The notes beneath the pieces were generated by a model. The model searched no databases. It was not told the origin of the DNA and saw only the letters and a program-made list of their open reading frames with translations. A DNA stretch of 64,000 bases from an uncultured Bryobacteraceae bacterium (GTDB lineage: Bacteria; Acidobacteriota; Terriglobia; Bryobacterales; Bryobacteraceae), in the NCBI GenBank assembly GCA_938027685.1, contig CALJAM010000023.1, positions 1-64,000 on the forward strand, in the 5' to 3' direction. The stretch's first letter is position 1. Every line of letters begins with the position of its first letter. Positions 1 through 64,000 of the stretch are shown here, piece by piece. The translations under genes and the position numbers were made by a program.

Positions 1-129
1 GCCGCCGGCCAGGTCGGCGTGGTCGCCCTGCACCTGCGCCTGCCCGCCGACCTGCCCCCAGGCCCCCTCACCCTCACCGCCCTCAGCAACGGCAAACCCT
101 CCAACCCCGTCACCCTGCCCCTGGAGTAG
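1..129 (+). CDS. C-terminal end of a TIGR03437-type exported protein (partial)
   Basis: The first 129 bases are open in frame 1 and end in a TAG stop. The 42 residues resemble the extreme C-terminus of the TIGR03437 domain: a PADLPPGPLTLTAL stretch followed by NGKPSNPVTLPLE. The same position of the complete protein at 23540-25666 reads PADLPAMTTEVRV and ends in PAPLVLVR. TIGR03437 is a C-terminal domain of exported proteins that is abundant in Solibacter-like Acidobacteria; its function is unknown. The start and the body of the gene lie outside the window. Confidence 0.7.
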   Translation, partial: AAGQVGVVALHLRLPADLPPGPLTLTALSNGKPSNPVTLPLE

Positions 130-267
130 CCGACTGCCGGCACCATTGAGCGCGGCTGGGAATGCAGGAGGGCGCAGCTCGACGCTTGCTTCGGCCCCGC
201 CTAATCACCTCGGCCGGGCAGCCGCCCAGCCGGTCAGACCACCGCCCTGCGACGGGAGGGCCCGGCG

Positions 268-882
268 TTAGCGGGCCACACCGTCGGACGGGAACTCGAA
301 CAGATCAGGACCGCAGCGGACGATCAAGGTACCGGGGCCCAGCGGCTTTCCCTGGGTGGCGAAGAACACGGCCCCGTCGGTGGAATCGCCCGGGCGCAAT
401 CGCGTCTCGACGAACGCGATGGCGGAAGCGGCGGCCGCGGCCTTGATTCGGGTCGAAGAAACTTCCGCCAGCGCCGCTTGTCGACGCTGCTGGTAGCCGT
501 TGGTCGAAACGAAACGCGGCAGGCCGAACAAGCCTGCCTCGTAGGTCGTCACCAAACGGATCACGTCCGTGCGGCTGGCCCGCTCCAGCAGCTCGTCGAT
601 TACTGTGCGTGCGGGCAACGCGCGCAGAGTCGAACCGTCGGAGCGCCGGTAAGTGAAATCCTCCGGACGGATGACGCGAGTCGAAGAGGATCCGTTAGCG
701 ACCGCGGCCTGGATGATGGCGTACTGTCGGACCGTGGACGGCAGGTGGGCGAACATTACGGTCACGCCGCTCTTGCTCAGTGTGAGATACCGCAGTCCGC
801 CGGATTCGAACTCGATGATTTGCCCGTGAACGCACGCCGCTGCCATGCATAGCAGTGCCGCCAGCCAGGCGCGCGGGTGCAT
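268..882 (-). CDS. Exported protein of unknown function (204 aa)
   Basis: I do not recognise this family. The chosen ATG at 882 gives MHPRAWLAALLCMAAACVHG, a short basic N-terminus and a hydrophobic core ending in small residues, i.e. a Sec signal peptide. The frame stays open to 957, but the extra residues would spoil the signal. The mature part is soluble-looking, about 180 residues, with an Ala-rich helix (KAAAAASAIAFVETRL) followed by a GDSTDGAVFFAT segment that looks like beta structure. It stands alone, with 138 bp to the preceding gene and more than 300 bp of empty sequence upstream. Probably periplasmic or secreted. Confidence 0.6.
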   Translation of the reverse strand: MHPRAWLAALLCMAAACVHGQIIEFESGGLRYLTLSKSGVTVMFAHLPSTVRQYAIIQAAVANGSSSTRVIRPEDFTYRRSDGSTLRALPARTVIDELLERASRTDVIRLVTTYEAGLFGLPRFVSTNGYQQRRQAALAEVSSTRIKAAAAASAIAFVETRLRPGDSTDGAVFFATQGKPLGPGTLIVRCGPDLFEFPSDGVAR

Positions 883-1201
883 TCCACCCACTATTCTACT
901 CTGGCGTCGCGCGCTGCACCGATGGCATGCGAGTGCCGCGCGCATCGTGCGATGCAACTTGGTGTGCCGCGCGTCGGCGGAAGTGGACTTCCCTCTTGCG
1001 CACCAAACCCACGACGCAAGTTGCCCACGGGCGGCGGTTCACGAGCCGGCGTCGTGCATGAGGACGACAAGGACGCACACTCTTTGGGCTTCGTGAAGTC
1101 GGCCGCGTCGAAGCCTATGCTCGATCGCGTTCGGCTCTGCTGTACACCCCGCACGCATCAGGCAGCAGTCCGGGACCTCGACTGAAACAAGCGAGGACGC
1201 G
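883..1201. other. Intergenic region without a recognisable gene
   Basis: About 320 bases lie between two minus-strand genes. The open frames that cross it have Arg/Pro/Cys-rich, low-complexity translations and no ribosome binding site or signal peptide, so I do not call a gene. It presumably contains the promoter of the 268-882 gene. I see no strong promoter consensus, tRNA or terminator with a T-run. Confidence 0.5.
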
Positions 1202-1837
1202 TTAGAAGCTCCAGGCCTCGAAGCGGATCTGGCTGCCGTCCTCGAGGCGTTGAAGCCAGATAAGGCCCCTGCGGATCTCCATGAAGGGTCCATTCTGGCC
1301 CCGGCGGACGGTTGCGTTCCAGATCTTCATCGTCGGTCCTTCGGACATGAAGGTGTGGCCTTTCATGAGAGTGAACTCGCGTCCCCAAGGCCGCTCGGGG
1401 TACGGCTCGTTCTTGCCCAGCTCGAAATTGCGCAGCAGGGGCGCGATGGATTTGGTCACGGCCAGAAACGCCTTGATGTTGATTTCTGCGGGCATGACCG
1501 GCGGGGCCCCGGCAGGCAGATACACGATGGTGTATTCGCCCGGCGGAAAGCCTTTGAACTGGAATCGGCCCTGATCGTCCGCGGTGGCCGCGGGCAGCGT
1601 CGTAGGGAGCTTCACCTTGGCGTAAAGCACCTCGTGGTCGGCGGCGATTTCGCCGAGGAACAAGCGTGCCTTGGCCATTGGCTTCCCACTCCGTCCCAAA
1701 AACACCCCGGTGGCGGTCGCTGAGCCTTTCGCAGGCGGCGCAGCCGCGCTCTTGGCAGGAGCTTTCGCCTGCTGCGCCAGGCCGAACGAAGCGGCGGCCC
1801 AGACCAGTAACACAGCCCCAGCGCCTACGGATCGCAT
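1202..1837 (-). CDS. Exported protein with a carboxypeptidase-regulatory-like domain
   Basis: A 211-residue product. Residues 1-21 (MRSVGAGAVLLVWAAASFGL, then AQQ) form a signal peptide, followed by an Ala/Pro/Lys linker. Residues about 42-125 resemble the carboxypeptidase regulatory-like (transthyretin-like) fold: GVFLGRSGKPMAKARLFLG, then DDQGRFQFKGFPPGEYTIVYLPAG, which is the usual 'default/modify/relax' pattern. The C-terminal part has no family I can name. Such domains usually act in surface attachment or assembly. It stands alone and lies about 80 bp downstream of the 3' end of the amidohydrolase gene. Function unknown. Confidence 0.65.
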   Translation of the reverse strand: MRSVGAGAVLLVWAAASFGLAQQAKAPAKSAAAPPAKGSATATGVFLGRSGKPMAKARLFLGEIAADHEVLYAKVKLPTTLPAATADDQGRFQFKGFPPGEYTIVYLPAGAPPVMPAEINIKAFLAVTKSIAPLLRNFELGKNEPYPERPWGREFTLMKGHTFMSEGPTMKIWNATVRRGQNGPFMEIRRGLIWLQRLEDGSQIRFEAWSF

Positions 1838-1920
1838 GGACTCACCCTCCCAACGGTCATACTACACCCGGGCTCAGGCGAATCCAAGATGAATCGGATC
1901 CGGCCGGACCTTTCGCCGTA

Positions 1921-3519
1921 CTACGGGGAAGCAGTCCGCCGTCCCGGACCATAGAGCACGCGCCCGGGCCGCTCGTCCGTCATCTTGCCGTCCCTCAGCA
2001 CGGGCCTCCCGTTGACCAAGACATGGAGGAAGCCTTCCGCATATTGATGGGGCCGGCTGAATGTGGCGCGATCCCGAACCGTCGACGGATCGAAGACGAC
2101 CACGTCCGCATACATCCCAGGCCGCAGCAGTCCGCGATCACCCAGCCCGAGACGCGCGGCAGGCAGCGAGCTCATCTTGCGCACTGCCTCTTCGAGCGAG
2201 AGCACTCGACGATCGCGGACGTAGTACCCAAGAACACGCGCAAACGTGCCGTAGCTGCGCGGATGCGGCGACCCTTGACCGAAGACCGGAATCTCGCCGT
2301 CCGAAGCGATCATCGTGAAGGGCGAACGGAGGATGCGCTCGATGTCCTCCTCCCCGATGGCGTGATACACGGCCTGGCAGCCGCCTCGCTCTTCGATCTC
2401 CAGCAGCAGGTCGGCGGCGTTCTCGGCGGTGGGTTGCCGGCCGCGCTCTTCGGTGAGCTGGGCGAGATTGCGCCCTGCCAGCGAGGGATCGAAAGCACAA
2501 TTGGCGAGCACGACGTTTTGCGGATGTCCGCCGCCGCGATCCTCGAGGATGCGGCTCACAACTTCGGCCTTGATCTTGGCGCGCAAAGCCGGATCCCGCA
2601 GCCTTTCGATCATGGCCTTGCGCCCTCCCGCTTGCGCCCACTGCGGAATCAGTGCGGAGGTCCCGGTGCTGGAGGCCGTGTAAGGGTACTGGTCGATGGT
2701 GACGTCCACGCCGCGCGCACGGGCTTCTTCGACCATGCGCAGCGTCTCGCGGCTGAGTCCCCAGTTCTTCACGCCGATGATCTTATGATGCGTCAGCTGT
2801 GTGGGCAAGCCCCCTTCTTCACCGATGCGGATGGTCTCGCGGACGCTTTCCAGAATGCCGGCAGCCTCGTCGCGCATGTGCGAGATGTGAATGCCGCCGA
2901 AGCGGCCGGCTTCGCGCGCCAGCTCGATGATTTCCTCGGTGGGAGTGTAGTTGCCGGGCACGTAGAAGAGGCCGGTCGAAAGACCGAAGGCGCCGTCCTG
3001 CATGGCCTCGCGCACCAGTTGCTTCATGCGCTTGATTTCATCGGGCGTGGCCTTTCGATTCTCGCGGCCCATGACCCGCTCGCGAATGGCGCCTTGTCCC
3101 GCAAGCATCCCGAAGTTGACCGCAGGCGGCAGCGCGGCCACCTGACGCAGGAATTCGCCCAGCGGCAGCGGCGAGCTGCCGTCCTGTCCTTCGATCAACG
3201 TGGTGACGCCCTGGCGGACGTAGTTCTCGGCCGTGGGTGTGTGGAAGATGCCGCGCCGGGCGTGGGTGTGGATGTCGATGAAGCCGGGAGCCACGACGAG
3301 CCCGCGCGCGTCCAGGTGCAGCTTTGCCCTGGCCTCCGCGAGGATGCCGATGGCCTGGATTCGGTCCCCGCGAATGCCGAGATCGGCCCGAAACCACGGA
3401 GCGCCGGTCCCGTCCACGATGCGGCCGCCCGTGATCAGGACGTCGAACTCGGCGGGCTGCTGAGCGAAAATTCTTCCCAGCAGGATAAAAATTGCCAGGC
3501 GGCTTACCATGCCGGCCAT
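1921..3519 (-). CDS. Exported D-aminoacylase / N-acyl-D-amino-acid deacylase family amidohydrolase
   Basis: A 532-residue amidohydrolase-superfamily enzyme. Metal-site motifs are visible in order: GFIDIHTHARRG (HxH), the HISHMRDE region, THHKIIG, and the late ASDGEIP aspartate. The DVLITGGRIVDGTGAPWFRADLGI opening and the GLLRPGMYADVVVFDP end are typical of D-aminoacylases, which cleave N-acyl-D-amino acids. The start at 3519 has a GGGGG element four bases upstream and yields MAGMVSRLAIFILLGRIFAQ, a signal peptide, so the enzyme is probably exported. A longer in-frame N-terminus to 3585 lacks these features. It may be a dipeptidase or dihydroorotase-like enzyme; exact substrate unknown. Confidence 0.85.
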   Translation of the reverse strand: MAGMVSRLAIFILLGRIFAQQPAEFDVLITGGRIVDGTGAPWFRADLGIRGDRIQAIGILAEARAKLHLDARGLVVAPGFIDIHTHARRGIFHTPTAENYVRQGVTTLIEGQDGSSPLPLGEFLRQVAALPPAVNFGMLAGQGAIRERVMGRENRKATPDEIKRMKQLVREAMQDGAFGLSTGLFYVPGNYTPTEEIIELAREAGRFGGIHISHMRDEAAGILESVRETIRIGEEGGLPTQLTHHKIIGVKNWGLSRETLRMVEEARARGVDVTIDQYPYTASSTGTSALIPQWAQAGGRKAMIERLRDPALRAKIKAEVVSRILEDRGGGHPQNVVLANCAFDPSLAGRNLAQLTEERGRQPTAENAADLLLEIEERGGCQAVYHAIGEEDIERILRSPFTMIASDGEIPVFGQGSPHPRSYGTFARVLGYYVRDRRVLSLEEAVRKMSSLPAARLGLGDRGLLRPGMYADVVVFDPSTVRDRATFSRPHQYAEGFLHVLVNGRPVLRDGKMTDERPGRVLYGPGRRTASP

Positions 3520-3660
3520 TGTACCCCCTGGGCCCGGATGGGAGTGGGCATCCCGTCGGCTCATCACATGGCTGGAGAATTTCACCCTCGGCGGGAGCCA
3601 GAGGGTGTGTCGCTATGAAACAGTCTGTAGCACAAGCGGAAGGTATAACCGGCGCGGTCC

Positions 3661-3747
3661 TCAGTCGCGGACATGCGGCGGCGAGGACAGCATGGAGAAG
3701 AAAAGACTGACGATGAAGAGCATAGCGATGGTGAGACCGATCCACAT
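3661..3747 (-). CDS. 28-residue single-span membrane protein
   Basis: The ATG at 3747 opens a 28-codon frame that ends in TGA at 3661-3663. The product begins MWIGLTIAMLFIVSLFFSML and ends SSPPHVRD: one hydrophobic helix of about 18 residues with a short polar tail. A GGGAGG element lies eight bases before the ATG, a strong ribosome binding site. Hydrophobicity plus RBS argue against chance. The gene sits between the D-aminoacylase (same strand) and the phoR-like gene (opposite strand). Small membrane proteins of this kind often modulate a kinase or transporter, but no family is recognised here. Confidence 0.55.
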   Translation of the reverse strand: MWIGLTIAMLFIVSLFFSMLSSPPHVRD

Positions 3748-3880
3748 ACCAACTGCCTCCCGCCTTCTCCCCTAAAGCTGTTGCAATCGGGTCTCCACTT
3801 GATGGGATGCAGTTTATGGAGTGAAGTTTCAAATTTGGCAGCCTTCGGGATCTGGCGGGCGCGCCCGGGGCGGCCGTACA

Positions 3881-5389
3881 ATGGGTAGTAACTTGAACGT
3901 GGGAGAGCAGCCTTTGGCTGCGCGGCTGTTCGTCAAGTTCATGGCCGCGCTGCTGTGCCTGTTCGGCGGCGCGGTCCTCGCCGTGGACCTGCTGGCCTCG
4001 CGCGTCGCCGTGGATAATTACTTGGACACGCTGGCTGAGCGCCTGGAGAGCGAAGCACGGGGCCTGGCGCGCACGGATGCGCTTTCCGGGCCGCTGCTGG
4101 TTCAGGAGCGGTTGCCAGGTCTGGCCGAGGCGCTTGGAGCGCGCATCACGGTGGTGGCGCCGGACGGGCGCGTGTTGGCGGACTCCGAGGCCGATCCTGC
4201 CCAGACGGAGAATCACCGGAGCCGGCCTGAGATAGCCTCCGCGCTGGCAGGACGAGTGGGGCGTTCGGTCCGTCAGAGCCCTACGGTGGGCGTCTCGTTT
4301 CTCTATGTGGCGGTACCGAGCGGGCAGGGAGCAGTGCGTCTGGCGGCGCCGCTTGAAAGGGTCGAGGAGCGCTCGAAGGCTGTCCGTCGCCGCGTGCTCG
4401 CTGCGATCGCCCTGGCGTTCCTTCCCTTCGTTCTATTTTCAGCCTGGCTCGCGCGACGCATCGCCACCAGGATGGCCGCAGTCATGGAACTGAGCGCCGA
4501 GCTCGCTCGGGGCAATTTCAAAGCGCGACTGCCTGAAACGGGCGGCGGCGAACTGCGGGCTTTCATCCGCCATCTGAACCAGACCGGTGAGAAACTGCAA
4601 AAACTGGTGGCCGACCTAGAGCGCGAACATGCCGAACTAGAGCGCCTGGAGCGGATCCGCCGCGACTTCGTGGTAAACGTCTCGCACGAATTGCGCACGC
4701 CCGTGGCCTCCATCCAGGGTTACGCAGAGACCCTGCTCGACGGCGCGCTGGAAGATCCCCAACACAACCGGCGCTTCCTCGGCGTGATCCGGCAGAACGC
4801 CGAACGGCTGGGCAGGCTCACCGAGGACTTGCTTGCGCTATCGCAACTGGAGCTGAAAAGCCGCCGCTTCGAGTTCGCCGGGTACCGGCTGGCTGCGCTG
4901 CTCGATGACGCGGTGGAAACCATCCGTCCGATCGCAGCGAGGAAGAACATCACCGTGGAACGCGCCGAGACGCCTCCGGACTGGGAGGTTTTTTGCGACG
5001 CGGCGGCCGTGCACCAGATCCTTTCGAACCTGCTCGATAACGCGGTCAAGTTCAGCCCGGAGGGAAGCACGGTCCAGGTCAACGCGCGGCTCGACCGCGG
5101 CGAGGGCCACGTCGTCGTATGCGTGCGAGACCAAGGCCCCGGGATTCCTTCGGCGGACCTGCCCCGCATCTTCGAGCGGTTTTACCGGGTGGATAAGGCA
5201 CGTTCACGCGAGCTGGGCGGTACGGGCCTCGGCCTCGCCATCGTCAAGCATCTTGTGCAGGCGCACGGCGGCAAAATCTGGGTCGAAAGCGAGGTCGGCC
5301 GAGGCGCCGCCTTCTTTTTCACGCTGCCCCTGGAAGACCCCGGTCTGACCAGTGCACCGGATCTTCACCGGGAATTCACGGTGATGTAG
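3881..5389 (+). CDS. phoR: PhoR-type membrane sensor histidine kinase
   Basis: From the ATG at 3881 the product has 502 residues. Domains in order: transmembrane helix about 17-40, extracytoplasmic sensor region about 41-165, second transmembrane helix, HAMP segment, HisKA with the phosphoacceptor His269 in VNVSHELRTPVASIQ, and HATPase with N-box (NLLDNAVKFSPEG), G1 (DQGPGIP), F-box (IFERFYRVDKARS) and G2 (GGTGLGLAIVKH). This layout and the paired regulator match PhoR, the phosphate-limitation kinase, though no pst or phoU genes are in the window. An alternative TTG start at 3914 has GGGAGAG at 3901-3907 in front. The kinase gene precedes the regulator gene, the reverse of the common phoB-phoR order. 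Confidence 0.85.
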   Translation: MGSNLNVGEQPLAARLFVKFMAALLCLFGGAVLAVDLLASRVAVDNYLDTLAERLESEARGLARTDALSGPLLVQERLPGLAEALGARITVVAPDGRVLADSEADPAQTENHRSRPEIASALAGRVGRSVRQSPTVGVSFLYVAVPSGQGAVRLAAPLERVEERSKAVRRRVLAAIALAFLPFVLFSAWLARRIATRMAAVMELSAELARGNFKARLPETGGGELRAFIRHLNQTGEKLQKLVADLEREHAELERLERIRRDFVVNVSHELRTPVASIQGYAETLLDGALEDPQHNRRFLGVIRQNAERLGRLTEDLLALSQLELKSRRFEFAGYRLAALLDDAVETIRPIAARKNITVERAETPPDWEVFCDAAAVHQILSNLLDNAVKFSPEGSTVQVNARLDRGEGHVVVCVRDQGPGIPSADLPRIFERFYRVDKARSRELGGTGLGLAIVKHLVQAHGGKIWVESEVGRGAAFFFTLPLEDPGLTSAPDLHREFTVM

Positions 5390-5443
5390 GCATAATGTAA
5401 CGCCTACGTGACTAAACTAACAGTGAAGCGAGCCTGATTCGTG

Positions 5444-6133
5444 ATGAAGAAAGTCGCGCTGATCGAAGACGACGCCGACCTGTACGGACTCCTGCAATAC
5501 AACCTGGAAAGGGAAGGTTACGCGGTGGTCGGCACGCAAACCGGGAAAAACGCCCTTGAACTGCTGCGACGCGAGTTGCCGGACCTGATCATCCTCGACA
5601 TCATGTTGCCGGAAGTCGATGGGTTGGAGATCTGCCGGGGCGTACGAGCCGACCCCAAGCTGGCCCACGTCCCCATCATTTTTTTGACCGCCCGAGGTTC
5701 CGAGGTGGATCGCATCTTGGGCTTGGAGCTGGGCGGCAACGACTACGTGGTCAAGCCGTTCTTCGTCCGCGAGCTGATCGCGCGCATCAAGGTGCACTTC
5801 CGGGGTCAGGCCCAGGCGCCCGACCTGCTGAAGGCCGGCTGCGTGGAGGTGGACCGGCTGCGGCGCGAGGTGCGAGTGGCAGGGCGTCCCGTGACGCTCA
5901 CCGCGACCGAGTTCCGCCTGCTGGAGTTCCTCATGAGTCGGCCTGGCGTGGTCTTTAGCCGCGAGCAGCTCTTGGACGCGGTTTGGGGGCACGACCGGGC
6001 TGTGACCGACCGAACCGTGGACGTGCACATCCTGCGACTGCGACAAAAGATTGAGCCCGATCCGACCAATCCCACTATGATACGTTCCCTGCGCGGCTTC
6101 GGCTATTGCTTCGCCGAAAGTCAGCAAGCCTGA
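5444..6133 (+). CDS. phoB: PhoB-family response regulator
   Basis: 229 residues from the ATG at 5444; an adjacent in-frame GTG at 5441 is also possible. The receiver domain (about 1-120) carries the acidic pair D9/D10, the phosphoacceptor D52 in LIILDIMLPEVDG, the switch Thr in FLTARG and the Lys in YVVKPFF. The C-terminal winged helix (about 130-229) has the OmpR/PhoB pattern VTLTATEFRLLEFLMSRPG, then VDVHILRLRQKIEPD and RSLRGFGYCF. It lies 54 bp after the histidine kinase on the same strand, so the two very probably form one two-component system. PhoB is the best match, but any OmpR-class target is possible. Confidence 0.85.
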   Translation: MKKVALIEDDADLYGLLQYNLEREGYAVVGTQTGKNALELLRRELPDLIILDIMLPEVDGLEICRGVRADPKLAHVPIIFLTARGSEVDRILGLELGGNDYVVKPFFVRELIARIKVHFRGQAQAPDLLKAGCVEVDRLRREVRVAGRPVTLTATEFRLLEFLMSRPGVVFSREQLLDAVWGHDRAVTDRTVDVHILRLRQKIEPDPTNPTMIRSLRGFGYCFAESQQA

Positions 6134-6176
6134 GAAATCCTGATCCCTACCGCCCCTTCCGACTTACAATAGGGGC

Positions 6177-6872
6177 ATGCGGAAAAGGCCGGCTCTGGTC
6201 TGCCCCTTGTCGGCGCTGCTGGGATTGGCCACCTTGCACGCGCAAAACGCCCGAAACGAGGACGCCGAGCGACTTGATCGCGCTGCCATTGTCTTTGAGG
6301 AGAGCATGGAGTCTCCCGACAAGGGGATACCGCAGGAGCTGCTGAATAAGGCCCACTGTGCCGTCATCGTCCCCGGCCTTAAGAAGGGCGCCTTCATTTT
6401 TGGCGCCAAATACGGTCGGGGCTTCTTCTCGTGCCGAAGCAAGAAGGGGGTGGGTTGGACCGCGCCGGCCGCGATCCGCATCGAGGGCGGTAGCTTCGGC
6501 CTTCAGATCGGAGGCTCCGAAATCGACGTCATCATGCTCGTGATGAACGAACGCGGGGCCCAGCGCTTGCTCTCCAGCAAGTTCACGCTGGGGGGCGACG
6601 CCTCGGTCGCCGCGGGTCCGGTGGGACGCACGGCGACGGCGCAGACGGACGCCTACATGACGGCGGAGATCCTCTCCTGGTCGCGTTCGCGCGGCCTGTT
6701 CGCGGGCGTTTCCCTGCAGGGGGCGACGCTGCGCCAGGACCTGGACGTGAACCGCCGCCTTTATGGTAAGAGAATCCAGAACCGCGAGATCATCGAAAGC
6801 GAGCCCGCCCCTCCGGCGGCAGCCCAACGGTTGTTGGGCGCATTGAACAAGCACTCCAGCCGCAAGAGCTGA
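6177..6872 (+). CDS. SYLF (Ysc84/DUF500) lipid-binding domain protein, exported
   Basis: 231 residues. Residues 1-22 (MRKRPALVCPLSALLGLATLHA) look like a signal peptide. The rest matches the SYLF/Ysc84 domain: IPQELLNKAHCAVIVPGLKK, GAFIFGAKYGRGFFSCR, GWTAPAAIRIEGGSFGLQIG, SEIDVIMLVMNERGAQRLL, and FTLGGDASVAAGPVGR. Bacterial SYLF proteins are periplasmic or outer-membrane associated and thought to bind phospholipid; the eukaryotic domain binds phosphoinositides. It starts 43 bp after the regulator gene and may be in the same transcript. No strong Shine-Dalgarno sequence is visible. The molecular role is unknown. Confidence 0.8.
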   Translation: MRKRPALVCPLSALLGLATLHAQNARNEDAERLDRAAIVFEESMESPDKGIPQELLNKAHCAVIVPGLKKGAFIFGAKYGRGFFSCRSKKGVGWTAPAAIRIEGGSFGLQIGGSEIDVIMLVMNERGAQRLLSSKFTLGGDASVAAGPVGRTATAQTDAYMTAEILSWSRSRGLFAGVSLQGATLRQDLDVNRRLYGKRIQNREIIESEPAPPAAAQRLLGALNKHSSRKS

Positions 6873-6898
6873 ATCCCTCTTACTCTCTGCCGCCTTAT

Positions 6899-6936
6899 GG
6901 AACGATAGGGGTCGTTCCAACCGTACGGCTGGAACG
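6899..6936. promoter_or_regulatory. Two overlapping, mutually exclusive inverted repeats
   Basis: GGAACGA (6899-6905) pairs perfectly with TCGTTCC (6912-6918) across a six-base loop. The same right arm also begins a second near-palindrome of 24 bases at 6913-6936, whose outer arms CGTTCCA and TGGAACG pair perfectly around a CCGTACGG core. CCGTACG recurs at 6939-6945. Only one of the two hairpins can form at a time. The element lies 26 bp after the SYLF gene and about 260 bp before the MFS gene. It lacks a T-run, so a simple intrinsic terminator is not obvious. It could be an operator, an attenuator or a terminator pair. Confidence 0.45.
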
Positions 6937-7200
6937 GACCGTACGCGTGGGACCCTCCCGCAACAAACCCCACGCCGTCCGTCTCCGGAGGGAATTGCCA
7001 TCCGGCGGCGCACCTCCTATGCTGACAGAGGGGCGAGTTCCGCGAATCGCGTCCGAGCTAGTCCTCCACCCGACTTTGTCTCCCACGCGATGCGCGGTTC
7101 ATCGACCTGATTACCGAAACCCACAGGCGGGTGCGGCGTGCCGGGCCGCGCCCGCTTCCCGAACTCCTGCCGCCCGCCGCTGTGCGATAATTGTCGGCCT
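6937..7200. other. Intergenic region before the MFS gene
   Basis: Roughly 260 bases without a credible gene. Open frames crossing it have no ribosome binding site and low-complexity translations. It must contain the promoter or leader of the MFS-archease-rtcB cluster unless that is read through from upstream. Apart from the CCGTACG copy at 6939-6945, I see no further repeat or RNA-like structure. Confidence 0.4.
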
Positions 7201-8478
7201 ATGAAATACCGCCACCGCGTACTGGGGTTTCTGTTCCTGCTCTCGATCATTACTTACATCGACCGGGTGTGCATTTCGGTGGCGGGACCCGCGATGCAGA
7301 AGGACCTGAACATTCCCCCAGAGCGGTGGGGCTGGGTCGTGGGCGTCTTTGCCATCGCCTATGCCGCCTTCGAGATTCCCAGCGGCGCGCTGGGGGATCG
7401 GATCGGAGCGCGTAAGGTTCTCACCCGCATTGTCGTCTGGTGGTCCGCCTTCACCAGCCTGACCGGTTTGGTATCCAACTACTACCTCCTGCTGCTCGTG
7501 CGCTTCCTGTTCGGCGCGGGCGAGGCCGGGGCCTACCCGAATGCGTCCTCGAGTATCTCCCGCTGGTTCCCGACCACCGAACGCGCCCGCGCCCAAGGCA
7601 TCGTTTGGATGGCCAGTCGGATCGGCGGAGCGCTGACGCCGGTGCTGGTGGTACCCATCCAACTGATGTGGGGATGGCGCGCGGCCTTCCACCTGTTCGC
7701 CTTGCTGGGCGTGGTGTGGGCGATCGCCTGGTACTGGTGGTATCGGGACACGCCGCGGGAAAAGCCGGGCGTACCGCAAGCGGAGATCGAGGAGATCGAG
7801 CGGGGACAGGCCGCCGCCCGCACGCATCATGGGCTCCCCTGGAAGCGCGTGCTCCGCAACAGCCAGTTCTGGACCATCCTCGTCATGTATCACACCTATT
7901 GCTGGGGCTCTTATTTCTTCCTTTCTTGGCTGCACACGTTCCTCGCCGAGGGACGCGGTTACACGCCCCGGGAGTTGGCCTGGCTTTCGCCGCTGCCCTT
8001 CATCTGCGGCGCGATCGCCAACCTCTCGGGCGGCCTGGTCAGCGACCACCTGGTCAAGAAGTTGGGACTGAAATGGGGACGCCGGACCGTGGGGATGATC
8101 GGCTTGGGGGCCTCTTCGCTATTCATGTTCCTAACGGCGCTGATCCGTTACAAATACGCAGCGGTTGTTCTGCTGGCGCTCGCCTATGCGGGTTCGGACT
8201 TCATGCTGCCCGTGGCCTGGGCGGTGTGCCTCGACGTAGGGCGTAAGTACGCCGGTGCCGTCACCGGCGCCATGAACACGGCAGGGCAAATTGGGTCCTT
8301 CCTGTCGTCGGTGGTTTTCGGCTACTTGGTTCGCTGGTTCGCCAGTTACGACGCCATGCTCTGGCCGATGGCCGGGATGCTGGCGGTGAGTTGCCTGCTG
8401 TGGCTGAAAATCGACCCCAGCAAGGAGTTGGCGCCGGAGGAGCGTGTGGTCGAGCCGGTGGGGGCGGGCCGTGTTTGA
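7201..8478 (+). CDS. MFS transporter, ACS (anion:cation symporter) type
   Basis: 425 residues with about twelve hydrophobic segments. The N-terminus (LLSIITYIDRVCISVAGPAM) and the segment GALGDRIGARKVL after TM2 are the signature of the major facilitator superfamily. The ACS branch is suggested by RFLFGAGEAGAYPNAS and by the large-scale similarity to hexuronate/glucarate/phthalate carriers. The start at 7201 was chosen because the upstream extension to 7138 is Pro/Arg/Cys-rich and lies outside the family alignment. It overlaps the archease gene by 8 bp, so the three genes 7201-10324 are probably one operon. Substrate unknown; an organic anion such as a sugar acid is likely. Confidence 0.8.
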   Translation: MKYRHRVLGFLFLLSIITYIDRVCISVAGPAMQKDLNIPPERWGWVVGVFAIAYAAFEIPSGALGDRIGARKVLTRIVVWWSAFTSLTGLVSNYYLLLLVRFLFGAGEAGAYPNASSSISRWFPTTERARAQGIVWMASRIGGALTPVLVVPIQLMWGWRAAFHLFALLGVVWAIAWYWWYRDTPREKPGVPQAEIEEIERGQAAARTHHGLPWKRVLRNSQFWTILVMYHTYCWGSYFFLSWLHTFLAEGRGYTPRELAWLSPLPFICGAIANLSGGLVSDHLVKKLGLKWGRRTVGMIGLGASSLFMFLTALIRYKYAAVVLLALAYAGSDFMLPVAWAVCLDVGRKYAGAVTGAMNTAGQIGSFLSSVVFGYLVRWFASYDAMLWPMAGMLAVSCLLWLKIDPSKELAPEERVVEPVGAGRV

Positions 8479-8881
8479 GGTCCTGGAGCACACGGCGGAC
8501 ATCGGATTTCGTCTGAGAGCGCCGACGCCGGAGGAGCTGTTCGCACGGGCGGCAGAGGCGCTGGTCTCGCTGGGCTTCGAGTCGGAGGGCATCGAGGAAC
8601 GCCAAAGCTGCGAACTCGCCGCCACCGGATGGGATTGGGAATCGCTCATGGTGAACTGGTTGAGCGAGGTCCTGTACGTGCTCGATGCGCGTCGCCTCCT
8701 GCTGAAGCGGTTCGAGGTGACCCGGATCAGTCCGGAGGCCGTGGCCGGACGCGGCTACGGTGAGCCCTGGAACCCCGAGCGCCATCGCGCTAAGCTGATA
8801 ATCAAGGGCGTAACCTACCACCAGCTCGTCGTCGAACAGCGACCGGAGGGGTGGTATGCCCAAGTCATCCTCGACATCTGA
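8471..8881 (+). CDS. Archease, RtcB-activating protein
   Basis: 136 residues from a GTG start at 8471, preceded by GGGGGCGGG; an ATG at 8444 lies further inside the MFS gene. The sequence fits archease: FEVLEHTADIGFRLRAPTPE (metal-binding His and Asp), ELFARAAEALVSLGF, NWLSEVLYVLD, and the conserved KGVTYHQL near the C-terminus ending in VILDI. Archease speeds RtcB guanylylation and turnover. The downstream neighbour, 12 bp away, is rtcB, which supports the call. The 8-bp overlap with the MFS stop suggests translational coupling. Confidence 0.88.
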   Translation: MFEVLEHTADIGFRLRAPTPEELFARAAEALVSLGFESEGIEERQSCELAATGWDWESLMVNWLSEVLYVLDARRLLLKRFEVTRISPEAVAGRGYGEPWNPERHRAKLIIKGVTYHQLVVEQRPEGWYAQVILDI

Positions 8882-8893
8882 GGGCCCCGCGCC

Positions 8894-10324
8894 ATGCAGA
8901 TTATAGCCTTGGATGAATACCGTTTCCGGATTCCGCGCGATGAGCGGCGCGGCATGCGCACGGACGTCATCGTCTATGCCAGCCAGGCCCTGATCGATCA
9001 GATCCGCAAGGATCAATCGCTCGAACAGGCCATGAACGTGGCCACGCTGCCTGGCATCGTGGGCGTCAGCCTCGCTATGCCGGACATTCATCAGGGCTAC
9101 GGCTTCCCGATCGGCGGGGTGGCGGCTACCGATATCGAAAGCGGCGTGGTCTCGCCCGGCGGCGTGGGCTTCGACATCAACTGCGGCGTCCGGCTCGTGC
9201 GAACCAACTTGACCCAGGACGAGGTTCGCCCGCGCCTGCGCGAGGTGGTCAACCAGCTCTTCCGCGACATCCCCTGCGGCACGGGCAGCGAAGGCCCCAT
9301 TCGTTTGTCCAACGCCCAGTTGGATGAGGTGCTGGTCCACGGAGCCCGCTGGGCGGTCAAGCAGGGCTACGGCGTAGAACGAGACGCCGAATTCGCCGAG
9401 GAGGGCGGTTGCCTGCCCGGCGCGGACCCGGACAAGGTTTCCTCCAAGGCCAAGGAACGCGGCCGCCCGCAACTAGGGACCGTGGGCAGCGGAAATCACT
9501 TTCTGGAAGTGCAGTGGGTCGAGCAGATCCACGACGAGGAAGCCGCCCGCGCCATGGGTCTCCAGCTCAACCAGATCACGGTGCTCATCCACTGCGGCTC
9601 CCGCGGCCTCGGTCACCAGGTGTGCACGGACTACCTGGCTGAAATGGGAGCGGCCATGAAGCGCTACAACATCACGCTGCCCGATCGCCAGCTCGCGTGC
9701 GTGCCGATTCAGTCCCCCGAAGGGCAGGCTTACCTGGCCGCCATGCGCGCCTCGGCCAACTTCGCGTGGGCCAACCGACAGGTCATTCTGCATTTCCTGC
9801 GCGGCTCCCTGGAGAAACTCTTCGGTCGCGACGTGCGCGTGGATCTCATCTACGACGTGGCGCACAACATCGCCAAGGAAGAGACGCACACCGTGGACGG
9901 CCAGAAGCGCCGCGTGCTGGTGCACCGTAAAGGCGCTACCCGCGCCTTCCCACCGGGCCACCGCGACATTCCCGCGGCCTATCGCTCGATCGGCCAGCCC
10001 GTATTGATACCGGGCAGCATGGGCACCGCCTCGTGGGTGCTCGTGGGAGCCGAACGCGCCATGCAGGAGACCTTCGGCAGCGTCTGCCACGGCGCCGGTC
10101 GCCTGCTCTCCCGCACGGCTGCCCGCAAGGGCCGCAACGCGCGCGAGGTCCAGGAGCGACTCGAGCAGCAAGGCATCCTGGTCCGCAGCGAAACGCGCGA
10201 CGGCATCCTCGAAGAGGTGCCCGAAGCCTATAAGAACGTGGACGAGGTGATCGAAGTCGTTCATGCCGCCGGCTTGGCGCGCAAGGTCGCCCGCCTGCGT
10301 CCCATGGCGGTGATTAAAGGCTGA
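8894..10324 (+). CDS. rtcB: RNA-splicing ligase RtcB
   Basis: 476 residues, the normal length. RtcB joins RNA 2',3'-cyclic phosphate (or 3'-phosphate) ends to 5'-hydroxyl ends using GTP and Mn2+. Visible motifs: GGVGFDINCGVR (metal Cys97 and Asp94), GTVGSGNHFLEVQ (metal His), HCGSRGLGHQV, YDVAHNIAKEE, HRKGATRAFPPGH, PGSMGTASWVL and CHGAGRLLSRTAA, which contains the guanylylated His. The gene is encoded directly after archease, its known activator. In bacteria RtcB is linked to RNA repair and stress ribosome maintenance. No sigma-54 rtcR regulator is present here. Confidence 0.95.
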   Translation: MQIIALDEYRFRIPRDERRGMRTDVIVYASQALIDQIRKDQSLEQAMNVATLPGIVGVSLAMPDIHQGYGFPIGGVAATDIESGVVSPGGVGFDINCGVRLVRTNLTQDEVRPRLREVVNQLFRDIPCGTGSEGPIRLSNAQLDEVLVHGARWAVKQGYGVERDAEFAEEGGCLPGADPDKVSSKAKERGRPQLGTVGSGNHFLEVQWVEQIHDEEAARAMGLQLNQITVLIHCGSRGLGHQVCTDYLAEMGAAMKRYNITLPDRQLACVPIQSPEGQAYLAAMRASANFAWANRQVILHFLRGSLEKLFGRDVRVDLIYDVAHNIAKEETHTVDGQKRRVLVHRKGATRAFPPGHRDIPAAYRSIGQPVLIPGSMGTASWVLVGAERAMQETFGSVCHGAGRLLSRTAARKGRNAREVQERLEQQGILVRSETRDGILEEVPEAYKNVDEVIEVVHAAGLARKVARLRPMAVIKG

Positions 10325-10402
10325 GTAGCGCCCCTTCGCCTGACCGAACCCAGCTTCTCTTGACACGGCAGTCCACCGGGCTGAAAATGGCCCGGGGGAG
10401 CC

Positions 10403-10987
10403 ATGCAACCCAACATCTACTCCGAAGGCGCCCAACAGGCAAGCCTCAGCCGCGACCAGATCCAAGCCGGCTGGGGCCGCGGCGATGGTGCGGGCGCACG
10501 CATCCGGGTCCTCAACGAAGCCTTCCGTCTTTACCATCGCTATCGCAACCGCATCGAGCGACTCGCACGGCGCGACTGGGGTACCTCTTGGGCCATGCTG
10601 CGCGAGCTGGAGGATGCGGGAGACACAGGATGGGACTCCGGCGTCCAGGATCTCGATGACGCGTTTCAGCACCTCATCAAGAACAGCGGACAGTGGACCG
10701 ACCAAAGTAGCCGGGCCTACTGGGGACTGAACGAGCCTTCCGTCTACCGCGTACAGGTCCTGGACGCGCCCGCGGCGGCCGCCAACTTCCTCGCCGCCGT
10801 AAACGGCAAGCTCAAGAGGCTCGGAGACCTGGCCGCGGAATTTCGCTACACAGCCCAGGCACTGCTGGACCCCGACGTGAAGCTCCGCAAGCTGCGGGAC
10901 ATCGTCAACCGAGCCGCGGCCCTGGGCTGGCTGGCGCCTGCACCGCCCGCGCAGCTGACGACCCCGGTTTCCCTTATGACGGGATGA
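10403..10987 (+). pseudogene. Unrecognised protein, probably the 5' part of a broken gene
   Basis: The frame gives 194 residues (MQPNIYSEGAQQASLSRDQI at the start), mostly helical with many charged residues; I know no family. It ends inside a segment that is repeated at 11038-11073. Reading the same DNA one frame over at the repeat gives DDPGFPYDGMIEARDQ, which looks more protein-like than the actual end TTPVSLMTG. The following frame at 11052-11396 starts without a good start codon. Removing the 72-base offset between repeats and restoring two single bases would join both parts into one frame of 308 codons. I infer a single gene broken by a duplication and frameshifts. Two genuine small genes or a sequencing error are alternatives. 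Confidence 0.45.
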
Positions 10988-11073
10988 TCGAGGCGCGCGA
11001 CCAATCACCGTCCCACCGTTAGGATCCCGGAGCAGCAGGTTTCCCTTATGACGGGATGATCGGGCGTGCGACC
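10966..11073. repeat. Imperfect direct repeat of about 37 bp, two copies 72 bp apart
   Basis: Copies are at 10966-11002 and 11038-11073. The first 25 bases are identical (beginning GGTTTCCCTTATGACGGG). The remaining 12 differ by one missing A and one C-to-T change. The gap between copies is 35 bases. Repeat-spacer geometry and the minus-strand end (GGGAAAC) resemble a CRISPR unit. However, homology seems to extend upstream (GACCCCGG against GATCCCGG), and both copies can encode FPYDGMI, which favours a decayed duplication of coding sequence. No further copies were noticed in the window and no cas gene is present. Confidence 0.6.
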
Positions 11074-11396
11074 GGCTCAATAAAGCGGTCGAGCTCCTGG
11101 AGGCCATGGATGTCGAATTCCGCCGCTCGCTCAAAGCCGTCTTCAAGGTGACGGACTGGCTGACGCGGGGCGACCAGGCGCTCCAGGCGTTCGTCGAAGC
11201 CCGCAGAGCCCGCCTGCCGGCGAACGTCGCCGCTTTCTGGTCGGCGCTCACCTTGGCGATCACTTTCGTGCCCGTGCTCGAGGATTTCTGGGGCCAGATC
11301 GTCGCCCAAGCGCCCGGACTGGCGGCCTGGATGCGGCACACGATGGAAGAAAGGCATTGGCGCCTCGAGCGCGCCGCAGCCGGCACAACCTTCTAA
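11052..11396 (+). pseudogene. 3' part of the broken unrecognised gene
   Basis: An open frame runs from just after a stop at 11049-11051 to TAA at 11394-11396. The first ATG is at 11106, giving 96 residues, but the residues before it (DDRACDRLNKAVELLEA) look like genuine coding sequence without a start codon. Restoring the A that is missing in the second repeat copy joins it to GFPYDGMIEA. The product is helical, has an amphipathic or hydrophobic stretch (FWSALTLAITFVPVLEDFW) and no recognised domain. It overlaps the convergent zincin gene by 4 bp. Treated as the second fragment of the 10403 gene. Confidence 0.4.
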
Positions 11397-11743
11397 CGCC
11401 GCACCCTGCGCCGCCATTCGGCGCGGCGAATTTCGGATTCGCTCAGGCCGAAGTAATGCGCCACCTCGTGCCAGACGGTCTGGCGGACCAGGCGCGCCAG
11501 CTCTGCCCGGCTGCGCGCCATGCGCTCGTGCGGCCCTTGGTAAATCGTAATTCTGTCGGGCAGCGTGAAACTGTCGCTGACGCTGCGCCGAGTCAGCGGC
11601 CGGCCTTCATAAAGTCCGAGTAGTCCCGGTCGCGGTGGCTCTTTCTCCACCACAAAAGCCACATTGTGCAGTCTGCGCCGGAAGCGCGCGGGGATCGTCC
11701 TCAACGCCTCCTCGACCAGGCGGTCGAATTCCTGCGGCGACAT
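11393..11743 (-). CDS. Small zincin-like metallopeptidase (PF06262/DUF1025 type)
   Basis: 116 residues. The zinc motif HEVAHYFGLSESEI (HExxH, then Gly and Glu) matches the minimal metallopeptidase family represented by short bacterial zincins. N-terminal MSPQEFDRLVEEALRTIPARF and the ITIYQGPHERMA segment are also typical. Cytosolic, with no signal peptide. Physiological substrates of this family are not established. It is the last gene of a nine-gene minus-strand run and follows thiD after 34 bp. Confidence 0.85.
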   Translation of the reverse strand: MSPQEFDRLVEEALRTIPARFRRRLHNVAFVVEKEPPRPGLLGLYEGRPLTRRSVSDSFTLPDRITIYQGPHERMARSRAELARLVRQTVWHEVAHYFGLSESEIRRAEWRRRVRR

Positions 11744-11777
11744 TCCCCTCGCTTCATTCTAATCGCCGCCCGCGACC

Positions 11778-12569
11778 TCACGGCTCCATTTGCACACGCG
11801 CATGATGATTCACCGGACCGGCGCCCCGGCCTAACCCAGGATTGCTGCGAATGGCCTCCGTGATGTAGGCCTTGGCCGCCTCGACGGCAGTGGGCAGATC
11901 GAACCCCCGCGCCAGGCACGCCGCGATGGCGGCGGAGTAGGTGCAGCCGGTGCCGTGCGTGTGCGGCGTGGCTATGTGAGGCGCGGGGAACTCGTAGCTC
12001 CGGCCGTCCAGGAACAGAACGTCGGTCGCGCTCGTGCGAAGATGGCCGCCCTTTATGAGCACCGCACGCGGCCCCAGCTTGTGAATGACCTCGGCCGCGC
12101 GGCGCATCGCCGCTACGTCTTCGATCGCAAAGCCGGCCAAGGCCGTCGCTTCGTGCAGGTTCGGCGTCACCAGCGTCGCCCGCGGCAGCAGCCGCTCGAT
12201 GAGCGCGGCCCGCGCATCCTCGGCCAGCAGCGGCGCGCCGTGCTTGCTGATCAGCACCGGATCCACCACGAGGGGAAAATCGAACTGCGCGGCCGCTTCG
12301 GCCACGGCCTCGACAATCTCGCGGTTGCCCAGCGCTCCCGTCTTGGCCGCCTGTGGGCGAATGTCTTCCAGTACGGCGCGGATCTGCTCTCTGACCAGAT
12401 CGGGCGGAAGGCACTCCACGCGCGAAACGCGCATCGTGTTCTGCACCGTGATGAGCGTGACCACGGCTTCGCCGTAGACGCCGAATTGATGGAAAGTTTT
12501 CAGATCGGCCTGCAAGCCGGCACCGCCCGAAGGATCCGAGCCGGCGATGGTCAGAGCGACAGCGACCAT
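11778..12569 (-). CDS. thiD: Hydroxymethylpyrimidine/phosphomethylpyrimidine kinase ThiD
   Basis: 263 residues. ThiD phosphorylates HMP and HMP-phosphate to HMP-diphosphate for thiamine synthesis. Motifs of the ribokinase-like fold are clear: ALTIAGSDPSGGAGLQADLK at the N-terminus, VVDPVLISKHGAPLL, LVTPNLHEATALAG, VLIKGGHL, and the anion-hole motif THGTGCTYSAAIAA. No other thi gene and no TPP riboswitch is seen nearby, so it may serve HMP salvage or a dispersed pathway. It lies 39 bp after the exported-protein operon. Confidence 0.95.
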   Translation of the reverse strand: MVAVALTIAGSDPSGGAGLQADLKTFHQFGVYGEAVVTLITVQNTMRVSRVECLPPDLVREQIRAVLEDIRPQAAKTGALGNREIVEAVAEAAAQFDFPLVVDPVLISKHGAPLLAEDARAALIERLLPRATLVTPNLHEATALAGFAIEDVAAMRRAAEVIHKLGPRAVLIKGGHLRTSATDVLFLDGRSYEFPAPHIATPHTHGTGCTYSAAIAACLARGFDLPTAVEAAKAYITEAIRSNPGLGRGAGPVNHHARVQMEP

Positions 12570-12608
12570 GAAGGCATCCTTTGAAGGCCAGTATCCGACA
12601 GGCGAGGA

Positions 12609-13973
12609 TCAGAACGTAACGCGGGGGGTGCGGGTGACGCCGACAGAGTTACGGATCTCGATCTCAACCGCCCTCACCTGCGCGACGTCGCCGGTTACCG
12701 GAAACGCCGCGCGCAGGGCAAACAATCCGCCCAGAGTTGCGCTCTCAAAATAGCGACGGAACTCTGCCGCGGCATCCAAAGCGACCGGACCGGGATCGAG
12801 TACCTGCCCGTTGCTCCCGTAGAAGGTGAAGGTCAGTTGAGAGACCGAACGCGAGTTGTCGAATCCCGCCAGGTACAGCTCGAGGCCTCCTGCGCGACGC
12901 TCCACACGGACCGCATCGACCACGACGGGCTGTGGGACCAAAACCAGCTCCGCGTGCGTCACGTGCGGGCCGAGTTCCGCCCTGAGGATCAACCTCCCGG
13001 CCGTGGTCCCGGTCTGAAGCACTACCTCCTCTCCTCCGTCGAAATGACCGGCATCCGCGCCCCGCTCGACCGAGAAAGGCAACGACCGTCCCGGCGGGGA
13101 GAGGAAGCCGATCGCGGGATCGTCCGGCCAGCCCGGCGCAGCAGGCTGAAACTCGACGCGCAGTTCACCCCGACCCGCTGAACGGGCGCGCTCGGCCAGG
13201 CGGATCCGCAGGCGCACCTGCTGACCGCTACGCGGCGGCGTCGGATCCAGCGAGATCTCCGGCCGTGGCGGCGGCGCCTCGGTCGCCGCGCCGGAGAGCG
13301 CGAACGTGCGCCCGTTCATCACGAGCCGGCCGCCGTGCGTACCGGCCGAAGGCGGCTGGAACACGACCTCGATGACGGCCGATTCGCCCGCGTCGATCCG
13401 CCGCGGAAGATCGAAACCTGCGACGAGCCGGAAGGCCTCGCCCTGCACCGCCACTTCCGCTACCTCCACCGGATCGGCGTAGGGATTTTCGATGCGGAAC
13501 CGGCGGGAGGCGGAGCCGCCCACCTCGGTCTTCCCAAAGTCCACCGTGTCCGCCGAGCGTAGCGGCATCCAGCCGTGCGCCTCTTGGAGCGAAAGCACAG
13601 GCCCGGCTGTGACCCTGGCGCGAAGCAGGACGGCGACCGTGTTTACGGTGAGGACGGCACTATAAGCGCCCGCACCCGAGGGCGTCAATCGGACGGAGAA
13701 CTCCAGAACCGCGCCAGGCGACAGGTTCGCAGGCAGCGCCGGGGCGTCCTTACGTGTGAAGCCGAATCCGGCCACCTGCACCGTATGAACCACAGCGGCG
13801 ACCTTCCCCGCATTGCGAACCCGGAAGCGCGCATCGAGTACGTCCGAGGCGTCAACCGCTCCCAGATCCGCCACTTCGCGGACCGGCTGCTCCGCCTCGC
13901 CCCGCACCAGGCTCAGCTCCAACTGCGCCCACAAGAGGACCGGGGCAAGTCCCAGAGCGGCGAGGAACCTCAC
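12609..13973 (-). CDS. Exported protein with choice-of-anchor/ASH-like Ig domains
   Basis: 454 residues with a signal peptide (MRFLAALGLAPVLLWAQ). Two stretches follow the ASH/choice-of-anchor D pattern. One is near residues 40-120 (DARFRVRNAGKVAAVVHTVQ, then LPANLSPGAVLEFSVRLTP). The other is near 150-235 (VDFGKTEVGGSASRRFRIEN, then DAGESAVIEVVFQPPSAGTH). A Pro-rich linker precedes a C-terminal Ig-like half (EISLDPTPPRSGQQVRLRI). It overlaps the upstream gene by 4 bp (ATGA). It is the third gene of a translationally coupled exported trio; function unknown. Confidence 0.7.
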   Translation of the reverse strand: MRFLAALGLAPVLLWAQLELSLVRGEAEQPVREVADLGAVDASDVLDARFRVRNAGKVAAVVHTVQVAGFGFTRKDAPALPANLSPGAVLEFSVRLTPSGAGAYSAVLTVNTVAVLLRARVTAGPVLSLQEAHGWMPLRSADTVDFGKTEVGGSASRRFRIENPYADPVEVAEVAVQGEAFRLVAGFDLPRRIDAGESAVIEVVFQPPSAGTHGGRLVMNGRTFALSGAATEAPPPRPEISLDPTPPRSGQQVRLRIRLAERARSAGRGELRVEFQPAAPGWPDDPAIGFLSPPGRSLPFSVERGADAGHFDGGEEVVLQTGTTAGRLILRAELGPHVTHAELVLVPQPVVVDAVRVERRAGGLELYLAGFDNSRSVSQLTFTFYGSNGQVLDPGPVALDAAAEFRRYFESATLGGLFALRAAFPVTGDVAQVRAVEIEIRNSVGVTRTPRVTF

Positions 13974-14731
13974 GGCGCATCCTCCGGCAACGCGTACACC
14001 GCGGCTTGCCCTTCGCGGAGCCGTAGGCCAAAGCGCGCCGCGTCCGCGGTGATGATTTCAGCCCACTCGTCGCTGATGGCATTCAGCGCGACGATCGCAG
14101 CGGGCATCGCGAAGGTCTCGGACAATCCGCCCATCCGGTGAAGATGTAGTAGCGCCCCCTCGGCCGAGAGCATCGTGCCGCGACCGAGCATCAGGACGGG
14201 GCCGCCGGCGGGCAGTTTCTCGAGCAACCTCCCAGAGTCTCCCTGAGCTGGCGTGAACTCCACCAATTCCAATCGGTCGTTGCGGCGCACCAAGGCGAGG
14301 AACCGCTGATCGTCCAGCCACGCGATTGCGGCGACGTCTTGTTCCAGTGACCGCAAGGGCACGAGGGTCTCGCCGAGGATCCGGCACACCAGCCGCTTTG
14401 CGGGGAAGTAGGACAAGGCGGGGCGACCCGCCTCATCGAATGCGAAAAGCGCAGGTCCGGGCGGCGCTTCCAGGCGTGCCTTTTCGGCGCCCTCGGCGTC
14501 GAGCAGGACAACTGCGCGTTCGAGTTTGGCGACGGTCCAAGCGCTGCTCGAAGCCGACCCGATCACGCCTTCCAGTCGTAGTTCGCCCGCCACGAAGTTG
14601 CCCGCAACTCCGTAAAGCGCGCGCAGGCCGGCTTGGCGGTCCACAAAATAACCGAGGCGCGGCGGCGCAGGCGTCCACTGGGCACAGGCTACGGATGCGA
14701 GCAAGACGAACACGAAGCCTTGCTGCGGCAT
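13970..14731 (-). CDS. Exported protein, possibly beta-propeller-like
   Basis: 253 residues from the ATG at 14731, giving a signal peptide MPQQGFVFVLLASVACAQ. The mature part has repeated short segments of alternating hydrophobic strands, e.g. LGYFVDRQAGLRALYGVAGN, ALFAFDEAGRPALSYF, AIAWLDDQRFLALVRR and VLMLGRGTMLSAEGALL. These suggest a beta-propeller, although no family motif is certain. The start lies one base past the stop of the upstream gene, and its end overlaps the next gene by 4 bp, so all three must be co-translated. Unrecognised family. Confidence 0.6.
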   Translation of the reverse strand: MPQQGFVFVLLASVACAQWTPAPPRLGYFVDRQAGLRALYGVAGNFVAGELRLEGVIGSASSSAWTVAKLERAVVLLDAEGAEKARLEAPPGPALFAFDEAGRPALSYFPAKRLVCRILGETLVPLRSLEQDVAAIAWLDDQRFLALVRRNDRLELVEFTPAQGDSGRLLEKLPAGGPVLMLGRGTMLSAEGALLHLHRMGGLSETFAMPAAIVALNAISDEWAEIITADAARFGLRLREGQAAVYALPEDAP

Positions 14732-14732
14732 C

Positions 14733-15329
14733 TCAAGGCCTCCCCACGGTGATGACGGGCGTTCCGATGCGGACCGGCGGGGGGCTGACCGGAACGGCGC
14801 GCGTGTCACGCCGCGCCCAAGCGACGGCCAACCCGACCGCGGCCGCTCCGCCGGCCGCAGCGCCGATCTTCCACCACCGCGGCCGCGAACGCACCAGGCT
14901 CGTGTGCGAGGCGGTTGGCGCGGGTCCGTTCACCAGTCGCAGCTCGAAGACCGCACCCGCGCGGGCGCCGTTCTTGGCGGCGATGACGCGTATGCGGACC
15001 GGCCCCGAAATACGGTTCCAGCGGACTTCCCGAACCGTTGCGCGGCCGTCGGGACCGGTCCGCATAACCTCGGTCTGGAGGCCGTTGGGAAAGCTTCCCG
15101 TAGCCCCCTCCGCGGGCAGCCGGAACGTGACGGTGGCATCCGCCACCGGCCGCCCGGTTTCATCCACCACCTGCACCGTCCAGGGTGCGCGGGTCCGCGC
15201 TCCTGCAGGCTGGACGGCGCCCTCGCCTTCGAGCACCCGGATCTCGAGTACGGCGCTCTGGCCCGCCCACAGGCTGGGCAGCAACGCCAGCACCCAAGTC
15301 CATCTCCGATGTCCGGCCGCGCTCGTCAT
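14733..15329 (-). CDS. Exported Ig-like (Big_1-type) protein with a C-terminal membrane anchor
   Basis: 198 residues. N-terminal signal region MTSAAGHRRWTWVLALLPSLWAG. Residues about 45-130 resemble a bacterial Ig-like group 1 domain: TVQVVDETGRPVADATVTFR, then TGPDGRATVREVRWN. A hydrophobic segment near 150-172 (RWWKIGAAAGGAAAVGLAVA) followed by Arg and a Pro-rich tail predicts a membrane anchor with a short tail. It is the first gene of the three-gene exported operon, and its stop is one base from the next ATG. Role unknown. Confidence 0.65.
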   Translation of the reverse strand: MTSAAGHRRWTWVLALLPSLWAGQSAVLEIRVLEGEGAVQPAGARTRAPWTVQVVDETGRPVADATVTFRLPAEGATGSFPNGLQTEVMRTGPDGRATVREVRWNRISGPVRIRVIAAKNGARAGAVFELRLVNGPAPTASHTSLVRSRPRWWKIGAAAGGAAAVGLAVAWARRDTRAVPVSPPPVRIGTPVITVGRP

Positions 15330-15390
15330 CGGACATAGAGCTAGTGCCTCGACAAGCGAGTTTCTCTCTGCGGGAGGCGGGAGGGACGCT

Positions 15391-16428
15391 TTAGGCCGCG
15401 CGCAGCTCCACGATCAGGGCGTCCAGGGCGAGGGTCTTCTGGATGTTGCGCCGCACCAGCGATGCGATCTCGTCGGCTCGGGCCACGGCCCGGTCGATCC
15501 ATCGAAACGAGACTTGACTGGCGAGCGCCTCAAGGCGCGGTCGTATGTCCTCGTTGCGCACCGGCAGGGTCCGAGGGCCGTCGCGGCTGATGACGAGCAG
15601 GTCGCGCAGCAAGCCGTAAAGCACGGCCAGCAAGACTTCCAGCTTCTCCTGCCTCACGACGGCCGACTCGCTCTGCTGGATCCACGAGGCGAACGGAGCC
15701 TTGCCGGCGGCCACCTCCAGCAACGTGAGCATCGCCTCGCGCTGCCGGTCGTAGGCTTGCAGGTCCAGCGAGACGGCCAGTCCCGGCCGGCCCTGTGCGA
15801 GAGCAATACGTCGCTCGGGGTCACTGAGACCTCGCGCCCGGACGAACTCGGCCATCTCTTCCGGCGAAAGCGGGCTGAGATGAAAAATCACAGCGCGGGA
15901 GCGAATCGTGGGCAGCAGCTCGTAAAGGTTCTCCGCGGTGGCGACGAGGATCAGGTGTTCGGGCGGCTCCTCCAGCGTCTTGAGCAGGGAGTTCGCCGCC
16001 TGCTCGTTGGCGCGATCCAGCTCGTCGATTAGAAAGACACGGCAGCCGCCGCGCAACGGCTTGTACTGGGCCAGCTCCTTGAGCAACCGCATCTGCTGGA
16101 TCGAGATCTGACGCAGCGGCCCGTCGGGAGCGAAGGTGACGAAGTCGGGATGACTGGCAAACAGCAGCGGATCTTCGTTGCGGCGCTCGGCGGGCCATTT
16201 CTCGCGCTCGCGCAGGTAGGCGACGTTCTCAGGAAGGCTCAGATCATCACGCTCAATTTTGTCGGCATCCCCGAGCAGTGCGGCTGCCAGCCTTCTCGCC
16301 AGGGTCGCTTTGCCGATTCCCTGCGGGCCGGCCAACAGCAGCGTCTGCGGGACGCGACCCGAGGTCACGGCGTGATAGAGAGCCTGATTGACCGCGCGGT
16401 TGCCGTAGAAATTCGGGAACACCTGCAT
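15391..16428 (-). CDS. holB: DNA polymerase III delta' subunit
   Basis: 345 residues. The clamp-loader AAA+ fold is shown by the Walker A motif LLLAGPQGIGKATLARRLA, the region FLIDELDRANEQAANSLLK (Walker B-like), and the conserved LEEPPEHLILVATAENLYEL with IRSRAVIFHLSPLSPEEM (SRC-like motif with Ala in place of Cys). HPDF appears where expected. Between Walker A and HPDF there is no cysteine, so the zinc module of E. coli delta' and DnaX is missing. It lies 24 bp after the threonine-synthase homologue. Cytosolic replisome component. Confidence 0.9.
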   Translation of the reverse strand: MQVFPNFYGNRAVNQALYHAVTSGRVPQTLLLAGPQGIGKATLARRLAAALLGDADKIERDDLSLPENVAYLREREKWPAERRNEDPLLFASHPDFVTFAPDGPLRQISIQQMRLLKELAQYKPLRGGCRVFLIDELDRANEQAANSLLKTLEEPPEHLILVATAENLYELLPTIRSRAVIFHLSPLSPEEMAEFVRARGLSDPERRIALAQGRPGLAVSLDLQAYDRQREAMLTLLEVAAGKAPFASWIQQSESAVVRQEKLEVLLAVLYGLLRDLLVISRDGPRTLPVRNEDIRPRLEALASQVSFRWIDRAVARADEIASLVRRNIQKTLALDALIVELRAA

Positions 16429-16452
16429 TCGATTCTACCGGCGCGGCGAGGA

Positions 16453-17622
16453 TTAGCGAGGCGTGATCAGCCCACCCTGCCTCGCGGCTTGTTCGCTTGG
16501 GCGCGGACGAACCCGTCGCGCGTAGAGATCCATCCGCCTCCAACCCGCCGCCGGGTTGACGACGACGACCGTTTCTTCCGGATGCAAGGTTCCCGACTCC
16601 AACGCCGGCCGGAGTGCGAGCAGGCAGGCGGCGCCCTCCGGTGACGGGAGGATGCCTTCCAACGCCGCCATCCGCAATCCGGCCTCGATCAGACCCTCGA
16701 AGGGGACCTCGATCAGCTCTCCCCCGCTTTGCCGGACGGCGGCGAGCACCAGCTCGCGGGCGCAACCCTCGACGGAGTCGGTCTCCAAGTGCGGGCGCAG
16801 CAGACCGGCCTCCGCCGAGCCGGCCACGCGGACGCCGATCAACCGGGGCCGGGCCTGAGCCGTCCATCCCAGCGCTTCCAGCTCGCTAAAAGCCTTGAAA
16901 AGGGCCGCCAGGGCTACGCCCGATCCACAAGGGCACAGGATCGCGTCCGGAAGTCTCCAGTGAAGCTGTTCGGCCAACTCGTAACCCAGCGTCTTGGCGC
17001 CTTCAACGCCGTAAGGCTCCTGCCAGGGATCGACATCCCGGACGTGGCTGACGCCGCTGGGTTCGGTGGACTCCGCCGGGTTACTCTCCCGGCCGACCAC
17101 ATCGGCCCCGTAGAATTCGCATTCCCACCGAGCGGCATCCGGCGCCGCGGGATGCAGTCCGACGATCGCCTTCAATCCCGCGGAAGCGGCGTATATCGCG
17201 AGGGCGGCGCCGGCGTTACCGGAAGAGTGAATCGCCAGCCGCTCGAAACCCAGCTCGAGCGCCATCGAAACCGCGCAGGCCATGCGACGCGCTTTCCAAC
17301 CGCCCGACGGATTGACGCCTTCCTGTTTCAACCAAAGGCGGGCGAAGCCCAGTTCGCGACCAAGCCGCGGCAGCCGCAGGAGCGGCGTCATGCCCTCGCC
17401 CAGCGTGACGATGGATTCGGCCCGGCGCACGGGCAGCACGGGCGCGTAGCGCCAGAGGTTCGACGGGGCGTTGCGCACCCACTCGCGGCTCCAGCTTGCG
17501 CGCGCCAGTTCGAGATCGTAGCGGGCCAGGAGCGCGCCACCACAACCGCAGCGGCCCTGCCGCGTAGCGGCCTCGTGCCGCTGCCCGCAGGAGGCGCATT
17601 CCAGATGAGTCAGGGTCGTCAT
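16453..17622 (-). CDS. Divergent threonine synthase-like PLP enzyme
   Basis: 389 residues of the fold-type II PLP family. An N-terminal zinc-ribbon-like CASC...CGCGG is followed by a threonine synthase-like body: VTLGEGMTPLLRLPRLGREL, the PLP-lysine loop NPSGGWKARRMACAVSMA, IHSSGNAGAALAIYAA, and the phosphate loop CPCGSGVALAALF. Typical threonine synthases have PTGSFKDRG at the lysine loop; here the lysine is kept but neighbouring residues differ. It could be a true threonine synthase (phosphohomoserine to threonine) or a related lyase or synthase. It lies 31 bp after the pentaheme cytochrome gene on the same strand. Confidence 0.7.
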   Translation of the reverse strand: MTTLTHLECASCGQRHEAATRQGRCGCGGALLARYDLELARASWSREWVRNAPSNLWRYAPVLPVRRAESIVTLGEGMTPLLRLPRLGRELGFARLWLKQEGVNPSGGWKARRMACAVSMALELGFERLAIHSSGNAGAALAIYAASAGLKAIVGLHPAAPDAARWECEFYGADVVGRESNPAESTEPSGVSHVRDVDPWQEPYGVEGAKTLGYELAEQLHWRLPDAILCPCGSGVALAALFKAFSELEALGWTAQARPRLIGVRVAGSAEAGLLRPHLETDSVEGCARELVLAAVRQSGGELIEVPFEGLIEAGLRMAALEGILPSPEGAACLLALRPALESGTLHPEETVVVVNPAAGWRRMDLYARRVRPRPSEQAARQGGLITPR

Positions 17623-17653
17623 CGCGACGGCCAGCCCGGGCTCGAAAGAGATG

Positions 17654-19273
17654 CTACCGCACGGCGACCGCCCGCGCCAGCACGGCTGCCGACGCCTGTG
17701 CCATTTGCTCGAAATAGCGCACGAAGCGCTGCGTTTCGAAGGCCTGGTAGCCGCGAAGGTTGGCCGCCCAGCGGAAGGCGATCGGCTGGTAGTAAAGCTG
17801 GGCTGTGATCTGGAAGGGGCCGGCGTCGGGCGGCACGCGAATCGCCAGCCGCACTCGATCGCCCCCGCCCGTGAAGTCCTCGTCGCCGACGGCGCCGCCG
17901 TAAACCGCGATCTCTTTGTCCGCGCTGCGCTTGTCGAAGCCGTGAGGAAGCAACCGGTTGTCCTTCAGGTAGCTCATCGCGCTGAGCAGGCCCGTGGTGG
18001 GCACGCCCGCCTCATCACCCATCACAGCTTCGTAAATTTGCACCTGGTCGGCGCTGCGGATCTCACGGTAATGCGGCTCGAAGCGCCGCGGATCGGCGTC
18101 GTTGTCGTTGCCCTGGATAGATCCGTCGGGAGCGAGCGCGCCGGATTCGAAAAGCACACGACCGTTCCGGTCGCGCACGGCGATGTGCAGCCACGCGCGG
18201 CGCGAGGGATAAGCCGTCGGCAATTTGTGGCCGGTGAGATTCTCGACGCGAATGAAGGCTTCGAGCAGACCATCCCTCGGCGTGACGTCTTCGATGGTAA
18301 CGCGGGCCGCCTCGCGCTCCAGGTGCTCGAGGGTTTTGATCGCCCCCCGCCCGAGAGCCTGCGGTGTGGCCGTTACCGCCAGCTCGTTGCGGAAGCGATT
18401 GAGCAAACGCAACATGAAAAAATTGCCGCCCAGGAAGCTGTGGCGGGAGACGCCCTCGCGCATTTGGCCGAGAACGGCGGAGATGGGCGCAGGGGAGGTC
18501 AGCTCGGGCATGTGACAGGCCTGGCAGCTCTTGGTCCCGCGATACTCGCTGTGGAGCCACTCCAGGTACGGCACCTGTTCGGGGAACTCGGCCACCGGCT
18601 TGCCGGAGGCGTCCAGCGTGTGCGTGATGAGGGTATGGCAGGTGGCGCAAAGCTCCGATTGTCGGATGTGCTCGGAGCGCACGGGCCGGAACTCGGACGA
18701 AGAGCTCATGATTCGCGCCCTGCCGGCATCGACGTCGTAAGGGCCGAACGCCACCCGCAGACCGTTCGAACCCTCGTCGATCAGAAAGCGGCCCACGAAA
18801 CTTTCGCGGCTGCCCAGCCGTTCGCGCGCGATCTGGTGACACAACGAGCACGAGACGCCGTCGGCTGCGAGGCGGTCCGCCCTCTCAGCGGAGTTGAACC
18901 GGGTGTGAGCGAAAACTCGACCTTCGCGGCCTTCCCGATGCGCCTCGTAGCTGGCCATGGGCATGTGGCAGACGGCGCACTCCGCTTCGATGGCCGCCGC
19001 CTGCGAAGGATGATCCATCACTTCGCGACGCACGCCCGCCTGCCAGTACGGATCGCGCGCGGAGTTGGCCATCATGGTGGCGCTCCACTCGTGACCGATG
19101 GAATGATCTTTGCCCGAGGCGGAGACCAGGCCGTTGTGACAGGCAAAGCAGCGGTCGGAGGTCTGGAAAACCGCCGTGTTACGCGTGCGGGCAGGCGGAG
19201 CCGACGCCCGGAGCGCCGCCAACAACACCAGCGTTCCACCCAGGAAAACGGCATATCGGGAAAGTCCCCGCAT
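17654..19273 (-). CDS. Exported pentaheme c-type cytochrome
   Basis: 539 residues with a signal peptide at 1-25. There are five CxxCH heme sites: CFACH (42-46), CAVCH (99-103), CSLCH (142-146), CATCH (209-213) and CQACH (250-254). Heme residues fill the first half. The second half (about 300-539) has no CxxCH and contains a domain with beta-rich segments such as GLLEAFIRVENLTGHKLPTA and WLHIAVRDRNGRVLFESG. AGGGGG precedes the ATG by four bases. The gene begins 11 bp after the cytochrome-barrel fusion, so both probably act in one electron-transfer chain. Similar multiheme proteins include c554-type and uncharacterised reductase subunits; no enzymatic role can be assigned. Confidence 0.85.
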   Translation of the reverse strand: MRGLSRYAVFLGGTLVLLAALRASAPPARTRNTAVFQTSDRCFACHNGLVSASGKDHSIGHEWSATMMANSARDPYWQAGVRREVMDHPSQAAAIEAECAVCHMPMASYEAHREGREGRVFAHTRFNSAERADRLAADGVSCSLCHQIARERLGSRESFVGRFLIDEGSNGLRVAFGPYDVDAGRARIMSSSSEFRPVRSEHIRQSELCATCHTLITHTLDASGKPVAEFPEQVPYLEWLHSEYRGTKSCQACHMPELTSPAPISAVLGQMREGVSRHSFLGGNFFMLRLLNRFRNELAVTATPQALGRGAIKTLEHLEREAARVTIEDVTPRDGLLEAFIRVENLTGHKLPTAYPSRRAWLHIAVRDRNGRVLFESGALAPDGSIQGNDNDADPRRFEPHYREIRSADQVQIYEAVMGDEAGVPTTGLLSAMSYLKDNRLLPHGFDKRSADKEIAVYGGAVGDEDFTGGGDRVRLAIRVPPDAGPFQITAQLYYQPIAFRWAANLRGYQAFETQRFVRYFEQMAQASAAVLARAVAVR

Positions 19274-19284
19274 AAAGCCCCCTG

Positions 19285-20397
19285 CTACCAGCCTTCGGTC
19301 AGGCCCCCGTCGAATCGGTCCCAGAGCAGATAAAAGACGAGCTGCACGGAACGGCCGGTCGTGTGATTGGCCGGGATGCGCACCCCGAAATTGGCGCGGA
19401 TGTGCTGGCGGCGGCTCAGGGTGACGTGCAACTGCGGCACGACGTCCCAGAGCACTCGGGCGCCGGTCTCGAACTCCCGATCGGCCAGGAACTCTACCAT
19501 GGGCGCCCAGTACCGCCCGTCTCCTCTCCGTTGGCTGAACCCGCGCCCCATCGCCGTGCGCCAGAAGGCGGCACGAGGGGCGTCCCGGGTGCGCGTGGGC
19601 AACTCCAGGCCTGCTTGAAATTGGAGAAACCCTTCCGAAGGCAACAATTGGCCCCAGGCGACAAAGGGTTCGAAAACGGTCACGCCGTTGCCGAAACCGC
19701 GAGCCTCGTCACCCGTGGGCAACACGGCCTCGATTGCCGCGCTTAAGATCGAGCCTCTGCGCAGTCCGTGCACGAGCACCCGCTTGTAGCTCAGAGCCAG
19801 GTCGCCTACGCCGCCGCGCCAACTGGCATTCGCGGGTTGGGCGAAACGGAATGGCAACACGGCCTCCACCTGATCGCGTGCGCTCACTCGCTTCTCATAA
19901 ACCCACTTGCTGCTGAATGCACGCGGCTTCCGCAGCTTGAACGCGTTCGTGACCACCGTCTCGTCTTCGGGGTACGCCTTCGTGGTGAAGAGCGCTCGCG
20001 GCAGGTTCAGTTCCCCGCGCGGCCACTTAGGCTCGGAACAGAAGCTGCGCAGGTAATCGACCACGCTGTCGATCTGCTCACGCGTGAGGGCTTCTCCGAA
20101 GGCGGGCATGATGGGCGAGAATCCGCGGGCCGGTCCGCCCTGGCGAACCACGGCTGCCCAATCCCCAGCCTGCTCGCGGGTGGCGAAATTGCAATCGGTG
20201 AAATCCGGCAGCGGCGTCTCGAAACCCACCTGCGAGCGGTCCTGCCCGCGTCCATCGAATCCGTGACAAGCTACGCAGGCAGTGCGGTAGACTTGCTCGC
20301 CCGAGTCCGGTTTCTGGCTCCAGCCCGCCTGCCAGCCCCAAATTAGAAGCAAAAGCAACGCCCGGGCCGCCGAGGCCCGTCTGCCCGGCTCCGCCAA
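19285..20397 (-). CDS. Monoheme cytochrome c fused to a probable outer-membrane beta-barrel
   Basis: 370 residues from a TTG start at 20397, which has GGGAGG five bases upstream and leads straight into a signal peptide (ARALLLLLIWGWQAGWSQ). Residues 30-125 form a class I cytochrome c domain: CVACH at 41-45, a possible axial Met in SPIMPAFGEALT, then IDSVVDYLRSFC. Residues about 145-370 are beta-rich with alternating hydrophobic residues (GVGDLALSYKRVLVHGL, ILSAAIEAVLPTGDEA, GFLQFQAGLELP, RANFGVRIPANHTTGR), resembling the 'transporter'/MetA-type barrel. This gives a Cyc2-like architecture: heme domain plus porin in one chain. The longer frame to 20529 would overlap the divergent gene. Barrel assignment is inferred from pattern only. 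Confidence 0.65.
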   Translation of the reverse strand: MAEPGRRASAARALLLLLIWGWQAGWSQKPDSGEQVYRTACVACHGFDGRGQDRSQVGFETPLPDFTDCNFATREQAGDWAAVVRQGGPARGFSPIMPAFGEALTREQIDSVVDYLRSFCSEPKWPRGELNLPRALFTTKAYPEDETVVTNAFKLRKPRAFSSKWVYEKRVSARDQVEAVLPFRFAQPANASWRGGVGDLALSYKRVLVHGLRRGSILSAAIEAVLPTGDEARGFGNGVTVFEPFVAWGQLLPSEGFLQFQAGLELPTRTRDAPRAAFWRTAMGRGFSQRRGDGRYWAPMVEFLADREFETGARVLWDVVPQLHVTLSRRQHIRANFGVRIPANHTTGRSVQLVFYLLWDRFDGGLTEGW

Positions 20398-20402
20398 TGC
20401 AG

Positions 20403-20408
20403 CCTCCC
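20403..20408 (-). promoter_or_regulatory. Ribosome binding site deciding the TTG start
   Basis: The minus-strand GGGAGG lies five bases before the TTG at 20395-20397. No ATG in this frame has a comparable site, and the upstream reading frame would run into the divergent peptidase gene. This is why the cytochrome-barrel gene is started here. Confidence 0.6.
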
Positions 20409-20527
20409 ACCGAAAGAAGTAGACTAGCACAGCCCGACCCGCTCCAACGTACTGCGCTGCCGGTTGAGCTAAGATAAGCACTTTCGCCTTTCTGTCCACC
20501 GAGGCCAAACCAATGCGAGGGAACGCC

Positions 20528-23500
20528 ATGCCAGTTACGCGCTTGCGAGGTCCTGGGACGGCCGCACTGCTCGGCCTGCTGGTTGTCTGCGCCCACGCGC
20601 AGAAGCGCTCGGCCGCCGAGCCGAAGACGACCGTCGCTCCGCAACCGATCGACGAAGGTTACACCGCGAAGATTCGGCAGTACACTACCGAACCCTTTTT
20701 CCTGACCGAACTGGTCGATCACCTGCCCGCCTCCGACAAGGTGCCCACCCCCGAAAAAGTTCTCGGTTACATCGTGGGAGCGCCGGAGAAGCTGACTTAC
20801 TCCAAGGACATCCACGCTTACTTTCGTGCGCTGGAAAACGCGACGCCGCGGGTGAAGGTTTTCACTATCGGCCAAAGCGAAGAAGGCCGCGAGTTGATCC
20901 TCGCGGTGGTCTCGGACGAGAGTAACATTGCCCGACTCGAACGTTTCCGCGAGATCACTGCGCGTCTGGCCGATCCGCGCAAGATTACCGACGAAGAGGC
21001 CCGTCGCCTGATCCGCGAGGGCCTGCCCATGTACTGGATGACCGGAGGCCTGCACCCGCCCGAGACGGGAGCGCCCGAGATGCTGATGGAACTGGCCTAC
21101 CGGCTGGCGGTCTCCGAGTCGCCTTTCATTCAGACCATACGCAGGAACCTGATCGCCATGATCACTCCCGTGCTCGAGGTCGACGGCCGGGACCGTCAGG
21201 TGGACGTCTATCGCTACCGCAAGGCCAATCCCGACAAGCCCGCGCCGAACCTCGTTTATTGGGGCAAGTATGTCGTGCACGACAACAACCGCGACGGCAT
21301 GTCGCTGGCGCTGGCGCTGAGCCGCGTCATGATGCGGACCTTTCTCGACTGGCATCCTCAGGTGCTCCACGATCTGCACGAATCCATCCCCTTTTTGTAC
21401 ACGTCGACGGGCATGGGTCCTTATAACGCCTGGCTCGATCCGATCGTGATCAACGAGTGGCAGTTACTCGCCTATCACGAAGTAGGCGAAATGACTAAGC
21501 GGGGAGTGCCGGGCGTCTGGACTCACGGCTTCTACGACGGCTGGGCCGCCAATTACATGTTCTATGTAGCCAACGGTCATAACGCCATCGGGCGTTTTTA
21601 CGAGACCTACGGCGGCCGCGGGGCCGACACCTTCGACCGCACGGTCCGCCCGTCCCAGACCACGCGCACCTGGTACCGGCCCAACCCGCCGCTCGAGAAA
21701 GTCAAGTGGTCGTTCCGAAACAACATCAACCTCCAGCAGAGCGCGCTGTTGCTGGCGATGAACTTCGTCGCGCGCGAGAAGGAGCGGTTTCTCGAGAATT
21801 TCTATTTGAAGAGCAAACGGTCCGTCGCCAAGGCGTTCAACGAAGGTCCCGCCGCCTGGGTCATCCCCGCCGACGATCCCCGCCCCGCAGAATGCGCCGG
21901 TCTGGTCAACTTACTTCAGTTACAGGGCGTCGAGGTGCACCGCGCCGATGCGGAGTTCGAGGTAACTACGGGGCAGGGCAAGGACGCAAAGAAACTCAAG
22001 TTCCCGGCCGGAAGTTACATTATCCGCATGGATCAACCCTACAGCCGCATGGCGGATATGATGCTGGACACGCAGTATTACAACCCGTCGGATACGAGGC
22101 CCTACGACGATACGGGCTGGTCGCTTGGCGCCCTGCGCAACGTGCGCACGGTCCGAGTTACCGACACCGGGGTGCTGAAGGTCCCCGCCACGCTGCTGAC
22201 CGGCCCGGTGAAGCTCGAGGGGCGCATCGCGGGAGCGAACCCGGCCGCGGCTTATCTGGTCAACCACAACACCGACAACACACTGGCTACGTTCCGCTTC
22301 CGCCTGCGGGACGTGCGCATGGAAGCCGCCGAGCAGCCCTTCGAAGTCAAGGGGATCAAGTTCAAGGCCGGTGCCTTCATCGTGCCTGCGGAAGGCAATC
22401 CCGGCGATCTGCGCGAGCGGCTGGAGAAGGCCGCAAAGGAGCTGGGCCTGAGCGTGCACGCCGCCGAAACGCTTCCCGCCGTCCCCAGGCATCCGCTCGC
22501 CGCGCCGCGCATCGCCCTGGTCCACACGTGGCTGAACACGCAGAACGAGGGCTGGTTCCGCATCGCGTTCGACAGCTTGCAGATTCCCTATCACTACATC
22601 TCGGATCAGGTCCTCCGCCAGACGCCGGATCTGCGCTCGCGCTACGACGTCATCATCTTCGGGCCGACGCCCGGAAGCGCGCAGCGGATCGTCAACGGGC
22701 TGCCCATGCGCGGCGCTCCCATCCCCTGGATGGGCAGCGCGCTCACACCCAACATCGGGACCTCGCCCGACCAAACGCCCGACATGCGGGGCGGCATGGG
22801 ACTCCAAGGCCTGCTCCACCTGAAGCGCTTCATGGAAGAGGGAGGTTTGTTCGTCACCATCCAAAACAACGCTTCGATCCTGATCGACTACGGTCTCATC
22901 GAAGGCGTTTCGATCGTGCCGACGCGCGAGCTTCAGGCGCGCGGCGGCGTCTACAACGCGGTCTTCGCCGATCGCGGCAGCCCCATCGCCTACGGCTACG
23001 ACGACAGGCTCGCCGTTTACTTCAACCAGGCGCCCGTCTTTCAGGTCAGCCGCACCGGCGGACTTGGCTTCGGCGGAATGGGCGCCGCCGACGAGCCCCG
23101 CGGCCGACCGAGCGGACGCGGCTCTCCCACCGACCCGGACATTCCCCAGGGACGGCCCTACGTGCCACCTTCCCCGCCGCCGCAGCTGCGGCCCGGCGAG
23201 GAGCCGCCCATTCCAGAGGAGGTGTTGGACCAGATCCGGCACCTGCTGCCGCCGCCCGAGGCGCAGCCGCGCGTGATTCTACGCTTCGCCGAAGAGCGTG
23301 ATCTTCTGGTGGCTGGCATGCTCGCGGGAGGTAGGGAGCTGGCGAATCGGCCCGCCGTGATCGACGTGCCGGTGGGCAAGGGCCACGCGCTGCTGTTCGC
23401 CATCAATCCGATGTGGCGGCAGCAGACGCAGGGCAGTTTCTTCCTGCTTTTCAACGCGATCTTCAACTACGAGCATTTGGGCGTGGGCCGCGCGCCTGAG

Positions 23501-23533
23501 AAACCCGAGCAGAAAAAGACTGCCGGCGATTGA
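20528..23533 (+). CDS. Large exported M14-family (zinc carboxypeptidase-like) peptidase
   Basis: About 1001 residues from the ATG at 20528, which has GAGGG six bases upstream; an ATG at 20513 is also in frame. A signal peptide (TAALLGLLVVCAHAQ) starts the chain. Zinc-site elements of peptidase M14 are visible: GLHPPETGAPE (HxxE) and the later LHDLHES histidine, with NRDGMSLALALSRVMM between them. The C-terminal part contains a GATase1-like or beta-rich region (HTWLNTQNEGWFRIAFDSLQ) and a Pro/Gly-rich insert near residues 855-915. It is much longer than typical 300-400 residue carboxypeptidases. Its start region is divergent from the cytochrome operon (130 bp apart), and the gene converges with the next one, separated by 6 bp. 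Confidence 0.8.
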   Translation: MPVTRLRGPGTAALLGLLVVCAHAQKRSAAEPKTTVAPQPIDEGYTAKIRQYTTEPFFLTELVDHLPASDKVPTPEKVLGYIVGAPEKLTYSKDIHAYFRALENATPRVKVFTIGQSEEGRELILAVVSDESNIARLERFREITARLADPRKITDEEARRLIREGLPMYWMTGGLHPPETGAPEMLMELAYRLAVSESPFIQTIRRNLIAMITPVLEVDGRDRQVDVYRYRKANPDKPAPNLVYWGKYVVHDNNRDGMSLALALSRVMMRTFLDWHPQVLHDLHESIPFLYTSTGMGPYNAWLDPIVINEWQLLAYHEVGEMTKRGVPGVWTHGFYDGWAANYMFYVANGHNAIGRFYETYGGRGADTFDRTVRPSQTTRTWYRPNPPLEKVKWSFRNNINLQQSALLLAMNFVAREKERFLENFYLKSKRSVAKAFNEGPAAWVIPADDPRPAECAGLVNLLQLQGVEVHRADAEFEVTTGQGKDAKKLKFPAGSYIIRMDQPYSRMADMMLDTQYYNPSDTRPYDDTGWSLGALRNVRTVRVTDTGVLKVPATLLTGPVKLEGRIAGANPAAAYLVNHNTDNTLATFRFRLRDVRMEAAEQPFEVKGIKFKAGAFIVPAEGNPGDLRERLEKAAKELGLSVHAAETLPAVPRHPLAAPRIALVHTWLNTQNEGWFRIAFDSLQIPYHYISDQVLRQTPDLRSRYDVIIFGPTPGSAQRIVNGLPMRGAPIPWMGSALTPNIGTSPDQTPDMRGGMGLQGLLHLKRFMEEGGLFVTIQNNASILIDYGLIEGVSIVPTRELQARGGVYNAVFADRGSPIAYGYDDRLAVYFNQAPVFQVSRTGGLGFGGMGAADEPRGRPSGRGSPTDPDIPQGRPYVPPSPPPQLRPGEEPPIPEEVLDQIRHLLPPPEAQPRVILRFAEERDLLVAGMLAGGRELANRPAVIDVPVGKGHALLFAINPMWRQQTQGSFFLLFNAIFNYEHLGVGRAPEKPEQKKTAGD

Positions 23534-23539
23534 GCCGGT

Positions 23540-25666
23540 TCAGCGCACCAACACCAGCGGCGCAGGCGGACCGCACACGCCGACGGCGCAGACGCGCACT
23601 TCGGTCGTCATCGCAGGCAGGTCCGCCGGAACCTCCGCGTTGAGCTGCTGGACGCCGATCAATCCGGGCGCGGGCCCGGCGTAACGCGGCGTGGTGATTT
23701 CGCGATCGTGAATCCTCACCATGGCTCCCCGTCCTTCGTCCGGCAGGCCGGTGGCGAAGATCTGCACGACGCTGCCGGTCAAAGCGGGCGCCGCTGGGCC
23801 GTTGATGCGGTTGTCCTCGTTCAGGATGCCGAAGATTCCGGGCGCGACGGGCGCGAGCGCTACCCTCGCGGGCGCACTCGAGACGCCGTCCACAGTCACC
23901 ACGAGCTCGGCCGCACTCCGCCCACTCAGATCCGGCGGAACCAAAAGGTTGATCTGACCGGCGCTCACAAAAAGTAGCCGTGCGGCACTGCCGTCAAAGG
24001 TCACGCTGACCGAGGCTCCGGCCAGACGCGAGCCGAACAGCGTGGCCAGCGAGCCCGGCGCCACCGGTCCCTCGCGGAACGTCGCTGCATGGACGAGTGC
24101 GGCGATAACAGGCCGCTCGATGATCGGAGGCGGAGCCGAAACACGCAGCACGACGGGCAGAGATCGCGAACCGGCCGGCGGACCGGCGTCCACCGTCAGC
24201 GTGGCGCGATAGGTTCCCGGGGTCAGACTCGCAGGCACGGCGTCCACACGCACCGTGGCATTGCCGAATCCCTCGCTGCGATCCAGTCGCAGCCAGCCCG
24301 AGCCGTCGTGGTAGCTGACGAGCACGCGCCAGAGCAGCAGCCCGCCGCCCTCGTTCACGATACGCACGTAGCCCGCCAGGTGACCGCCGCCGGCAACGCC
24401 CTCGAATTCGAGCGGCGAGATCGCCTCCACTAGCAAACGAGGAAAGTACGGAGCATTGCAATCGCCCAACGCATCGCAGTCCGAGGCTGGGGCCGCGTCG
24501 GCAAACCGCGGCACGGGAGCCGAAGAGTCGGCGCTCGTTACCTTGGATACCGGCGCGACCGTCACACTCCAGCCCGCAATCACCGGATCGCCGCCACCGA
24601 GCGGCGCCAGGCCCAGAAACGTCGGCAACTGGGCGCTCTCGCGGACCACGTCGCTGGCGTCCACGACTTCGTAGACCACGTAGCCTGCGCCTCGCGAAAG
24701 GTAAACTTCGCTGACTGAGCTAAGGCTCACCGTACCCGACCCTGGAGGACCCGGCAGGTAGACAGGCGTCCCTCCGATTCCGTTCGAGTCCGCACCGAGA
24801 ACGCGAGCCAAAAGCAGGGAACCGCCTGGGGAGGGGGCGTATTTGCCTCCGGAAACGGGCCACCCGAGGTCACCGGCGGAGGTGGGTTGTACGGCGCTCG
24901 AGCCCGCGATCACCTCAGGCACGAACAGCCGCGCGCCCGCGGGAAAGCCGGAGTATCGAACCAGAAACCGTGTTCCGGCGTCGTCGCCAGGCTTGCGCGG
25001 ACGAAATGCGCTCGCGAACCCCTCGGTCAGCCGCGTAGTGGCGAATCGCGTGCCCGCCGCAATCAGATTCGTGAGCGTGAGCGTCTCGGGCAGCCGCGAT
25101 CCCGTGCATAGGATTTGTGTCGCGCTTGCGGCACTCAGCAATCCGCGTGCGAGAACTCCGACGATCACCTGAGGATTGTCGAGCGCGAGGGGGTTTTGTC
25201 CGCTCGATGCGATGAGTACGCGGACGGGCTGGCCGATGAGCGCTGCGGGCAGTTGGTGAACCGCCAGCCGCAAGTTGGTGATTCGCAACAAGGCAGACCC
25301 CGAGGCCGAAAGACGGAAGGAGAGACCGTTGAAAGCGACCGCCGCCGGCGGCATGTACGTCCCGGGCGTGTTCAAGGGTACGAAACCGCCTCCCGTGTCT
25401 ACCTCCACGCGCGCGTCCACCGTGTCGAGTCCCGTCAGTCGGTTGGTGACGTTGACGGGCGCCATCACCGTCAGGTTCGTTGTGATCTGAGCCAGGGGCA
25501 AGCCGCCGGCGCAGTTCAGCACGACGTCACCGACCGGCTCGGCAAGGCCTTCCCAGCGGATGGGCACGGGAGTGCCGCTAGTGCGGCAGGTCAGTGAAGC
25601 CGCCTGAGCTGCCGCGGTGACGGGCATCGTCAACATCGAGGCGAGCATCCAGCGCCCCAGTCCCAT
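23540..25666 (-). CDS. Exported protein with a C-terminal TIGR03437 domain
   Basis: 708 residues, starting at an ATG with AGGAGG nine bases upstream. Signal peptide about 1-23 (MLASMLTMPVTAAAQA). The N-terminal and middle parts are beta-rich, with Ig-like segments, and include BACON-like portions (GGGLLLWRVLVSYHDGSGW). The last about 220 residues fit the TIGR03437 domain: VIAALVHAATFREGPVAPGS, LATLFGSRLAG, VSAGQINLLVPPDL, VVQIFATGLP, and the end GVQQLNAEVPADLP. The domain is a lineage marker of Bryobacterales-like Acidobacteria with no known function. It may be surface-exposed. Confidence 0.8.
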   Translation of the reverse strand: MGLGRWMLASMLTMPVTAAAQAASLTCRTSGTPVPIRWEGLAEPVGDVVLNCAGGLPLAQITTNLTVMAPVNVTNRLTGLDTVDARVEVDTGGGFVPLNTPGTYMPPAAVAFNGLSFRLSASGSALLRITNLRLAVHQLPAALIGQPVRVLIASSGQNPLALDNPQVIVGVLARGLLSAASATQILCTGSRLPETLTLTNLIAAGTRFATTRLTEGFASAFRPRKPGDDAGTRFLVRYSGFPAGARLFVPEVIAGSSAVQPTSAGDLGWPVSGGKYAPSPGGSLLLARVLGADSNGIGGTPVYLPGPPGSGTVSLSSVSEVYLSRGAGYVVYEVVDASDVVRESAQLPTFLGLAPLGGGDPVIAGWSVTVAPVSKVTSADSSAPVPRFADAAPASDCDALGDCNAPYFPRLLVEAISPLEFEGVAGGGHLAGYVRIVNEGGGLLLWRVLVSYHDGSGWLRLDRSEGFGNATVRVDAVPASLTPGTYRATLTVDAGPPAGSRSLPVVLRVSAPPPIIERPVIAALVHAATFREGPVAPGSLATLFGSRLAGASVSVTFDGSAARLLFVSAGQINLLVPPDLSGRSAAELVVTVDGVSSAPARVALAPVAPGIFGILNEDNRINGPAAPALTGSVVQIFATGLPDEGRGAMVRIHDREITTPRYAGPAPGLIGVQQLNAEVPADLPAMTTEVRVCAVGVCGPPAPLVLVR

Positions 25667-25747
25667 GGTTGCAGTCCTCCTGACCCAATTGCGCGCTGTT
25701 GCTTTTATTCTGGCACCGATCCCGCGTGGACGATGCAGCCGGGCGCG

Positions 25748-27088
25748 TTACCGCAGCGTGCGCGTGAGCGGTTTCCGCAGGGGCGGGGGCTGCCCTGGCG
25801 GCGGAGCCGGCTCGGGGGGCGTTTCCGGTTCGGGAGGCGCGGCAGGCTTCTTCGGGCGGGCGTTCAGTCGCGCCACGATCAGCTCCTGCTTGACCTTCTC
25901 GTACTCGCGCGATCCCGGCTCGACGCCGCGGGCGCGAATCTGCTCGTCCGTGATCTCCATGGCCACCGGCAGGTACTTCTGCAGGTAGTTCTTGATGCGG
26001 TCCTGCACGATGCGGTGCGAGGAGTATAGCAGCAGAAAGAGAACTTCATCGCCGGCTGCTTTGGCCAACGCTAGGTAGAGCGCCGAAGGTTTGTGGAGTT
26101 TGGGCGACTTGAGGGCCTTCTCGAGCTTCTTGGCCCGGCTCTCGAGCTTGCGCCAAAGCTCGAGCTCTTCCTTGTTGAGACGGAGAGTCCGGGCCAGGGC
26201 GGTCTTCTCCCGCGGAGTCAGTTTCTCGGTGAGCACGTGCAGGAACAGGCCGAAATTCTCGAGCCTGAAATCCACCCCGAAAGGAACCATCTGCCGCACC
26301 TTCTGCAGGCGGGTGAGGCCGTGAAGGTTCACTTTGGCGCCCGTGAGGGCCGGGCAGAACAGCCTCAGCAGACCCTCTTCATCGAGCGCACGCACCACGT
26401 CCGCACAGGCCGGATCATTCGCGGTATGACGCAACTCCTCAGCCAGCTTGCGCGGGGCGATCCGTTGCTCGAGGCCGGCTTCCCGCGCGCGCTCGTACTG
26501 ACCCTGAGTCTTGGGTTCCACCGTGTAGCCCAATCGCGTGCGAAAACGGATCAGGCGGAGCAGGCGCGAGGGATCATCGAATAGGGAGTAGTTGGTGACC
26601 GCGCGCAGTTCCCGATGCTGGATATCGGCCACCCCGTTGTTCGGGTCGATCAGCAGGCCGCGCGAAGAGGGATGCAACGAGAGCGCGATGGCGTTGATGG
26701 TGAAGTCGCGGCAGCGCAGGTCCTCGTGGATGGTGGCGGGGGTGATTTCGGGACGGCCGCCTGGCCGTGGGTAGCGCTCCTCGCGGGCCATGGCGATTTC
26801 GGCTGTCACCCCGCCGGGGAACAGCATTTCGGCGCTGTTGCGGTGCGTGTCGGACGTTACGATGCGCGCACCCGTTTTGCGGGCCAGCCGTTTTGCCACA
26901 CTGAGGGCGTCGCCTTCCACGGTGAAATCCAGGTCGCGGATGGGGAAGGCACCGAGCATGTCGCGTAAGGCGCCGCCGGTCAGGAACAGGCGCACGCCGG
27001 ATTCAAGGGCAGCCGCCTCCACCTCGCGCAACACGCGCAGCTGCCCCGTGCTCAGGTGGGTTTCCAGCATGAACATGTAATCGCTCAT
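25748..27088 (-). CDS. CCA tRNA nucleotidyltransferase / poly(A) polymerase family protein
   Basis: 446 residues. The class II nucleotidyltransferase head is clear: LFLTGGALRDMLGA, IRDLDFTVEGD (the DxD metal site), the HRNSAEMLF strand, RCRDFTINAIALSLHP, DDPSRLLRLIRFRTRLGY. The family adds CCA to tRNA 3' ends or poly(A) tails. The two cannot be separated by sight, but this is the only such gene in the window. The C-terminal 40 residues are Pro-rich (ETPPEPAPPPGQPPP) and unlike the usual HD or helical tail. It lies 55 bp after xerD. Confidence 0.85.
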   Translation of the reverse strand: MSDYMFMLETHLSTGQLRVLREVEAAALESGVRLFLTGGALRDMLGAFPIRDLDFTVEGDALSVAKRLARKTGARIVTSDTHRNSAEMLFPGGVTAEIAMAREERYPRPGGRPEITPATIHEDLRCRDFTINAIALSLHPSSRGLLIDPNNGVADIQHRELRAVTNYSLFDDPSRLLRLIRFRTRLGYTVEPKTQGQYERAREAGLEQRIAPRKLAEELRHTANDPACADVVRALDEEGLLRLFCPALTGAKVNLHGLTRLQKVRQMVPFGVDFRLENFGLFLHVLTEKLTPREKTALARTLRLNKEELELWRKLESRAKKLEKALKSPKLHKPSALYLALAKAAGDEVLFLLLYSSHRIVQDRIKNYLQKYLPVAMEITDEQIRARGVEPGSREYEKVKQELIVARLNARPKKPAAPPEPETPPEPAPPPGQPPPLRKPLTRTLR

Positions 27089-27143
27089 GGCAGCCTGCTC
27101 ACTTCGTGCTCAGCTGCGGCCGGCGCGGCGAGGCCTCCCGGAT

Positions 27144-28052
27144 TCACGCGCGCGGATGATGCTCATCGAGGGTCTGCCGTAACCGGGACCGCATCACGTG
27201 CGTGTACACCTGGGTGGTGGAAATGTCGGCATGGCCCAGCATCAACTGGACGCTCCTGAGATCGGCGCCGCCCTCGAGCAAGTGGGTGGCGAAGCTGTGG
27301 CGAACGGCGTGCGGCCACACCCGCCGGCCGAGGCCGGCCCGCAGGGAGTACTTGGCCAGCAACTTCCACACCGCTTGCCGCGTCAGGGGCGTGCCTCGGG
27401 CACTGACGAACAGGTAAGGGCTGGAGCGCCGCTTGAGCAATCGCCCACGCCCGTGCTCCAAGTAAGCCCGCAAGGCCTCCAGCGCCGCCCGTCCCACCGG
27501 AGTCAGCCGCTGCTTGTTGCCCTTGCCCAGGATCCGCACCACCCCAACCTCATGATTGACATCGGATAATTGCAGTTGACAGAGCTCGCTCACCCGCAAG
27601 CCTGAGGCGTAGAGCAACTGGAGCATGGCGCGGTCCCGCAGGCCGGTGGGCGTCACCGAGTCGGGAGCCTCCAGCAGCCGTTCAACCTCTTCGAGGGAAA
27701 GGCAGTGCGGAAGGCGCCGCCAGGCGTGCGGTGATTTCAGCCCTTCGGTGGGATCCCGACTGAGCATCCCCTCCCGGACGAGGAAGCGGAAAAAACCGCG
27801 CAAGGCGCTGAGGTGTCGCGCAGCGGACCGGCTATCGAGCCCGCCTTGCCGGAGCCACTCCAGGTACTGCCCCACAAGGCGCGCGTTAGGCGCACCCTGC
27901 CCCGTGCCTCTCCAAAAGCCCGCGAAGCGCAACAGATCGCTGCGATAAGCCTCTATCGTATTGAAAGACAAGCCCTTTTCGATCCGGCAGTGGTCCAGGT
28001 AGGCCTGGACCCAAGCCGACGGATCGGGCGCCTCAGGCATCGTGCCAATCAT
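27144..28052 (-). CDS. xerD: Tyrosine recombinase XerD
   Basis: 302 residues, the normal Xer length. The N-terminal SAM-like core-binding domain (AYLDHCRIEKGLSFNTIEAY) is followed by the catalytic domain with R in YASGLRVSELCQL, K in GKGNKQRLTPV, HxxR in HAVRHSFATHLL, H in LGHADISTTQ and the nucleophile Tyr in QVYTHV. XerC/XerD resolve chromosome dimers at dif; the length and motifs fit XerD rather than a phage integrase. No dif site or integrated element was seen beside it. The ATG at 28052 is used; one at 28040 is also possible. Confidence 0.9.
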   Translation of the reverse strand: MIGTMPEAPDPSAWVQAYLDHCRIEKGLSFNTIEAYRSDLLRFAGFWRGTGQGAPNARLVGQYLEWLRQGGLDSRSAARHLSALRGFFRFLVREGMLSRDPTEGLKSPHAWRRLPHCLSLEEVERLLEAPDSVTPTGLRDRAMLQLLYASGLRVSELCQLQLSDVNHEVGVVRILGKGNKQRLTPVGRAALEALRAYLEHGRGRLLKRRSSPYLFVSARGTPLTRQAVWKLLAKYSLRAGLGRRVWPHAVRHSFATHLLEGGADLRSVQLMLGHADISTTQVYTHVMRSRLRQTLDEHHPRA

Positions 28053-28125
28053 ACAATACTTCGAAAAATGTTTCTACTGATTCTTGAGGGCGGCAGCCTG
28101 GGCGGACGCAAGGGCCAGGGTGGCC

Positions 28126-31100
28126 TCAAGCCCCCGCTCGGCCCCGTTGGACCACGTAGTACAGCGCGGGCAGGGCGATGAGCATGAGCAGGAGGGTCGA
28201 GGCTAACCCTCCCAGCACCACTGTCGCCAGCGGCCGCTGCACGTCGGAGCCGATGCCGGTGGCCAGTGCGGCCGGGCAGATGCCGAGCATGGCGGCTGTC
28301 AGCAGGATGAGCACGGGTCGGAGCTGCGTGCTCGCGCCCTCGAGCACCGCTTCCTCCAACGTGCGGCCCCCCTGGCGCAGAATCCGTCTGATCTCACTCA
28401 GATACAGCACGCCCGCCATGACCGCTACGCCGAACAGCGAGACGAACCCTACGGCCGCGGAAACACTGAAGGGCATTCCTCGGAGCCGGAGCGCAGCAAT
28501 GCCGCCCACCATCGAGAACGGCATGACGGTCAGGATCATCATCGCGTCGCGGGCCGACCCGAAGGCCCAGCTCAGCAGCCCGAAGACAATAACAACCGTG
28601 ATCGGGAGGATCCAGGTAAGCCTGCGCCGGGCCCGGTCCAGGTTCTCGAACTGCCCACCCCACTCGACGGTGTAGCCCGGCGGCAGCTTGATGCGCTCGC
28701 GGAACTTGCGCTGGGCTTCCGCCACGAAGCTGCCTTGATCCCGCCCGCGGATATTGGTTCGTACGCTAACCATGCGGCGATTCTCGCGCCGCGCGAGGAT
28801 GGTGGGTCCCTCGGCCACCTCTACGGCGGCGACCTGCGCAAGCGGCACCCGGCCCCCGTCGGCTGTCGGCACGAGAATCCGGCCGATGTCGGACAACGTG
28901 CTGCGGGCTTCGGGCACGTAGCGGACGACAATGTCGAAGCGACGCTCGCCCTCGTACATCGTGGTGACGGGTCTGCCGCCGATGGCCAGCTCGATCACCT
29001 CTTGCAAGTCGGCGGCACTGATCCCATAGCGTGCCGCCTCCAATCGGTTCAGACGGATGCGCAGTTGAGCCTGGTCTGCTTCCTGTTCGATCGCCGTATC
29101 GGCCGCGCCCCGGATCTCCCGCAACAGTTCCAGCGTCTGGGCAGCGGCCGCGCGCAGGACGCCGAGATCCGGACCGCTGAGCAGAACCGCCAGATCAGCC
29201 GACGACCCGGTGACCGCCTCCATCACCATGTCGATGATCGGCTGGGTGAAGTTGAATGTGGCTCCCGGCACGTGGGTGCGGAGGCGCTCGGAGAGCTCCT
29301 GCACCAGATCGATCTTCCTCTTGCCCCGAGGCCACTCTCGATAAGGCCTCAGTACGATCAACAGCTCGATCCGGTTGGGGCCGAAAGGCTCCGTGTTCGA
29401 GGTCTGACGCCCTGTCTGCGAACCAACCAGAAGCACTTCCGGGGACTGGCGGACCAAAGCTCGCAGTCGATTGGCCACCTCAGCTGATCGTTCCAGCGAG
29501 ATGCCAGGCGGTAGGTTGACGCGCACCCAGATGACGCCTTCGTCCAGGTGCGGCAAGAACTCGGAGCCCAAACCTACCGCCAGGGCGACGCTGCCCGCGA
29601 GCAGAACCGCGGTTGCCGCGAGTACAACCCAAGCGCGACGCAGCAGCACGCGCAGGTCGTGTCGGTAACGCCGGGCGAGCCAGGTCAACACGGGGTTGCT
29701 CCACGGACGACTTCCCGGCAGCAGCCAACTGGCGAGCGCCGGCACCAGGGTGAGCGTGAACAGGAGTGCGCCGACCAACGCCGCCACGATCGTGAAAGCC
29801 ATGGGCATGAAGAGCCGCCGTTCGACTCTCTCGAGCGTGAACAGCGGCAGGTAGGCGGTGATCAGGATGGCCAGTGAGAAGACGATCGGCCGCTGGATGT
29901 CGACGGCCGCCCGGCCCAGGGCGTCGGACCGGCTTGGCTCATCGGCCTTTGAATCCTGACGCAAACGCCTGAGCATGGCCTCGACCATCACCAGCGTGCC
30001 GTCCACGATGATGCCGAAGTCGATCGCACCCAGGCTCAACAGGCTCGCCGTCACCCCAAAAAGCCGCATCAGAAGGAAAGCGAACAGCAGTGAGAGGGGC
30101 ACCACCAGAGCCGTCAGCAAGGCGGCGCGCAGGCTGCCCAGGAAAAACAGCAGCACGAGAAAAACCACGGCCAGACCCTCGGCCAGCGTGCGCGAGACGG
30201 TTCGCAGCGTGTTGGCCACCAGCTCGGTGCGATCGTAGATCGGGCGGATCCGGACGCCCGCCGGCAGCCCCGACCGGTTCAGCTCGTCCACCGCTTCGCG
30301 GATGCCGCGCAAGGTTTCACTCGGGTTCTCTCCCCGGCGCATGGCGACGATGCCTTCGACCAGCCCATTGCGCTCGTCCAGTCCGAAAACGCCCGTGGGC
30401 GGTTCGTGGCTGACCCGCACCTTGGCCACGTCGCGTACGAAGATCGGGGTGCCGCCGTGCGAGGCCACCACTACGTCCTCGATGTCGCTGAGGGTGCGAA
30501 GCCTCCCGATACCCCTCACCACCAGCGCCTGTTCGCCCGACGGTATCATCGACCCCCCGGCGTTTCCGTTGCCGGCTGCAACCGCCTCCGCGATCTGGCG
30601 GACCGACAGGCCGTATTTGTACAGAGCCATCGGCTCTAAGGCGATCTCGTACTGCTTGACCAAACCTCCGAAAGCGAAGACGTCCCCCACCCCGGGCACT
30701 TGCATGAGCCTGGGCGCGACCACCCAGTCCTGGATCTCCCTGAGCTTCATGGAGTCCAATCCATGGCCCTCCAGCACGTAGCGATACAATTCGCCGGCGG
30801 GAGTCGTGGGAGGGGCCAGCGCAGGCTCCGCACCGGGCGGCAGTTCCACGTCCCGCAACCTCTCCAGTACGAGCTGCCGGGCGCGGAACAGGTCGACGCC
30901 GTATTCGAAAGTCAGGTCCACCACCGAGAGGCCGAAGATCGTACGGGAGCGTCGGCCGATCATTCCCGGCACTCCCGTGAGCGCGCGCTCGATGGGAATC
31001 GTGATCTGCTGCTCCACTTCCTCGGCGGCGTAACCCGGGAACTGGGTGATCACGGTGACCTGCGGATCGGAAAGATCCGGGTACGCCTCGACCTTCAGGC

Positions 31101-31197
31101 GGGCGAAACTCCACACACCGAGGGCCGCCAGCACCAAAGAAAGCAAAACCACCAGCAAACGTTTCTCCAGCGCGAGGCGCGTCAGCGAGGCCAACAT
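28126..31197 (-). CDS. Heavy-metal efflux RND pump, CzcA family
   Basis: 1023 residues from the ATG at 31197, which has AAGGGG six bases upstream. The RND topology is visible: TM1 (LLVVLLSLVLAALGVWSFARL), periplasmic loops, TM2-6, a second loop, and TM8-12. The metal-relay motif in TM4 reads DFGIIVDGTLVMVEAMLRRL, which places it among the divalent-cation HME pumps (Zn/Co/Cd/Ni type), not the Cu/Ag CusA type; the residue usually Asn after VE is Ala. Periplasmic docking segments match CzcA (SGLPAGVRIRPIYDRTELV). Third structural gene of the efflux cluster; its start lies 10 bp before the end of the adaptor gene. Confidence 0.9.
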   Translation of the reverse strand: MLASLTRLALEKRLLVVLLSLVLAALGVWSFARLKVEAYPDLSDPQVTVITQFPGYAAEEVEQQITIPIERALTGVPGMIGRRSRTIFGLSVVDLTFEYGVDLFRARQLVLERLRDVELPPGAEPALAPPTTPAGELYRYVLEGHGLDSMKLREIQDWVVAPRLMQVPGVGDVFAFGGLVKQYEIALEPMALYKYGLSVRQIAEAVAAGNGNAGGSMIPSGEQALVVRGIGRLRTLSDIEDVVVASHGGTPIFVRDVAKVRVSHEPPTGVFGLDERNGLVEGIVAMRRGENPSETLRGIREAVDELNRSGLPAGVRIRPIYDRTELVANTLRTVSRTLAEGLAVVFLVLLFFLGSLRAALLTALVVPLSLLFAFLLMRLFGVTASLLSLGAIDFGIIVDGTLVMVEAMLRRLRQDSKADEPSRSDALGRAAVDIQRPIVFSLAILITAYLPLFTLERVERRLFMPMAFTIVAALVGALLFTLTLVPALASWLLPGSRPWSNPVLTWLARRYRHDLRVLLRRAWVVLAATAVLLAGSVALAVGLGSEFLPHLDEGVIWVRVNLPPGISLERSAEVANRLRALVRQSPEVLLVGSQTGRQTSNTEPFGPNRIELLIVLRPYREWPRGKRKIDLVQELSERLRTHVPGATFNFTQPIIDMVMEAVTGSSADLAVLLSGPDLGVLRAAAAQTLELLREIRGAADTAIEQEADQAQLRIRLNRLEAARYGISAADLQEVIELAIGGRPVTTMYEGERRFDIVVRYVPEARSTLSDIGRILVPTADGGRVPLAQVAAVEVAEGPTILARRENRRMVSVRTNIRGRDQGSFVAEAQRKFRERIKLPPGYTVEWGGQFENLDRARRRLTWILPITVVIVFGLLSWAFGSARDAMMILTVMPFSMVGGIAALRLRGMPFSVSAAVGFVSLFGVAVMAGVLYLSEIRRILRQGGRTLEEAVLEGASTQLRPVLILLTAAMLGICPAALATGIGSDVQRPLATVVLGGLASTLLLMLIALPALYYVVQRGRAGA

Positions 31198-31207
31198 CGG
31201 CACCCCT

Positions 31208-32353
31208 TTAAAAGGCCGCCAGTAGGGCCGCACCCCGGGTGACTACCCGGTCGCCGGCCTGCAACCCGTCCAAAATCGCAACCATGCCGTTCCGCGCTTC
31301 GCCGCACTCGACCAAAACGCGCTCGAAGCGCCCCGTCCCCCTCTCGACGAAGGCCCACGTCTGTTCGCCCCTACGCACGAGAGCGGAGGCGGGCACGGCC
31401 GGCAGCAGCCGTCGCGCATGAGTGTGACGGATGGTGCAAAACATCTCGGGCCGGAGCCGCCCGCCCGGGTTCGTTATCTCCGCCTGTACTTTCACCGTGC
31501 GCGACTGCGGATCCACCACGTCCGCAATGCGCCTCACGCGCCCTTGGAAGACCTCGCCCGGGTAGGCGTTCACGAGGATCTCCACCTGCTCGCCCGCATG
31601 GATGAGCCGGATCTGGTCCTCAGGCACCTGCGACGTAGCCCAGATCGTGCTAAGGTCAGCGATCACCATCACCGGCGTCGCCGTGTCGCTGCGATATTCT
31701 CCCGGCGCCACCGAGAGCTCGAGAACCTTGCCGGAAATGGGCGCACGCACTGTGATTTCAGCCGCGGGTTGCTCCGGGTTGACCCCTAGCAGGTCCAAGC
31801 GGTGACGGGCTTCGCCGGAGCCGGCTTCTGCTTGTTCCAGGGCGGCACGTGCGTTCGCCAGCTCGCTCTCGGCGGCAAGTACATCCTTGAGCGCCGCGGC
31901 CCGATGCTGATAAAGATCGCGCAGCCGCTCCAGATCCTTCTCCGCCTTCCACAGGGCAGCAGAAGCCTGACGCAACTGCGCCTGCAACTGTCGCCAGGCT
32001 GCCAACGCCTCGGCTACCTCACGACTCTCAAGGACCACCAGCGGCTGTCCCTCGATGACGGTGTCGCCCAGTCCCACCAGCACGCGGCGCACCCGTCCGG
32101 AAGCGGGAAGCAAAACACGGGAGATGCGGTGGGGGTTCAGTTCCAGCTTGCCCGGGGCCACCACCTCCGCCACGGGGAACTCTTTGAGCTTCACGCTCTC
32201 GATGCGCAGTTCGCGCAGTTGCGGCGAATCCGGAGCGAATGTCACACGCCCGCTCCCGTCGCTGCCCCTCGTAGAGGCGTTACCGGATGTTCCGCCCGGA
32301 CGGGAGCAACCCGCACACAATAACGCCAGCGAGAAAACGACCGCTCGCATCAT
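31208..32353 (-). CDS. Periplasmic adaptor (membrane fusion) lipoprotein, CzcB/CusB type
   Basis: 381 residues from the ATG at 32353 (overlap ATGA with the upstream gene). A lipobox is visible in FSLALLCAGCSRPGG, so it is probably a lipoprotein. The body has the barrel-sandwich half-motifs (VAPGKLELNPHRISRVLLPA and ITVRAPISGKVLELSVAPGE), an alpha-hairpin of about 70 residues rich in Ala/Leu/Glu between them, and a beta-barrel domain (VMVIADLSTIWATSQVPE). It bridges the CzcA-type pump and the outer-membrane channel. Metal-binding His or Met clusters were not obvious. Confidence 0.9.
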   Translation of the reverse strand: MMRAVVFSLALLCAGCSRPGGTSGNASTRGSDGSGRVTFAPDSPQLRELRIESVKLKEFPVAEVVAPGKLELNPHRISRVLLPASGRVRRVLVGLGDTVIEGQPLVVLESREVAEALAAWRQLQAQLRQASAALWKAEKDLERLRDLYQHRAAALKDVLAAESELANARAALEQAEAGSGEARHRLDLLGVNPEQPAAEITVRAPISGKVLELSVAPGEYRSDTATPVMVIADLSTIWATSQVPEDQIRLIHAGEQVEILVNAYPGEVFQGRVRRIADVVDPQSRTVKVQAEITNPGGRLRPEMFCTIRHTHARRLLPAVPASALVRRGEQTWAFVERGTGRFERVLVECGEARNGMVAILDGLQAGDRVVTRGAALLAAF

Positions 32354-33615
32354 GGCCGGATCCCCAAGGCGGCGAGCGCCTCCAGCCGGTAACGACAGCG
32401 TGCGTAGTCGGCACGCGCCTCGATCCACGCGGCAAAAGCGTCGTTGAAGGTACGCTGTGCGTCCAGCAGTTCCAGCAGGCTTGCCTGCCCCCGGGTGTAG
32501 CTGTACTCGGTGATGTCACGCACCTCGCGCGCCTGCGCCAAGACGCCCGTCTCGATTTCTGCCAGCAGCCGACGTGAGACCACGCACTGCTGGTGCGCGT
32601 TCTCCACTTCAGCGAGGATGGCAGCCTCGAGCGCCCGCACACGCAGCTCCGCCTGACGCAGCTCCTGTCTGGCGCGCTCGATTTCGCCCTGGTTGCGATC
32701 GAAGACAGGCAGCGGGATCTCGATGAAGAAGCCGAGCATGTTCCCCTTGCCGGCCAGGCCCTGCTGGCGGCGGTACTCGCTACCCAGGGTGAGATCGGGG
32801 CGCGCACGGGCGAGCTCGAGCTTCAGCTCAGCGGTCGCGCGCCTTGCACTGAGCCTGGCGGCCAACAGATCCGGGCGCCGTTCCAGAGCGGACTGCCGGA
32901 CCGCCTCGAGAGCCGGAAGCTCGGCATCGCGGCCCAAATCCCCCTCAACGTCCGCTTCCGGCGCGAACCGCGTGCGTCCCATGAGGCTGAGCAGGCGGAT
33001 GATGGCGCCGCGGACCTCCGCCTCCGCGCGTCTTACCGCGTTGCCCTGCTCAAGAGCGGCCACACGGGAGCGGATCAGTTCGACCTCTGCGATGTCGCCC
33101 GCACGCCAGCGGGCCCGATTGATCTCGACGAGCCGGTTAAAGGTCTCCCAATTCCGGCGCGCCAGCGCCAGCTTTTCCTTGGCCAGCAACGCATCCAGGA
33201 ACCCGTTCTGCACCTCCTGACGCAGGGTGCGGACCGCATCGAGAAATTCCAGTTCCGCTATGCGGCGCCCGTGTTCGGCCACGGCGATCCGACTCTGCCG
33301 TTTTCCGCCGCGCTCGATGGTGAAGTCGGCACGAACGTTGAACTCGGGCGGGCCGGCGGCGTTGAGCTCGTCGAACCCCGTGCCGAGAAGGTCCAGGTGG
33401 TCGCCGCCCGCACTCAATACGGGATTGGGACGCAGGCGGGCCGTGATCAACCGAGCCTCCGCCACAGCGATGCTCGCACGTTGGGCAAGCAGGCTAAGGT
33501 TGTTTTCGAGCGCTTCGGTCAATGCGCGCTCCAAAGTGATGTTCTCGGGCTGCAAGGCTCTTGCCGCCACCGCGCACCACAGCGCGCTCGCCCACCACTT
33601 CGCTATGCTCGCCAT
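32350..33615 (-). CDS. TolC-family outer-membrane channel, CzcC type
   Basis: 421 residues from the ATG at 33615, preceded by AAGGAGGTGAC, the strongest Shine-Dalgarno sequence in the window. Signal peptide about 1-21 (IAKWWASALWCAVAARA). It carries the TolC/OEP repeats: ITLERALTEALENNLSLL, LGSEYRRQQGLAG, and long amphipathic helices (EIERARQELRQAELRVRALE, ISRRLLAEIETG-like region). It opens the channel for metal export with the adaptor and pump that follow. Confidence 0.9.
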   Translation of the reverse strand: MASIAKWWASALWCAVAARALQPENITLERALTEALENNLSLLAQRASIAVAEARLITARLRPNPVLSAGGDHLDLLGTGFDELNAAGPPEFNVRADFTIERGGKRQSRIAVAEHGRRIAELEFLDAVRTLRQEVQNGFLDALLAKEKLALARRNWETFNRLVEINRARWRAGDIAEVELIRSRVAALEQGNAVRRAEAEVRGAIIRLLSLMGRTRFAPEADVEGDLGRDAELPALEAVRQSALERRPDLLAARLSARRATAELKLELARARPDLTLGSEYRRQQGLAGKGNMLGFFIEIPLPVFDRNQGEIERARQELRQAELRVRALEAAILAEVENAHQQCVVSRRLLAEIETGVLAQAREVRDITEYSYTRGQASLLELLDAQRTFNDAFAAWIEARADYARCRYRLEALAALGIRP

Positions 33616-33692
33616 GTCACCTCCTTGGGCCCGCTCCACCGGGTGACACCCCCGGGAAGGCCCTTTTCCTTACGCTTTCCCTGAGGAGCTTC

Positions 33693-33992
33693 TCAGGCGG
33701 GAGGAGCGCGTTCGGGATGCTCTTGGACGTCGGGCTGCCGAAGGGAAACGAGAGTGCGGGCAAACCGAATCCACAACACGCCCAAAAGGGGCTCGATGTG
33801 GATGTGCGCTGCGGCTTCCAGCGAGGGAGCGGCCTCGATAGGCGAGAAGATGCAAGCCTGACGCGCCGCCGGGCTGTGCCGGTGCCAGGGGCTGTATAAC
33901 AACACCGCCAGCGCCAGCACGATCAGAATCAGTGCGGCGCTGGTCAGGCGACCAGACCACCGGGCGGCCATCGCTGTCCGGGGAGGCCTCAT
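33693..33992 (-). CDS. Small membrane protein preceding the metal-efflux genes
   Basis: 99 residues from the ATG at 33992; the frame stays open to 34019. One hydrophobic segment (LTSAALILIVLALAVLLYS) is followed by a His-rich loop (WHRHSPAARQ) and a second His pair (AHIHIEPL). This resembles the small CzcI/DUF2946-like proteins often found upstream of heavy-metal RND pumps, but similarity is weak. It lies 77 bp before the channel gene and 33 bp after the upstream deaminase gene. Its role may be regulatory. Confidence 0.45.
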   Translation of the reverse strand: MRPPRTAMAARWSGRLTSAALILIVLALAVLLYSPWHRHSPAARQACIFSPIEAAPSLEAAAHIHIEPLLGVLWIRFARTLVSLRQPDVQEHPERAPPA

Positions 33993-34052
33993 TGCCGCAA
34001 CCCGCAACCGAGATTTCAAGATAGCAAAGGATCGGGGGCGGCGCAGTGCCGC

Positions 34053-35435
34053 CTAGCGGTTCGGGTCCGTCAGCGACGACCCGATCCGTCTCCCGTACTG
34101 CCTGGCGCGCTCGAGTATGCGTGCCGCATCGAGCGTCTGGGGGCGCCCGTTGCGCACCAGCCAGCGCCCGTGCACCATGACGTCCTGAACGTCGGATCCC
34201 TTCAGCGCGTAAACCATCTGAGAATATATGTCGTAAAGCGGCGTGCCGTGGGCGCGATCGAGCCGCACCGTGATCAGATCCGCATGCTTGCCCGGCTCGA
34301 GCGAGCCGACGCGCTCGTGCAGACCGAGCGCCGCCGCGCCGCGGATAGTGGCCATCTCCACCGCCTGCCGGGCGGTCAAGGCCCGGGGGTCACCCGTGGT
34401 GACCTTCTGGAGCTTCGCCGCCAGATCCATTTCCTCGAACAGGTTGAAGTCGTTGTTGCTTCCGGCCGGGCCGTCGGTGCCCAGGCCTACGGCCAGATCC
34501 ATGGCGAGCATGCGCGTGACCGGCGCCACGCCGCTGGCCAGCTTGGCGTTGCTCGAAGGGCAGTGGGCGAGGCCCACGCGGCGCCGCTGAAGAATCGCGA
34601 GCTCCTCATCGTCCACCCAAACGACGTGCGCGGCGACCGTTTGCCCTTCGAAAATACCCCAGGAGTCCAGCAAGCGCACGGGGGACAGGCCGAAGCGTTT
34701 CAAGGCTTGCTCGCGGCCCTGGCGGGTCTCGGCCAGGTGCGTCATGAGCGGTACGCCGTAACGGTTGGCCAGCGCACGTGAGGCGCGGAAGATTTCTTCC
34801 GAGGTTGTCTCGTGCGAGTGCGGGGCGACGGCCGGCACGATCAGCGGATCGTCGCGAAAACGGCGGATGAAACGTTCAGTGAATTCCAGAGCGGCCTGCG
34901 GGGTCTTGAAGTCCGGAGCCGGAAAATCGATGACGGTTTCGCCCAGCACCGCGCGCATCCCCGCCTCGCGCGCGGTTTCGGCGATGACATCCTCGAAGTA
35001 GTACATCTCGGCGAAAGTGGTGGTGCCGGAGAGCATCATCTCCAGACAGGCCAGCCGCGTGCCCCAACGGACGAACTCCGCGTCCACGTTGCGCGCCTCG
35101 GCGGGGAAAATGTACTGCTCGAGCCACTCCTGTAGGCGGAGGTCGTCGGCGAGCCCGCGCATCAGCGACATGGGAGCGTGCGTGTGGGCGTTGATCAAGC
35201 CCGGCGCAAGCAGGCACTGGCGGCAGTCGAGCTTGCGGCCTCGATAGCGCCGCTCGACTTCGGCCCGGATACCTACCGACACGATGCGGTCGCCCCGAAC
35301 CGCAACCGCGCCATCCTCAATCACGCGCCGTTCGGCGTTCATCGTGATTACCCAGCGTGCGGTGACGATCCAATCCGCGGGCTCGGCAGCCCACACCCGA
35401 GCGGCCAGCAGACTAACGGCGAAGATACGATGCAT
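34053..35435 (-). CDS. Exported MtaD/adenosine deaminase-like amidohydrolase
   Basis: 460 residues from the ATG at 35435. The first 18 residues (MHRIFAVSLLAARVWAAE) look like a signal peptide. Amidohydrolase motifs follow: GLINAHTHAPMSLMRG (HxH), VAPHSHETTSE, LMTHLAETRQG, VAHVVWVDD and VGLGTDGPAGSNNDF (Asp). This arrangement is typical of 5-methylthioadenosine/S-adenosylhomocysteine deaminases. It is the last gene of the nucleoside salvage operon, overlapping cdd by 23 bp. A periplasmic location is unusual for this class. Guanine or chlorohydrolase activity is an alternative. Confidence 0.8.
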   Translation of the reverse strand: MHRIFAVSLLAARVWAAEPADWIVTARWVITMNAERRVIEDGAVAVRGDRIVSVGIRAEVERRYRGRKLDCRQCLLAPGLINAHTHAPMSLMRGLADDLRLQEWLEQYIFPAEARNVDAEFVRWGTRLACLEMMLSGTTTFAEMYYFEDVIAETAREAGMRAVLGETVIDFPAPDFKTPQAALEFTERFIRRFRDDPLIVPAVAPHSHETTSEEIFRASRALANRYGVPLMTHLAETRQGREQALKRFGLSPVRLLDSWGIFEGQTVAAHVVWVDDEELAILQRRRVGLAHCPSSNAKLASGVAPVTRMLAMDLAVGLGTDGPAGSNNDFNLFEEMDLAAKLQKVTTGDPRALTARQAVEMATIRGAAALGLHERVGSLEPGKHADLITVRLDRAHGTPLYDIYSQMVYALKGSDVQDVMVHGRWLVRNGRPQTLDAARILERARQYGRRIGSSLTDPNR

Positions 35436-35802
35436 CGAAGGGCCTGGGAAGCAGGTCGCTAAGCCGCAGGATCTGGATGGCTCCAACACCGTCGGACAGC
35501 ACGATCTCCAGATCACCGGCGTATTCCCAAAGTAGTTGCCGACAGGCTCCGCAGGGAGGGGCGGGAGCCGCGCCCTTCGTCACGATCGCAAGGCGGCGAA
35601 ATTCCCGCACGCCTTCCGAAAGCGCCTTCAGCAGCGCCACGCGCTCGGCGCAAACGGTGAGACCGTAGGTGGCGTTCTCGACATTGCAACCCGTCCAGAC
35701 GCGACCGTCAGCGTCTTCCAGCGCCGCACCCACGCGGAAGCCCGAATAGGGCGCGCAGGCGTGTTCGCGGGCGCGCATGGCGGCTGCGATAAGGGAATCC
35801 AT
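35413..35802 (-). CDS. cdd: Cytidine deaminase
   Basis: 129 residues, the size of the small tetrameric bacterial enzyme. Zinc-site motifs CNVENATYGLTVCAERVAL and PPCGACRQLLWEYA are intact (catalytic Glu in CAE, three Cys ligands). It converts cytidine and deoxycytidine to uridine and deoxyuridine, feeding the pyrimidine phosphorylase of the same operon. It starts 1 bp after the end of the purine phosphorylase gene and overlaps the following amidohydrolase. Cytosolic. Confidence 0.95.
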   Translation of the reverse strand: MDSLIAAAMRAREHACAPYSGFRVGAALEDADGRVWTGCNVENATYGLTVCAERVALLKALSEGVREFRRLAIVTKGAAPAPPCGACRQLLWEYAGDLEIVLSDGVGAIQILRLSDLLPRPFDASYLRR

Positions 35803-35803
35803 C

Positions 35804-36643
35804 TCACACTCCGTTGGGCCGCTCCCCTTCGGCGGCCAGGCGCGGCAACAACGCCTCGAGCAAGCGCTCCAGCTGATCGCGGACCAGGCGGCCGGCTTCG
35901 AGCACCTCGCTGTGCGAGAGGGGCCCCGGCGCTAGACCCGCAGCCAGGTTGGTGACGCACGAGATGGCCAGCACGGGCACGCCCATGTGGCGTGCCGCGA
36001 TCGCCTCGGGCACGGTGGACATGCCCACCAAATCGGCGCCAATGGCGCGCAGAAAACGGATTTCGGCCGGGGTTTCGTAGCTGGGGCCCAGCATGGCGGC
36101 GTAGACGCCCTCCGCCAAGGGGATGCCGAGCTCGTCGGCGGTCCGGCGCGCCAGGCGCCGCAGCCGCTCCGGGTAAGCCTCGCTCATGTCAGGGAACCGC
36201 GGCCCGAGGCTTTCGTCGTTGGGACCCACCAGCGGGTTGGAGCCCTGAAGGTTGATGTGATCGGAAATTAGCACCAGCAGCCCGCGCCGGACCGTCGGAT
36301 TGATGCCGCCGGCGGCATTGGTCAGCACCAGCACACGGATGCCGAGTTTTGCCAGCACGCGCACGCCAAAGACGACCCGGTCCGGCGGATAGCCCTCGTA
36401 CAGGTGCGCTCTCCCGGCCATCACCGCCACCGCCAGATCGCCCAGCCGGCCGAGGATCAGGCGGCCCGCGTGCCCCTCGGCCGTGGAGACGGGCCAATGC
36501 GGGATACGGTCGTAAGGGATCTCGCAGCACGTGTTCAAGCGCTGAGCGAATCCACCCAGCCCGCTGCCCAACACGACGCCGACGTGCGGACTCAACTCGC
36601 AACGCCCGCGAAGATACGCTAACGCCTCGTCGAGATCCTTCAT
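35804..36643 (-). CDS. punA: Trimeric purine nucleoside phosphorylase
   Basis: 279 residues from the ATG at 36643, which overlaps the transporter stop by 4 bp. The motifs of the trimeric family are clear: GVVLGSGLGGFAQ, the phosphate-binding region EGHAGRLILGRL, NAAGGINP, LGPSYETPAEIRF, GMSTVPEAIAARHMG and the base-binding Asn in CVTNLAAG. It cleaves purine (deoxy)nucleosides, mostly inosine and guanosine, with phosphate. It follows a nucleoside transporter in the salvage operon. Cytosolic. Confidence 0.93.
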   Translation of the reverse strand: MKDLDEALAYLRGRCELSPHVGVVLGSGLGGFAQRLNTCCEIPYDRIPHWPVSTAEGHAGRLILGRLGDLAVAVMAGRAHLYEGYPPDRVVFGVRVLAKLGIRVLVLTNAAGGINPTVRRGLLVLISDHINLQGSNPLVGPNDESLGPRFPDMSEAYPERLRRLARRTADELGIPLAEGVYAAMLGPSYETPAEIRFLRAIGADLVGMSTVPEAIAARHMGVPVLAISCVTNLAAGLAPGPLSHSEVLEAGRLVRDQLERLLEALLPRLAAEGERPNGV

Positions 36644-37863
36644 AGCAGCATCCCCGCGATGGCGGCCGACATGAAGTTGGCCAGCGAACCGACGGCCACA
36701 GCCCTGATTCCGAGACGCGCCAGATCCGACTTGCGGTTGGGCGCCAGCGCCCCGATGCCGCCGATCTGTATCGCGATCGAGCTGAAGTTGGCAAAGCCGC
36801 ACAAAGCGTAGGTGGCGATGACGAATGAGCGCGGCTCCAGCTGCGAACGGAGAGGGCCCAGTTGCATAAAGGCCACGAACTCGTTCAGCACCAGACGCGT
36901 GCCGAGCAGGTTCCCGATGGCGGGCGCGTCACGCCAACTCACGCCCAGCAGCCAGGCAATCGGAGCAAACAGCACGCCGAAGAGCTTCTCGAGCGAACCC
37001 GGGAACCAGCCCATGCCAGGCAGGCTGTGCACCCAACCCAGGATGCCGTTCGCCATGGCGATCAGGGCCAGAAAGGCGATGAGCATGCCAGCGATGTTCA
37101 ACGCAAGCTGGAGCCCCTCGCCGGCCCCACGGGCGGCCGCGTCGATCAGATTCACGCCGGGTTTCTCCACCCGCACCTCGACTCGCCCCGCCGTTTCCGG
37201 CTGCTCGGTCTCGGGAATGAACATCTTCGCCAGCAGGATCGTCGCGGGAGCCGTCATGATCACGGCGGTCAATAGGTGTTTGATGTCCACGCCCGCGATC
37301 TTGACATAGGCGGCCATCACCGCTCCCGAAACGTGCGCCATCCCGCTCACCATCACGGTGAACAGCTCGGACTGCGTGAGCCGGGGCAGAAAAGGCCGTA
37401 TCGTCAGCGGCGCTTCCGTCTGACCCATGAAAATGCTGGCGGCGACGTTGGTGGACTCGGCGCCGCTGGCGCCCATGACGCGCTGCATCAGCACGGCCAT
37501 CGCCCGGATGACAAGCTGCATGACGCCCAGATAATACAGGATCGAGAAGAACGACGCGATGAAGATCACGATGGGCAACACTTGGAAGGCGAACACCACG
37601 CCCATCGGACCGCTCTTGTCGCCCAGCGCGCCAAAGACGAAGCGGCTGCCCGCCTCGGCGTAATTCAACAGGGCGTTGACCCCCGCACTGGCCGCTTCGA
37701 ACAGCTTCCCGACAGGCGTCTTCAGGACCAGGAACGCAAAGAGAAACTGCAGGCCCAAGCCCCAAGCGAGCAGGCGGAGCCGGATGGCGCTGCGTCGCCG
37801 CGAGAACAGGTACGCGGCCGCGAGGATCGCGACCAGCCCCAGAGCGCCGGTGAAGCGGCTCAT
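36640..37863 (-). CDS. Concentrative nucleoside transporter (CNT/NupC family)
   Basis: 407 residues, about ten hydrophobic segments. The CNT family signatures are visible: FRDKSGPMG-like loop (FGALGDKSGPMGVVFAFQV), the gate helix GASGAESTNVAASIFMGQTEAPL, SGMAHVSGAVMAAYVKIAG, FVAFMQLGP and YALCGFANFSSIAIQIGGI. It imports nucleosides with a cation. It sits between pyrimidine phosphorylase (1-bp gap) and purine phosphorylase (4-bp overlap), so uptake and cleavage are coupled. Inner membrane. Confidence 0.92.
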   Translation of the reverse strand: MSRFTGALGLVAILAAAYLFSRRRSAIRLRLLAWGLGLQFLFAFLVLKTPVGKLFEAASAGVNALLNYAEAGSRFVFGALGDKSGPMGVVFAFQVLPIVIFIASFFSILYYLGVMQLVIRAMAVLMQRVMGASGAESTNVAASIFMGQTEAPLTIRPFLPRLTQSELFTVMVSGMAHVSGAVMAAYVKIAGVDIKHLLTAVIMTAPATILLAKMFIPETEQPETAGRVEVRVEKPGVNLIDAAARGAGEGLQLALNIAGMLIAFLALIAMANGILGWVHSLPGMGWFPGSLEKLFGVLFAPIAWLLGVSWRDAPAIGNLLGTRLVLNEFVAFMQLGPLRSQLEPRSFVIATYALCGFANFSSIAIQIGGIGALAPNRKSDLARLGIRAVAVGSLANFMSAAIAGMLL

Positions 37864-37864
37864 G

Positions 37865-39172
37865 CTAACTGACGACTTCCAGGATCAGGTCGTACTCTTC
37901 CGGCGGCTGGTTCGAGATGCGGAAGGCGTCTTCGACCAGCTGGGCGGCCTCCTCCACGTGATCCTCACGCGTATAGTAAAGGCGGCAGAGCACCGAGTCC
38001 GTCTCCACGCGATGGCCGGGCTTGACTTCCAGGATCACGCCGACGGCGGGATCGATCTGATCCTCCTTGCGGTCGCGGCCGGCCCCGATCATCATCGCCG
38101 CGCGGCCGATGTCCTCGGCATCGATCGAGCTCACGAAGCCGGCGCGTGGGGAGGTTACCTCGCGCACTCCCGTCGCGTTGGGCAGGAGCTCGAAGCGGTC
38201 GAGCACCTGCGGATTGCCGCCCTGCGCCTGGATGACTTCCTTCAGCTTGCGGTAGCCGGAGCCGTCCAGCAGCTTCCGCTGGGCGATCTCGCGGGCCTCT
38301 TCCAGCGTGGGCGCGACCTTGCCCAGGTGGATCATGCGCGCGGCCAGCTCGAGGGAAAGCCGGGTCAGGTCCGCCGGACCCGCATTCTGCAACGTCTGCG
38401 AGACCTCCATCACTTCCAGTGCGTTGCCCACGGCGAAGCCGAGCGGCTGGTTCATGTCGGTAATCAGCGCCTGGACTTTCACGTTCATGCGGCGACCGAT
38501 GCCGACCATCAACTGGGCCAGGCGACGGGCGTCCACCTGCCGCTTCATGAAAGCGCCCGAGCCGACCTTGACGTCCAGCACCAGCGCGTCCAGTCCCATG
38601 GCCAGCTTTTTCGACATGATGGAGGAGGCAATCAGCGGGATCGAGTCCACGGTAGCCGTGGCGTCCCGCAGCGCGTAGAGCTTGCCGTCGGCCGGGGCGA
38701 TTTCCCCACTCTGCCCGGCGAAACAAAGACCGACGCGGCGCAGCTGGTCGCGAAACTCCTGCGGACTCAGGTCGGTGCGAAAGCCCGGGATCGATTCCAG
38801 TTTGTCGATCGTGCCGCCAGTGAAGCCCAGCCCGCGTCCCGTAATCATGGGCACGACCACACCCGCGGCCGCAGCCAGCGGCGCTGCGATCAGGCTGGTC
38901 TTGTCTCCCACACCCCCGGTGGAATGTTTGTCGACCTTCACGCCCGGGACGTCGGAAAGATCCATCTTTTGCCCCGAACGGATCATGCAGTCAGTCAGTG
39001 CGGTCACCTCCCGATCGCTCATGCCCGTGAAATAAACGGCCATAAGAAAAGCGGCCATCTGATAGTCGGGAATCCCGCCCTGGACATAGCCTTCCACCAG
39101 CCAGGAAATTTCCTCCGGGCTGAGCTCTTCACCGTTGCGCTTCCGCTGGATCAGGTCAACAACTCGCATCAT
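37865..39172 (-). CDS. Thymidine / pyrimidine-nucleoside phosphorylase
   Basis: 435 residues. The phosphate loop VDKHSTGGVGDKTSLI, the ITGRGLGFTGGTIDKLESI signature, IASSIMSKKLAMGLDALVLD and the C-terminal barrel-sandwich region (DPAVGVILEVKPGHRVE) identify the DeoA/Pdp family. It cleaves thymidine, deoxyuridine and possibly uridine. It is the first gene of the five-gene salvage operon and starts from tandem ATG codons (39172 or 39169) without a strong Shine-Dalgarno sequence. Whether it is DeoA or Pdp cannot be settled by eye. Confidence 0.92.
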   Translation of the reverse strand: MMRVVDLIQRKRNGEELSPEEISWLVEGYVQGGIPDYQMAAFLMAVYFTGMSDREVTALTDCMIRSGQKMDLSDVPGVKVDKHSTGGVGDKTSLIAAPLAAAAGVVVPMITGRGLGFTGGTIDKLESIPGFRTDLSPQEFRDQLRRVGLCFAGQSGEIAPADGKLYALRDATATVDSIPLIASSIMSKKLAMGLDALVLDVKVGSGAFMKRQVDARRLAQLMVGIGRRMNVKVQALITDMNQPLGFAVGNALEVMEVSQTLQNAGPADLTRLSLELAARMIHLGKVAPTLEEAREIAQRKLLDGSGYRKLKEVIQAQGGNPQVLDRFELLPNATGVREVTSPRAGFVSSIDAEDIGRAAMMIGAGRDRKEDQIDPAVGVILEVKPGHRVETDSVLCRLYYTREDHVEEAAQLVEDAFRISNQPPEEYDLILEVVS

Positions 39173-39319
39173 CCGGGACCCTGAAAACTCAAGTTATCGG
39201 CTGCACCGCTGGGTGCCTGGCGCCGCATCAGGGCGCACTTAGCCGTCGGCCGCCCGGCCTGCCGCCGAGACCTTAGGCTAACATCTTGACCGCCCGAAAG
39301 TAAAGGAGCGCGCGACCGC

Positions 39320-39335
39320 CCTGCGGCCGCGCAGG
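39320..39335 (-). terminator. GC-rich hairpin after the TonB-receptor gene
   Basis: CCTGCG (39320-39325) and CGCAGG (39330-39335) pair around a four-base loop, 24 bp beyond the stop of the receptor gene. The hairpin is flanked by the direct repeat CGACCGC (39313-39319 and 39336-39342). There is no T-run on the minus strand, so it is only a weak terminator candidate. It lies 147 bp upstream of the nucleoside operon start and could also be part of that promoter region. Confidence 0.3.
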
Positions 39336-39359
39336 CGACCGCTTGTGCCCGCTGCCTCG

Positions 39360-42300
39360 CTAAAACAACAGCTTCAGCCCGAGCTGGAGCTGCCGGGGCG
39401 AATTGGCCTGCGTACTGATCTGGCCGAAGGTGCTCGAGGTCACGCTCGTGTTGGGGCTGCCGAAGCGGACCGTGTTGAAAGCGTTGAATGCTTCCACTCG
39501 GAACTGTAGCGTCTTGCGCTCCCGGGGCTGGAACTCCTTGAAAATCGAAAGGTCCCAGTTGCGCACCCCGGGCGAACGGATGTCGGGTACGGTTGGCGTC
39601 AGGTTGCCGAAAGTGAACGGTGCCGGTTGGGAAAAAACGCTGGTGTCGAAGTAGCGCGTCAAGCGTTGGCGGATGTCGCCGGTAAGCTTTCCGCTGCGGC
39701 CGTTGTTGTTGGCGTACTGTACGGGGCTGAAAATGCCCGCAACGTTGTTGGCCGTAATGCCGAGGGGCGTACCCGTCTGATAGGTGGTGATGCCGTTGAA
39801 CTGCCAGCCGCCAAGCATGGCATTGGTCAGGCGACCCCAGTTCGAGCCTATGCGCCGGCCGCGGCCGAAGGGCAGCTCGAAAATGTAGCTCACCACGAAG
39901 CGGTGCGCGATGTCGTAATCGGTCAGCGAACGGGAGGCGCGAATGTAATAGCTGTTCTGGTGCCGGAGACCCTCATGAATGGCCTTGGCCCACGTGTAGC
40001 TGCCCTCGAAATAAATGCCGCGCGAGAAGCGACGACTGAAGGTGGTCTGCAAGGAGTGGTAGTTGGAGGAAGCGCCCGTGGAGTATAACGGGATGACGTC
40101 GGTGAACTGCGGATAAGGGCGCAGCAGCTGCGCGATGCTGATCCTCGGTGTAGCCAGCACCCCGCTGTTCACAATCCCGTAAAAGGGATTCTCCACGGTC
40201 TGATTGAGCTTCGAGCCCCAGGACATGTACGTCGGATGCACCTGGTTCAGGCTCAAGCCGCTTTCGTCGTTGCGGGAAAGCTGCAGGCCGCGGCTGCCCA
40301 CATAGGCGACCTCGAGCAGCACGTCCGCGGGCAGGTTGCGCTGTATGTTCAGATTCCACTGCATGTACCAGGGCGTCAGCGTCTCGCGCAGGGGCGCCTG
40401 GATGTTGGCCCCGGCCTGCGTCAGCAGTCCCTGCGAGGCCCCGGGGGGCTTCTCGAAGCCCTGCGGGAACGGGTTGGAGAGCAACCGCAGGGGCGTGATC
40501 CCGTCAATAGTGGTAACCCAGGGCGTTTCCGTCCGGAAGCCGAAGGGACCCACGGTGCCGTGAGCCTGCTGATAGGAGATGGCGAATACGTGCCCGTAAC
40601 CGCCCCGAATGACCGTGTTGGACGTGACCTGATACGCGAAGCCGAAGCGCGGCGCCAGGTTGTTCTTGTCCATAACGTACTGGGTCCGCGGTCGGCCTTC
40701 GACACCCACGAACACCAGCCCGCCGGTCAGGTGCGAATACCCCGCCACTTTGTCCGCCAGCGGCGAGCGCGCCGAGGGATCAAAATAATTCATGCGGTTG
40801 TAACGCTCGGTCCGCGGCGTGTCCAGGTCGTAGCGCACGCCCAGGTTCAGAGTAAGTCTGCGGGTGACGCGCCAGTCATCTTGCAAGTAGACAGCGGTGT
40901 AGGTGCTCTGGGTGGCGGCATCCTTGAAATTCTGGATGAGGGACCCGCTGCTGCCCGTCCCCAGCAATAGGCTGGCGATCGAGTTGCCGCGATTAGCGGC
41001 CGCGCGATTCGGGTCGGGCCCCTGAGTGAAGGCCGCCGTGAAAGCGAACGTCCCCGAGGGTGCGCGGGACTCGCGGTTGTTCACGCGGATGAGGCGTCCC
41101 TCGTAACCCGCCTTCAGGGTGTGGGCGCCCCTGAGCTTGGTCACGCTGCCCTGCAGGGTGTAAGTCATGAAGGCATTGCGCCGATGGTCCTGGTTGCCCA
41201 GGGTGGTGTAGTTGGAAGCCTGGATGCGCGGGAACATGGGGAGCCCTCCCGCTGTGTCCAGGGCCGCCGGGAAGCCGAGCGAGGAAGCCGGAAAGCCCAG
41301 CCCCAGATTCTCATAGAGGTACAGGCTGCGAGCCAGCGCGCCGCGGATCGTAAGGACGGTGGTCGGGTTAGGCGTCATCGTGTAGTCGATGACGCCGTTG
41401 TGCATGCGATTCCGCTCATTGTTGTTGGTCTCGGCCGCCTTGAGTTCCTGGGGCCAGAGCACGGGCGGAAGATTGTCCTGATTGCGGTAGGAGTAACGCA
41501 CGAAGAAGCGATGATTGGCCGAGAAGTTGTGATCCAAGCGCCCGTCGATCTGGTCGATGTCCAGATGAGTGGACCCCTGTGCGTAATAATTATTCGCTTC
41601 CGTGTAGGGCGCACCCTGCGTGTTCGGCTGGGGATAGAACTTCATGATGTTACGCGCTACCGGATCCTGCCGGGCGCCGGGAATCAGGTTGCCCGGAAAA
41701 GGATCGCGTACGTAGCCGCTGCCGGAAGGACGCGTCGTGAAAGGATCATAAATGATCACCGGATTATTGGGGCCCGCGAAAGTCCGCGAAAAATCGCCAG
41801 CTCGCTGCAAGGCGGTAGGCACGGTCGTCGTGCGCGAAGCGAAGCTGCGCTGACGCAGACCTTCGTAGGAAGTCATGAAAAAGGTCCGGTCCCTGCGGAT
41901 GGGGCCGCCCAGGGTGCCCCCGTACTGGCTGCGCTTGAAACTGGCCAGCGGGATCCCGCGCATGTTGTTGTAGAAGGTGTTGGCGTCCATCTTGGAGTTG
42001 CGCAGGAACTCATAGGCCGACCCGTGGAACTCGTTGGTTCCCGACTTGTAAACCACGTTGAGGACGCTGCCCGCCGTGCGGCCGTACTCGGCGGGAAAAT
42101 TGGCGCCCAGTACCTTAAACTCGCCGATGGCGTCCACGCTCGGGAAGGCCGAAATGCCCGAGTAACCCTGCACTGTAGGATGGGAGGCCGTCGCGCCGTC
42201 GATCAGCGTCTCCATCATCGAGGTCCGCGCGCCGTTGATCGAGTAACTCATGCTGTTGTAGTTGTTGCCGATCGAGCCGGCTACGCCGGGCGTCAGGTAA

Positions 42301-42827
42301 ATCAGCGAGTAAATATTCCGGGTGTTGAGCGGCAGGTTCAGAATGGCCCGATTGGAAACCAGCTTGGCGACGGTCGAGGAAGCCGTTTCGATGCTGGAAA
42401 CGGCGGCCTCCACAGTGATGCGCTCGGTGATTTCGCCCACTGCCATGGCAATATCCACGCGGGCCTGCTGCGCCACTGCCAGCTCGATGCCGGTGCGTAC
42501 GAACTTCTTGAAGCCCGGGGCGGTCGCTTCCAGGGTGTAAAGGCCGGGCTGCAGCGGGGTAAGGACGTAGCGGCCGGTTCCGTCGCTGCGCGTCTCCGTC
42601 TTCACGTTGGTGGCGACGTTGATGGCGACGACAGCAACATCCGGAATCGCAGCGCCGGAAGCGTCGGTCACGTTGCCCAGCAGGCTGGCGCCGAAGGTCT
42701 GAGCGCAGGCGGGCGGCGCCGACCATACGGCCGTCAACACCGCGGCGGCGGTCAGGCACACGGCGGCCGCACGAAAAGCGCGTCCGACGGTTCCCGCTAG
42801 CGCTTGTGAACAAAGTGTGTTGCCCAT
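39360..42827 (-). CDS. Oar-like TonB-dependent receptor with N-terminal CarboxypepD_reg domain
   Basis: 1155 residues from the ATG at 42827, preceded by GGAGGG. Signal peptide about 15-43. The carboxypeptidase-regulatory domain follows ([20 protein letters not shown], then [20 protein letters not shown]), then the plug ([40 protein letters not shown]) and a long barrel ending [10 protein letters not shown]. This layout fits the Oar/SusC-like receptors that abound in Acidobacteria and import oligosaccharides or other large substrates. It is isolated upstream of the isomerase-oxidoreductase-sulfatase genes. Substrate unknown. Confidence 0.9.
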
Positions 42828-43001
42828 CGCATTCCCTCCTTCCAAACGCTCGAGACAAACCTCCCTTGGGCCGCGGCTCCGCCAGGCAGTCGTGCGGCCG
42901 CGGTGGGTCCGCAATTCCCCCTTAATGATACGTCACGGGTTGGCCGGAAGGCCGCACCGGTCTACCGGACGTCGCGCAGCGCCTTGCGGCAGCCGGCGTC
43001 C

Positions 43002-43892
43002 TCAGGCGCGGGCCTTCTCGAGCAGGGCGGAGACGAACTTGCGACTCGTATCGACCAGTTCCCACGCCCCCGGCCAGAAGCAAAGGTCCACGCACCACCA
43101 CTGGATCCCAGGGATGGCCAGCAGCTTCGGCGCGAGCGCGTCGAAGTCGATCAGGCCTTCGCCGAAAGGCCGGTGTGTGCTGGTCTCGCCGTCGTGCAGC
43201 GTTCCGTCCGAGTCGATCAGGTGGATATGACCGATGCGACCCTTCAGACGTTCGAGGAATTCCGCCACCCCGCCCGGCAGCGTCTCTTTCTCGCCGTGCT
43301 GGCGCGCACCCACCACCGAGCACATGTAGGCGTGCGAGGTGTCGAACATGATCTTGAAGTTGGGATGCGCGACGGCATCGTGCAGCCGAACGACCTCCGA
43401 GGGCTTGTTGAATGCGAAGCCCGGTTCGAACTCCCAGACCACCCGGACCCCGGCCTGCGCCGCGATCTCGGCTGCCTCGCGCCAGACGTCGGCCAGCCGC
43501 ATCATCGCCGCCTCATAGTCGGCATCCGGTATGGAACCGGGCGCGGCTACCGTGTCCACGCGAATCGACGGGCTGCCCAGGTCGACGCACATTTGGACAT
43601 TGCGCCGGAACAAATCCAGGTATTTCTGTTTGTCTCCGGTGACGGGGTTCACCGAAGTAAAGTCGGCCGCATAGCCGGACACCCCCAGGCCCAGGTCGGT
43701 CAGCATGCGCACCACCTGGCGCCGCGAGGCCGCGTCGGGGTAGGCATCCAGCGTCACGTGCGGTGGGAACCCGCAGATCTCCACGCCGTCGTAACCCACC
43801 TCGGCCAGCCGTCGCACGACACGGTCGAAAGGAATCGGGTTGGCCGCGTACTCGCCCCAAGCAAAAGCCCAGCTCCCGATGGAAATCTTCAT
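43002..43892 (-). CDS. TIM-barrel sugar phosphate isomerase/epimerase
   Basis: 296 residues from the ATG at 43892, with GGAGG seven bases upstream. The xylose isomerase-like TIM barrel is shown by MKISIGSWAFAWGEY, GYDGVEICGFPPHVTL, VVWEFEPGFAFNKPSE, IMFDTSHAYMCSVVG and IGHIHLIDSDGTLHD, where metal-binding Glu, Asp and His occur. Members isomerise or epimerise sugars or inosose. It starts 14 bp after the oxidoreductase gene in transcription order. No exact substrate. Confidence 0.85.
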   Translation of the reverse strand: MKISIGSWAFAWGEYAANPIPFDRVVRRLAEVGYDGVEICGFPPHVTLDAYPDAASRRQVVRMLTDLGLGVSGYAADFTSVNPVTGDKQKYLDLFRRNVQMCVDLGSPSIRVDTVAAPGSIPDADYEAAMMRLADVWREAAEIAAQAGVRVVWEFEPGFAFNKPSEVVRLHDAVAHPNFKIMFDTSHAYMCSVVGARQHGEKETLPGGVAEFLERLKGRIGHIHLIDSDGTLHDGETSTHRPFGEGLIDFDALAPKLLAIPGIQWWCVDLCFWPGAWELVDTSRKFVSALLEKARA

Positions 43893-43906
43893 GGCGTTCC
43901 TCCGCA

Positions 43907-45034
43907 TTACTCCGCTTTCTTGACCTTCACCCATTGGCCCGTCCGGCAGGCCTCCAGCACCGCATCCAGCACGAGCTGGCACTTCAGACCGTCCTCGAAG
44001 GTGGGCGAGATCGGCTTGCCTTCGGCCAGAGCGAAAAGAATGTCGGCGGCCTGATTGGCAAAGGTGTGCTCGTAGCCGATCGCACAGCCCGGCACCCACC
44101 AGCGGTTCATGTAGGGATGGACCTCCTCCCAGACCGAAATCTGCTTCCAGCCCTGGATATGCTTGGGCTCGCGCGAGTCGAAGTACCACAGACGGCTCAT
44201 GTCCTCGAGATTGAAGTAGAGGCTGCCGTACTCGCCGTTGATCTCGAAAATGTTGCCGTTCTTGCGCCCGTTGGCGAAGCGTGTGGCCTCGAAGTGCCCG
44301 ATGGCGCCGTTGGTGTACTGGCAGACGAAAATGGCGGCGTCCTCGATCTCCACACGGGCGCGGCCGCCCTCAGGCCGCTCGCGCTCGCTGACGAAGATGC
44401 GGCTGACGCCGGCGACGGACTCGATTTCGCCCGCCAGGTAATTGGAGATATCGACGATGTGCGAGTGCAGGTCGCCGGTGACGCCGGACCCGGCCACGTC
44501 CTTGTCCATCCGCCAGACCAACGGCACCGCGGGGTCCATGGTCCAGTCCTGAAGGTAGAGCGCGCGGAAGTGGTAAACGCGCCCAATGCGGCCCTCCTCG
44601 ATAAGCTGCCGCGCGAAGGCTATGGCGGGCACGCGGCGGTAGTTGAACCAGACGGTGTTGAGCTTGCCGCTCTTGCGCGCCGCCTCCGTCATGCGGCGGG
44701 CTTCCTCGCCGTTCATGGCCAGGGGCTTTTCGCAGCAAACCACCTTGCCGGCCTCGAGGGCGGCAAGGGCGATGTCGTGGTGCGTATTGTTGGGTGAGCA
44801 GATGTCGACGATCTGGACCTCGGGATCGTCAATGACCTCCCGCCAGTCGGTGGTAGACTTCTCCCAACCCCACCGCCGCGCGAAGTCGTGAACCCGCGGG
44901 CTGCGCGCGCAGACCACGCGCAGCCGGGCCTTCAGGGGAGGATCAAAGAAAATCGAGGCCTGCCGCCAGGCGTTGGTGTGGGCCTTGCCCATGAACCTGG
45001 CGCCGATCATGCCGATTCCCACCGTTCCGGTCAT
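43907..45034 (-). CDS. Gfo/Idh/MocA-family NAD(P) oxidoreductase
   Basis: 375 residues. The Rossmann motif TVGIGMIGARFMGKAHTNAW (GxxGxxxxGxxH) and the QIVDICSPNNTHHDIALAAL and VCCEKPLAMNGEEARRM motifs (catalytic Lys in EKP) mark the family. The C-terminal sheet includes VSGLADLHSHIVD-like GVTGDLHSHIVDISNYLAG. GGAAGG precedes the ATG. Enzymes of this type oxidise or reduce sugars, inositol or amino-sugar derivatives. The downstream isomerase and nearby sulfatase suggest a role in carbohydrate catabolism. Confidence 0.9.
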   Translation of the reverse strand: MTGTVGIGMIGARFMGKAHTNAWRQASIFFDPPLKARLRVVCARSPRVHDFARRWGWEKSTTDWREVIDDPEVQIVDICSPNNTHHDIALAALEAGKVVCCEKPLAMNGEEARRMTEAARKSGKLNTVWFNYRRVPAIAFARQLIEEGRIGRVYHFRALYLQDWTMDPAVPLVWRMDKDVAGSGVTGDLHSHIVDISNYLAGEIESVAGVSRIFVSERERPEGGRARVEIEDAAIFVCQYTNGAIGHFEATRFANGRKNGNIFEINGEYGSLYFNLEDMSRLWYFDSREPKHIQGWKQISVWEEVHPYMNRWWVPGCAIGYEHTFANQAADILFALAEGKPISPTFEDGLKCQLVLDAVLEACRTGQWVKVKKAE

Positions 45035-45138
45035 AGGCGCATCCTTCCTCTCTCACGGGATTCAGTCACCGCTCAGGCGACGTTCCCCACAGATACAACA
45101 GTGCGCCGCCGCGGGGCAAGCGAGCCAGCCCCTAGGGT

Positions 45139-46671
45139 TTACGGCCGCGTGCGGGGACTGCGCCGGATCTGCTCGAGCAGAGCGGCCAGTTCGGCTACCT
45201 TGTCGGGGAATTCGGCGGCTACGTTGTTCCGTTCGCCGGGATCGACCTCTAGGTCGTAAAGCTGCGGCGCCGGGTCGTTGCCCAGTTCGATGTTCGTGTT
45301 CTTGTTCATGCGCGGGCCCTTGCTCGGGGCGACGTATTTCCACCGGCCCACGACGACCGACAGCGTGCCGGCCTGCTCGACCAGGTGCGGCCTGCCCTGC
45401 GGATCGCGGCCGAGCAGAGCCGAAATCAGATTGAAGCTGTCCGGGGCCGCCTGCTCCTCCAACGAAGCGCCGGTCAGAAAGGCCAGCGTATGCAGCAGGT
45501 CAATCTGGCTGATGAGCGCCGGCGAATCGGCGGCCTTGGTGATGCGCGCCGGCCACCGCACCAGGAAGGGAACGCGCGTGCCGGCCTCGAAGATGCTGTA
45601 CTTGCCGCCGCGCCAGGGACCGGCCGGCTTGTGGTCGCCCAGCTTCTCCACCGCTTCATCCTTGTAGCCGTCATCGACCACCGGGCCGTTGTCACTGGTG
45701 AAGATCAGCAACGTGTTGCGCGTCAAGCCGTGCTGGTCGAGCGCCTCCAGGATCCGGCCGACGCACCAATCCAGTTGCAGGATGCAATCACCCCGCGGAC
45801 CCATCCCCGACTTGCCCACGAAGCGCGGATGCGGCACTCGCGGCACATGGATGTCGTGCGTGGCGAAATACAAAAAGAAAGGCCCGCCGCGGTGCTTCTC
45901 GATGAACTCGACGGCCTTGGCGGCGAAAACGTCTGCGATCTCTTCGTCCTTCCACAGCGCTTTCCGGCCGCCCCGCATGTAGCCGATGCGGCTGATGCCG
46001 TTGACGATGGCCATGTCGTGGCCATGGCTGGGGTGCATCTTCAGCAGGTGGGGATGGGTGCGGCCCAGCGGCTCGCCGGGGAAAGGCTTTTCGTAGCTGA
46101 CCTCGATGGGATCGGAGGGATCGAGATTGACGACGCGATGATTCTCCACGTAAACGCAGGGTACGCGGTCACCGGTGGAGGGCATCAGGAAAGCGTAATC
46201 GAAGCCAATCTCCAGCGGACCCGGCTTGATCTCGCCGTTCCAGTTCAGGTTGCCCGCACCCAGGCCGAGATGCCACTTGCCCACCACGCCGGTCGCGTAG
46301 CCCTGGCGCTTGAGGACGGCGGGCAACGTCGTCCGCCCGGGCTCGATCAGAAGGGCGGCGTCACCCGGTAGGATGCCGGTGCCCTCGCGGCGCCATGCGT
46401 ATTCGCCCGTCAGCAGGGCATAGCGTGACGGCGTACAGGTAGCGGCGGGCGAGTGGGCGTGCACGAAACGGATGCCGGAGGCAGCGATGCGATCGATGTT
46501 GGACGTGCGGATGCGACGCGCCCCGTAGCAGCTGACGTCGCCGTAGCCTAGATCGTCGGCGTAGATGAGAACGATGTTGGGAAGAGCCTTATCGATCCGC
46601 TGAGCCGACAGGCGCGCGAAACCGGCCAACAGCGGGGATCCTGCACGGGTCAAAAACGCACGGCGGTTCAT
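45139..46671 (-). CDS. Tat-exported sulfatase (formylglycine, Cys type)
   Basis: 510 residues from the ATG at 46671. The open frame runs much further upstream, but homology begins at MNRRAFLTRAGSPLLAGFAR, a twin-arginine signal. Core motifs: IVLIYADDLGYGDVSCYG (metal Asp pair), the formylglycine site C79-T-P-S-R (TCTPSRYALLTGEY), GVVGKWHLGLG, and the late TSDNGPVVDD. Arylsulfatases hydrolyse sulfate esters and need activation of Cys79 by an FGE or anSME, which is not in the window. It lies 104 bp before the oxidoreductase gene. Substrate unknown, probably a sulfated glycan. Confidence 0.9.
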   Translation of the reverse strand: MNRRAFLTRAGSPLLAGFARLSAQRIDKALPNIVLIYADDLGYGDVSCYGARRIRTSNIDRIAASGIRFVHAHSPAATCTPSRYALLTGEYAWRREGTGILPGDAALLIEPGRTTLPAVLKRQGYATGVVGKWHLGLGAGNLNWNGEIKPGPLEIGFDYAFLMPSTGDRVPCVYVENHRVVNLDPSDPIEVSYEKPFPGEPLGRTHPHLLKMHPSHGHDMAIVNGISRIGYMRGGRKALWKDEEIADVFAAKAVEFIEKHRGGPFFLYFATHDIHVPRVPHPRFVGKSGMGPRGDCILQLDWCVGRILEALDQHGLTRNTLLIFTSDNGPVVDDGYKDEAVEKLGDHKPAGPWRGGKYSIFEAGTRVPFLVRWPARITKAADSPALISQIDLLHTLAFLTGASLEEQAAPDSFNLISALLGRDPQGRPHLVEQAGTLSVVVGRWKYVAPSKGPRMNKNTNIELGNDPAPQLYDLEVDPGERNNVAAEFPDKVAELAALLEQIRRSPRTRP

Positions 46672-46749
46672 GCGTCGGCGCCTCCTTTTGCGGCCGATTG
46701 CGTATTGTACTTCACCTCGTGCGAGCCCTCGCTGTACCATGACAGGTGC

Positions 46750-48375
46750 ATGGAAGGCTGGAGCATTCTGGCGCAGATCCTCATCCTGCTGGCGGCGGCG
46801 ACCGTGTTCGGACTGGCCGCGCAGCGCGTGGGGCAGAACGCCGTCACAGGCTACCTGCTGGCAGGCGTGGTGCTGGCGCCGTTTTTCTGGCGCGCAGCCG
46901 GCCGCGACGTGATTCGACTGCTGGCCGAGATCGGGGTGGCCATGCTGCTGTTCACGATCGGCCTGGAATTCTCCCTGACTCGGCTGCGAGCGCTGGGAGT
47001 GCGGGTGATGTGGCTGGGTTTGACGCAGATCCTGGGCACCACGGCGGTCGTCGCCGTCGTCGCTCTCCTGGCGGGGATGCCGGTCCGGGCGGCTGTAGTG
47101 ATCGGCACGGCCGCAGCCATGAGCAGCACGACCGTGCTGATGCGCTTGATCTCCGAGCGCAGCGAGCTCGACAGCGCTCACGGCCGCGCGGCCCTGGGCG
47201 TATCGCTGATGCAGGATCTGGCCGTGGTGCCGGCGATGCTGCTGATCCCACTTCTCGCGGGCGCGCAGGAAGGCGCTCAAGGACTCCGCCTGCTGGTCTC
47301 TGCCTTTGCGAAAGCCGGCGCCCTGCTGACCGGCCTGTATGTGCTGATGCGCTGGGGGGCTCCGCGAGTTCTTCTGCGCGCGGCGCACGCGCAGAACCGC
47401 GATTTGCCCGTTCTGCTGGCTGCGATCGCCTGCCTGGGTTCGAGCTGGGTCTCGCATGAGTTGGGACTTTCGGCGGTCCTGGGAGCCTTCGCCGCGGGCA
47501 TCATCCTTTCCGACTGCATGCTAGCCGAACAGGTCCGCGCGGACGTGATCCCGCTCAGGGCCGCGTTCCTGCCGCTGTTCTTCACCTCGGCCGGCATGCT
47601 GGCAGGAGTGGCGGACTGGACCGGCGTCAGCCAGTTGGCGGCGCTGGTTGCGGGCCTGATCGCCGTTAAAACGGGCGTGGTCCTGGCGGCCGGCATCGCG
47701 TTGCGCCTGCCGGCGCCCGAAGCGCTGCGAGCCGGCCTGTCGCTTGCTCAAGTGGGAGAATTCTCCTTTGTGTTGCTCGAATTCGCCCGCAGCTCAGGCT
47801 TGCTGGAGGAGCGCCTGGTGCGGCTGCTGCTGGCGGTGTCGGTAGCGAGCCTAGTCCTCAGTCCGCCGCTCGTAGCCGCTGCTCCGCGATTGGCGTTCTG
47901 GTTGGCATCGCGCAGAAGCGGCTGGGCGGCGCCCGGCGCAGCCGCCGAGAAGGGGCCGCACAACCACGTGGTGGTCATCGGCTTCGGTCCCGCAGGGCGG
48001 CAAGTGGTCGAAAGCCTGCGCGAGCAAGGCCAGATCGTGGTGGTTGTGGACTTGAACCCCAAGACCGCTGCAGGCAGCTCGGCGGAGTTGCCGATCGAAT
48101 TTGGAGACGCGACGCAGGAAGAGATCTTGCGGAGGGCCGGAGTGCCGCGTGCGCGTGCCGTGGTCGTGACGGTGCCCGATCCGTTAACGGCACGCAACGT
48201 GGTCGCCCAGGCGCGACGCCTGGCCGGAGCGGCGCCGGTCATCGCCCGCGCCCGGTACCACATTCACCGCGATGCACTCGGCGAGGCGGGCGCCGATCGA
48301 GTGGTCAGCGAGGAAGTGGTGGTGGGCCGGGAGCTGGCGCGCGAAGCGCTGGCCGCCTTGCAGATCCGCCCGTAG
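46750..48375 (+). CDS. CPA2-family K+/cation:proton antiporter with TrkA-N domain
   Basis: 541 residues. Residues about 1-385 carry 11-12 hydrophobic helices of the Kef/YbaL type: GYLLAGVVLAPF, EIGVAMLLFTIGLEFSLTRL, GTAAAMSSTTVLMRLISE, GVSLMQDLAVVPAMLL. A cytosolic TrkA-N/Rossmann domain follows at about 400-510 (VVVIGFGPAGRQVVESLRE, then EFGDATQEEILRRAG). There is no clear TrkA-C domain. Typical roles are K+ or Na+ efflux in exchange for H+. The gene is divergent from the sulfatase (78 bp). Confidence 0.85.
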   Translation: MEGWSILAQILILLAAATVFGLAAQRVGQNAVTGYLLAGVVLAPFFWRAAGRDVIRLLAEIGVAMLLFTIGLEFSLTRLRALGVRVMWLGLTQILGTTAVVAVVALLAGMPVRAAVVIGTAAAMSSTTVLMRLISERSELDSAHGRAALGVSLMQDLAVVPAMLLIPLLAGAQEGAQGLRLLVSAFAKAGALLTGLYVLMRWGAPRVLLRAAHAQNRDLPVLLAAIACLGSSWVSHELGLSAVLGAFAAGIILSDCMLAEQVRADVIPLRAAFLPLFFTSAGMLAGVADWTGVSQLAALVAGLIAVKTGVVLAAGIALRLPAPEALRAGLSLAQVGEFSFVLLEFARSSGLLEERLVRLLLAVSVASLVLSPPLVAAAPRLAFWLASRRSGWAAPGAAAEKGPHNHVVVIGFGPAGRQVVESLREQGQIVVVVDLNPKTAAGSSAELPIEFGDATQEEILRRAGVPRARAVVVTVPDPLTARNVVAQARRLAGAAPVIARARYHIHRDALGEAGADRVVSEEVVVGRELAREALAALQIRP

Positions 48376-48402
48376 AGCCCGCCCCGCGCTATGCTAGCCG
48401 CG

Positions 48403-49155
48403 ATGAGCACCGATGTGTTTCGCCTGGACGGTAAAGTCGCTCTCGTCACGGGCGGCGCCAGAGGCATCGGGGAAGCGATTGTAAGGGTGTTCACCGCGGC
48501 CGGCGCGCAAGTCGTGGTGCTGGACATTGACCGAGAGCGCGCCGACCGCCTGGCCGCCGAGGTGGGAAACGCGCGAGCCGTCGCCTGCGACATCACTTCC
48601 GAAGAGCAGGTGGCGGCCGCCTTCGCCGGGCTGGAACGCCTGGATATCTTGGTCAACAACGCGGGCATCGGCTTGGTGGGCAGCATCCAGGAGACCGCAC
48701 CGGAGGACTTCCGTCGACTGTTTCGCGTCAACGTCGAGGGAATGTACCTGGTGACGAAGGCCGCCCTGCCGCTGCTGCTTGTCGCGCGCGGCGTGATCAT
48801 TAACATCGGATCGGTTGCCGGCCTGGTCGGCGTGCGCCGCCGCTTCGCTTACTGCGCGACGAAAGGCGCCGTAGTAGCCATGACGCGGCAGCTCGCCGTC
48901 GACTACCCCACGCAACTGCGCGTGAACTGCATCTGTCCGGGCACGGTCGAGACGCCCTTTGTCGAGGACTACCTCGAGCGGTACCACAAACACGAAAAAG
49001 AAAAAGTGCGGGCCGAGCTGCGTGCGCGTCAGCCCATGGGTAGACTGGGGCGGCCGGAGGAGATCGCGCACCTGGCGCTGTATCTGGCCGGCGACGCTTC
49101 GGCATTCATGACCGGCTCGGTCGTCACGATCGACGGGGGATGGACAGCGGCGTAA
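48403..49155 (+). CDS. Short-chain dehydrogenase/reductase
   Basis: 250 residues from the ATG at 48403 (an upstream ATG at 48391 gives four more). SDR classical features: cofactor motif VTGGARGIGEAIVRVF, acidic residue after strand 2 (VVLDIDRERAD, suggesting NAD(H)), NNAGIG, catalytic Ser in INIGSVAG, and Tyr-x-x-x-Lys in YCATKGAV. C-terminal MTGSVVTIDGGWTA is the usual ending. The substrate cannot be deduced; 3-oxoacyl or sugar alcohol substrates are common for this subfamily. It lies 27 bp after the antiporter gene. Confidence 0.9.
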   Translation: MSTDVFRLDGKVALVTGGARGIGEAIVRVFTAAGAQVVVLDIDRERADRLAAEVGNARAVACDITSEEQVAAAFAGLERLDILVNNAGIGLVGSIQETAPEDFRRLFRVNVEGMYLVTKAALPLLLVARGVIINIGSVAGLVGVRRRFAYCATKGAVVAMTRQLAVDYPTQLRVNCICPGTVETPFVEDYLERYHKHEKEKVRAELRARQPMGRLGRPEEIAHLALYLAGDASAFMTGSVVTIDGGWTAA

Positions 49156-49160
49156 GTGTG

Positions 49161-49182
49161 CGGACCGTCCCGCGGCGGTCCG
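49161..49182. terminator. Hairpin between convergent SDR and bacterioferritin genes
   Basis: CGGACCG (49161-49167) pairs perfectly with CGGTCCG (49176-49182) around an eight-base loop. It lies in the 51 bp between two convergent stops, so it may end transcription from either side. No T-run follows on either strand, hence modest confidence. Confidence 0.4.
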
Positions 49183-49206
49183 ATGATGCGCCCGGCGGCG
49201 GCCGTC

Positions 49207-49683
49207 TCAAGGCTCAGCGTGCATCTGCCGCGCCAGGTAGTTCTCCAGACCCACCTCGCGGATCAGGCCGAGCTGCGTCTCCAGCCAGTCGGTGTGCTCC
49301 TCCTCGTCGGCGAGTATCTTCTCAAATAGCTCGACCGTACCGCGATCGCCCTCCTCCTGAGCCACGCGGATCAGGCGGTTGTACATGGCGACGGCGCCCT
49401 GCTCGAGCGCCAGGTCGTTTTCGAGCTGCTGACGAGGGTTCTGACCGATGTTCAGCGGCCCGTAGTCGGTCATGTTGGGCGTTCCTTCGAGGAACAGGAT
49501 GCGCTCGATGAGCCATTCGGCGTGGCGCATCTCGTGTATGGAGAACTTGCGCATCGACTCGTAAAGCCGTCGCAAGCCCCAGTGGGCCTGCATTTCAGCG
49601 TGAAGGAAATACTGGCTGATCGCGGTGAGTTCCTCACCGAGGGCTTCGTTCAACGCAGCGATGACCTTCTCGTTCCCGCGCAT
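49207..49683 (-). CDS. bfr: Bacterioferritin
   Basis: 158 residues from the ATG at 49683, the usual length. Ferroxidase and heme features are visible: LNEALGEELTAISQYFLHAE (Glu ligand), the Met of SIHEMRHAEWLIERI that binds heme in bacterioferritins, LFLEGTPNM, and DEEEHTDWLETQLGLI. It stores iron as ferric mineral in a 24-mer. It follows the ABC ATPase after 74 bp on the same strand. Cytosolic. Confidence 0.95.
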   Translation of the reverse strand: MRGNEKVIAALNEALGEELTAISQYFLHAEMQAHWGLRRLYESMRKFSIHEMRHAEWLIERILFLEGTPNMTDYGPLNIGQNPRQQLENDLALEQGAVAMYNRLIRVAQEEGDRGTVELFEKILADEEEHTDWLETQLGLIREVGLENYLARQMHAEP

Positions 49684-49757
49684 CAGGACTTCTCCACGGC
49701 GGTCGCCTCTGTTCAGTATAGGGGATGCAGGGCCCTCGCGCAGAGTGACGGGGCCGC

Positions 49758-50495
49758 TCACTTAATCCGTTCGTCGCGCTCGATCTTGCCGTCCCGGATG
49801 TGGATGACGCGGTGGGCGTGCATGGCGATGTCGTGCTCGTGCGTCACGAGCACGATGGTGTTGCCCTGCTGGTGCAAACGGGCGAAAATGCCCATGATCT
49901 CGTTGCCGGTGGCCGTGTCCAGGTTGCCCGTGGGCTCGTCGGCCAACAGGATGGAGGGATTGTTGACCAGGGCGCGGGCGATAGCCACGCGCTGACGCTG
50001 ACCGCCGGAAAGTTCGCTTGGCTTGTGGTGCATGCGGTCTTCCAGATCCACCTGTCGCAGCGCTTCGATGGCGCGCTTGAGGCGGACCTCCTTGGGCAGG
50101 CCGGCGTAGATGAGAGGTAGTTCGACGTTGTGGAGGGCAGTCGCGCGAGGCAGCAGGTTGAAGGTTTGAAAGACGAAACCGATCTCCTTGTTCCGAATAC
50201 GTGCCAGCTCATCGTCGCTCAGATCGCTCACGAGCCGGCCGTTGATGTAATAGCGGCCGCTGGTGGGCGTATCCAGGCACCCGATGAGGTTCATGAGCGT
50301 GGACTTGCCGGAACCGGAAGGACCCATGATAGCGACATACTCGCCCTTACGGATCTCCAGGTCCACGCCTCGCACAGCGTGGATTTCCACCTCCCCCATC
50401 AGGTACGTTTTCCACAGATCGTACGTGCGGATGACGATTCCGTCACGCCGCAACTGCTCGCCGATGTCTGCTGCTTCTTCGATCGCCTTCGCCAT
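49758..50495 (-). CDS. MacB/LolD-type ABC transporter ATPase
   Basis: 245 residues from the ATG at 50495, with GGAAGG five bases upstream. Walker [14 protein letters not shown]-loop [14 protein letters not shown], signature [15 protein letters not shown], Walker [13 protein letters not shown] and switch LVTHEHD are all intact. The type is that of the MacB/LolD/FtsE group. It immediately follows an adaptor gene, but no MacB or FtsX-like permease gene follows. Exact substrate unknown. Confidence 0.9.
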
Positions 50496-50540
50496 GTTCA
50501 CCTTCCTGGGTGCCAGCCGCCCGAGCCTCGCCGCGCCCGC

Positions 50541-51968
50541 TCACGCCTGATCCGAGCGCACTGGCGCCTTGTTATCGACCTTCACACGGGCGTAATTACG
50601 CACCGTGCGGATGACCCGGTAGCTGCCGGTGATGATCTCCTCGCCCTCTTTCAGCCCGCTGATCACCTCGATGTCGGTCGCGCCGGTGATTCCCGTTTCC
50701 ACTTTCCGGAACACGGCCCTGTCGCCCTCCACCACGAAAACGCCCTGGATTTCCTCCTTCCGAGCGCGTTCAGCGGCCGGATCGGCCTTGCCGGCAGCTT
50801 GCACACCGCCCTTGGGCGGTTCCTCCAGGTCACCGCGCTGCCGGACGGTGAGAGCCTGGATCGGTATTGTTAAGACGTTTTTCCGGACCGCCGTGGTTAT
50901 CTTGGCGGTGCAGGAAAGCCCCGGCCGGATTTCCTCGGGCGGGTTTTCCAAAGCGATGACGACTTTGAAATCCTTAGCCTCTTGGCTGGAAATGGCGCTT
51001 TGCGACGCCGCCAACCCGGTCGAACGCAGAATGGCCGTGTTCCCGATTTCGATGACCTTGCCCTTGAAGACGCGGTTGGGAATGGCGTCGATCGTGATAT
51101 CGGCGGGCTGATCGAGCTTGACGTTGACGATGTCGGTCTCGTCCACCTTGACCTCCGCCGTAATGAGCGACATGTCGGCGATGGTCATGATAAGGCTGGC
51201 CGGTGAGTTCTGAATGCCGGGAACTACGGTTTCGCCGACGCGCACCGGGAGGTTGGTCACTACGCCGTCCAGGGGCGCCACGGCATAGGTGCGCTGTAAG
51301 ATGTCGCTGGCCCGGCGGAGGTTAGCCTGGGCCAGAGCGACCCGCTTCTGTGCAGCGGCCAACTGGGAAGCCACCTGGGCCCTCTGGGCCCGCGCCTGCG
51401 CCAACCGGGCTTCGGCCTCGCGCAGCGCCGCCTGCCGCGCCTCGAACTCGATGCGCCGCTGATCGAATTCCTGGCGTGAAATCAGCCGTTCCTCGAACAG
51501 TTTTTCCGCGCGCTGGAAATTGATGCGCGCCTGTTCGAGCTCGGCCTTGGTCCGATCCACGGTGGCTTGGGCCGTCGCCAAGTTCTCGTCAGCCACGCGC
51601 AGGGCAGCCTCGGCGGCTGCCGACTCCGCCTCGGCCTGGCTCAGGGCGGCCCGTTGGGCCTGCACCTCAGCCTCCGGTTGCACCGACTCCAGCCGCGCCA
51701 GCAGCTGGCCCTTGCGCACTCGATCGCCCTCTTTGACCAGGATCTCGGTGATGCGGGATGGGGAAACGGCGTTTGTACCGATGTTGATGTAGTTGCGAGG
51801 CTTGATCTCGCCGGAGGCCGTGACCATGGAGACCAGGTCCTGGCGAATGACGCGGCCCGTCTGCACGGTCACCACGCCGCGCTGGTTATACTTCACGCCG
51901 CCGTATATGCCCCCGGCGATGAGAATCGTAACCAGAATGCCGATCCAAATCTTCCACTTGCGTTTCAC
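50541..51968 (-). CDS. MacA/HlyD-type periplasmic adaptor
   Basis: 475 residues. An N-terminal membrane anchor (KIWIGILVTILIAGGIYGGV) precedes the biotinyl-lipoyl half-motif (SGEIKPRNYINIGTNAVSPS), a long coiled-coil hairpin of about 110 residues (AEAESAAAEAALRVADENLA onward), the second half (AVAPLDGVVTNLPVRVGETV) and the barrel domain. It is typical of MacA, which works with MacB and TolC. The ABC ATPase gene follows by 45 bp. The permease is absent at this locus. Confidence 0.9.
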   Translation of the reverse strand: MKRKWKIWIGILVTILIAGGIYGGVKYNQRGVVTVQTGRVIRQDLVSMVTASGEIKPRNYINIGTNAVSPSRITEILVKEGDRVRKGQLLARLESVQPEAEVQAQRAALSQAEAESAAAEAALRVADENLATAQATVDRTKAELEQARINFQRAEKLFEERLISRQEFDQRRIEFEARQAALREAEARLAQARAQRAQVASQLAAAQKRVALAQANLRRASDILQRTYAVAPLDGVVTNLPVRVGETVVPGIQNSPASLIMTIADMSLITAEVKVDETDIVNVKLDQPADITIDAIPNRVFKGKVIEIGNTAILRSTGLAASQSAISSQEAKDFKVVIALENPPEEIRPGLSCTAKITTAVRKNVLTIPIQALTVRQRGDLEEPPKGGVQAAGKADPAAERARKEEIQGVFVVEGDRAVFRKVETGITGATDIEVISGLKEGEEIITGSYRVIRTVRNYARVKVDNKAPVRSDQA

Positions 51969-52166
51969 ACACCGCTCCTCACATTCTCATGACGATCCCT
52001 GCGGCACGGATGTTCCCTTCCCCGGATCGGGCCTTCCACGGTGCGCCTGCGGCAGATCCACGGGGAAAATCCGGAGCAATTTTAATCTTAGCACCTCGAT
52101 GATCCGCCGTCCCATAGCTCAAGCTGATCCAGGCGGAACGCGGTGGACCTTGGCTATCATGGTCGA

Positions 52167-53405
52167 ATGGCGAGCCCGACGACCACTTCGCTGGATGCTC
52201 GTGCCCAAGCCATCCTCGACCTTGAGCAGCAATTCCTCATCCAGACCTACCGCCGCTTTCCCGTGGTGCTGCGGCGCGGCAAGGGCTGCTGGCTTTACGA
52301 CACCGCCGGTAAAAAGTACCTGGATTTGATTTCAGGCATCGGGGTCAACGCCCTCGGGCATGCCCACCCGAGGATCCTCCGCGTGTTGCGCGAACAGGCC
52401 GGCATCCTCATCCACAGCTCGAACCTTTACTACCACGAGCATCAGGGGCCGCTGGCGCGCAAGCTGTCTGAGATCAGCGGGTTGCAGCGCTGCTTCTTCA
52501 CCAACTCAGGCACGGAGGCCGTCGAGGGAGCCCTGAAGATCGCGCGCGCATTCGGCCGCCAACAGGCGCCGGAGAAATACGAAATCGTGGCCCTGGAGAA
52601 CTCCTTCCACGGGCGGACCCTCGGGGCGCTCTCCATCACCGGCCAGGCTAAATACCGCACCGATTTTGAGCCGCTGCTGCCGGGTGTCCGCTTCGTGGAG
52701 CGAAACGACGTCTCCGCGCTGGAGCAGGCCGTGAGTACCCGTACGGCCGCCATAGTGCTCGAGTGGATTCAGGGAGAAGGCGGGATCTACCCGCTCGATC
52801 CTGCCTTCGCGCGCCGCGCTCGCGAGTTGGCCGACCAATACCAGGCCCTCCTGATCTTCGACGAGATCCAGTGCGGCCTCGGCCGTACCGGCCGGTACTT
52901 CGCCTATCAGCTTGCCGATCCGCCGGTCCTGCCCGACATCACGGTCGTGGCCAAGCCCCTGGCGTGCGGTCTGCCCCTGGGCGCGATCATCGCCAACGAA
53001 AGGGCCGCCGCAGCCTTGACCGCAGGCATGCACGGCTCGACTTTCGGTGGCGGCGCGCTGGCCTGTCGCGTCGCGCTGGAGTTTCTAGCGATCCTGGAGG
53101 AACTGCTGCCGGCGATTCACCAGACCGGCGGCCTCTTCCGCGTGCAGCTCACCGAGATGGCGCGCCACTTCAGCTTCGTTCGCGAGGTGCGGGGCTACGG
53201 ACTCATGATCGGCATCGAGCTGGACCTGCCCTGCCGCAGCATCGTCGAGGACGCGCTGACCGAGGGCCTGCTGATCAACTGTACGCACGATACGGTCATC
53301 CGCCTCCTGCCGCCATACATCATCAGCGACACGGAAGTGGACCGCGCAGTCAAGATCCTCACCAAGCTCCTGAAAAAAGTGAAATACCCGCCCGAAAGCG
53401 CCTGA
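52167..53405 (+). CDS. Class III (acetylornithine/lysine-type) aminotransferase
   Basis: 412 residues from the ATG at 52167. PLP motifs: NSGTEAVEGALKIARAFG, the Asp of IFDEIQCGLGRTG, and the Lys in VVAKPLACGLPLGAII. The family includes acetylornithine (ArgD), 4-aminobutyrate and lysine 6-aminotransferases. The downstream ALDH7-type gene (36 bp) suggests a lysine-to-aminoadipate route here, where this enzyme would remove the epsilon-amino group. ArgD is the conservative alternative. Confidence 0.85.
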   Translation: MASPTTTSLDARAQAILDLEQQFLIQTYRRFPVVLRRGKGCWLYDTAGKKYLDLISGIGVNALGHAHPRILRVLREQAGILIHSSNLYYHEHQGPLARKLSEISGLQRCFFTNSGTEAVEGALKIARAFGRQQAPEKYEIVALENSFHGRTLGALSITGQAKYRTDFEPLLPGVRFVERNDVSALEQAVSTRTAAIVLEWIQGEGGIYPLDPAFARRARELADQYQALLIFDEIQCGLGRTGRYFAYQLADPPVLPDITVVAKPLACGLPLGAIIANERAAAALTAGMHGSTFGGGALACRVALEFLAILEELLPAIHQTGGLFRVQLTEMARHFSFVREVRGYGLMIGIELDLPCRSIVEDALTEGLLINCTHDTVIRLLPPYIISDTEVDRAVKILTKLLKKVKYPPESA

Positions 53406-53441
53406 TCCCGCCTCTGATCTACCATAGGGCGGGAGGATGGC

Positions 53442-54974
53442 ATGTCTGTGGTGTCCGCGTCCGGCGTTCTCGAACGCCTCGGCATCGAACCCATGAATTC
53501 CGGCGTTTGTTACGGGCCCTGGATCGAACAACCCGGCGGCGGAGAGCTCGAATCCGTCAGCCCCAACGACGGCTCGGTGATCGCGCGCGTGCGCATGGCC
53601 TCGGCTGAGGATTACGAGCAGGTGGTGCGCGCAGCCTCCGAAGTCTTCCAGCACTGGCGCATGTACCCCGCGCCCAAGCGCGGCGAGATCGTGCGTCAGA
53701 TCGGCGAGGAGCTGCGCCGCGCCAAAGAGGATCTCGCCGCCCTCGTCAGCCTGGAAATGGGCAAGATCCTGGCCGAAGGCCGCGGCGAAGTGCAGGAGAT
53801 GATCGATATGGCGGACTTCGCCGTGGGCCTCTCGCGCCAACTCTACGGCGTCACCATGACCAGCGAGCGACCGCGGCACCGCATGTACGAGCAATGGCAT
53901 CCCCTGGGTCCGGTGGGCGTCATTACCGCATTCAACTTCCCCGTGGCCGTCTGGGCGTGGAACGCCCTGATCGCGGCCGTATGCGGCGATTGTGTGATCT
54001 GGAAGCCGTCCTCGGAAACGCCGCTGGCGGCCATCGCCGTGCAGAAGATCGTCAACCGTGTGCTGGAGCGCAACGGCTGGCCGGGCGTGCTTAACCTCGT
54101 CATCGGCCGCGGAGGCGAAGTAGGCGATCGGATGCTGCACGACCGACGCCTCCCGCTCATCAGCTTCACCGGCTCGTGTGCGATGGGCCGGCGCGTGGCC
54201 GAAGTCGTAGGCCGCAGGCTGGGGCGCACGATCCTCGAGCTGGGCGGCAACAACGGCGTGATCGTGATGGAGGATGGCGATCTGGATCTGGCCCTCCGGG
54301 CCGTTCTCTTCGGCGCCGTCGGCACCGCGGGCCAGCGTTGCACGACCATCCGGCGGCTCTTCCTGCAACGCGCCATCGCGGCGCGCTTCACCGAATCGCT
54401 CATCGCGGCGTACCGACAGATCCGCATCGGCCACGCCCTGGATGAGTCCACCCTGATGGGGCCTCTGGTGAACCGCCGCGCCGTGGAGGAAATGATGGAA
54501 GGCATCCAGCGGGCCCGACGCGAGGGCGGCGAGCTCGTCTACGGCGGCCGGCCACTCGATCTGCCCGGCGGGTGCTACGTGGAGCCGGCCATTATTAAAG
54601 CCAAGCCCGAGATGCCCATCCTGCGCGAGGAGCTGTTTGCGCCCGTGCTGTACGTAATCGAGTTCGACGATCTGGAAGAGGCCATCCGCTGGCACAACGA
54701 CGTGCCCCAAGGCCTCTCCTCCGCCATCTTTACGCGCAACTTGATCGCAGCCGAGACCTTCCTGAGCGCCGCCGGCAGTGACTGCGGCATCGCCAACGTC
54801 AACATAGGCACCAGTGGGGCCGAGATCGGCGGCGCTTTCGGCGGCGAAAAGGATACCGGCGGCGGACGCGAAGCCGGAAGCGATGCCTGGAAGGCGTACA
54901 TGCGGCGGCAGACCGTGACCATCAACTGGTCTTCGGAGCTGCCTCTGGCTCAAGGAATCCGCTTCGAGCTGTGA
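53442..54974 (+). CDS. ALDH7-type aldehyde dehydrogenase (aminoadipate-semialdehyde type)
   Basis: 510 residues; GGGAGG precedes the ATG by seven bases. Active-site Cys in AGQRCTTIRRL and Glu in LELGGNNGVIV are present, with cofactor motif SFTGSCAMGRRV. The C-terminal NIGTSGAEIGGAFGGEKDTG and GSDAWKAYMRRQT is characteristic of ALDH7 (antiquitin), the alpha-aminoadipic semialdehyde dehydrogenase. With the adjoining aminotransferase it may complete lysine degradation to aminoadipate. Cytosolic. Confidence 0.88.
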   Translation: MSVVSASGVLERLGIEPMNSGVCYGPWIEQPGGGELESVSPNDGSVIARVRMASAEDYEQVVRAASEVFQHWRMYPAPKRGEIVRQIGEELRRAKEDLAALVSLEMGKILAEGRGEVQEMIDMADFAVGLSRQLYGVTMTSERPRHRMYEQWHPLGPVGVITAFNFPVAVWAWNALIAAVCGDCVIWKPSSETPLAAIAVQKIVNRVLERNGWPGVLNLVIGRGGEVGDRMLHDRRLPLISFTGSCAMGRRVAEVVGRRLGRTILELGGNNGVIVMEDGDLDLALRAVLFGAVGTAGQRCTTIRRLFLQRAIAARFTESLIAAYRQIRIGHALDESTLMGPLVNRRAVEEMMEGIQRARREGGELVYGGRPLDLPGGCYVEPAIIKAKPEMPILREELFAPVLYVIEFDDLEEAIRWHNDVPQGLSSAIFTRNLIAAETFLSAAGSDCGIANVNIGTSGAEIGGAFGGEKDTGGGREAGSDAWKAYMRRQTVTINWSSELPLAQGIRFEL

Positions 54975-54981
54975 GGAAGAC

Positions 54982-55680
54982 ATGCGGCGGGGCTCCGCGG
55001 CGTTGATCGTGCTGACTCTGACCGGGCTGGGCACAGCCCAGGCCGGCTGGCGCGCGGCGGCGTATCTGGGCGGCGCCGTGAACCACGAGGCCCGCCTACG
55101 CCTGGAGCAACCGGCGCGCGCGACACGGCTCGATCTCCGCGGCGTTCGCTACGAGGGCCGGTCCTTCCAGCCGCCCGTTTACTACGGCTACCGCCTTGGC
55201 TACTTCTTCGGTCGGTTCGGCCTGGAGGCCGAGTTCGTCCACCAGAAGATTTACGCCCAAGCCGAGCGCACGGTGGAAGCGCGAGGGACTTTTCGCGGCG
55301 AGCCGGTGGCCGGTCGCTGGCCCATGGAACGCTTCGTCGAGCAGTTCTCGATCTCGCACGGCCTGAACATGCTGCTTGCGAACGCAGTCTGGGAGCAGCG
55401 GCTGGGCAGGCGGAGCTTCCTGCTACTGCGTCTCGGTGTGGGTCCCACCGTACCTCACCCGGAAAGCTCGATCCAGGGCGAAGCGCGCCAGGATTACCAG
55501 CTGGGCCGGGCCGCCATCCAGGCCGCCGCGGGCCTGGAATTCCGCCTGTGGCGCGGGTTGCACGCTATGAGCGAGTACAAATTCACGCGCACGCGACAGA
55601 GGGTCGAGATTGTAGCTGGCCAGGCCGAGACGATCGTGCGCAGTCACCACGCCGTCTTCGGAGTCGGCCTTCGTTTCTGA
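54982..55680 (+). CDS. Small outer-membrane beta-barrel protein
   Basis: 232 residues. GAGGAAG lies just upstream of the ATG. Signal peptide 1-21 (AALIVLTLTGLGTAQA). The mature chain shows alternating strands: VYYGYRLGYFFGRFGLEAEF, SFLLLRLGVGPTVPH, LGRAAIQAAAGLEFRLW, and ends in HAVFGVGLRF, with the C-terminal Phe that BAM recognises. An eight-stranded barrel is likely. It starts 7 bp after the ALDH gene and may be transcribed with it. Function unknown. Confidence 0.7.
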   Translation: MRRGSAALIVLTLTGLGTAQAGWRAAAYLGGAVNHEARLRLEQPARATRLDLRGVRYEGRSFQPPVYYGYRLGYFFGRFGLEAEFVHQKIYAQAERTVEARGTFRGEPVAGRWPMERFVEQFSISHGLNMLLANAVWEQRLGRRSFLLLRLGVGPTVPHPESSIQGEARQDYQLGRAAIQAAAGLEFRLWRGLHAMSEYKFTRTRQRVEIVAGQAETIVRSHHAVFGVGLRF

Positions 55681-55700
55681 ATTCGTAATATGGTCTAGCC

Positions 55701-58217
55701 ATGCCTTCCACTTTGCGCTGTCTGCTTGCCTTATTGGCCTGCGTCGCACCTGCGGCCGCCACCGGCGGATTGACCCTGGTAGCCGACGGCCGCTCCCCTT
55801 ACACCATCGTCATCGCACGCGACGCCTCCCCGTCCGAGCGCCGCGGAGCGCAGGAGCTCCAGCGATTCCTTGAGGAAATGTCGGGCGCGCGCCTTCCCAT
55901 CGCCGGCGAGGAGACTCGGCCCCGCGGCCCCTACATCCTGCTCGGCCGCAGCCGTCTGCTCGAGCGGCTGGGCGTGCGCGTTCCGTGGGAGACGCTCGGA
56001 CCCGAGGGTTTCCTGCTGAAGACGGCGGGGCGACATCTTGTCATCGCAGGCGGACGACAACGGGGCACGATGTACGGCGTCTACGTTTTCCTGGAGAAAC
56101 TCGGCTGCCGCTGGTTCACAGCCGAGGTCAGCCGGATCCCCAAGTCTCCGACGATTCGCATCCCGCCCCTCGATGAAACACACAGGCCTTCCTTCGAGTA
56201 TCGCGAGCCCTTCTTTTACGAAGCTTTCGACAAAGACTGGGCGGCACGAAACCGGATGAACGGACACTTCCTCAAACTGGACGAATCCACCGGCGGCAAG
56301 ATCCAGTATCACCCGTTCGTCCACAGCTTTTATGCTTTACTGCCGCCCGAGAAATACTTTCGCGAACATCCCGAGTACTACTCGCTGATAGCCGGCAAGC
56401 GACGGGCCGAACGAGGGCAGCTCTGCCTGACCAATCCCGACGTGCTCCGGCTCGCCACCGAACAGGTTCTGCGCTGGATCCAGGAGCATCCCGAAGCGAC
56501 CATCATTTCGGTCTCCCAGAACGATTGGACGGGATGGTGCGAATGCGACAACTGCCGCCGCGTCGAAGAGGAGGAGGGCGGCGCGCACTCCGGCCCCGTC
56601 CTGCGCTTCGTCAACGCGCTGGCCGCGGAGATCGAGAGGAAACATCCTGACAAGCTCATCGACACGCTGGCCTACTGGTACACGGAGGAGCCTCCCGCAA
56701 AGGTGCGTCCGCGGCGAAACGTGCGCGTACGCCTGTGCCCCATCCGCGCTTGCGAGGCCCATCCTTACGAGAGCTGCGACCGCAACGCCTATTTCATGAA
56801 GCGCCTGAAGGCCTGGTCGCAGATCACCAACCAACTCTACATCTGGCACTACAACACCAACTTCGCGCACTATCTGCTGCCCTTCCCCGATTTTGACGAG
56901 CTGATTGCCGACATTCCCATGTATCACCGGCACGGCGTGGTGGGCCTCTTCATGGAGGGGGCCTACGCTCCGGGGGGCGGCGGGGAGATGGCCGAGCTGC
57001 GCTCCTATGTCATGGCGCGGCTGCTCTGGGACGTAAAGGCTGACGCGCGTAAGGCCATGGAGGAGTTCATGGAAGCCGTATACGGCCGCGCCGCCCCGCG
57101 CATCGCCGAGTACCTGGAGCTGTTGCATCGGCAGGTGCGCTTCCCCCCTCGCGGTCGCGGCCACCATCTCTGGATCTATCAGGGGCCGACGGCGCCGTAT
57201 CTGGAGGCCGATTTCCTCACGCGGGCCCGCGAATTGCTGACCCGCGCCGAGCAGGAGGCTGAAAACGAGACGGTGCGCCGCCGCGTCCGCAAGGTGCGGC
57301 TCTCCATCGACTACGTGGAGCTGCTGCGCGCCATGACGTTCGAGCTCCGCGACGGATGGTACCAAATGCCGTCGGCGGCGCGGGCGGACGTGCTGGAACG
57401 CTTTCCCAAGTTTCTTAGTGAAGTGCGCAGCTTCGGCATCCAACAGCTGCACGAAGGTCGCGGCCTGGAGTACGACGAGAAGGAATTCGAGCGCCGTCTG
57501 CGCCGCTTCGGCGTTTTCACGCTGGAAAACGACGCGCTGCGCGTCGCGGTGGTTCCCGAACTGAACGGCCGCATCGTGCAGCTCGTTCACAAGCCCAGCG
57601 GAACCGAGCTGCTGCGCCGGCCCGATCCGGGCGATGCGGGCTACCCCAACGTCAGCGGGCTGTTCGTTTCCCTGCACCCCGATTACCAGGCGCGCTCGTG
57701 GCAGGTAAACTGGCAGGTCCTCAACGCCGGCCCCCACCGCCTCGAAATGAGCGGGATATGCGCCAATGGCCTGAAGCTTACCCGCCTAATCCGGCTGGCA
57801 GGGAACGAGGTCAGAACCGAGACGGAAGTGCGCAACGACGGCTCAGCGCCCCTCCAAGTCGCCCTGCAGAGCCGGGCGGATTACGCGGCGGGACCGGTTA
57901 CCGACCCCAGGGTCGCCGTGATTTACCGCAGCCGTGACGGCCGGCTGATCGACCGCACGTTGTTCGAGCCTGGCGAAGAGACACGAAGGGGCGAGCCGCT
58001 GGATGGCGGGGCTTGCCCGGACGGCGTCTGGCGCGCGCTCCACCGAGCCGGCGGCCCCGTGCTGGTGAATCGCTTCCCGAACGCTCAGGTGCACCGCGCG
58101 GTACTCGACTGGACGGTACAGGGCGAGAACCGCATCGGCCTGATCCTCTGGAGCCCGGAACACACGCTGCAGCCGGGCGAAGCCCTGCGATTGGAAGCGG
58201 CCTACGCCGTGGAATAA
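55701..58217 (+). CDS. DUF4838 (alpha-glucuronidase-like) exported protein
   Basis: 838 residues. Signal peptide about 1-20. Residues about 25-150 resemble the N-terminal domain of alpha-glucuronidases and hexosaminidases (YTIVIARDASPSERRGAQEL, RFLEEMSGARLPIAGEETRP, GTMYGVYVFLEKLGCRWFT). The DUF4838 TIM barrel follows, with ISVSQNDWTGWCECDNCRR as its clearest motif. The C-terminal third is beta-rich. DUF4838 proteins are found in gut and soil bacteria near glycan genes; activity is mostly uncharacterised. It overlaps the convergent URO-D gene by 16 bp. Confidence 0.8.
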   Translation: MPSTLRCLLALLACVAPAAATGGLTLVADGRSPYTIVIARDASPSERRGAQELQRFLEEMSGARLPIAGEETRPRGPYILLGRSRLLERLGVRVPWETLGPEGFLLKTAGRHLVIAGGRQRGTMYGVYVFLEKLGCRWFTAEVSRIPKSPTIRIPPLDETHRPSFEYREPFFYEAFDKDWAARNRMNGHFLKLDESTGGKIQYHPFVHSFYALLPPEKYFREHPEYYSLIAGKRRAERGQLCLTNPDVLRLATEQVLRWIQEHPEATIISVSQNDWTGWCECDNCRRVEEEEGGAHSGPVLRFVNALAAEIERKHPDKLIDTLAYWYTEEPPAKVRPRRNVRVRLCPIRACEAHPYESCDRNAYFMKRLKAWSQITNQLYIWHYNTNFAHYLLPFPDFDELIADIPMYHRHGVVGLFMEGAYAPGGGGEMAELRSYVMARLLWDVKADARKAMEEFMEAVYGRAAPRIAEYLELLHRQVRFPPRGRGHHLWIYQGPTAPYLEADFLTRARELLTRAEQEAENETVRRRVRKVRLSIDYVELLRAMTFELRDGWYQMPSAARADVLERFPKFLSEVRSFGIQQLHEGRGLEYDEKEFERRLRRFGVFTLENDALRVAVVPELNGRIVQLVHKPSGTELLRRPDPGDAGYPNVSGLFVSLHPDYQARSWQVNWQVLNAGPHRLEMSGICANGLKLTRLIRLAGNEVRTETEVRNDGSAPLQVALQSRADYAAGPVTDPRVAVIYRSRDGRLIDRTLFEPGEETRRGEPLDGGACPDGVWRALHRAGGPVLVNRFPNAQVHRAVLDWTVQGENRIGLILWSPEHTLQPGEALRLEAAYAVE

Positions 58218-59233
58218 TCCTGCGGCCGGTGCTCGTGCGCGTAGCGAGCCATGGCGCGCATGTTCTCGTGCGGGGTGTCGCGGACGACCTCGCAGCCGGC
58301 ACCGACGATGAAGCGCGGTCCGGCCTCGCGGTGGCATTGCGCGACGGCATCCCAGACGATCTCGGGCGTTCCGTTGCGCAACACCCCCACCGGCTCGATG
58401 TTTCCCAGCAGCATTTGATCCGGTCCCATCACGCGCCGCGCCTCGCCCACGGGGGCCAGAAAATCCAGATCCACGATGTCGGCGCCCAGCCTTCCCATGC
58501 CCTCGTACAACTTGCGCGTACGCCCGCAGATGTGCAGCCGAACCAGGCCGCCCATGGCGTGGAGCCCGTCCACCAGCTTCTTCTGGTACGGCCACACAAA
58601 CTCGTAGTAAAAGCGGGGACCGACCAGCGAGGCAGCGGCGTCGCCCACGCCCATCAGATCCGCGCCCGCCTGGAATTGCGCACGCGCGAACTCCAGCTCC
58701 ATCTCCACACAGAACTCGAACAGGTCGCGCACGAAGCCGGGATCGTCTATGAAATCGAGCATCAGCGTGTTGATGCCGCGCAGGTCGGCGCCCATGGCGC
58801 ACGGGCCTTCGATCCAGCCCTCGACAATCTTCTCGCGACCCACGCGCTCCTTCAGAAGCGCGACGCCCCGGACGCGGTCGGTCATGCGCCCGCCGCCCAA
58901 AGGGTCCGGCGGTTTCAGGCGCGCCAGCCTGCTTTTGTCCGCCAGCAGGGCTTGCGACTCGACGATGGCCGGGGGTTGATCTTCGAACCACTCGATGGTG
59001 CCGCCCAGATCGGCGGTCTCGCGCGCGGGGTCGGAAATGGCCGAAACATGATCAAACCCAAATGTTTCGGCCACGCGGATCTGCGCGTCGGCCAGCACCC
59101 TGTGATCCTGCACGTACTCGCGGTAACGCACGCCCAGCAGATCGGCGGCGAACATCATCGTGATGGGCATCAGGGGCAGCCGGTCGACCGGCTCGCCCCT
59201 GAGGTGGGCCAGAATCCGTTCACGTCCCGTCAT
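58202..59233 (-). CDS. Uroporphyrinogen decarboxylase-like (MtaA/CmuA-type) protein
   Basis: 343 residues of the URO-D fold. The N-terminus MTGRERILAHLRGEPVDRLP is the usual opening. The HxC zinc motif LHICGRTRKLYEG and the Gly-Asn-Glu strand LLGNIEPVGVLRNG point to the MtaA/CmuA methyltransferase subgroup, not HemE. Such enzymes move methyl groups between corrinoid proteins and thiols. No corrinoid protein is encoded nearby. A related demethylase or decarboxylase function is possible. Confidence 0.8.
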   Translation of the reverse strand: MTGRERILAHLRGEPVDRLPLMPITMMFAADLLGVRYREYVQDHRVLADAQIRVAETFGFDHVSAISDPARETADLGGTIEWFEDQPPAIVESQALLADKSRLARLKPPDPLGGGRMTDRVRGVALLKERVGREKIVEGWIEGPCAMGADLRGINTLMLDFIDDPGFVRDLFEFCVEMELEFARAQFQAGADLMGVGDAAASLVGPRFYYEFVWPYQKKLVDGLHAMGGLVRLHICGRTRKLYEGMGRLGADIVDLDFLAPVGEARRVMGPDQMLLGNIEPVGVLRNGTPEIVWDAVAQCHREAGPRFIVGAGCEVVRDTPHENMRAMARYAHEHRPQDYSTA

Positions 59234-59327
59234 GTCGCTTGCGCTCCGCAGGAGGCGCGCTGCCCGGGCCCGCCGACCCTTTCAAGCCGAAGCGGGCGTT
59301 CGGTCTTCCGCCATCGAGTATAACCTC

Positions 59328-60440
59328 TCAGGCAAACAGATCCGAGGCCACGTCCGCCACGCGCACCGAGCGACGCTCCGCGAGCGAACGGTAGCAGGCC
59401 TCCACCAAACTCATAGTCCGAAGATTGTCGCGCCCGCTGATCGAAGGCGTACGCCCCATGGTCAGCGCGTCCAGCAGCTCGCCCATGGTGCCCGCGAAAG
59501 CGTCGGGAAACCAAGCCTCCTTCCATCGGGGCGAAAACCAGACGCCGGGCTGCGAACGCAGAGTGAAGTCCAGGGTGCTGGGGACGACGTTGGGCCATGC
59601 GGGCCAGCCGATCGTTCCCCGGGCCATTCCCTCCGTGCCCTCCGCACGCCAGCGGACGAAGTTGTCGGCGGCCGCACCTTCCAGCACGGGGCCGGCGTAA
59701 ACGTCATCGAGAGCCGCGGCACGTAGCCCGCTCGCATATTCCAGTACGTAGAGCACGATGCCGTCGGTGTGGGGAAAGTCGGCCCGCGGATCCCTCCGAG
59801 CGCTGGCGAAGAGGCTTTCGGGCTCGCCGAACAGGAAACGGAAGGCGTCCAGATGATGGATGCTCATCACGGGCAACGTCAGACGATCGGTACGCCGCTT
59901 CCAGTCCGCGTAGCGCCGGGGCGCACGCATCTCGATGGTCGCCAGCACCGGCTCTCCCAGCCAACCGCGCGCGAGCAGCGTGCGCAGGGCGCGGATGGAA
60001 GGATCCCACCGCATGTTCTGGTTGACCGCCAGCACGACGCCGGCGCTGTCGCATTCCTCGACGAGCCTCCGCGCCTCTTCCAAAGTCAGAGCCAGGGGCT
60101 TCTGCGCGAGAATGGCGCGAACCCGGCGAGGTCTCTCCAGAATCCGCCGCACCACGCTCGGCTGTTGGTCGGGCGGGACTGCGATGTCCACGACCTCGAT
60201 TTCGGAATCTTCCAACAGTTCATCGACGCCCGTGCAGACGCGTGGCACGCCGCGCAGTCGGGCCACCTCCCGCGCCCGGCTCGCATCGACGTCCGTGATG
60301 GCCAGCACGCGGAAGCCGGCCTTGCGGTACGCGACCAGATGCAGATCCCGAACGACGAAACCCGCGCCGACGACCCCTATCCCGTAGTCCCCTCGGGCGG
60401 GCGGCGTTGCCGTGTGCTCCAGATCCAAGTTGAGCGACAT
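59328..60440 (-). CDS. Gfo/Idh/MocA-family oxidoreductase
   Basis: 370 residues from the ATG at 60440 (in-frame ATG at 60461 also possible). GIGVVGAGFVVRDLHLVAY is the Rossmann motif, VVDIAVPPDQQPSVVRRIL and LAQKPLALTLEEARRL carry the catalytic Lys region (AQKP instead of EKP), and NQNMRWDPSIRALR follows. It is divergent from the sulfatase gene (39 bp between starts), so the two may share a promoter region. Substrate unknown. Confidence 0.85.
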   Translation of the reverse strand: MSLNLDLEHTATPPARGDYGIGVVGAGFVVRDLHLVAYRKAGFRVLAITDVDASRAREVARLRGVPRVCTGVDELLEDSEIEVVDIAVPPDQQPSVVRRILERPRRVRAILAQKPLALTLEEARRLVEECDSAGVVLAVNQNMRWDPSIRALRTLLARGWLGEPVLATIEMRAPRRYADWKRRTDRLTLPVMSIHHLDAFRFLFGEPESLFASARRDPRADFPHTDGIVLYVLEYASGLRAAALDDVYAGPVLEGAAADNFVRWRAEGTEGMARGTIGWPAWPNVVPSTLDFTLRSQPGVWFSPRWKEAWFPDAFAGTMGELLDALTMGRTPSISGRDNLRTMSLVEACYRSLAERRSVRVADVASDLFA

Positions 60441-60479
60441 ACGGCGGGCATGATATAACAAGGCCGCCTCGAGGAGAAC

Positions 60480-61883
60480 ATGTCAAACTTACTCGGTCGC
60501 CGCGAGTTTCTGGCCCTAGCCGGCGGCGCGGCCTTGGGCTTCGCTGTCCCTCGCCCCAACTTCGTCATCGTGCTCTGCGACGATCTCGGCTACGGCGACC
60601 TGGGTTGCTACGGCAGCACGCGCATCCGCACGCCCCACCTCGACCGCTTCGCCGGGCAGGGCGTCCGTTTCACGGACTGTTATTCGGCTGCGCCCGTTTG
60701 CTCGCCGGCTCGCGCCGCCCTGCTCACCGGCCTCGTCCCCGATCGCGTCGGTGTTTACAATTGGATCCCCGAAGGCAGCGTGATGCACCTGCCCCGCGGC
60801 CAGGCGACCTTCGCCCAGGCGCTTCAGCGCGCAGGCTACGCCACCTGTCACGTCGGCAAGTGGCACTGCAACGGCAAATTCAACTCGCCCGAACAGCCGC
60901 AGCCGTCCGATCACGGCTTCGATCATTGGTTCGCGACGCAGAACAACGCCGCCCCCAGTCACGCCGATCCGGTGAACTTCGTTCGCAATGGCAAGGCCGT
61001 CGGTCCGCTCCGAGGCAATGCAAGCACCCTGGTCGTCACCGAGGCCATCGAGTGGCTGCGCCGCCTGCCGCCGGGGAAGCCCTTCTGCCTTTTCCTCTGC
61101 TTCCACGCCCCGCACGAGCCGATCGCAGCCGATCGGGAATTCCTCGAGCTCTACCGCGGGATGGCGGAGCCGGGTGAGGCGCTCTACTGCGCCAATGTGA
61201 CGCAGATGGATCATGAGTTCGGACGCCTGATGCGCTACCTCGACGAGTCCGGCCATGCCGACCGTACGTTGGTGTTCTTTACCAGCGACAACGGGCCGGA
61301 AACGCTCAACCGTTACAAAGGCGCCTGGCGCTCGTACGGCTCGCCGGGGCCCTTACGCGGCATGAAACTGCACTTGTACGAAGGGGGCATCCGCGTGCCC
61401 GGCCTGCTGCGCTGGCCCGGGCGGGCACAACCCGGGCGAACGATCGCCGAGCCGATTTCCGGCTTGGATCTGTTCCCAACTCTCTGCGCCGCCGCCGGCA
61501 TCGCGACGCCCAGAGGCCTGGACGGAGCCAACATCCTGCCGGCCTTCGACGGTCGGCCCCTCCGTCGCGATAAGCCGCTTTACTGGCATTACTACAACGC
61601 TCTCAGCCGCCCCAAGGCCGCCTTACGCGTGGGCAACTGGAAAATTCTGGGCATCCCCGACCGCGCTACGCCCCGACCGGCAGGCAGCGTCTTCGATCCG
61701 GCCCAGGACATGCCCTACATCAAACAGGCTCGTCTGGTGGAATTCGAGCTGTACGACCTGGCGAGCGACCCGGCCGAGGCCAACGATCTGGCGGCTCGCG
61801 AAGCGGGACGGCGAAAGCGGTTGGCCGCACAACTGGCAGAGATGCATCGCCAGGTTCAAGCGCAAGGCCCCGTCTGGAAGTAA
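60480..61883 (+). CDS. Tat-exported sulfatase (formylglycine, Cys type)
   Basis: 467 residues. A twin-arginine signal (GRREFLALAGGAALGFA) is followed by FVIVLCDDLGYGDLGCYG and the formylglycine site C74-S-P-A-R (VCSPARAALLTGLV). CHVGKWHCNG and FFTSDNGPETLN are the other sulfatase motifs. It differs from the first sulfatase in this window in the CxPxR site (CSPAR against CTPSR). Substrate unknown; a sulfated glycan is likely. The stop is 9 bp from the convergent SMC gene. Confidence 0.9.
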   Translation: MSNLLGRREFLALAGGAALGFAVPRPNFVIVLCDDLGYGDLGCYGSTRIRTPHLDRFAGQGVRFTDCYSAAPVCSPARAALLTGLVPDRVGVYNWIPEGSVMHLPRGQATFAQALQRAGYATCHVGKWHCNGKFNSPEQPQPSDHGFDHWFATQNNAAPSHADPVNFVRNGKAVGPLRGNASTLVVTEAIEWLRRLPPGKPFCLFLCFHAPHEPIAADREFLELYRGMAEPGEALYCANVTQMDHEFGRLMRYLDESGHADRTLVFFTSDNGPETLNRYKGAWRSYGSPGPLRGMKLHLYEGGIRVPGLLRWPGRAQPGRTIAEPISGLDLFPTLCAAAGIATPRGLDGANILPAFDGRPLRRDKPLYWHYYNALSRPKAALRVGNWKILGIPDRATPRPAGSVFDPAQDMPYIKQARLVEFELYDLASDPAEANDLAAREAGRRKRLAAQLAEMHRQVQAQGPVWK

Positions 61884-61892
61884 CTAACGATC

Positions 61893-64000
61893 TCAGGCGC
61901 GCGCGGCCGTCTCCATGACCGGCTCATGCGGCGCCTCCGGCGTGCGCAAACGCACAGACACCAGCTTGGAAACGCCCGGCTCTTCCATGGTGACGCCGTA
62001 AAGGGCCTCGGCCGCCTCCATGGTCCGCTTGGTGTGCGTGATGACGATGAACTGCGTGTGAGCGGACATCTCCCGCAGGATGCGCATGAGGCGGTCGATG
62101 TTGGGATCATCGAGCGGCGCGTCGACTTCATCGAGTACGCAGAACGGACTGGGTTGATACCTGAAGACGGCCAGCAGCAGGGCCAACGCCGTCAGCGCCT
62201 TTTCGCCGCCCGAGAGCAGCAGCACGTTCTGAAGTCGCTTGCCGGGCGGCGAGGCGACGATGTCAATGCCGGATTCGGTCAGATTTTCCGGATCGGTCAG
62301 CCGCATCTCGGCGGCGCCCCCGTTGAACAGGCGCTGGAACATTTCTTTGAAATGTTGGTTTATCTCCGCGAAGGCTTCCTGGAACCGCTTGCGTGTTTCC
62401 GCGTCGATCTCGCGGATGGCCTGTTCGGTGTCGCGGATGGAGTCCAGCAGGTCCTGGCGTTGCGCGTTGAGGAAGTTGTACCGCTGTTCGGTTTCCTGGA
62501 ACTCTTCGAGGGCCTGCGGATTCACCGGTCCCAGAGCCTCCAGACGCTCAAGCAGCTCCCGGTACCTCTGTTCGGCCGCAGCAAGCTCCTCCTCGCCGGG
62601 CAACGTTTCCTCGGCGCTTGCCAGCTCCGCAGCCGGCATTCCGAGCTCTTTCCGGCTCGTCTCGTCCAGGTAGCGCAGATCGGCCTGTCGGCGCACCAGC
62701 TCGACCTCGACCTCGGAGCGGTTCTGCTGCGCAGCCTGCACCTCGGCGTGCAAGCCGCGCAGTTCCTCACCCAGCGCCATCAGCTCTTCTCGACGGGCGC
62801 TTTCGGCCTCCTCCAGTTCGCGGGCCTGCTGTGAGAGGCCTGCGATCTCGGTCTGAAGCGACTCCAACTGCCGGGCAAGGTGCTCGCTCCGCTCAACCAG
62901 AGCGGCTTTCTGCGATGCGAGCTGCTCGAGTTCGTTCGCGAGCGTCCTGCGTCTGCCGGCGACGCTGCGCTGCTCGGCTTCCAAACGCGCCAGGACCGCC
63001 GCCTGGCCCCGCCGCCGCTCTTCCAGGGTCGCCAGAACGGCGCGCAAGGAAGCGTGCTCGTCGGCGGCCTGCGCCGCCGCCTTTCTGAGCTCTTCCAGCC
63101 GGCGCCGCTCCTCGGCCAGCCGCGATTCCTGTTCCCGTTGCGCGTTCTCCTTCTCCGCGATGCTCCGCAGAGTACGATCGCGGCGTTCCGCGATCGCAGC
63201 CTTCTCGCGCGCCAACCGCTCGCGCTCCATCGCCGCGACTTGCAGGCGCGATCGAGCTCGCCCGAGTTCCTCGGCCAACTTCCGGCGCTCGTGCTCGAGC
63301 GCCACGATCTGCTTGTCCAGGTCGTGCCGGGCCGCGCGCAGCGTTTCCAGTTCCTGCTCGAGGCGCGAAATGCGACCCGTCAACTCCTCCAGGCGGACGC
63401 TCAGGGCCGCCAGCTCCTTCTCGCGCGACTGCGCCAGCGCCCGCAGCTCGCGCAGTTCGCGCTTCAGAGCCAGCGGGCCTCCTCCCGATTTGCGACCGCC
63501 GCTTAAGGCGTGTCCGTGGTACCAGGCGCCGTCGGCGAGCAGCAGGTACAACTCCGGGTGCGCCGTCGCCAGACCACGCGCCTCGTTCTCGTCGTCCACC
63601 AGCCGGCAGGAGTTTACGCGCGGCAGGGCGTTGCGCAACCGCCCGCCCAATCCGTCGCTCCAGCGCAGCACATCGCACAGCCGCCGGACACCCGCATCTT
63701 CGCGGCCCGAGCCCGCCGCGGAAACCCCAGCTGCGCCCTCGCCCGGGACGACCAGGAAGGTGGCTTGTCCGTCACCCAGCGAGCGCAGCAGCTTAAGGCC
63801 GAGCTGCGCCTGCTCCCAGGAGTCCACCAGCACGTATTCCAGCTCGGCGTGCAGAAACGTTTCGACCGCCTTCTCCCAAGCCGGGTCTACTTCGAGAAAA
63901 TCCGCCAGCACGCCCAGCGGCCGGAAGTCCCCCGCTTGTCCACGCTCGACGGCGGAGAACAGTTGCTTGACCGCTTCCGTGGTGTATGCACGGTGGGAAA
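61893..64000 (-). CDS. smc: Chromosome partition protein SMC (5' part outside the window)
   Basis: The frame is open from the window edge to 61893 and contains the hinge and C-terminal half. The edge begins within the hinge region (RAYTTEAVKQLF, then PLGVLADFLEVDPAWEKAVE). The second coiled coil spans roughly 63.5-62.4 kb and consists of Glu/Arg/Leu-rich heptads. The C-terminal ATPase part shows the signature LLSGGEKALTALALLL and Walker B CVLDEVDAPLDDPN, then HTKRTMEAAEALYGVTM. SMC condenses chromosomes with ScpA and ScpB, which are not seen here. The Walker A half lies beyond the window. Confidence 0.95.
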   Translation of the reverse strand, partial: SHRAYTTEAVKQLFSAVERGQAGDFRPLGVLADFLEVDPAWEKAVETFLHAELEYVLVDSWEQAQLGLKLLRSLGDGQATFLVVPGEGAAGVSAAGSGREDAGVRRLCDVLRWSDGLGGRLRNALPRVNSCRLVDDENEARGLATAHPELYLLLADGAWYHGHALSGGRKSGGGPLALKRELRELRALAQSREKELAALSVRLEELTGRISRLEQELETLRAARHDLDKQIVALEHERRKLAEELGRARSRLQVAAMERERLAREKAAIAERRDRTLRSIAEKENAQREQESRLAEERRRLEELRKAAAQAADEHASLRAVLATLEERRRGQAAVLARLEAEQRSVAGRRRTLANELEQLASQKAALVERSEHLARQLESLQTEIAGLSQQARELEEAESARREELMALGEELRGLHAEVQAAQQNRSEVEVELVRRQADLRYLDETSRKELGMPAAELASAEETLPGEEELAAAEQRYRELLERLEALGPVNPQALEEFQETEQRYNFLNAQRQDLLDSIRDTEQAIREIDAETRKRFQEAFAEINQHFKEMFQRLFNGGAAEMRLTDPENLTESGIDIVASPPGKRLQNVLLLSGGEKALTALALLLAVFRYQPSPFCVLDEVDAPLDDPNIDRLMRILREMSAHTQFIVITHTKRTMEAAEALYGVTMEEPGVSKLVSVRLRTPEAPHEPVMETAARA

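Follow-up and report, generated by a model that had tools for sequence, protein, structure and literature searches.

Among the described systems close to the locus analysed here is Cyc2, a 16-strand outer-membrane porin modelled on OprO/OprP, in which a motif, AXPXFAR[QK][TY], sits just before the CxxCH and the heme has been argued to lie at the periplasmic mouth (PMC8406198; this and the other papers cited by PMC number are cited for the parts of them that were available). In Acidithiobacillus, the electron acceptor of Cyc2 is rusticyanin, a blue copper protein (PMC10654088). The PHC family comprises ExtKL, Gsu2801 and the cable-bacteria pentaheme cytochromes and is structurally like c552 and the archaeal nanowire AvECN; its cable-bacteria members, which have a pentacoordinated heme, are regarded as potentially catalytic (PMC11976967). 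ExtHIJKL supports part of metal-oxide reduction in Geobacter, and its ExtKL component is reported as periplasmic (PMC6148476). COG4313 channels, which are associated with the uptake of hydrophobic molecules, would have a pore of 10-12 Å without their N-terminus, a segment that nearly closes it (PMC4493636).

The locus lies in a window (the whole stretch of DNA that was analysed, 64,000 nucleotides) from an uncultured Bryobacteraceae bacterium and resembles these systems only in part. Like Cyc2, it encodes a single-CxxCH domain joined to the N-terminal side of an outer-membrane barrel, here a predicted one; like MtrAB and PioAB, it sets a barrel gene beside a multiheme gene, but with five CxxCH and 12 predicted strands in place of a decaheme and a 26-strand barrel. 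In the literature searched, which covered few subscription papers and no preprints, no title or opening of an abstract describes a 12-strand cytochrome fusion or such a pair, and no paper in it mentions PF13557 together with 'cytochrome c'. The features are as follows.

19285-20397, minus strand: gene for the cytochrome c-barrel fusion protein P0001, 370 amino acids, TTG start (sequence and relatives)
20317-20397, minus strand: signal-peptide-like N-terminal stretch of P0001, without a lipobox Cys (sequence; helix 4-25 in the model)
20038-20313, minus strand: class I cytochrome c domain of P0001, residues 29-120 (Pfam, alignment)
20263-20277, minus strand: CxxCH of P0001, residues 41-45 (sequence)
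19963-20037, minus strand: conserved linker of P0001, residues 121-145, a candidate barrel plug (A1 alignment; plug by analogy with COG4313, PMC4493636)
19318-19962, minus strand: predicted 12-strand outer-membrane barrel of P0001, residues 146-360 (predicted structure; PF13557 in 11/40 family members)
19288-19317, minus strand: conserved C-terminal tail of P0001 with an invariant Gly-Trp (A1 alignment)
19274-19284, minus strand: intergenic gap between P0001 and P0002, 11 nt, with a purine-rich, ribosome-site-like stretch (sequence)
17654-19273, minus strand: gene for the pentaheme cytochrome P0002, 539 amino acids, with a c552/PHC/ExtKL-like fold (sequence, profile, model)
18512-19150, minus strand: five-CxxCH stretch of P0002, residues 42-46, 99-103, 142-146, 209-213 and 250-254 (sequence, A2 alignment)
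17657-18316, minus strand: C-terminal Ig/fn3-like part of P0002, residues 320-539 (model and structure match)

Both open reading frames, the 11-bp gap and the count of one CxxCH against five are as an earlier, sequence-only reading of this DNA had given them. P0002 follows downstream on the same minus strand, starting 11 nt after the stop codon of P0001, and a plausible ribosome-binding stretch precedes both genes (for P0001, GGGAGG 5 nt before the TTG start). The pair stands alone in the window, because its upstream neighbour is a divergently oriented gene matching Peptidase_M14 and its downstream neighbour encodes a PLP-dependent enzyme. Across 63 longer loci (5.6-19 kb), gene-family clustering found no third family common to more than five, a count that sets aside large clusters which, from coordinates and letters, are taken to be antisense or alternative readings of the two genes; a larger operon around the pair is rejected on this basis. 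The ExtKL system differs here too, the absence of a common third gene at the pair loci being judged by family clustering rather than by the names ExtH and ExtJ.

The N-terminal stretch of P0001 would be a signal peptide, judging from its sequence and modelled helix. The domain that follows (approximately residues 29-118) matches the Pfam models PF13442 (41 bits, cut-off 27) and PF00034 (35.6 bits, cut-off 21.3) around the single CxxCH, and class I cytochrome c models match every member of a 40-row alignment of fusion proteins (A1). A1 shows no variation at the CxxCH, at Met97 or at the C-terminal Gly369-Trp370; given these sites, the domain arrangement is, on alignment evidence, beyond chance, and Met97 is likely to be the distal ligand of a His/Met heme. 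Cys69 is kept in 40/40 and Cys120 in 38/39 A1 rows, and the equivalents of both are absent together from the distant rows L093, L096 and L097, as expected if the two are disulphide partners. The linker of ~25 residues behind the cytochrome domain is still recognisable in rows at ~30% identity, and many polar or charged residues of the barrel part are invariant across the 40 rows.

An AlphaFold2 model of P0001 built on A1 (pLDDT 88.2, pTM 0.82) has 12 long strands between residues 146 and 360 (10-residue blocks at pLDDT 86-98), within the 8-16 foreseen for an outer-membrane barrel, although the barrel spans ~215 residues rather than the ~225 first proposed and begins only behind the conserved linker 121-145. 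The best 20 Foldseek rows are all FapF and COG4313 chains, and VIA-align superposes the model on FapF (5o65; Z 22.8, rmsd 2.6, 221 aligned) and on COG4313 (4rl8; Z 22.1, rmsd 2.6, 216 aligned), with 12-strand KdgM-type porins next in its list (Z ~20). In the proposed comparison with PF13557-like barrels, 11 of 40 fusion family members match at an E-value of 0.01 or lower (the best at 7.4e-09); P0001 itself has no such match, and its C-terminal part has none in Pfam. This part is confidently predicted to be a 12-strand outer-membrane barrel nearest to FapF/COG4313, and not the globular, non-barrel C-terminus that would have spoken against the sequence-only reading. P0001 thus resembles COG4313/PF13557 channels and FapF in its 12-strand fold (Z ~22) and departs from them in carrying a c-type cytochrome, with a conserved linker in the place of the 14-residue plug of COG4313 (PMC4493636).

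Set beside Cyc2, the fusion has 12 predicted strands against 16, a FapF/COG4313/PF13557-type barrel against one modelled on OprO/OprP (PMC8406198), a class I heme domain of ~90 residues and, as usual partner, a pentaheme protein. The Cyc2 motif occurs in 0/40 A1 rows and in 0/86 distinct fusion open frames, one of which (L031) is without the CxxCH part and another of which has fewer than 16 residues upstream. Membership of Cyc2 is ruled out by the strand numbers and the missing motif, and the heme domain is of class I, as first supposed, rather than of the Cyc2 type. An origin independent of Cyc2 had also been proposed; the features compared (strand number, barrel type, motif) are consistent with the fusion having arisen separately.

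All five CxxCH of P0002 are present in each row of a 35-row alignment of pentaheme proteins (A2). Its model (pLDDT 87.5) matches Thermochromatium tepidum c552 (5ze8) with Z 25.0, rmsd 3.0 and 21% identity over 352 aligned of 385 residues, while the second-best structure row (Z 8.9) covers the Ig-like part only; a profile search (hmmsearch) agreed, matching 5ze8 at E 8e-06, mainly through one C-terminal stretch. The NCBIfam ExtKL model matches 24/35 pentaheme family members at E 0.001 or better. P0002 is not ExtKL proper, an assignment ruled out by its score of 28.9 bits against the ExtKL equivalog NF040886, far under the curated cut-off of 250 bits. By profile and predicted fold, it belongs among the PHC/c552-type pentaheme cytochromes as kin of ExtKL, sharing with the PHC family (ExtKL, T. 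tepidum c552 5ZE8, cable-bacteria sPHC and lPHC) the five CxxCH, an Ig-like C-terminus and the 5ZE8 fold; unlike ExtKL, it has as barrel partner a 12-strand cytochrome fusion and not the 21-strand ExtI (PMC6148476). Outside the motifs, His 88, 278, 349 and 401 are invariant (35/35) and His 202 is kept in 31/35 A2 rows; because four His are invariant and one nearly so, most P0002 hemes could be bis-His. The source genome has one PHC match.

Fusion and pentaheme genes travel together. Among 399 genomes sampled from the class, a long fusion match (at least 280 bits) is present in 41, a close pentaheme match (E no higher than 1e-90) in 43 and both in 40, where ~4 would be expected from the frequencies alone. 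The sole fusion genome without a close pentaheme gene is G006; the converse holds for G082 (gene at a contig end), G333 (fusion fragmented) and G370, in which the pentaheme gene (L060:6058-7740) stands alone and a fusion match is absent from the genome. At 70 of 86 distinct fusion loci, a pentaheme gene follows immediately downstream in the same orientation; 13 loci lack it there and 3 end with the contig. The co-occurrence on which the sequence-only reading had staked itself therefore stands for 40/41 genomes and 70/86 loci, and fails at 13 of the 83 loci with downstream room and for the solitary gene of G370. Aligned ends in paired loci lie at most 221 nt apart, except at L059 (811 nt). In L059 (G195), the pentaheme gene is split across two overlapping frames and looks decayed or mis-assembled. 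The fusion and pentaheme trees correlate (Mantel r 0.85, 68 pairs, 0/999 permutations as high), which would equally follow from plain shared descent.

The pair is not confined to the Acidobacteria: fusion-bearing records are titled Bryobacteraceae, Bryobacterales, Acidobacteria, Fodinibius sediminis, Rhodothermales, Planctomycetes, Phycisphaerae, Gemmatimonadetes, Kofleriaceae and Deltaproteobacteria, and a Rhodospirillaceae-titled record has the fusion as a piece at a contig end. Of the named loci, 15/16 are from metagenome-assembled genomes, so the phylum labels carry that risk, and phyla beyond the organism's own are covered by a single scan; the sole named-strain carrier is F. sediminis DSM 21194 (L033). 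In a sample of the phylum, 36/297 genomes match the fusion at E 1e-30. On these sequence comparisons, fusion and pentaheme genes are a conserved two-gene unit across several phyla. More distant pentaheme homologues (35-43% identity) occur at 10 places in the class sample; none of the seven examined (L061, L062, L063, L064, L065, L066 and L067) has a fusion gene beside it, and the genes next to those in L061, L063 and L064 are unrelated. A search of 72,556 plasmid records with P0001 found no match at E 1e-15.

At 8 of the 13 unpaired loci (L049, L086, L089, L090, L091, L092, L095 and L098), the same-strand gene directly downstream belongs to one cupredoxin-like family. A C-terminal carboxypeptidase-regulatory domain was found by Pfam in all four rows scanned, out of eight; in the domain ahead of it, His124, Cys161 and His164 are invariant (8/8), and the residue after a Trp is Met in 6/8 and Thr in 2/8. 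We take this His-Cys-His-Met order to be that of a type 1 copper site. Against the PDB, the best match of the family profile is to the carboxypeptidase-like part (NOMO2, 2.5e-09); the small domain of copper nitrite reductase (E 1.1e-05) and a blue copper domain protein (5.7e-05) also match, amicyanin only weakly (0.85), and the NCBIfam amicyanin model finds 1/8 rows, under its cut-off. The source genome gives three matches to this family, all to the carboxypeptidase-regulatory part only. Cupredoxin-partnered loci fall at three separate places on a 'quick' tree of the fusion protein, three being the minimum forced by starred branches, with the deepest joins unsure and a long-branch warning where L089 and four more meet L093 and two more. 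Two genomes (G479 and G496) hold one fusion copy with each kind of partner. A cupredoxin-like gene thus adjoins the fusion in some relatives, much as rusticyanin shares the rus operon with Cyc2 (PMC10654088). The swap suggests, at the level of gene content, that the fusion is one electron-exchanging outer-membrane piece with interchangeable carriers, and electron transfer is therefore favoured as its role.

The other five of the 13 unpaired loci (L093, L096, L097, L099 and L104) have neither partner, L097 having only 425 nt downstream; a DUF4399 gene lies near L099 and L104, and the part of L093 and L096 that was examined holds no redox neighbour. L093, L096 and L097 form the most distant fusion subfamily; a short way upstream, all three have a gene for a sigma-54 response regulator, and these genes belong to one family. 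As for iron, FeoB lies within a few kb of the pair in two lineages only among the loci searched: in Phycisphaerae (L034:516-4214), where DtxR, Fur and FeoA domains precede it on the same strand, and in Rhodothermales (L036:8736-11135 and, as a piece, L044:8731-9099). This neighbourhood is a hint of an iron link and only that. MtrB and PioB found no match in the source genome, in a search in which 14 control genomes gave none either.

Computation shows the fusion itself, the fold and number of strands predicted for its barrel, the fold of the pentaheme protein, the pairing and the swap of partners; the location, electron transfer between fusion and partner, its substrate and its direction we infer. 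The reading that we put forward, at a probability of roughly 0.45, is that the pair is a two-gene outer-membrane redox module, Cyc2-like in its working, with a PHC or a cupredoxin as carrier. The fusion would sit in the outer membrane as a FapF/COG4313-type 12-strand barrel. Both ends of barrels of this sort normally face the periplasm. The class I cytochrome domain should not fit in a pore of COG4313 size and, because it exceeds the lumen and both barrel ends face the periplasm, the His/Met heme should be positioned at the periplasmic mouth; the conserved linker would reach into the lumen and plug it in part, by analogy with the COG4313 structure (PMC4493636). The earlier proposal of a 'conduit' through the membrane is not borne out, given the single heme and a barrel too narrow for a pentaheme protein, to judge from the 10-12 Å of COG4313 (PMC4493636); the pentaheme protein should not be able to sit within 12 strands, and on the same reasoning a membrane-spanning heme wire finds no support. 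Because one heme alone cannot span the membrane, the substrate would have to enter the pore: a small soluble one, perhaps Fe(II) or another small reductant, would reach the heme and be oxidised there, and its electrons would pass to the periplasmic PHC-type protein or, in some lineages, to the cupredoxin-like protein, and from that carrier to the periplasmic respiratory chain. Fe(II), also suggested by the sequence-only reading, is a guess by analogy with Cyc2, to which the FeoB neighbourhood adds a weak hint. Most likely, the pair operates as Cyc2 does with rusticyanin and, on the pentaheme side, as ExtI does with ExtKL, without belonging to either system.

Several observations weigh against this scheme or its parts. 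Near-closure of the COG4313 pore by its N-terminus (PMC4493636) would, by analogy, count against substrate entry. The five unpaired loci with neither partner count against the redox-module reading as a whole. Many fusion carriers may be ordinary aerobic heterotrophs. The potentials of a His/Met heme and a c552-type protein are likely to differ, which weighs against a set direction. Electrons might instead run the opposite way, from the periplasm through PHC or cupredoxin to the barrel-bound heme and an outside acceptor, or the PHC might be exported and act outside, perhaps in filament form as the archaeal nanowire of related fold does. The c552 fold of P0002, related to ExtKL and the AvECN nanowire (PMC11976967), and the support that ExtHIJKL gives to part of Geobacter metal-oxide reduction (PMC6148476) speak for such outward flow, which we nevertheless regard as unlikely: the cupredoxin-like stand-in fits a higher-potential carrier better than a low-potential filament, ExtKL is reported to be periplasmic (PMC6148476) and no sign of a filament was seen here.

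The stand-in also bears on a marginally less probable reading, in which the barrel serves as a selective channel for uptake or exit and the cytochrome and its partner are a periplasmic redox enzyme for an imported small molecule, no respiratory electrons crossing the membrane: a cupredoxin-like substitute for the PHC argues that the partner is a carrier, not an enzyme, even though COG4313 channels are tied to hydrophobic-molecule uptake (PMC4493636), cable-bacteria PHCs are potentially catalytic through a pentacoordinated heme (PMC11976967) and A2 has only four invariant non-motif His, the fifth being present in 31/35. Least probable is a barrel that is a mere outer-membrane anchor, or a FapF-like secretion channel, holding a cytochrome engaged in periplasmic housekeeping; the closest fold, FapF, is indeed a secretion channel, but the invariant polar and charged barrel residues and the invariant tail over 40 rows are seemingly beyond the needs of an anchor, and family clustering shows no common third gene around the pair.

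Under the two-gene redox module preferred here, a FapF/COG4313-type 12-strand barrel with an acquired class I cytochrome and exchangeable periplasmic carriers (pentaheme PHC or cupredoxin) may, at a little under even odds, represent a further, independently arisen means of exchanging electrons at the outer membrane, alongside Mtr-type wires and Cyc2, and one that has spread as a gene pair through about five phyla, among them lineages that are not noted for iron metabolism. Cyc2- or Mtr-based searches would miss such carriers, because their barrel and heme domain come from different families. The partner swap offers a natural experiment, in which a single outer-membrane piece is joined with two kinds of carrier. 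Should the reading prove true, many Acidobacteria, Rhodothermales, Planctomycetes and others would have access to electron exchange at the cell surface.
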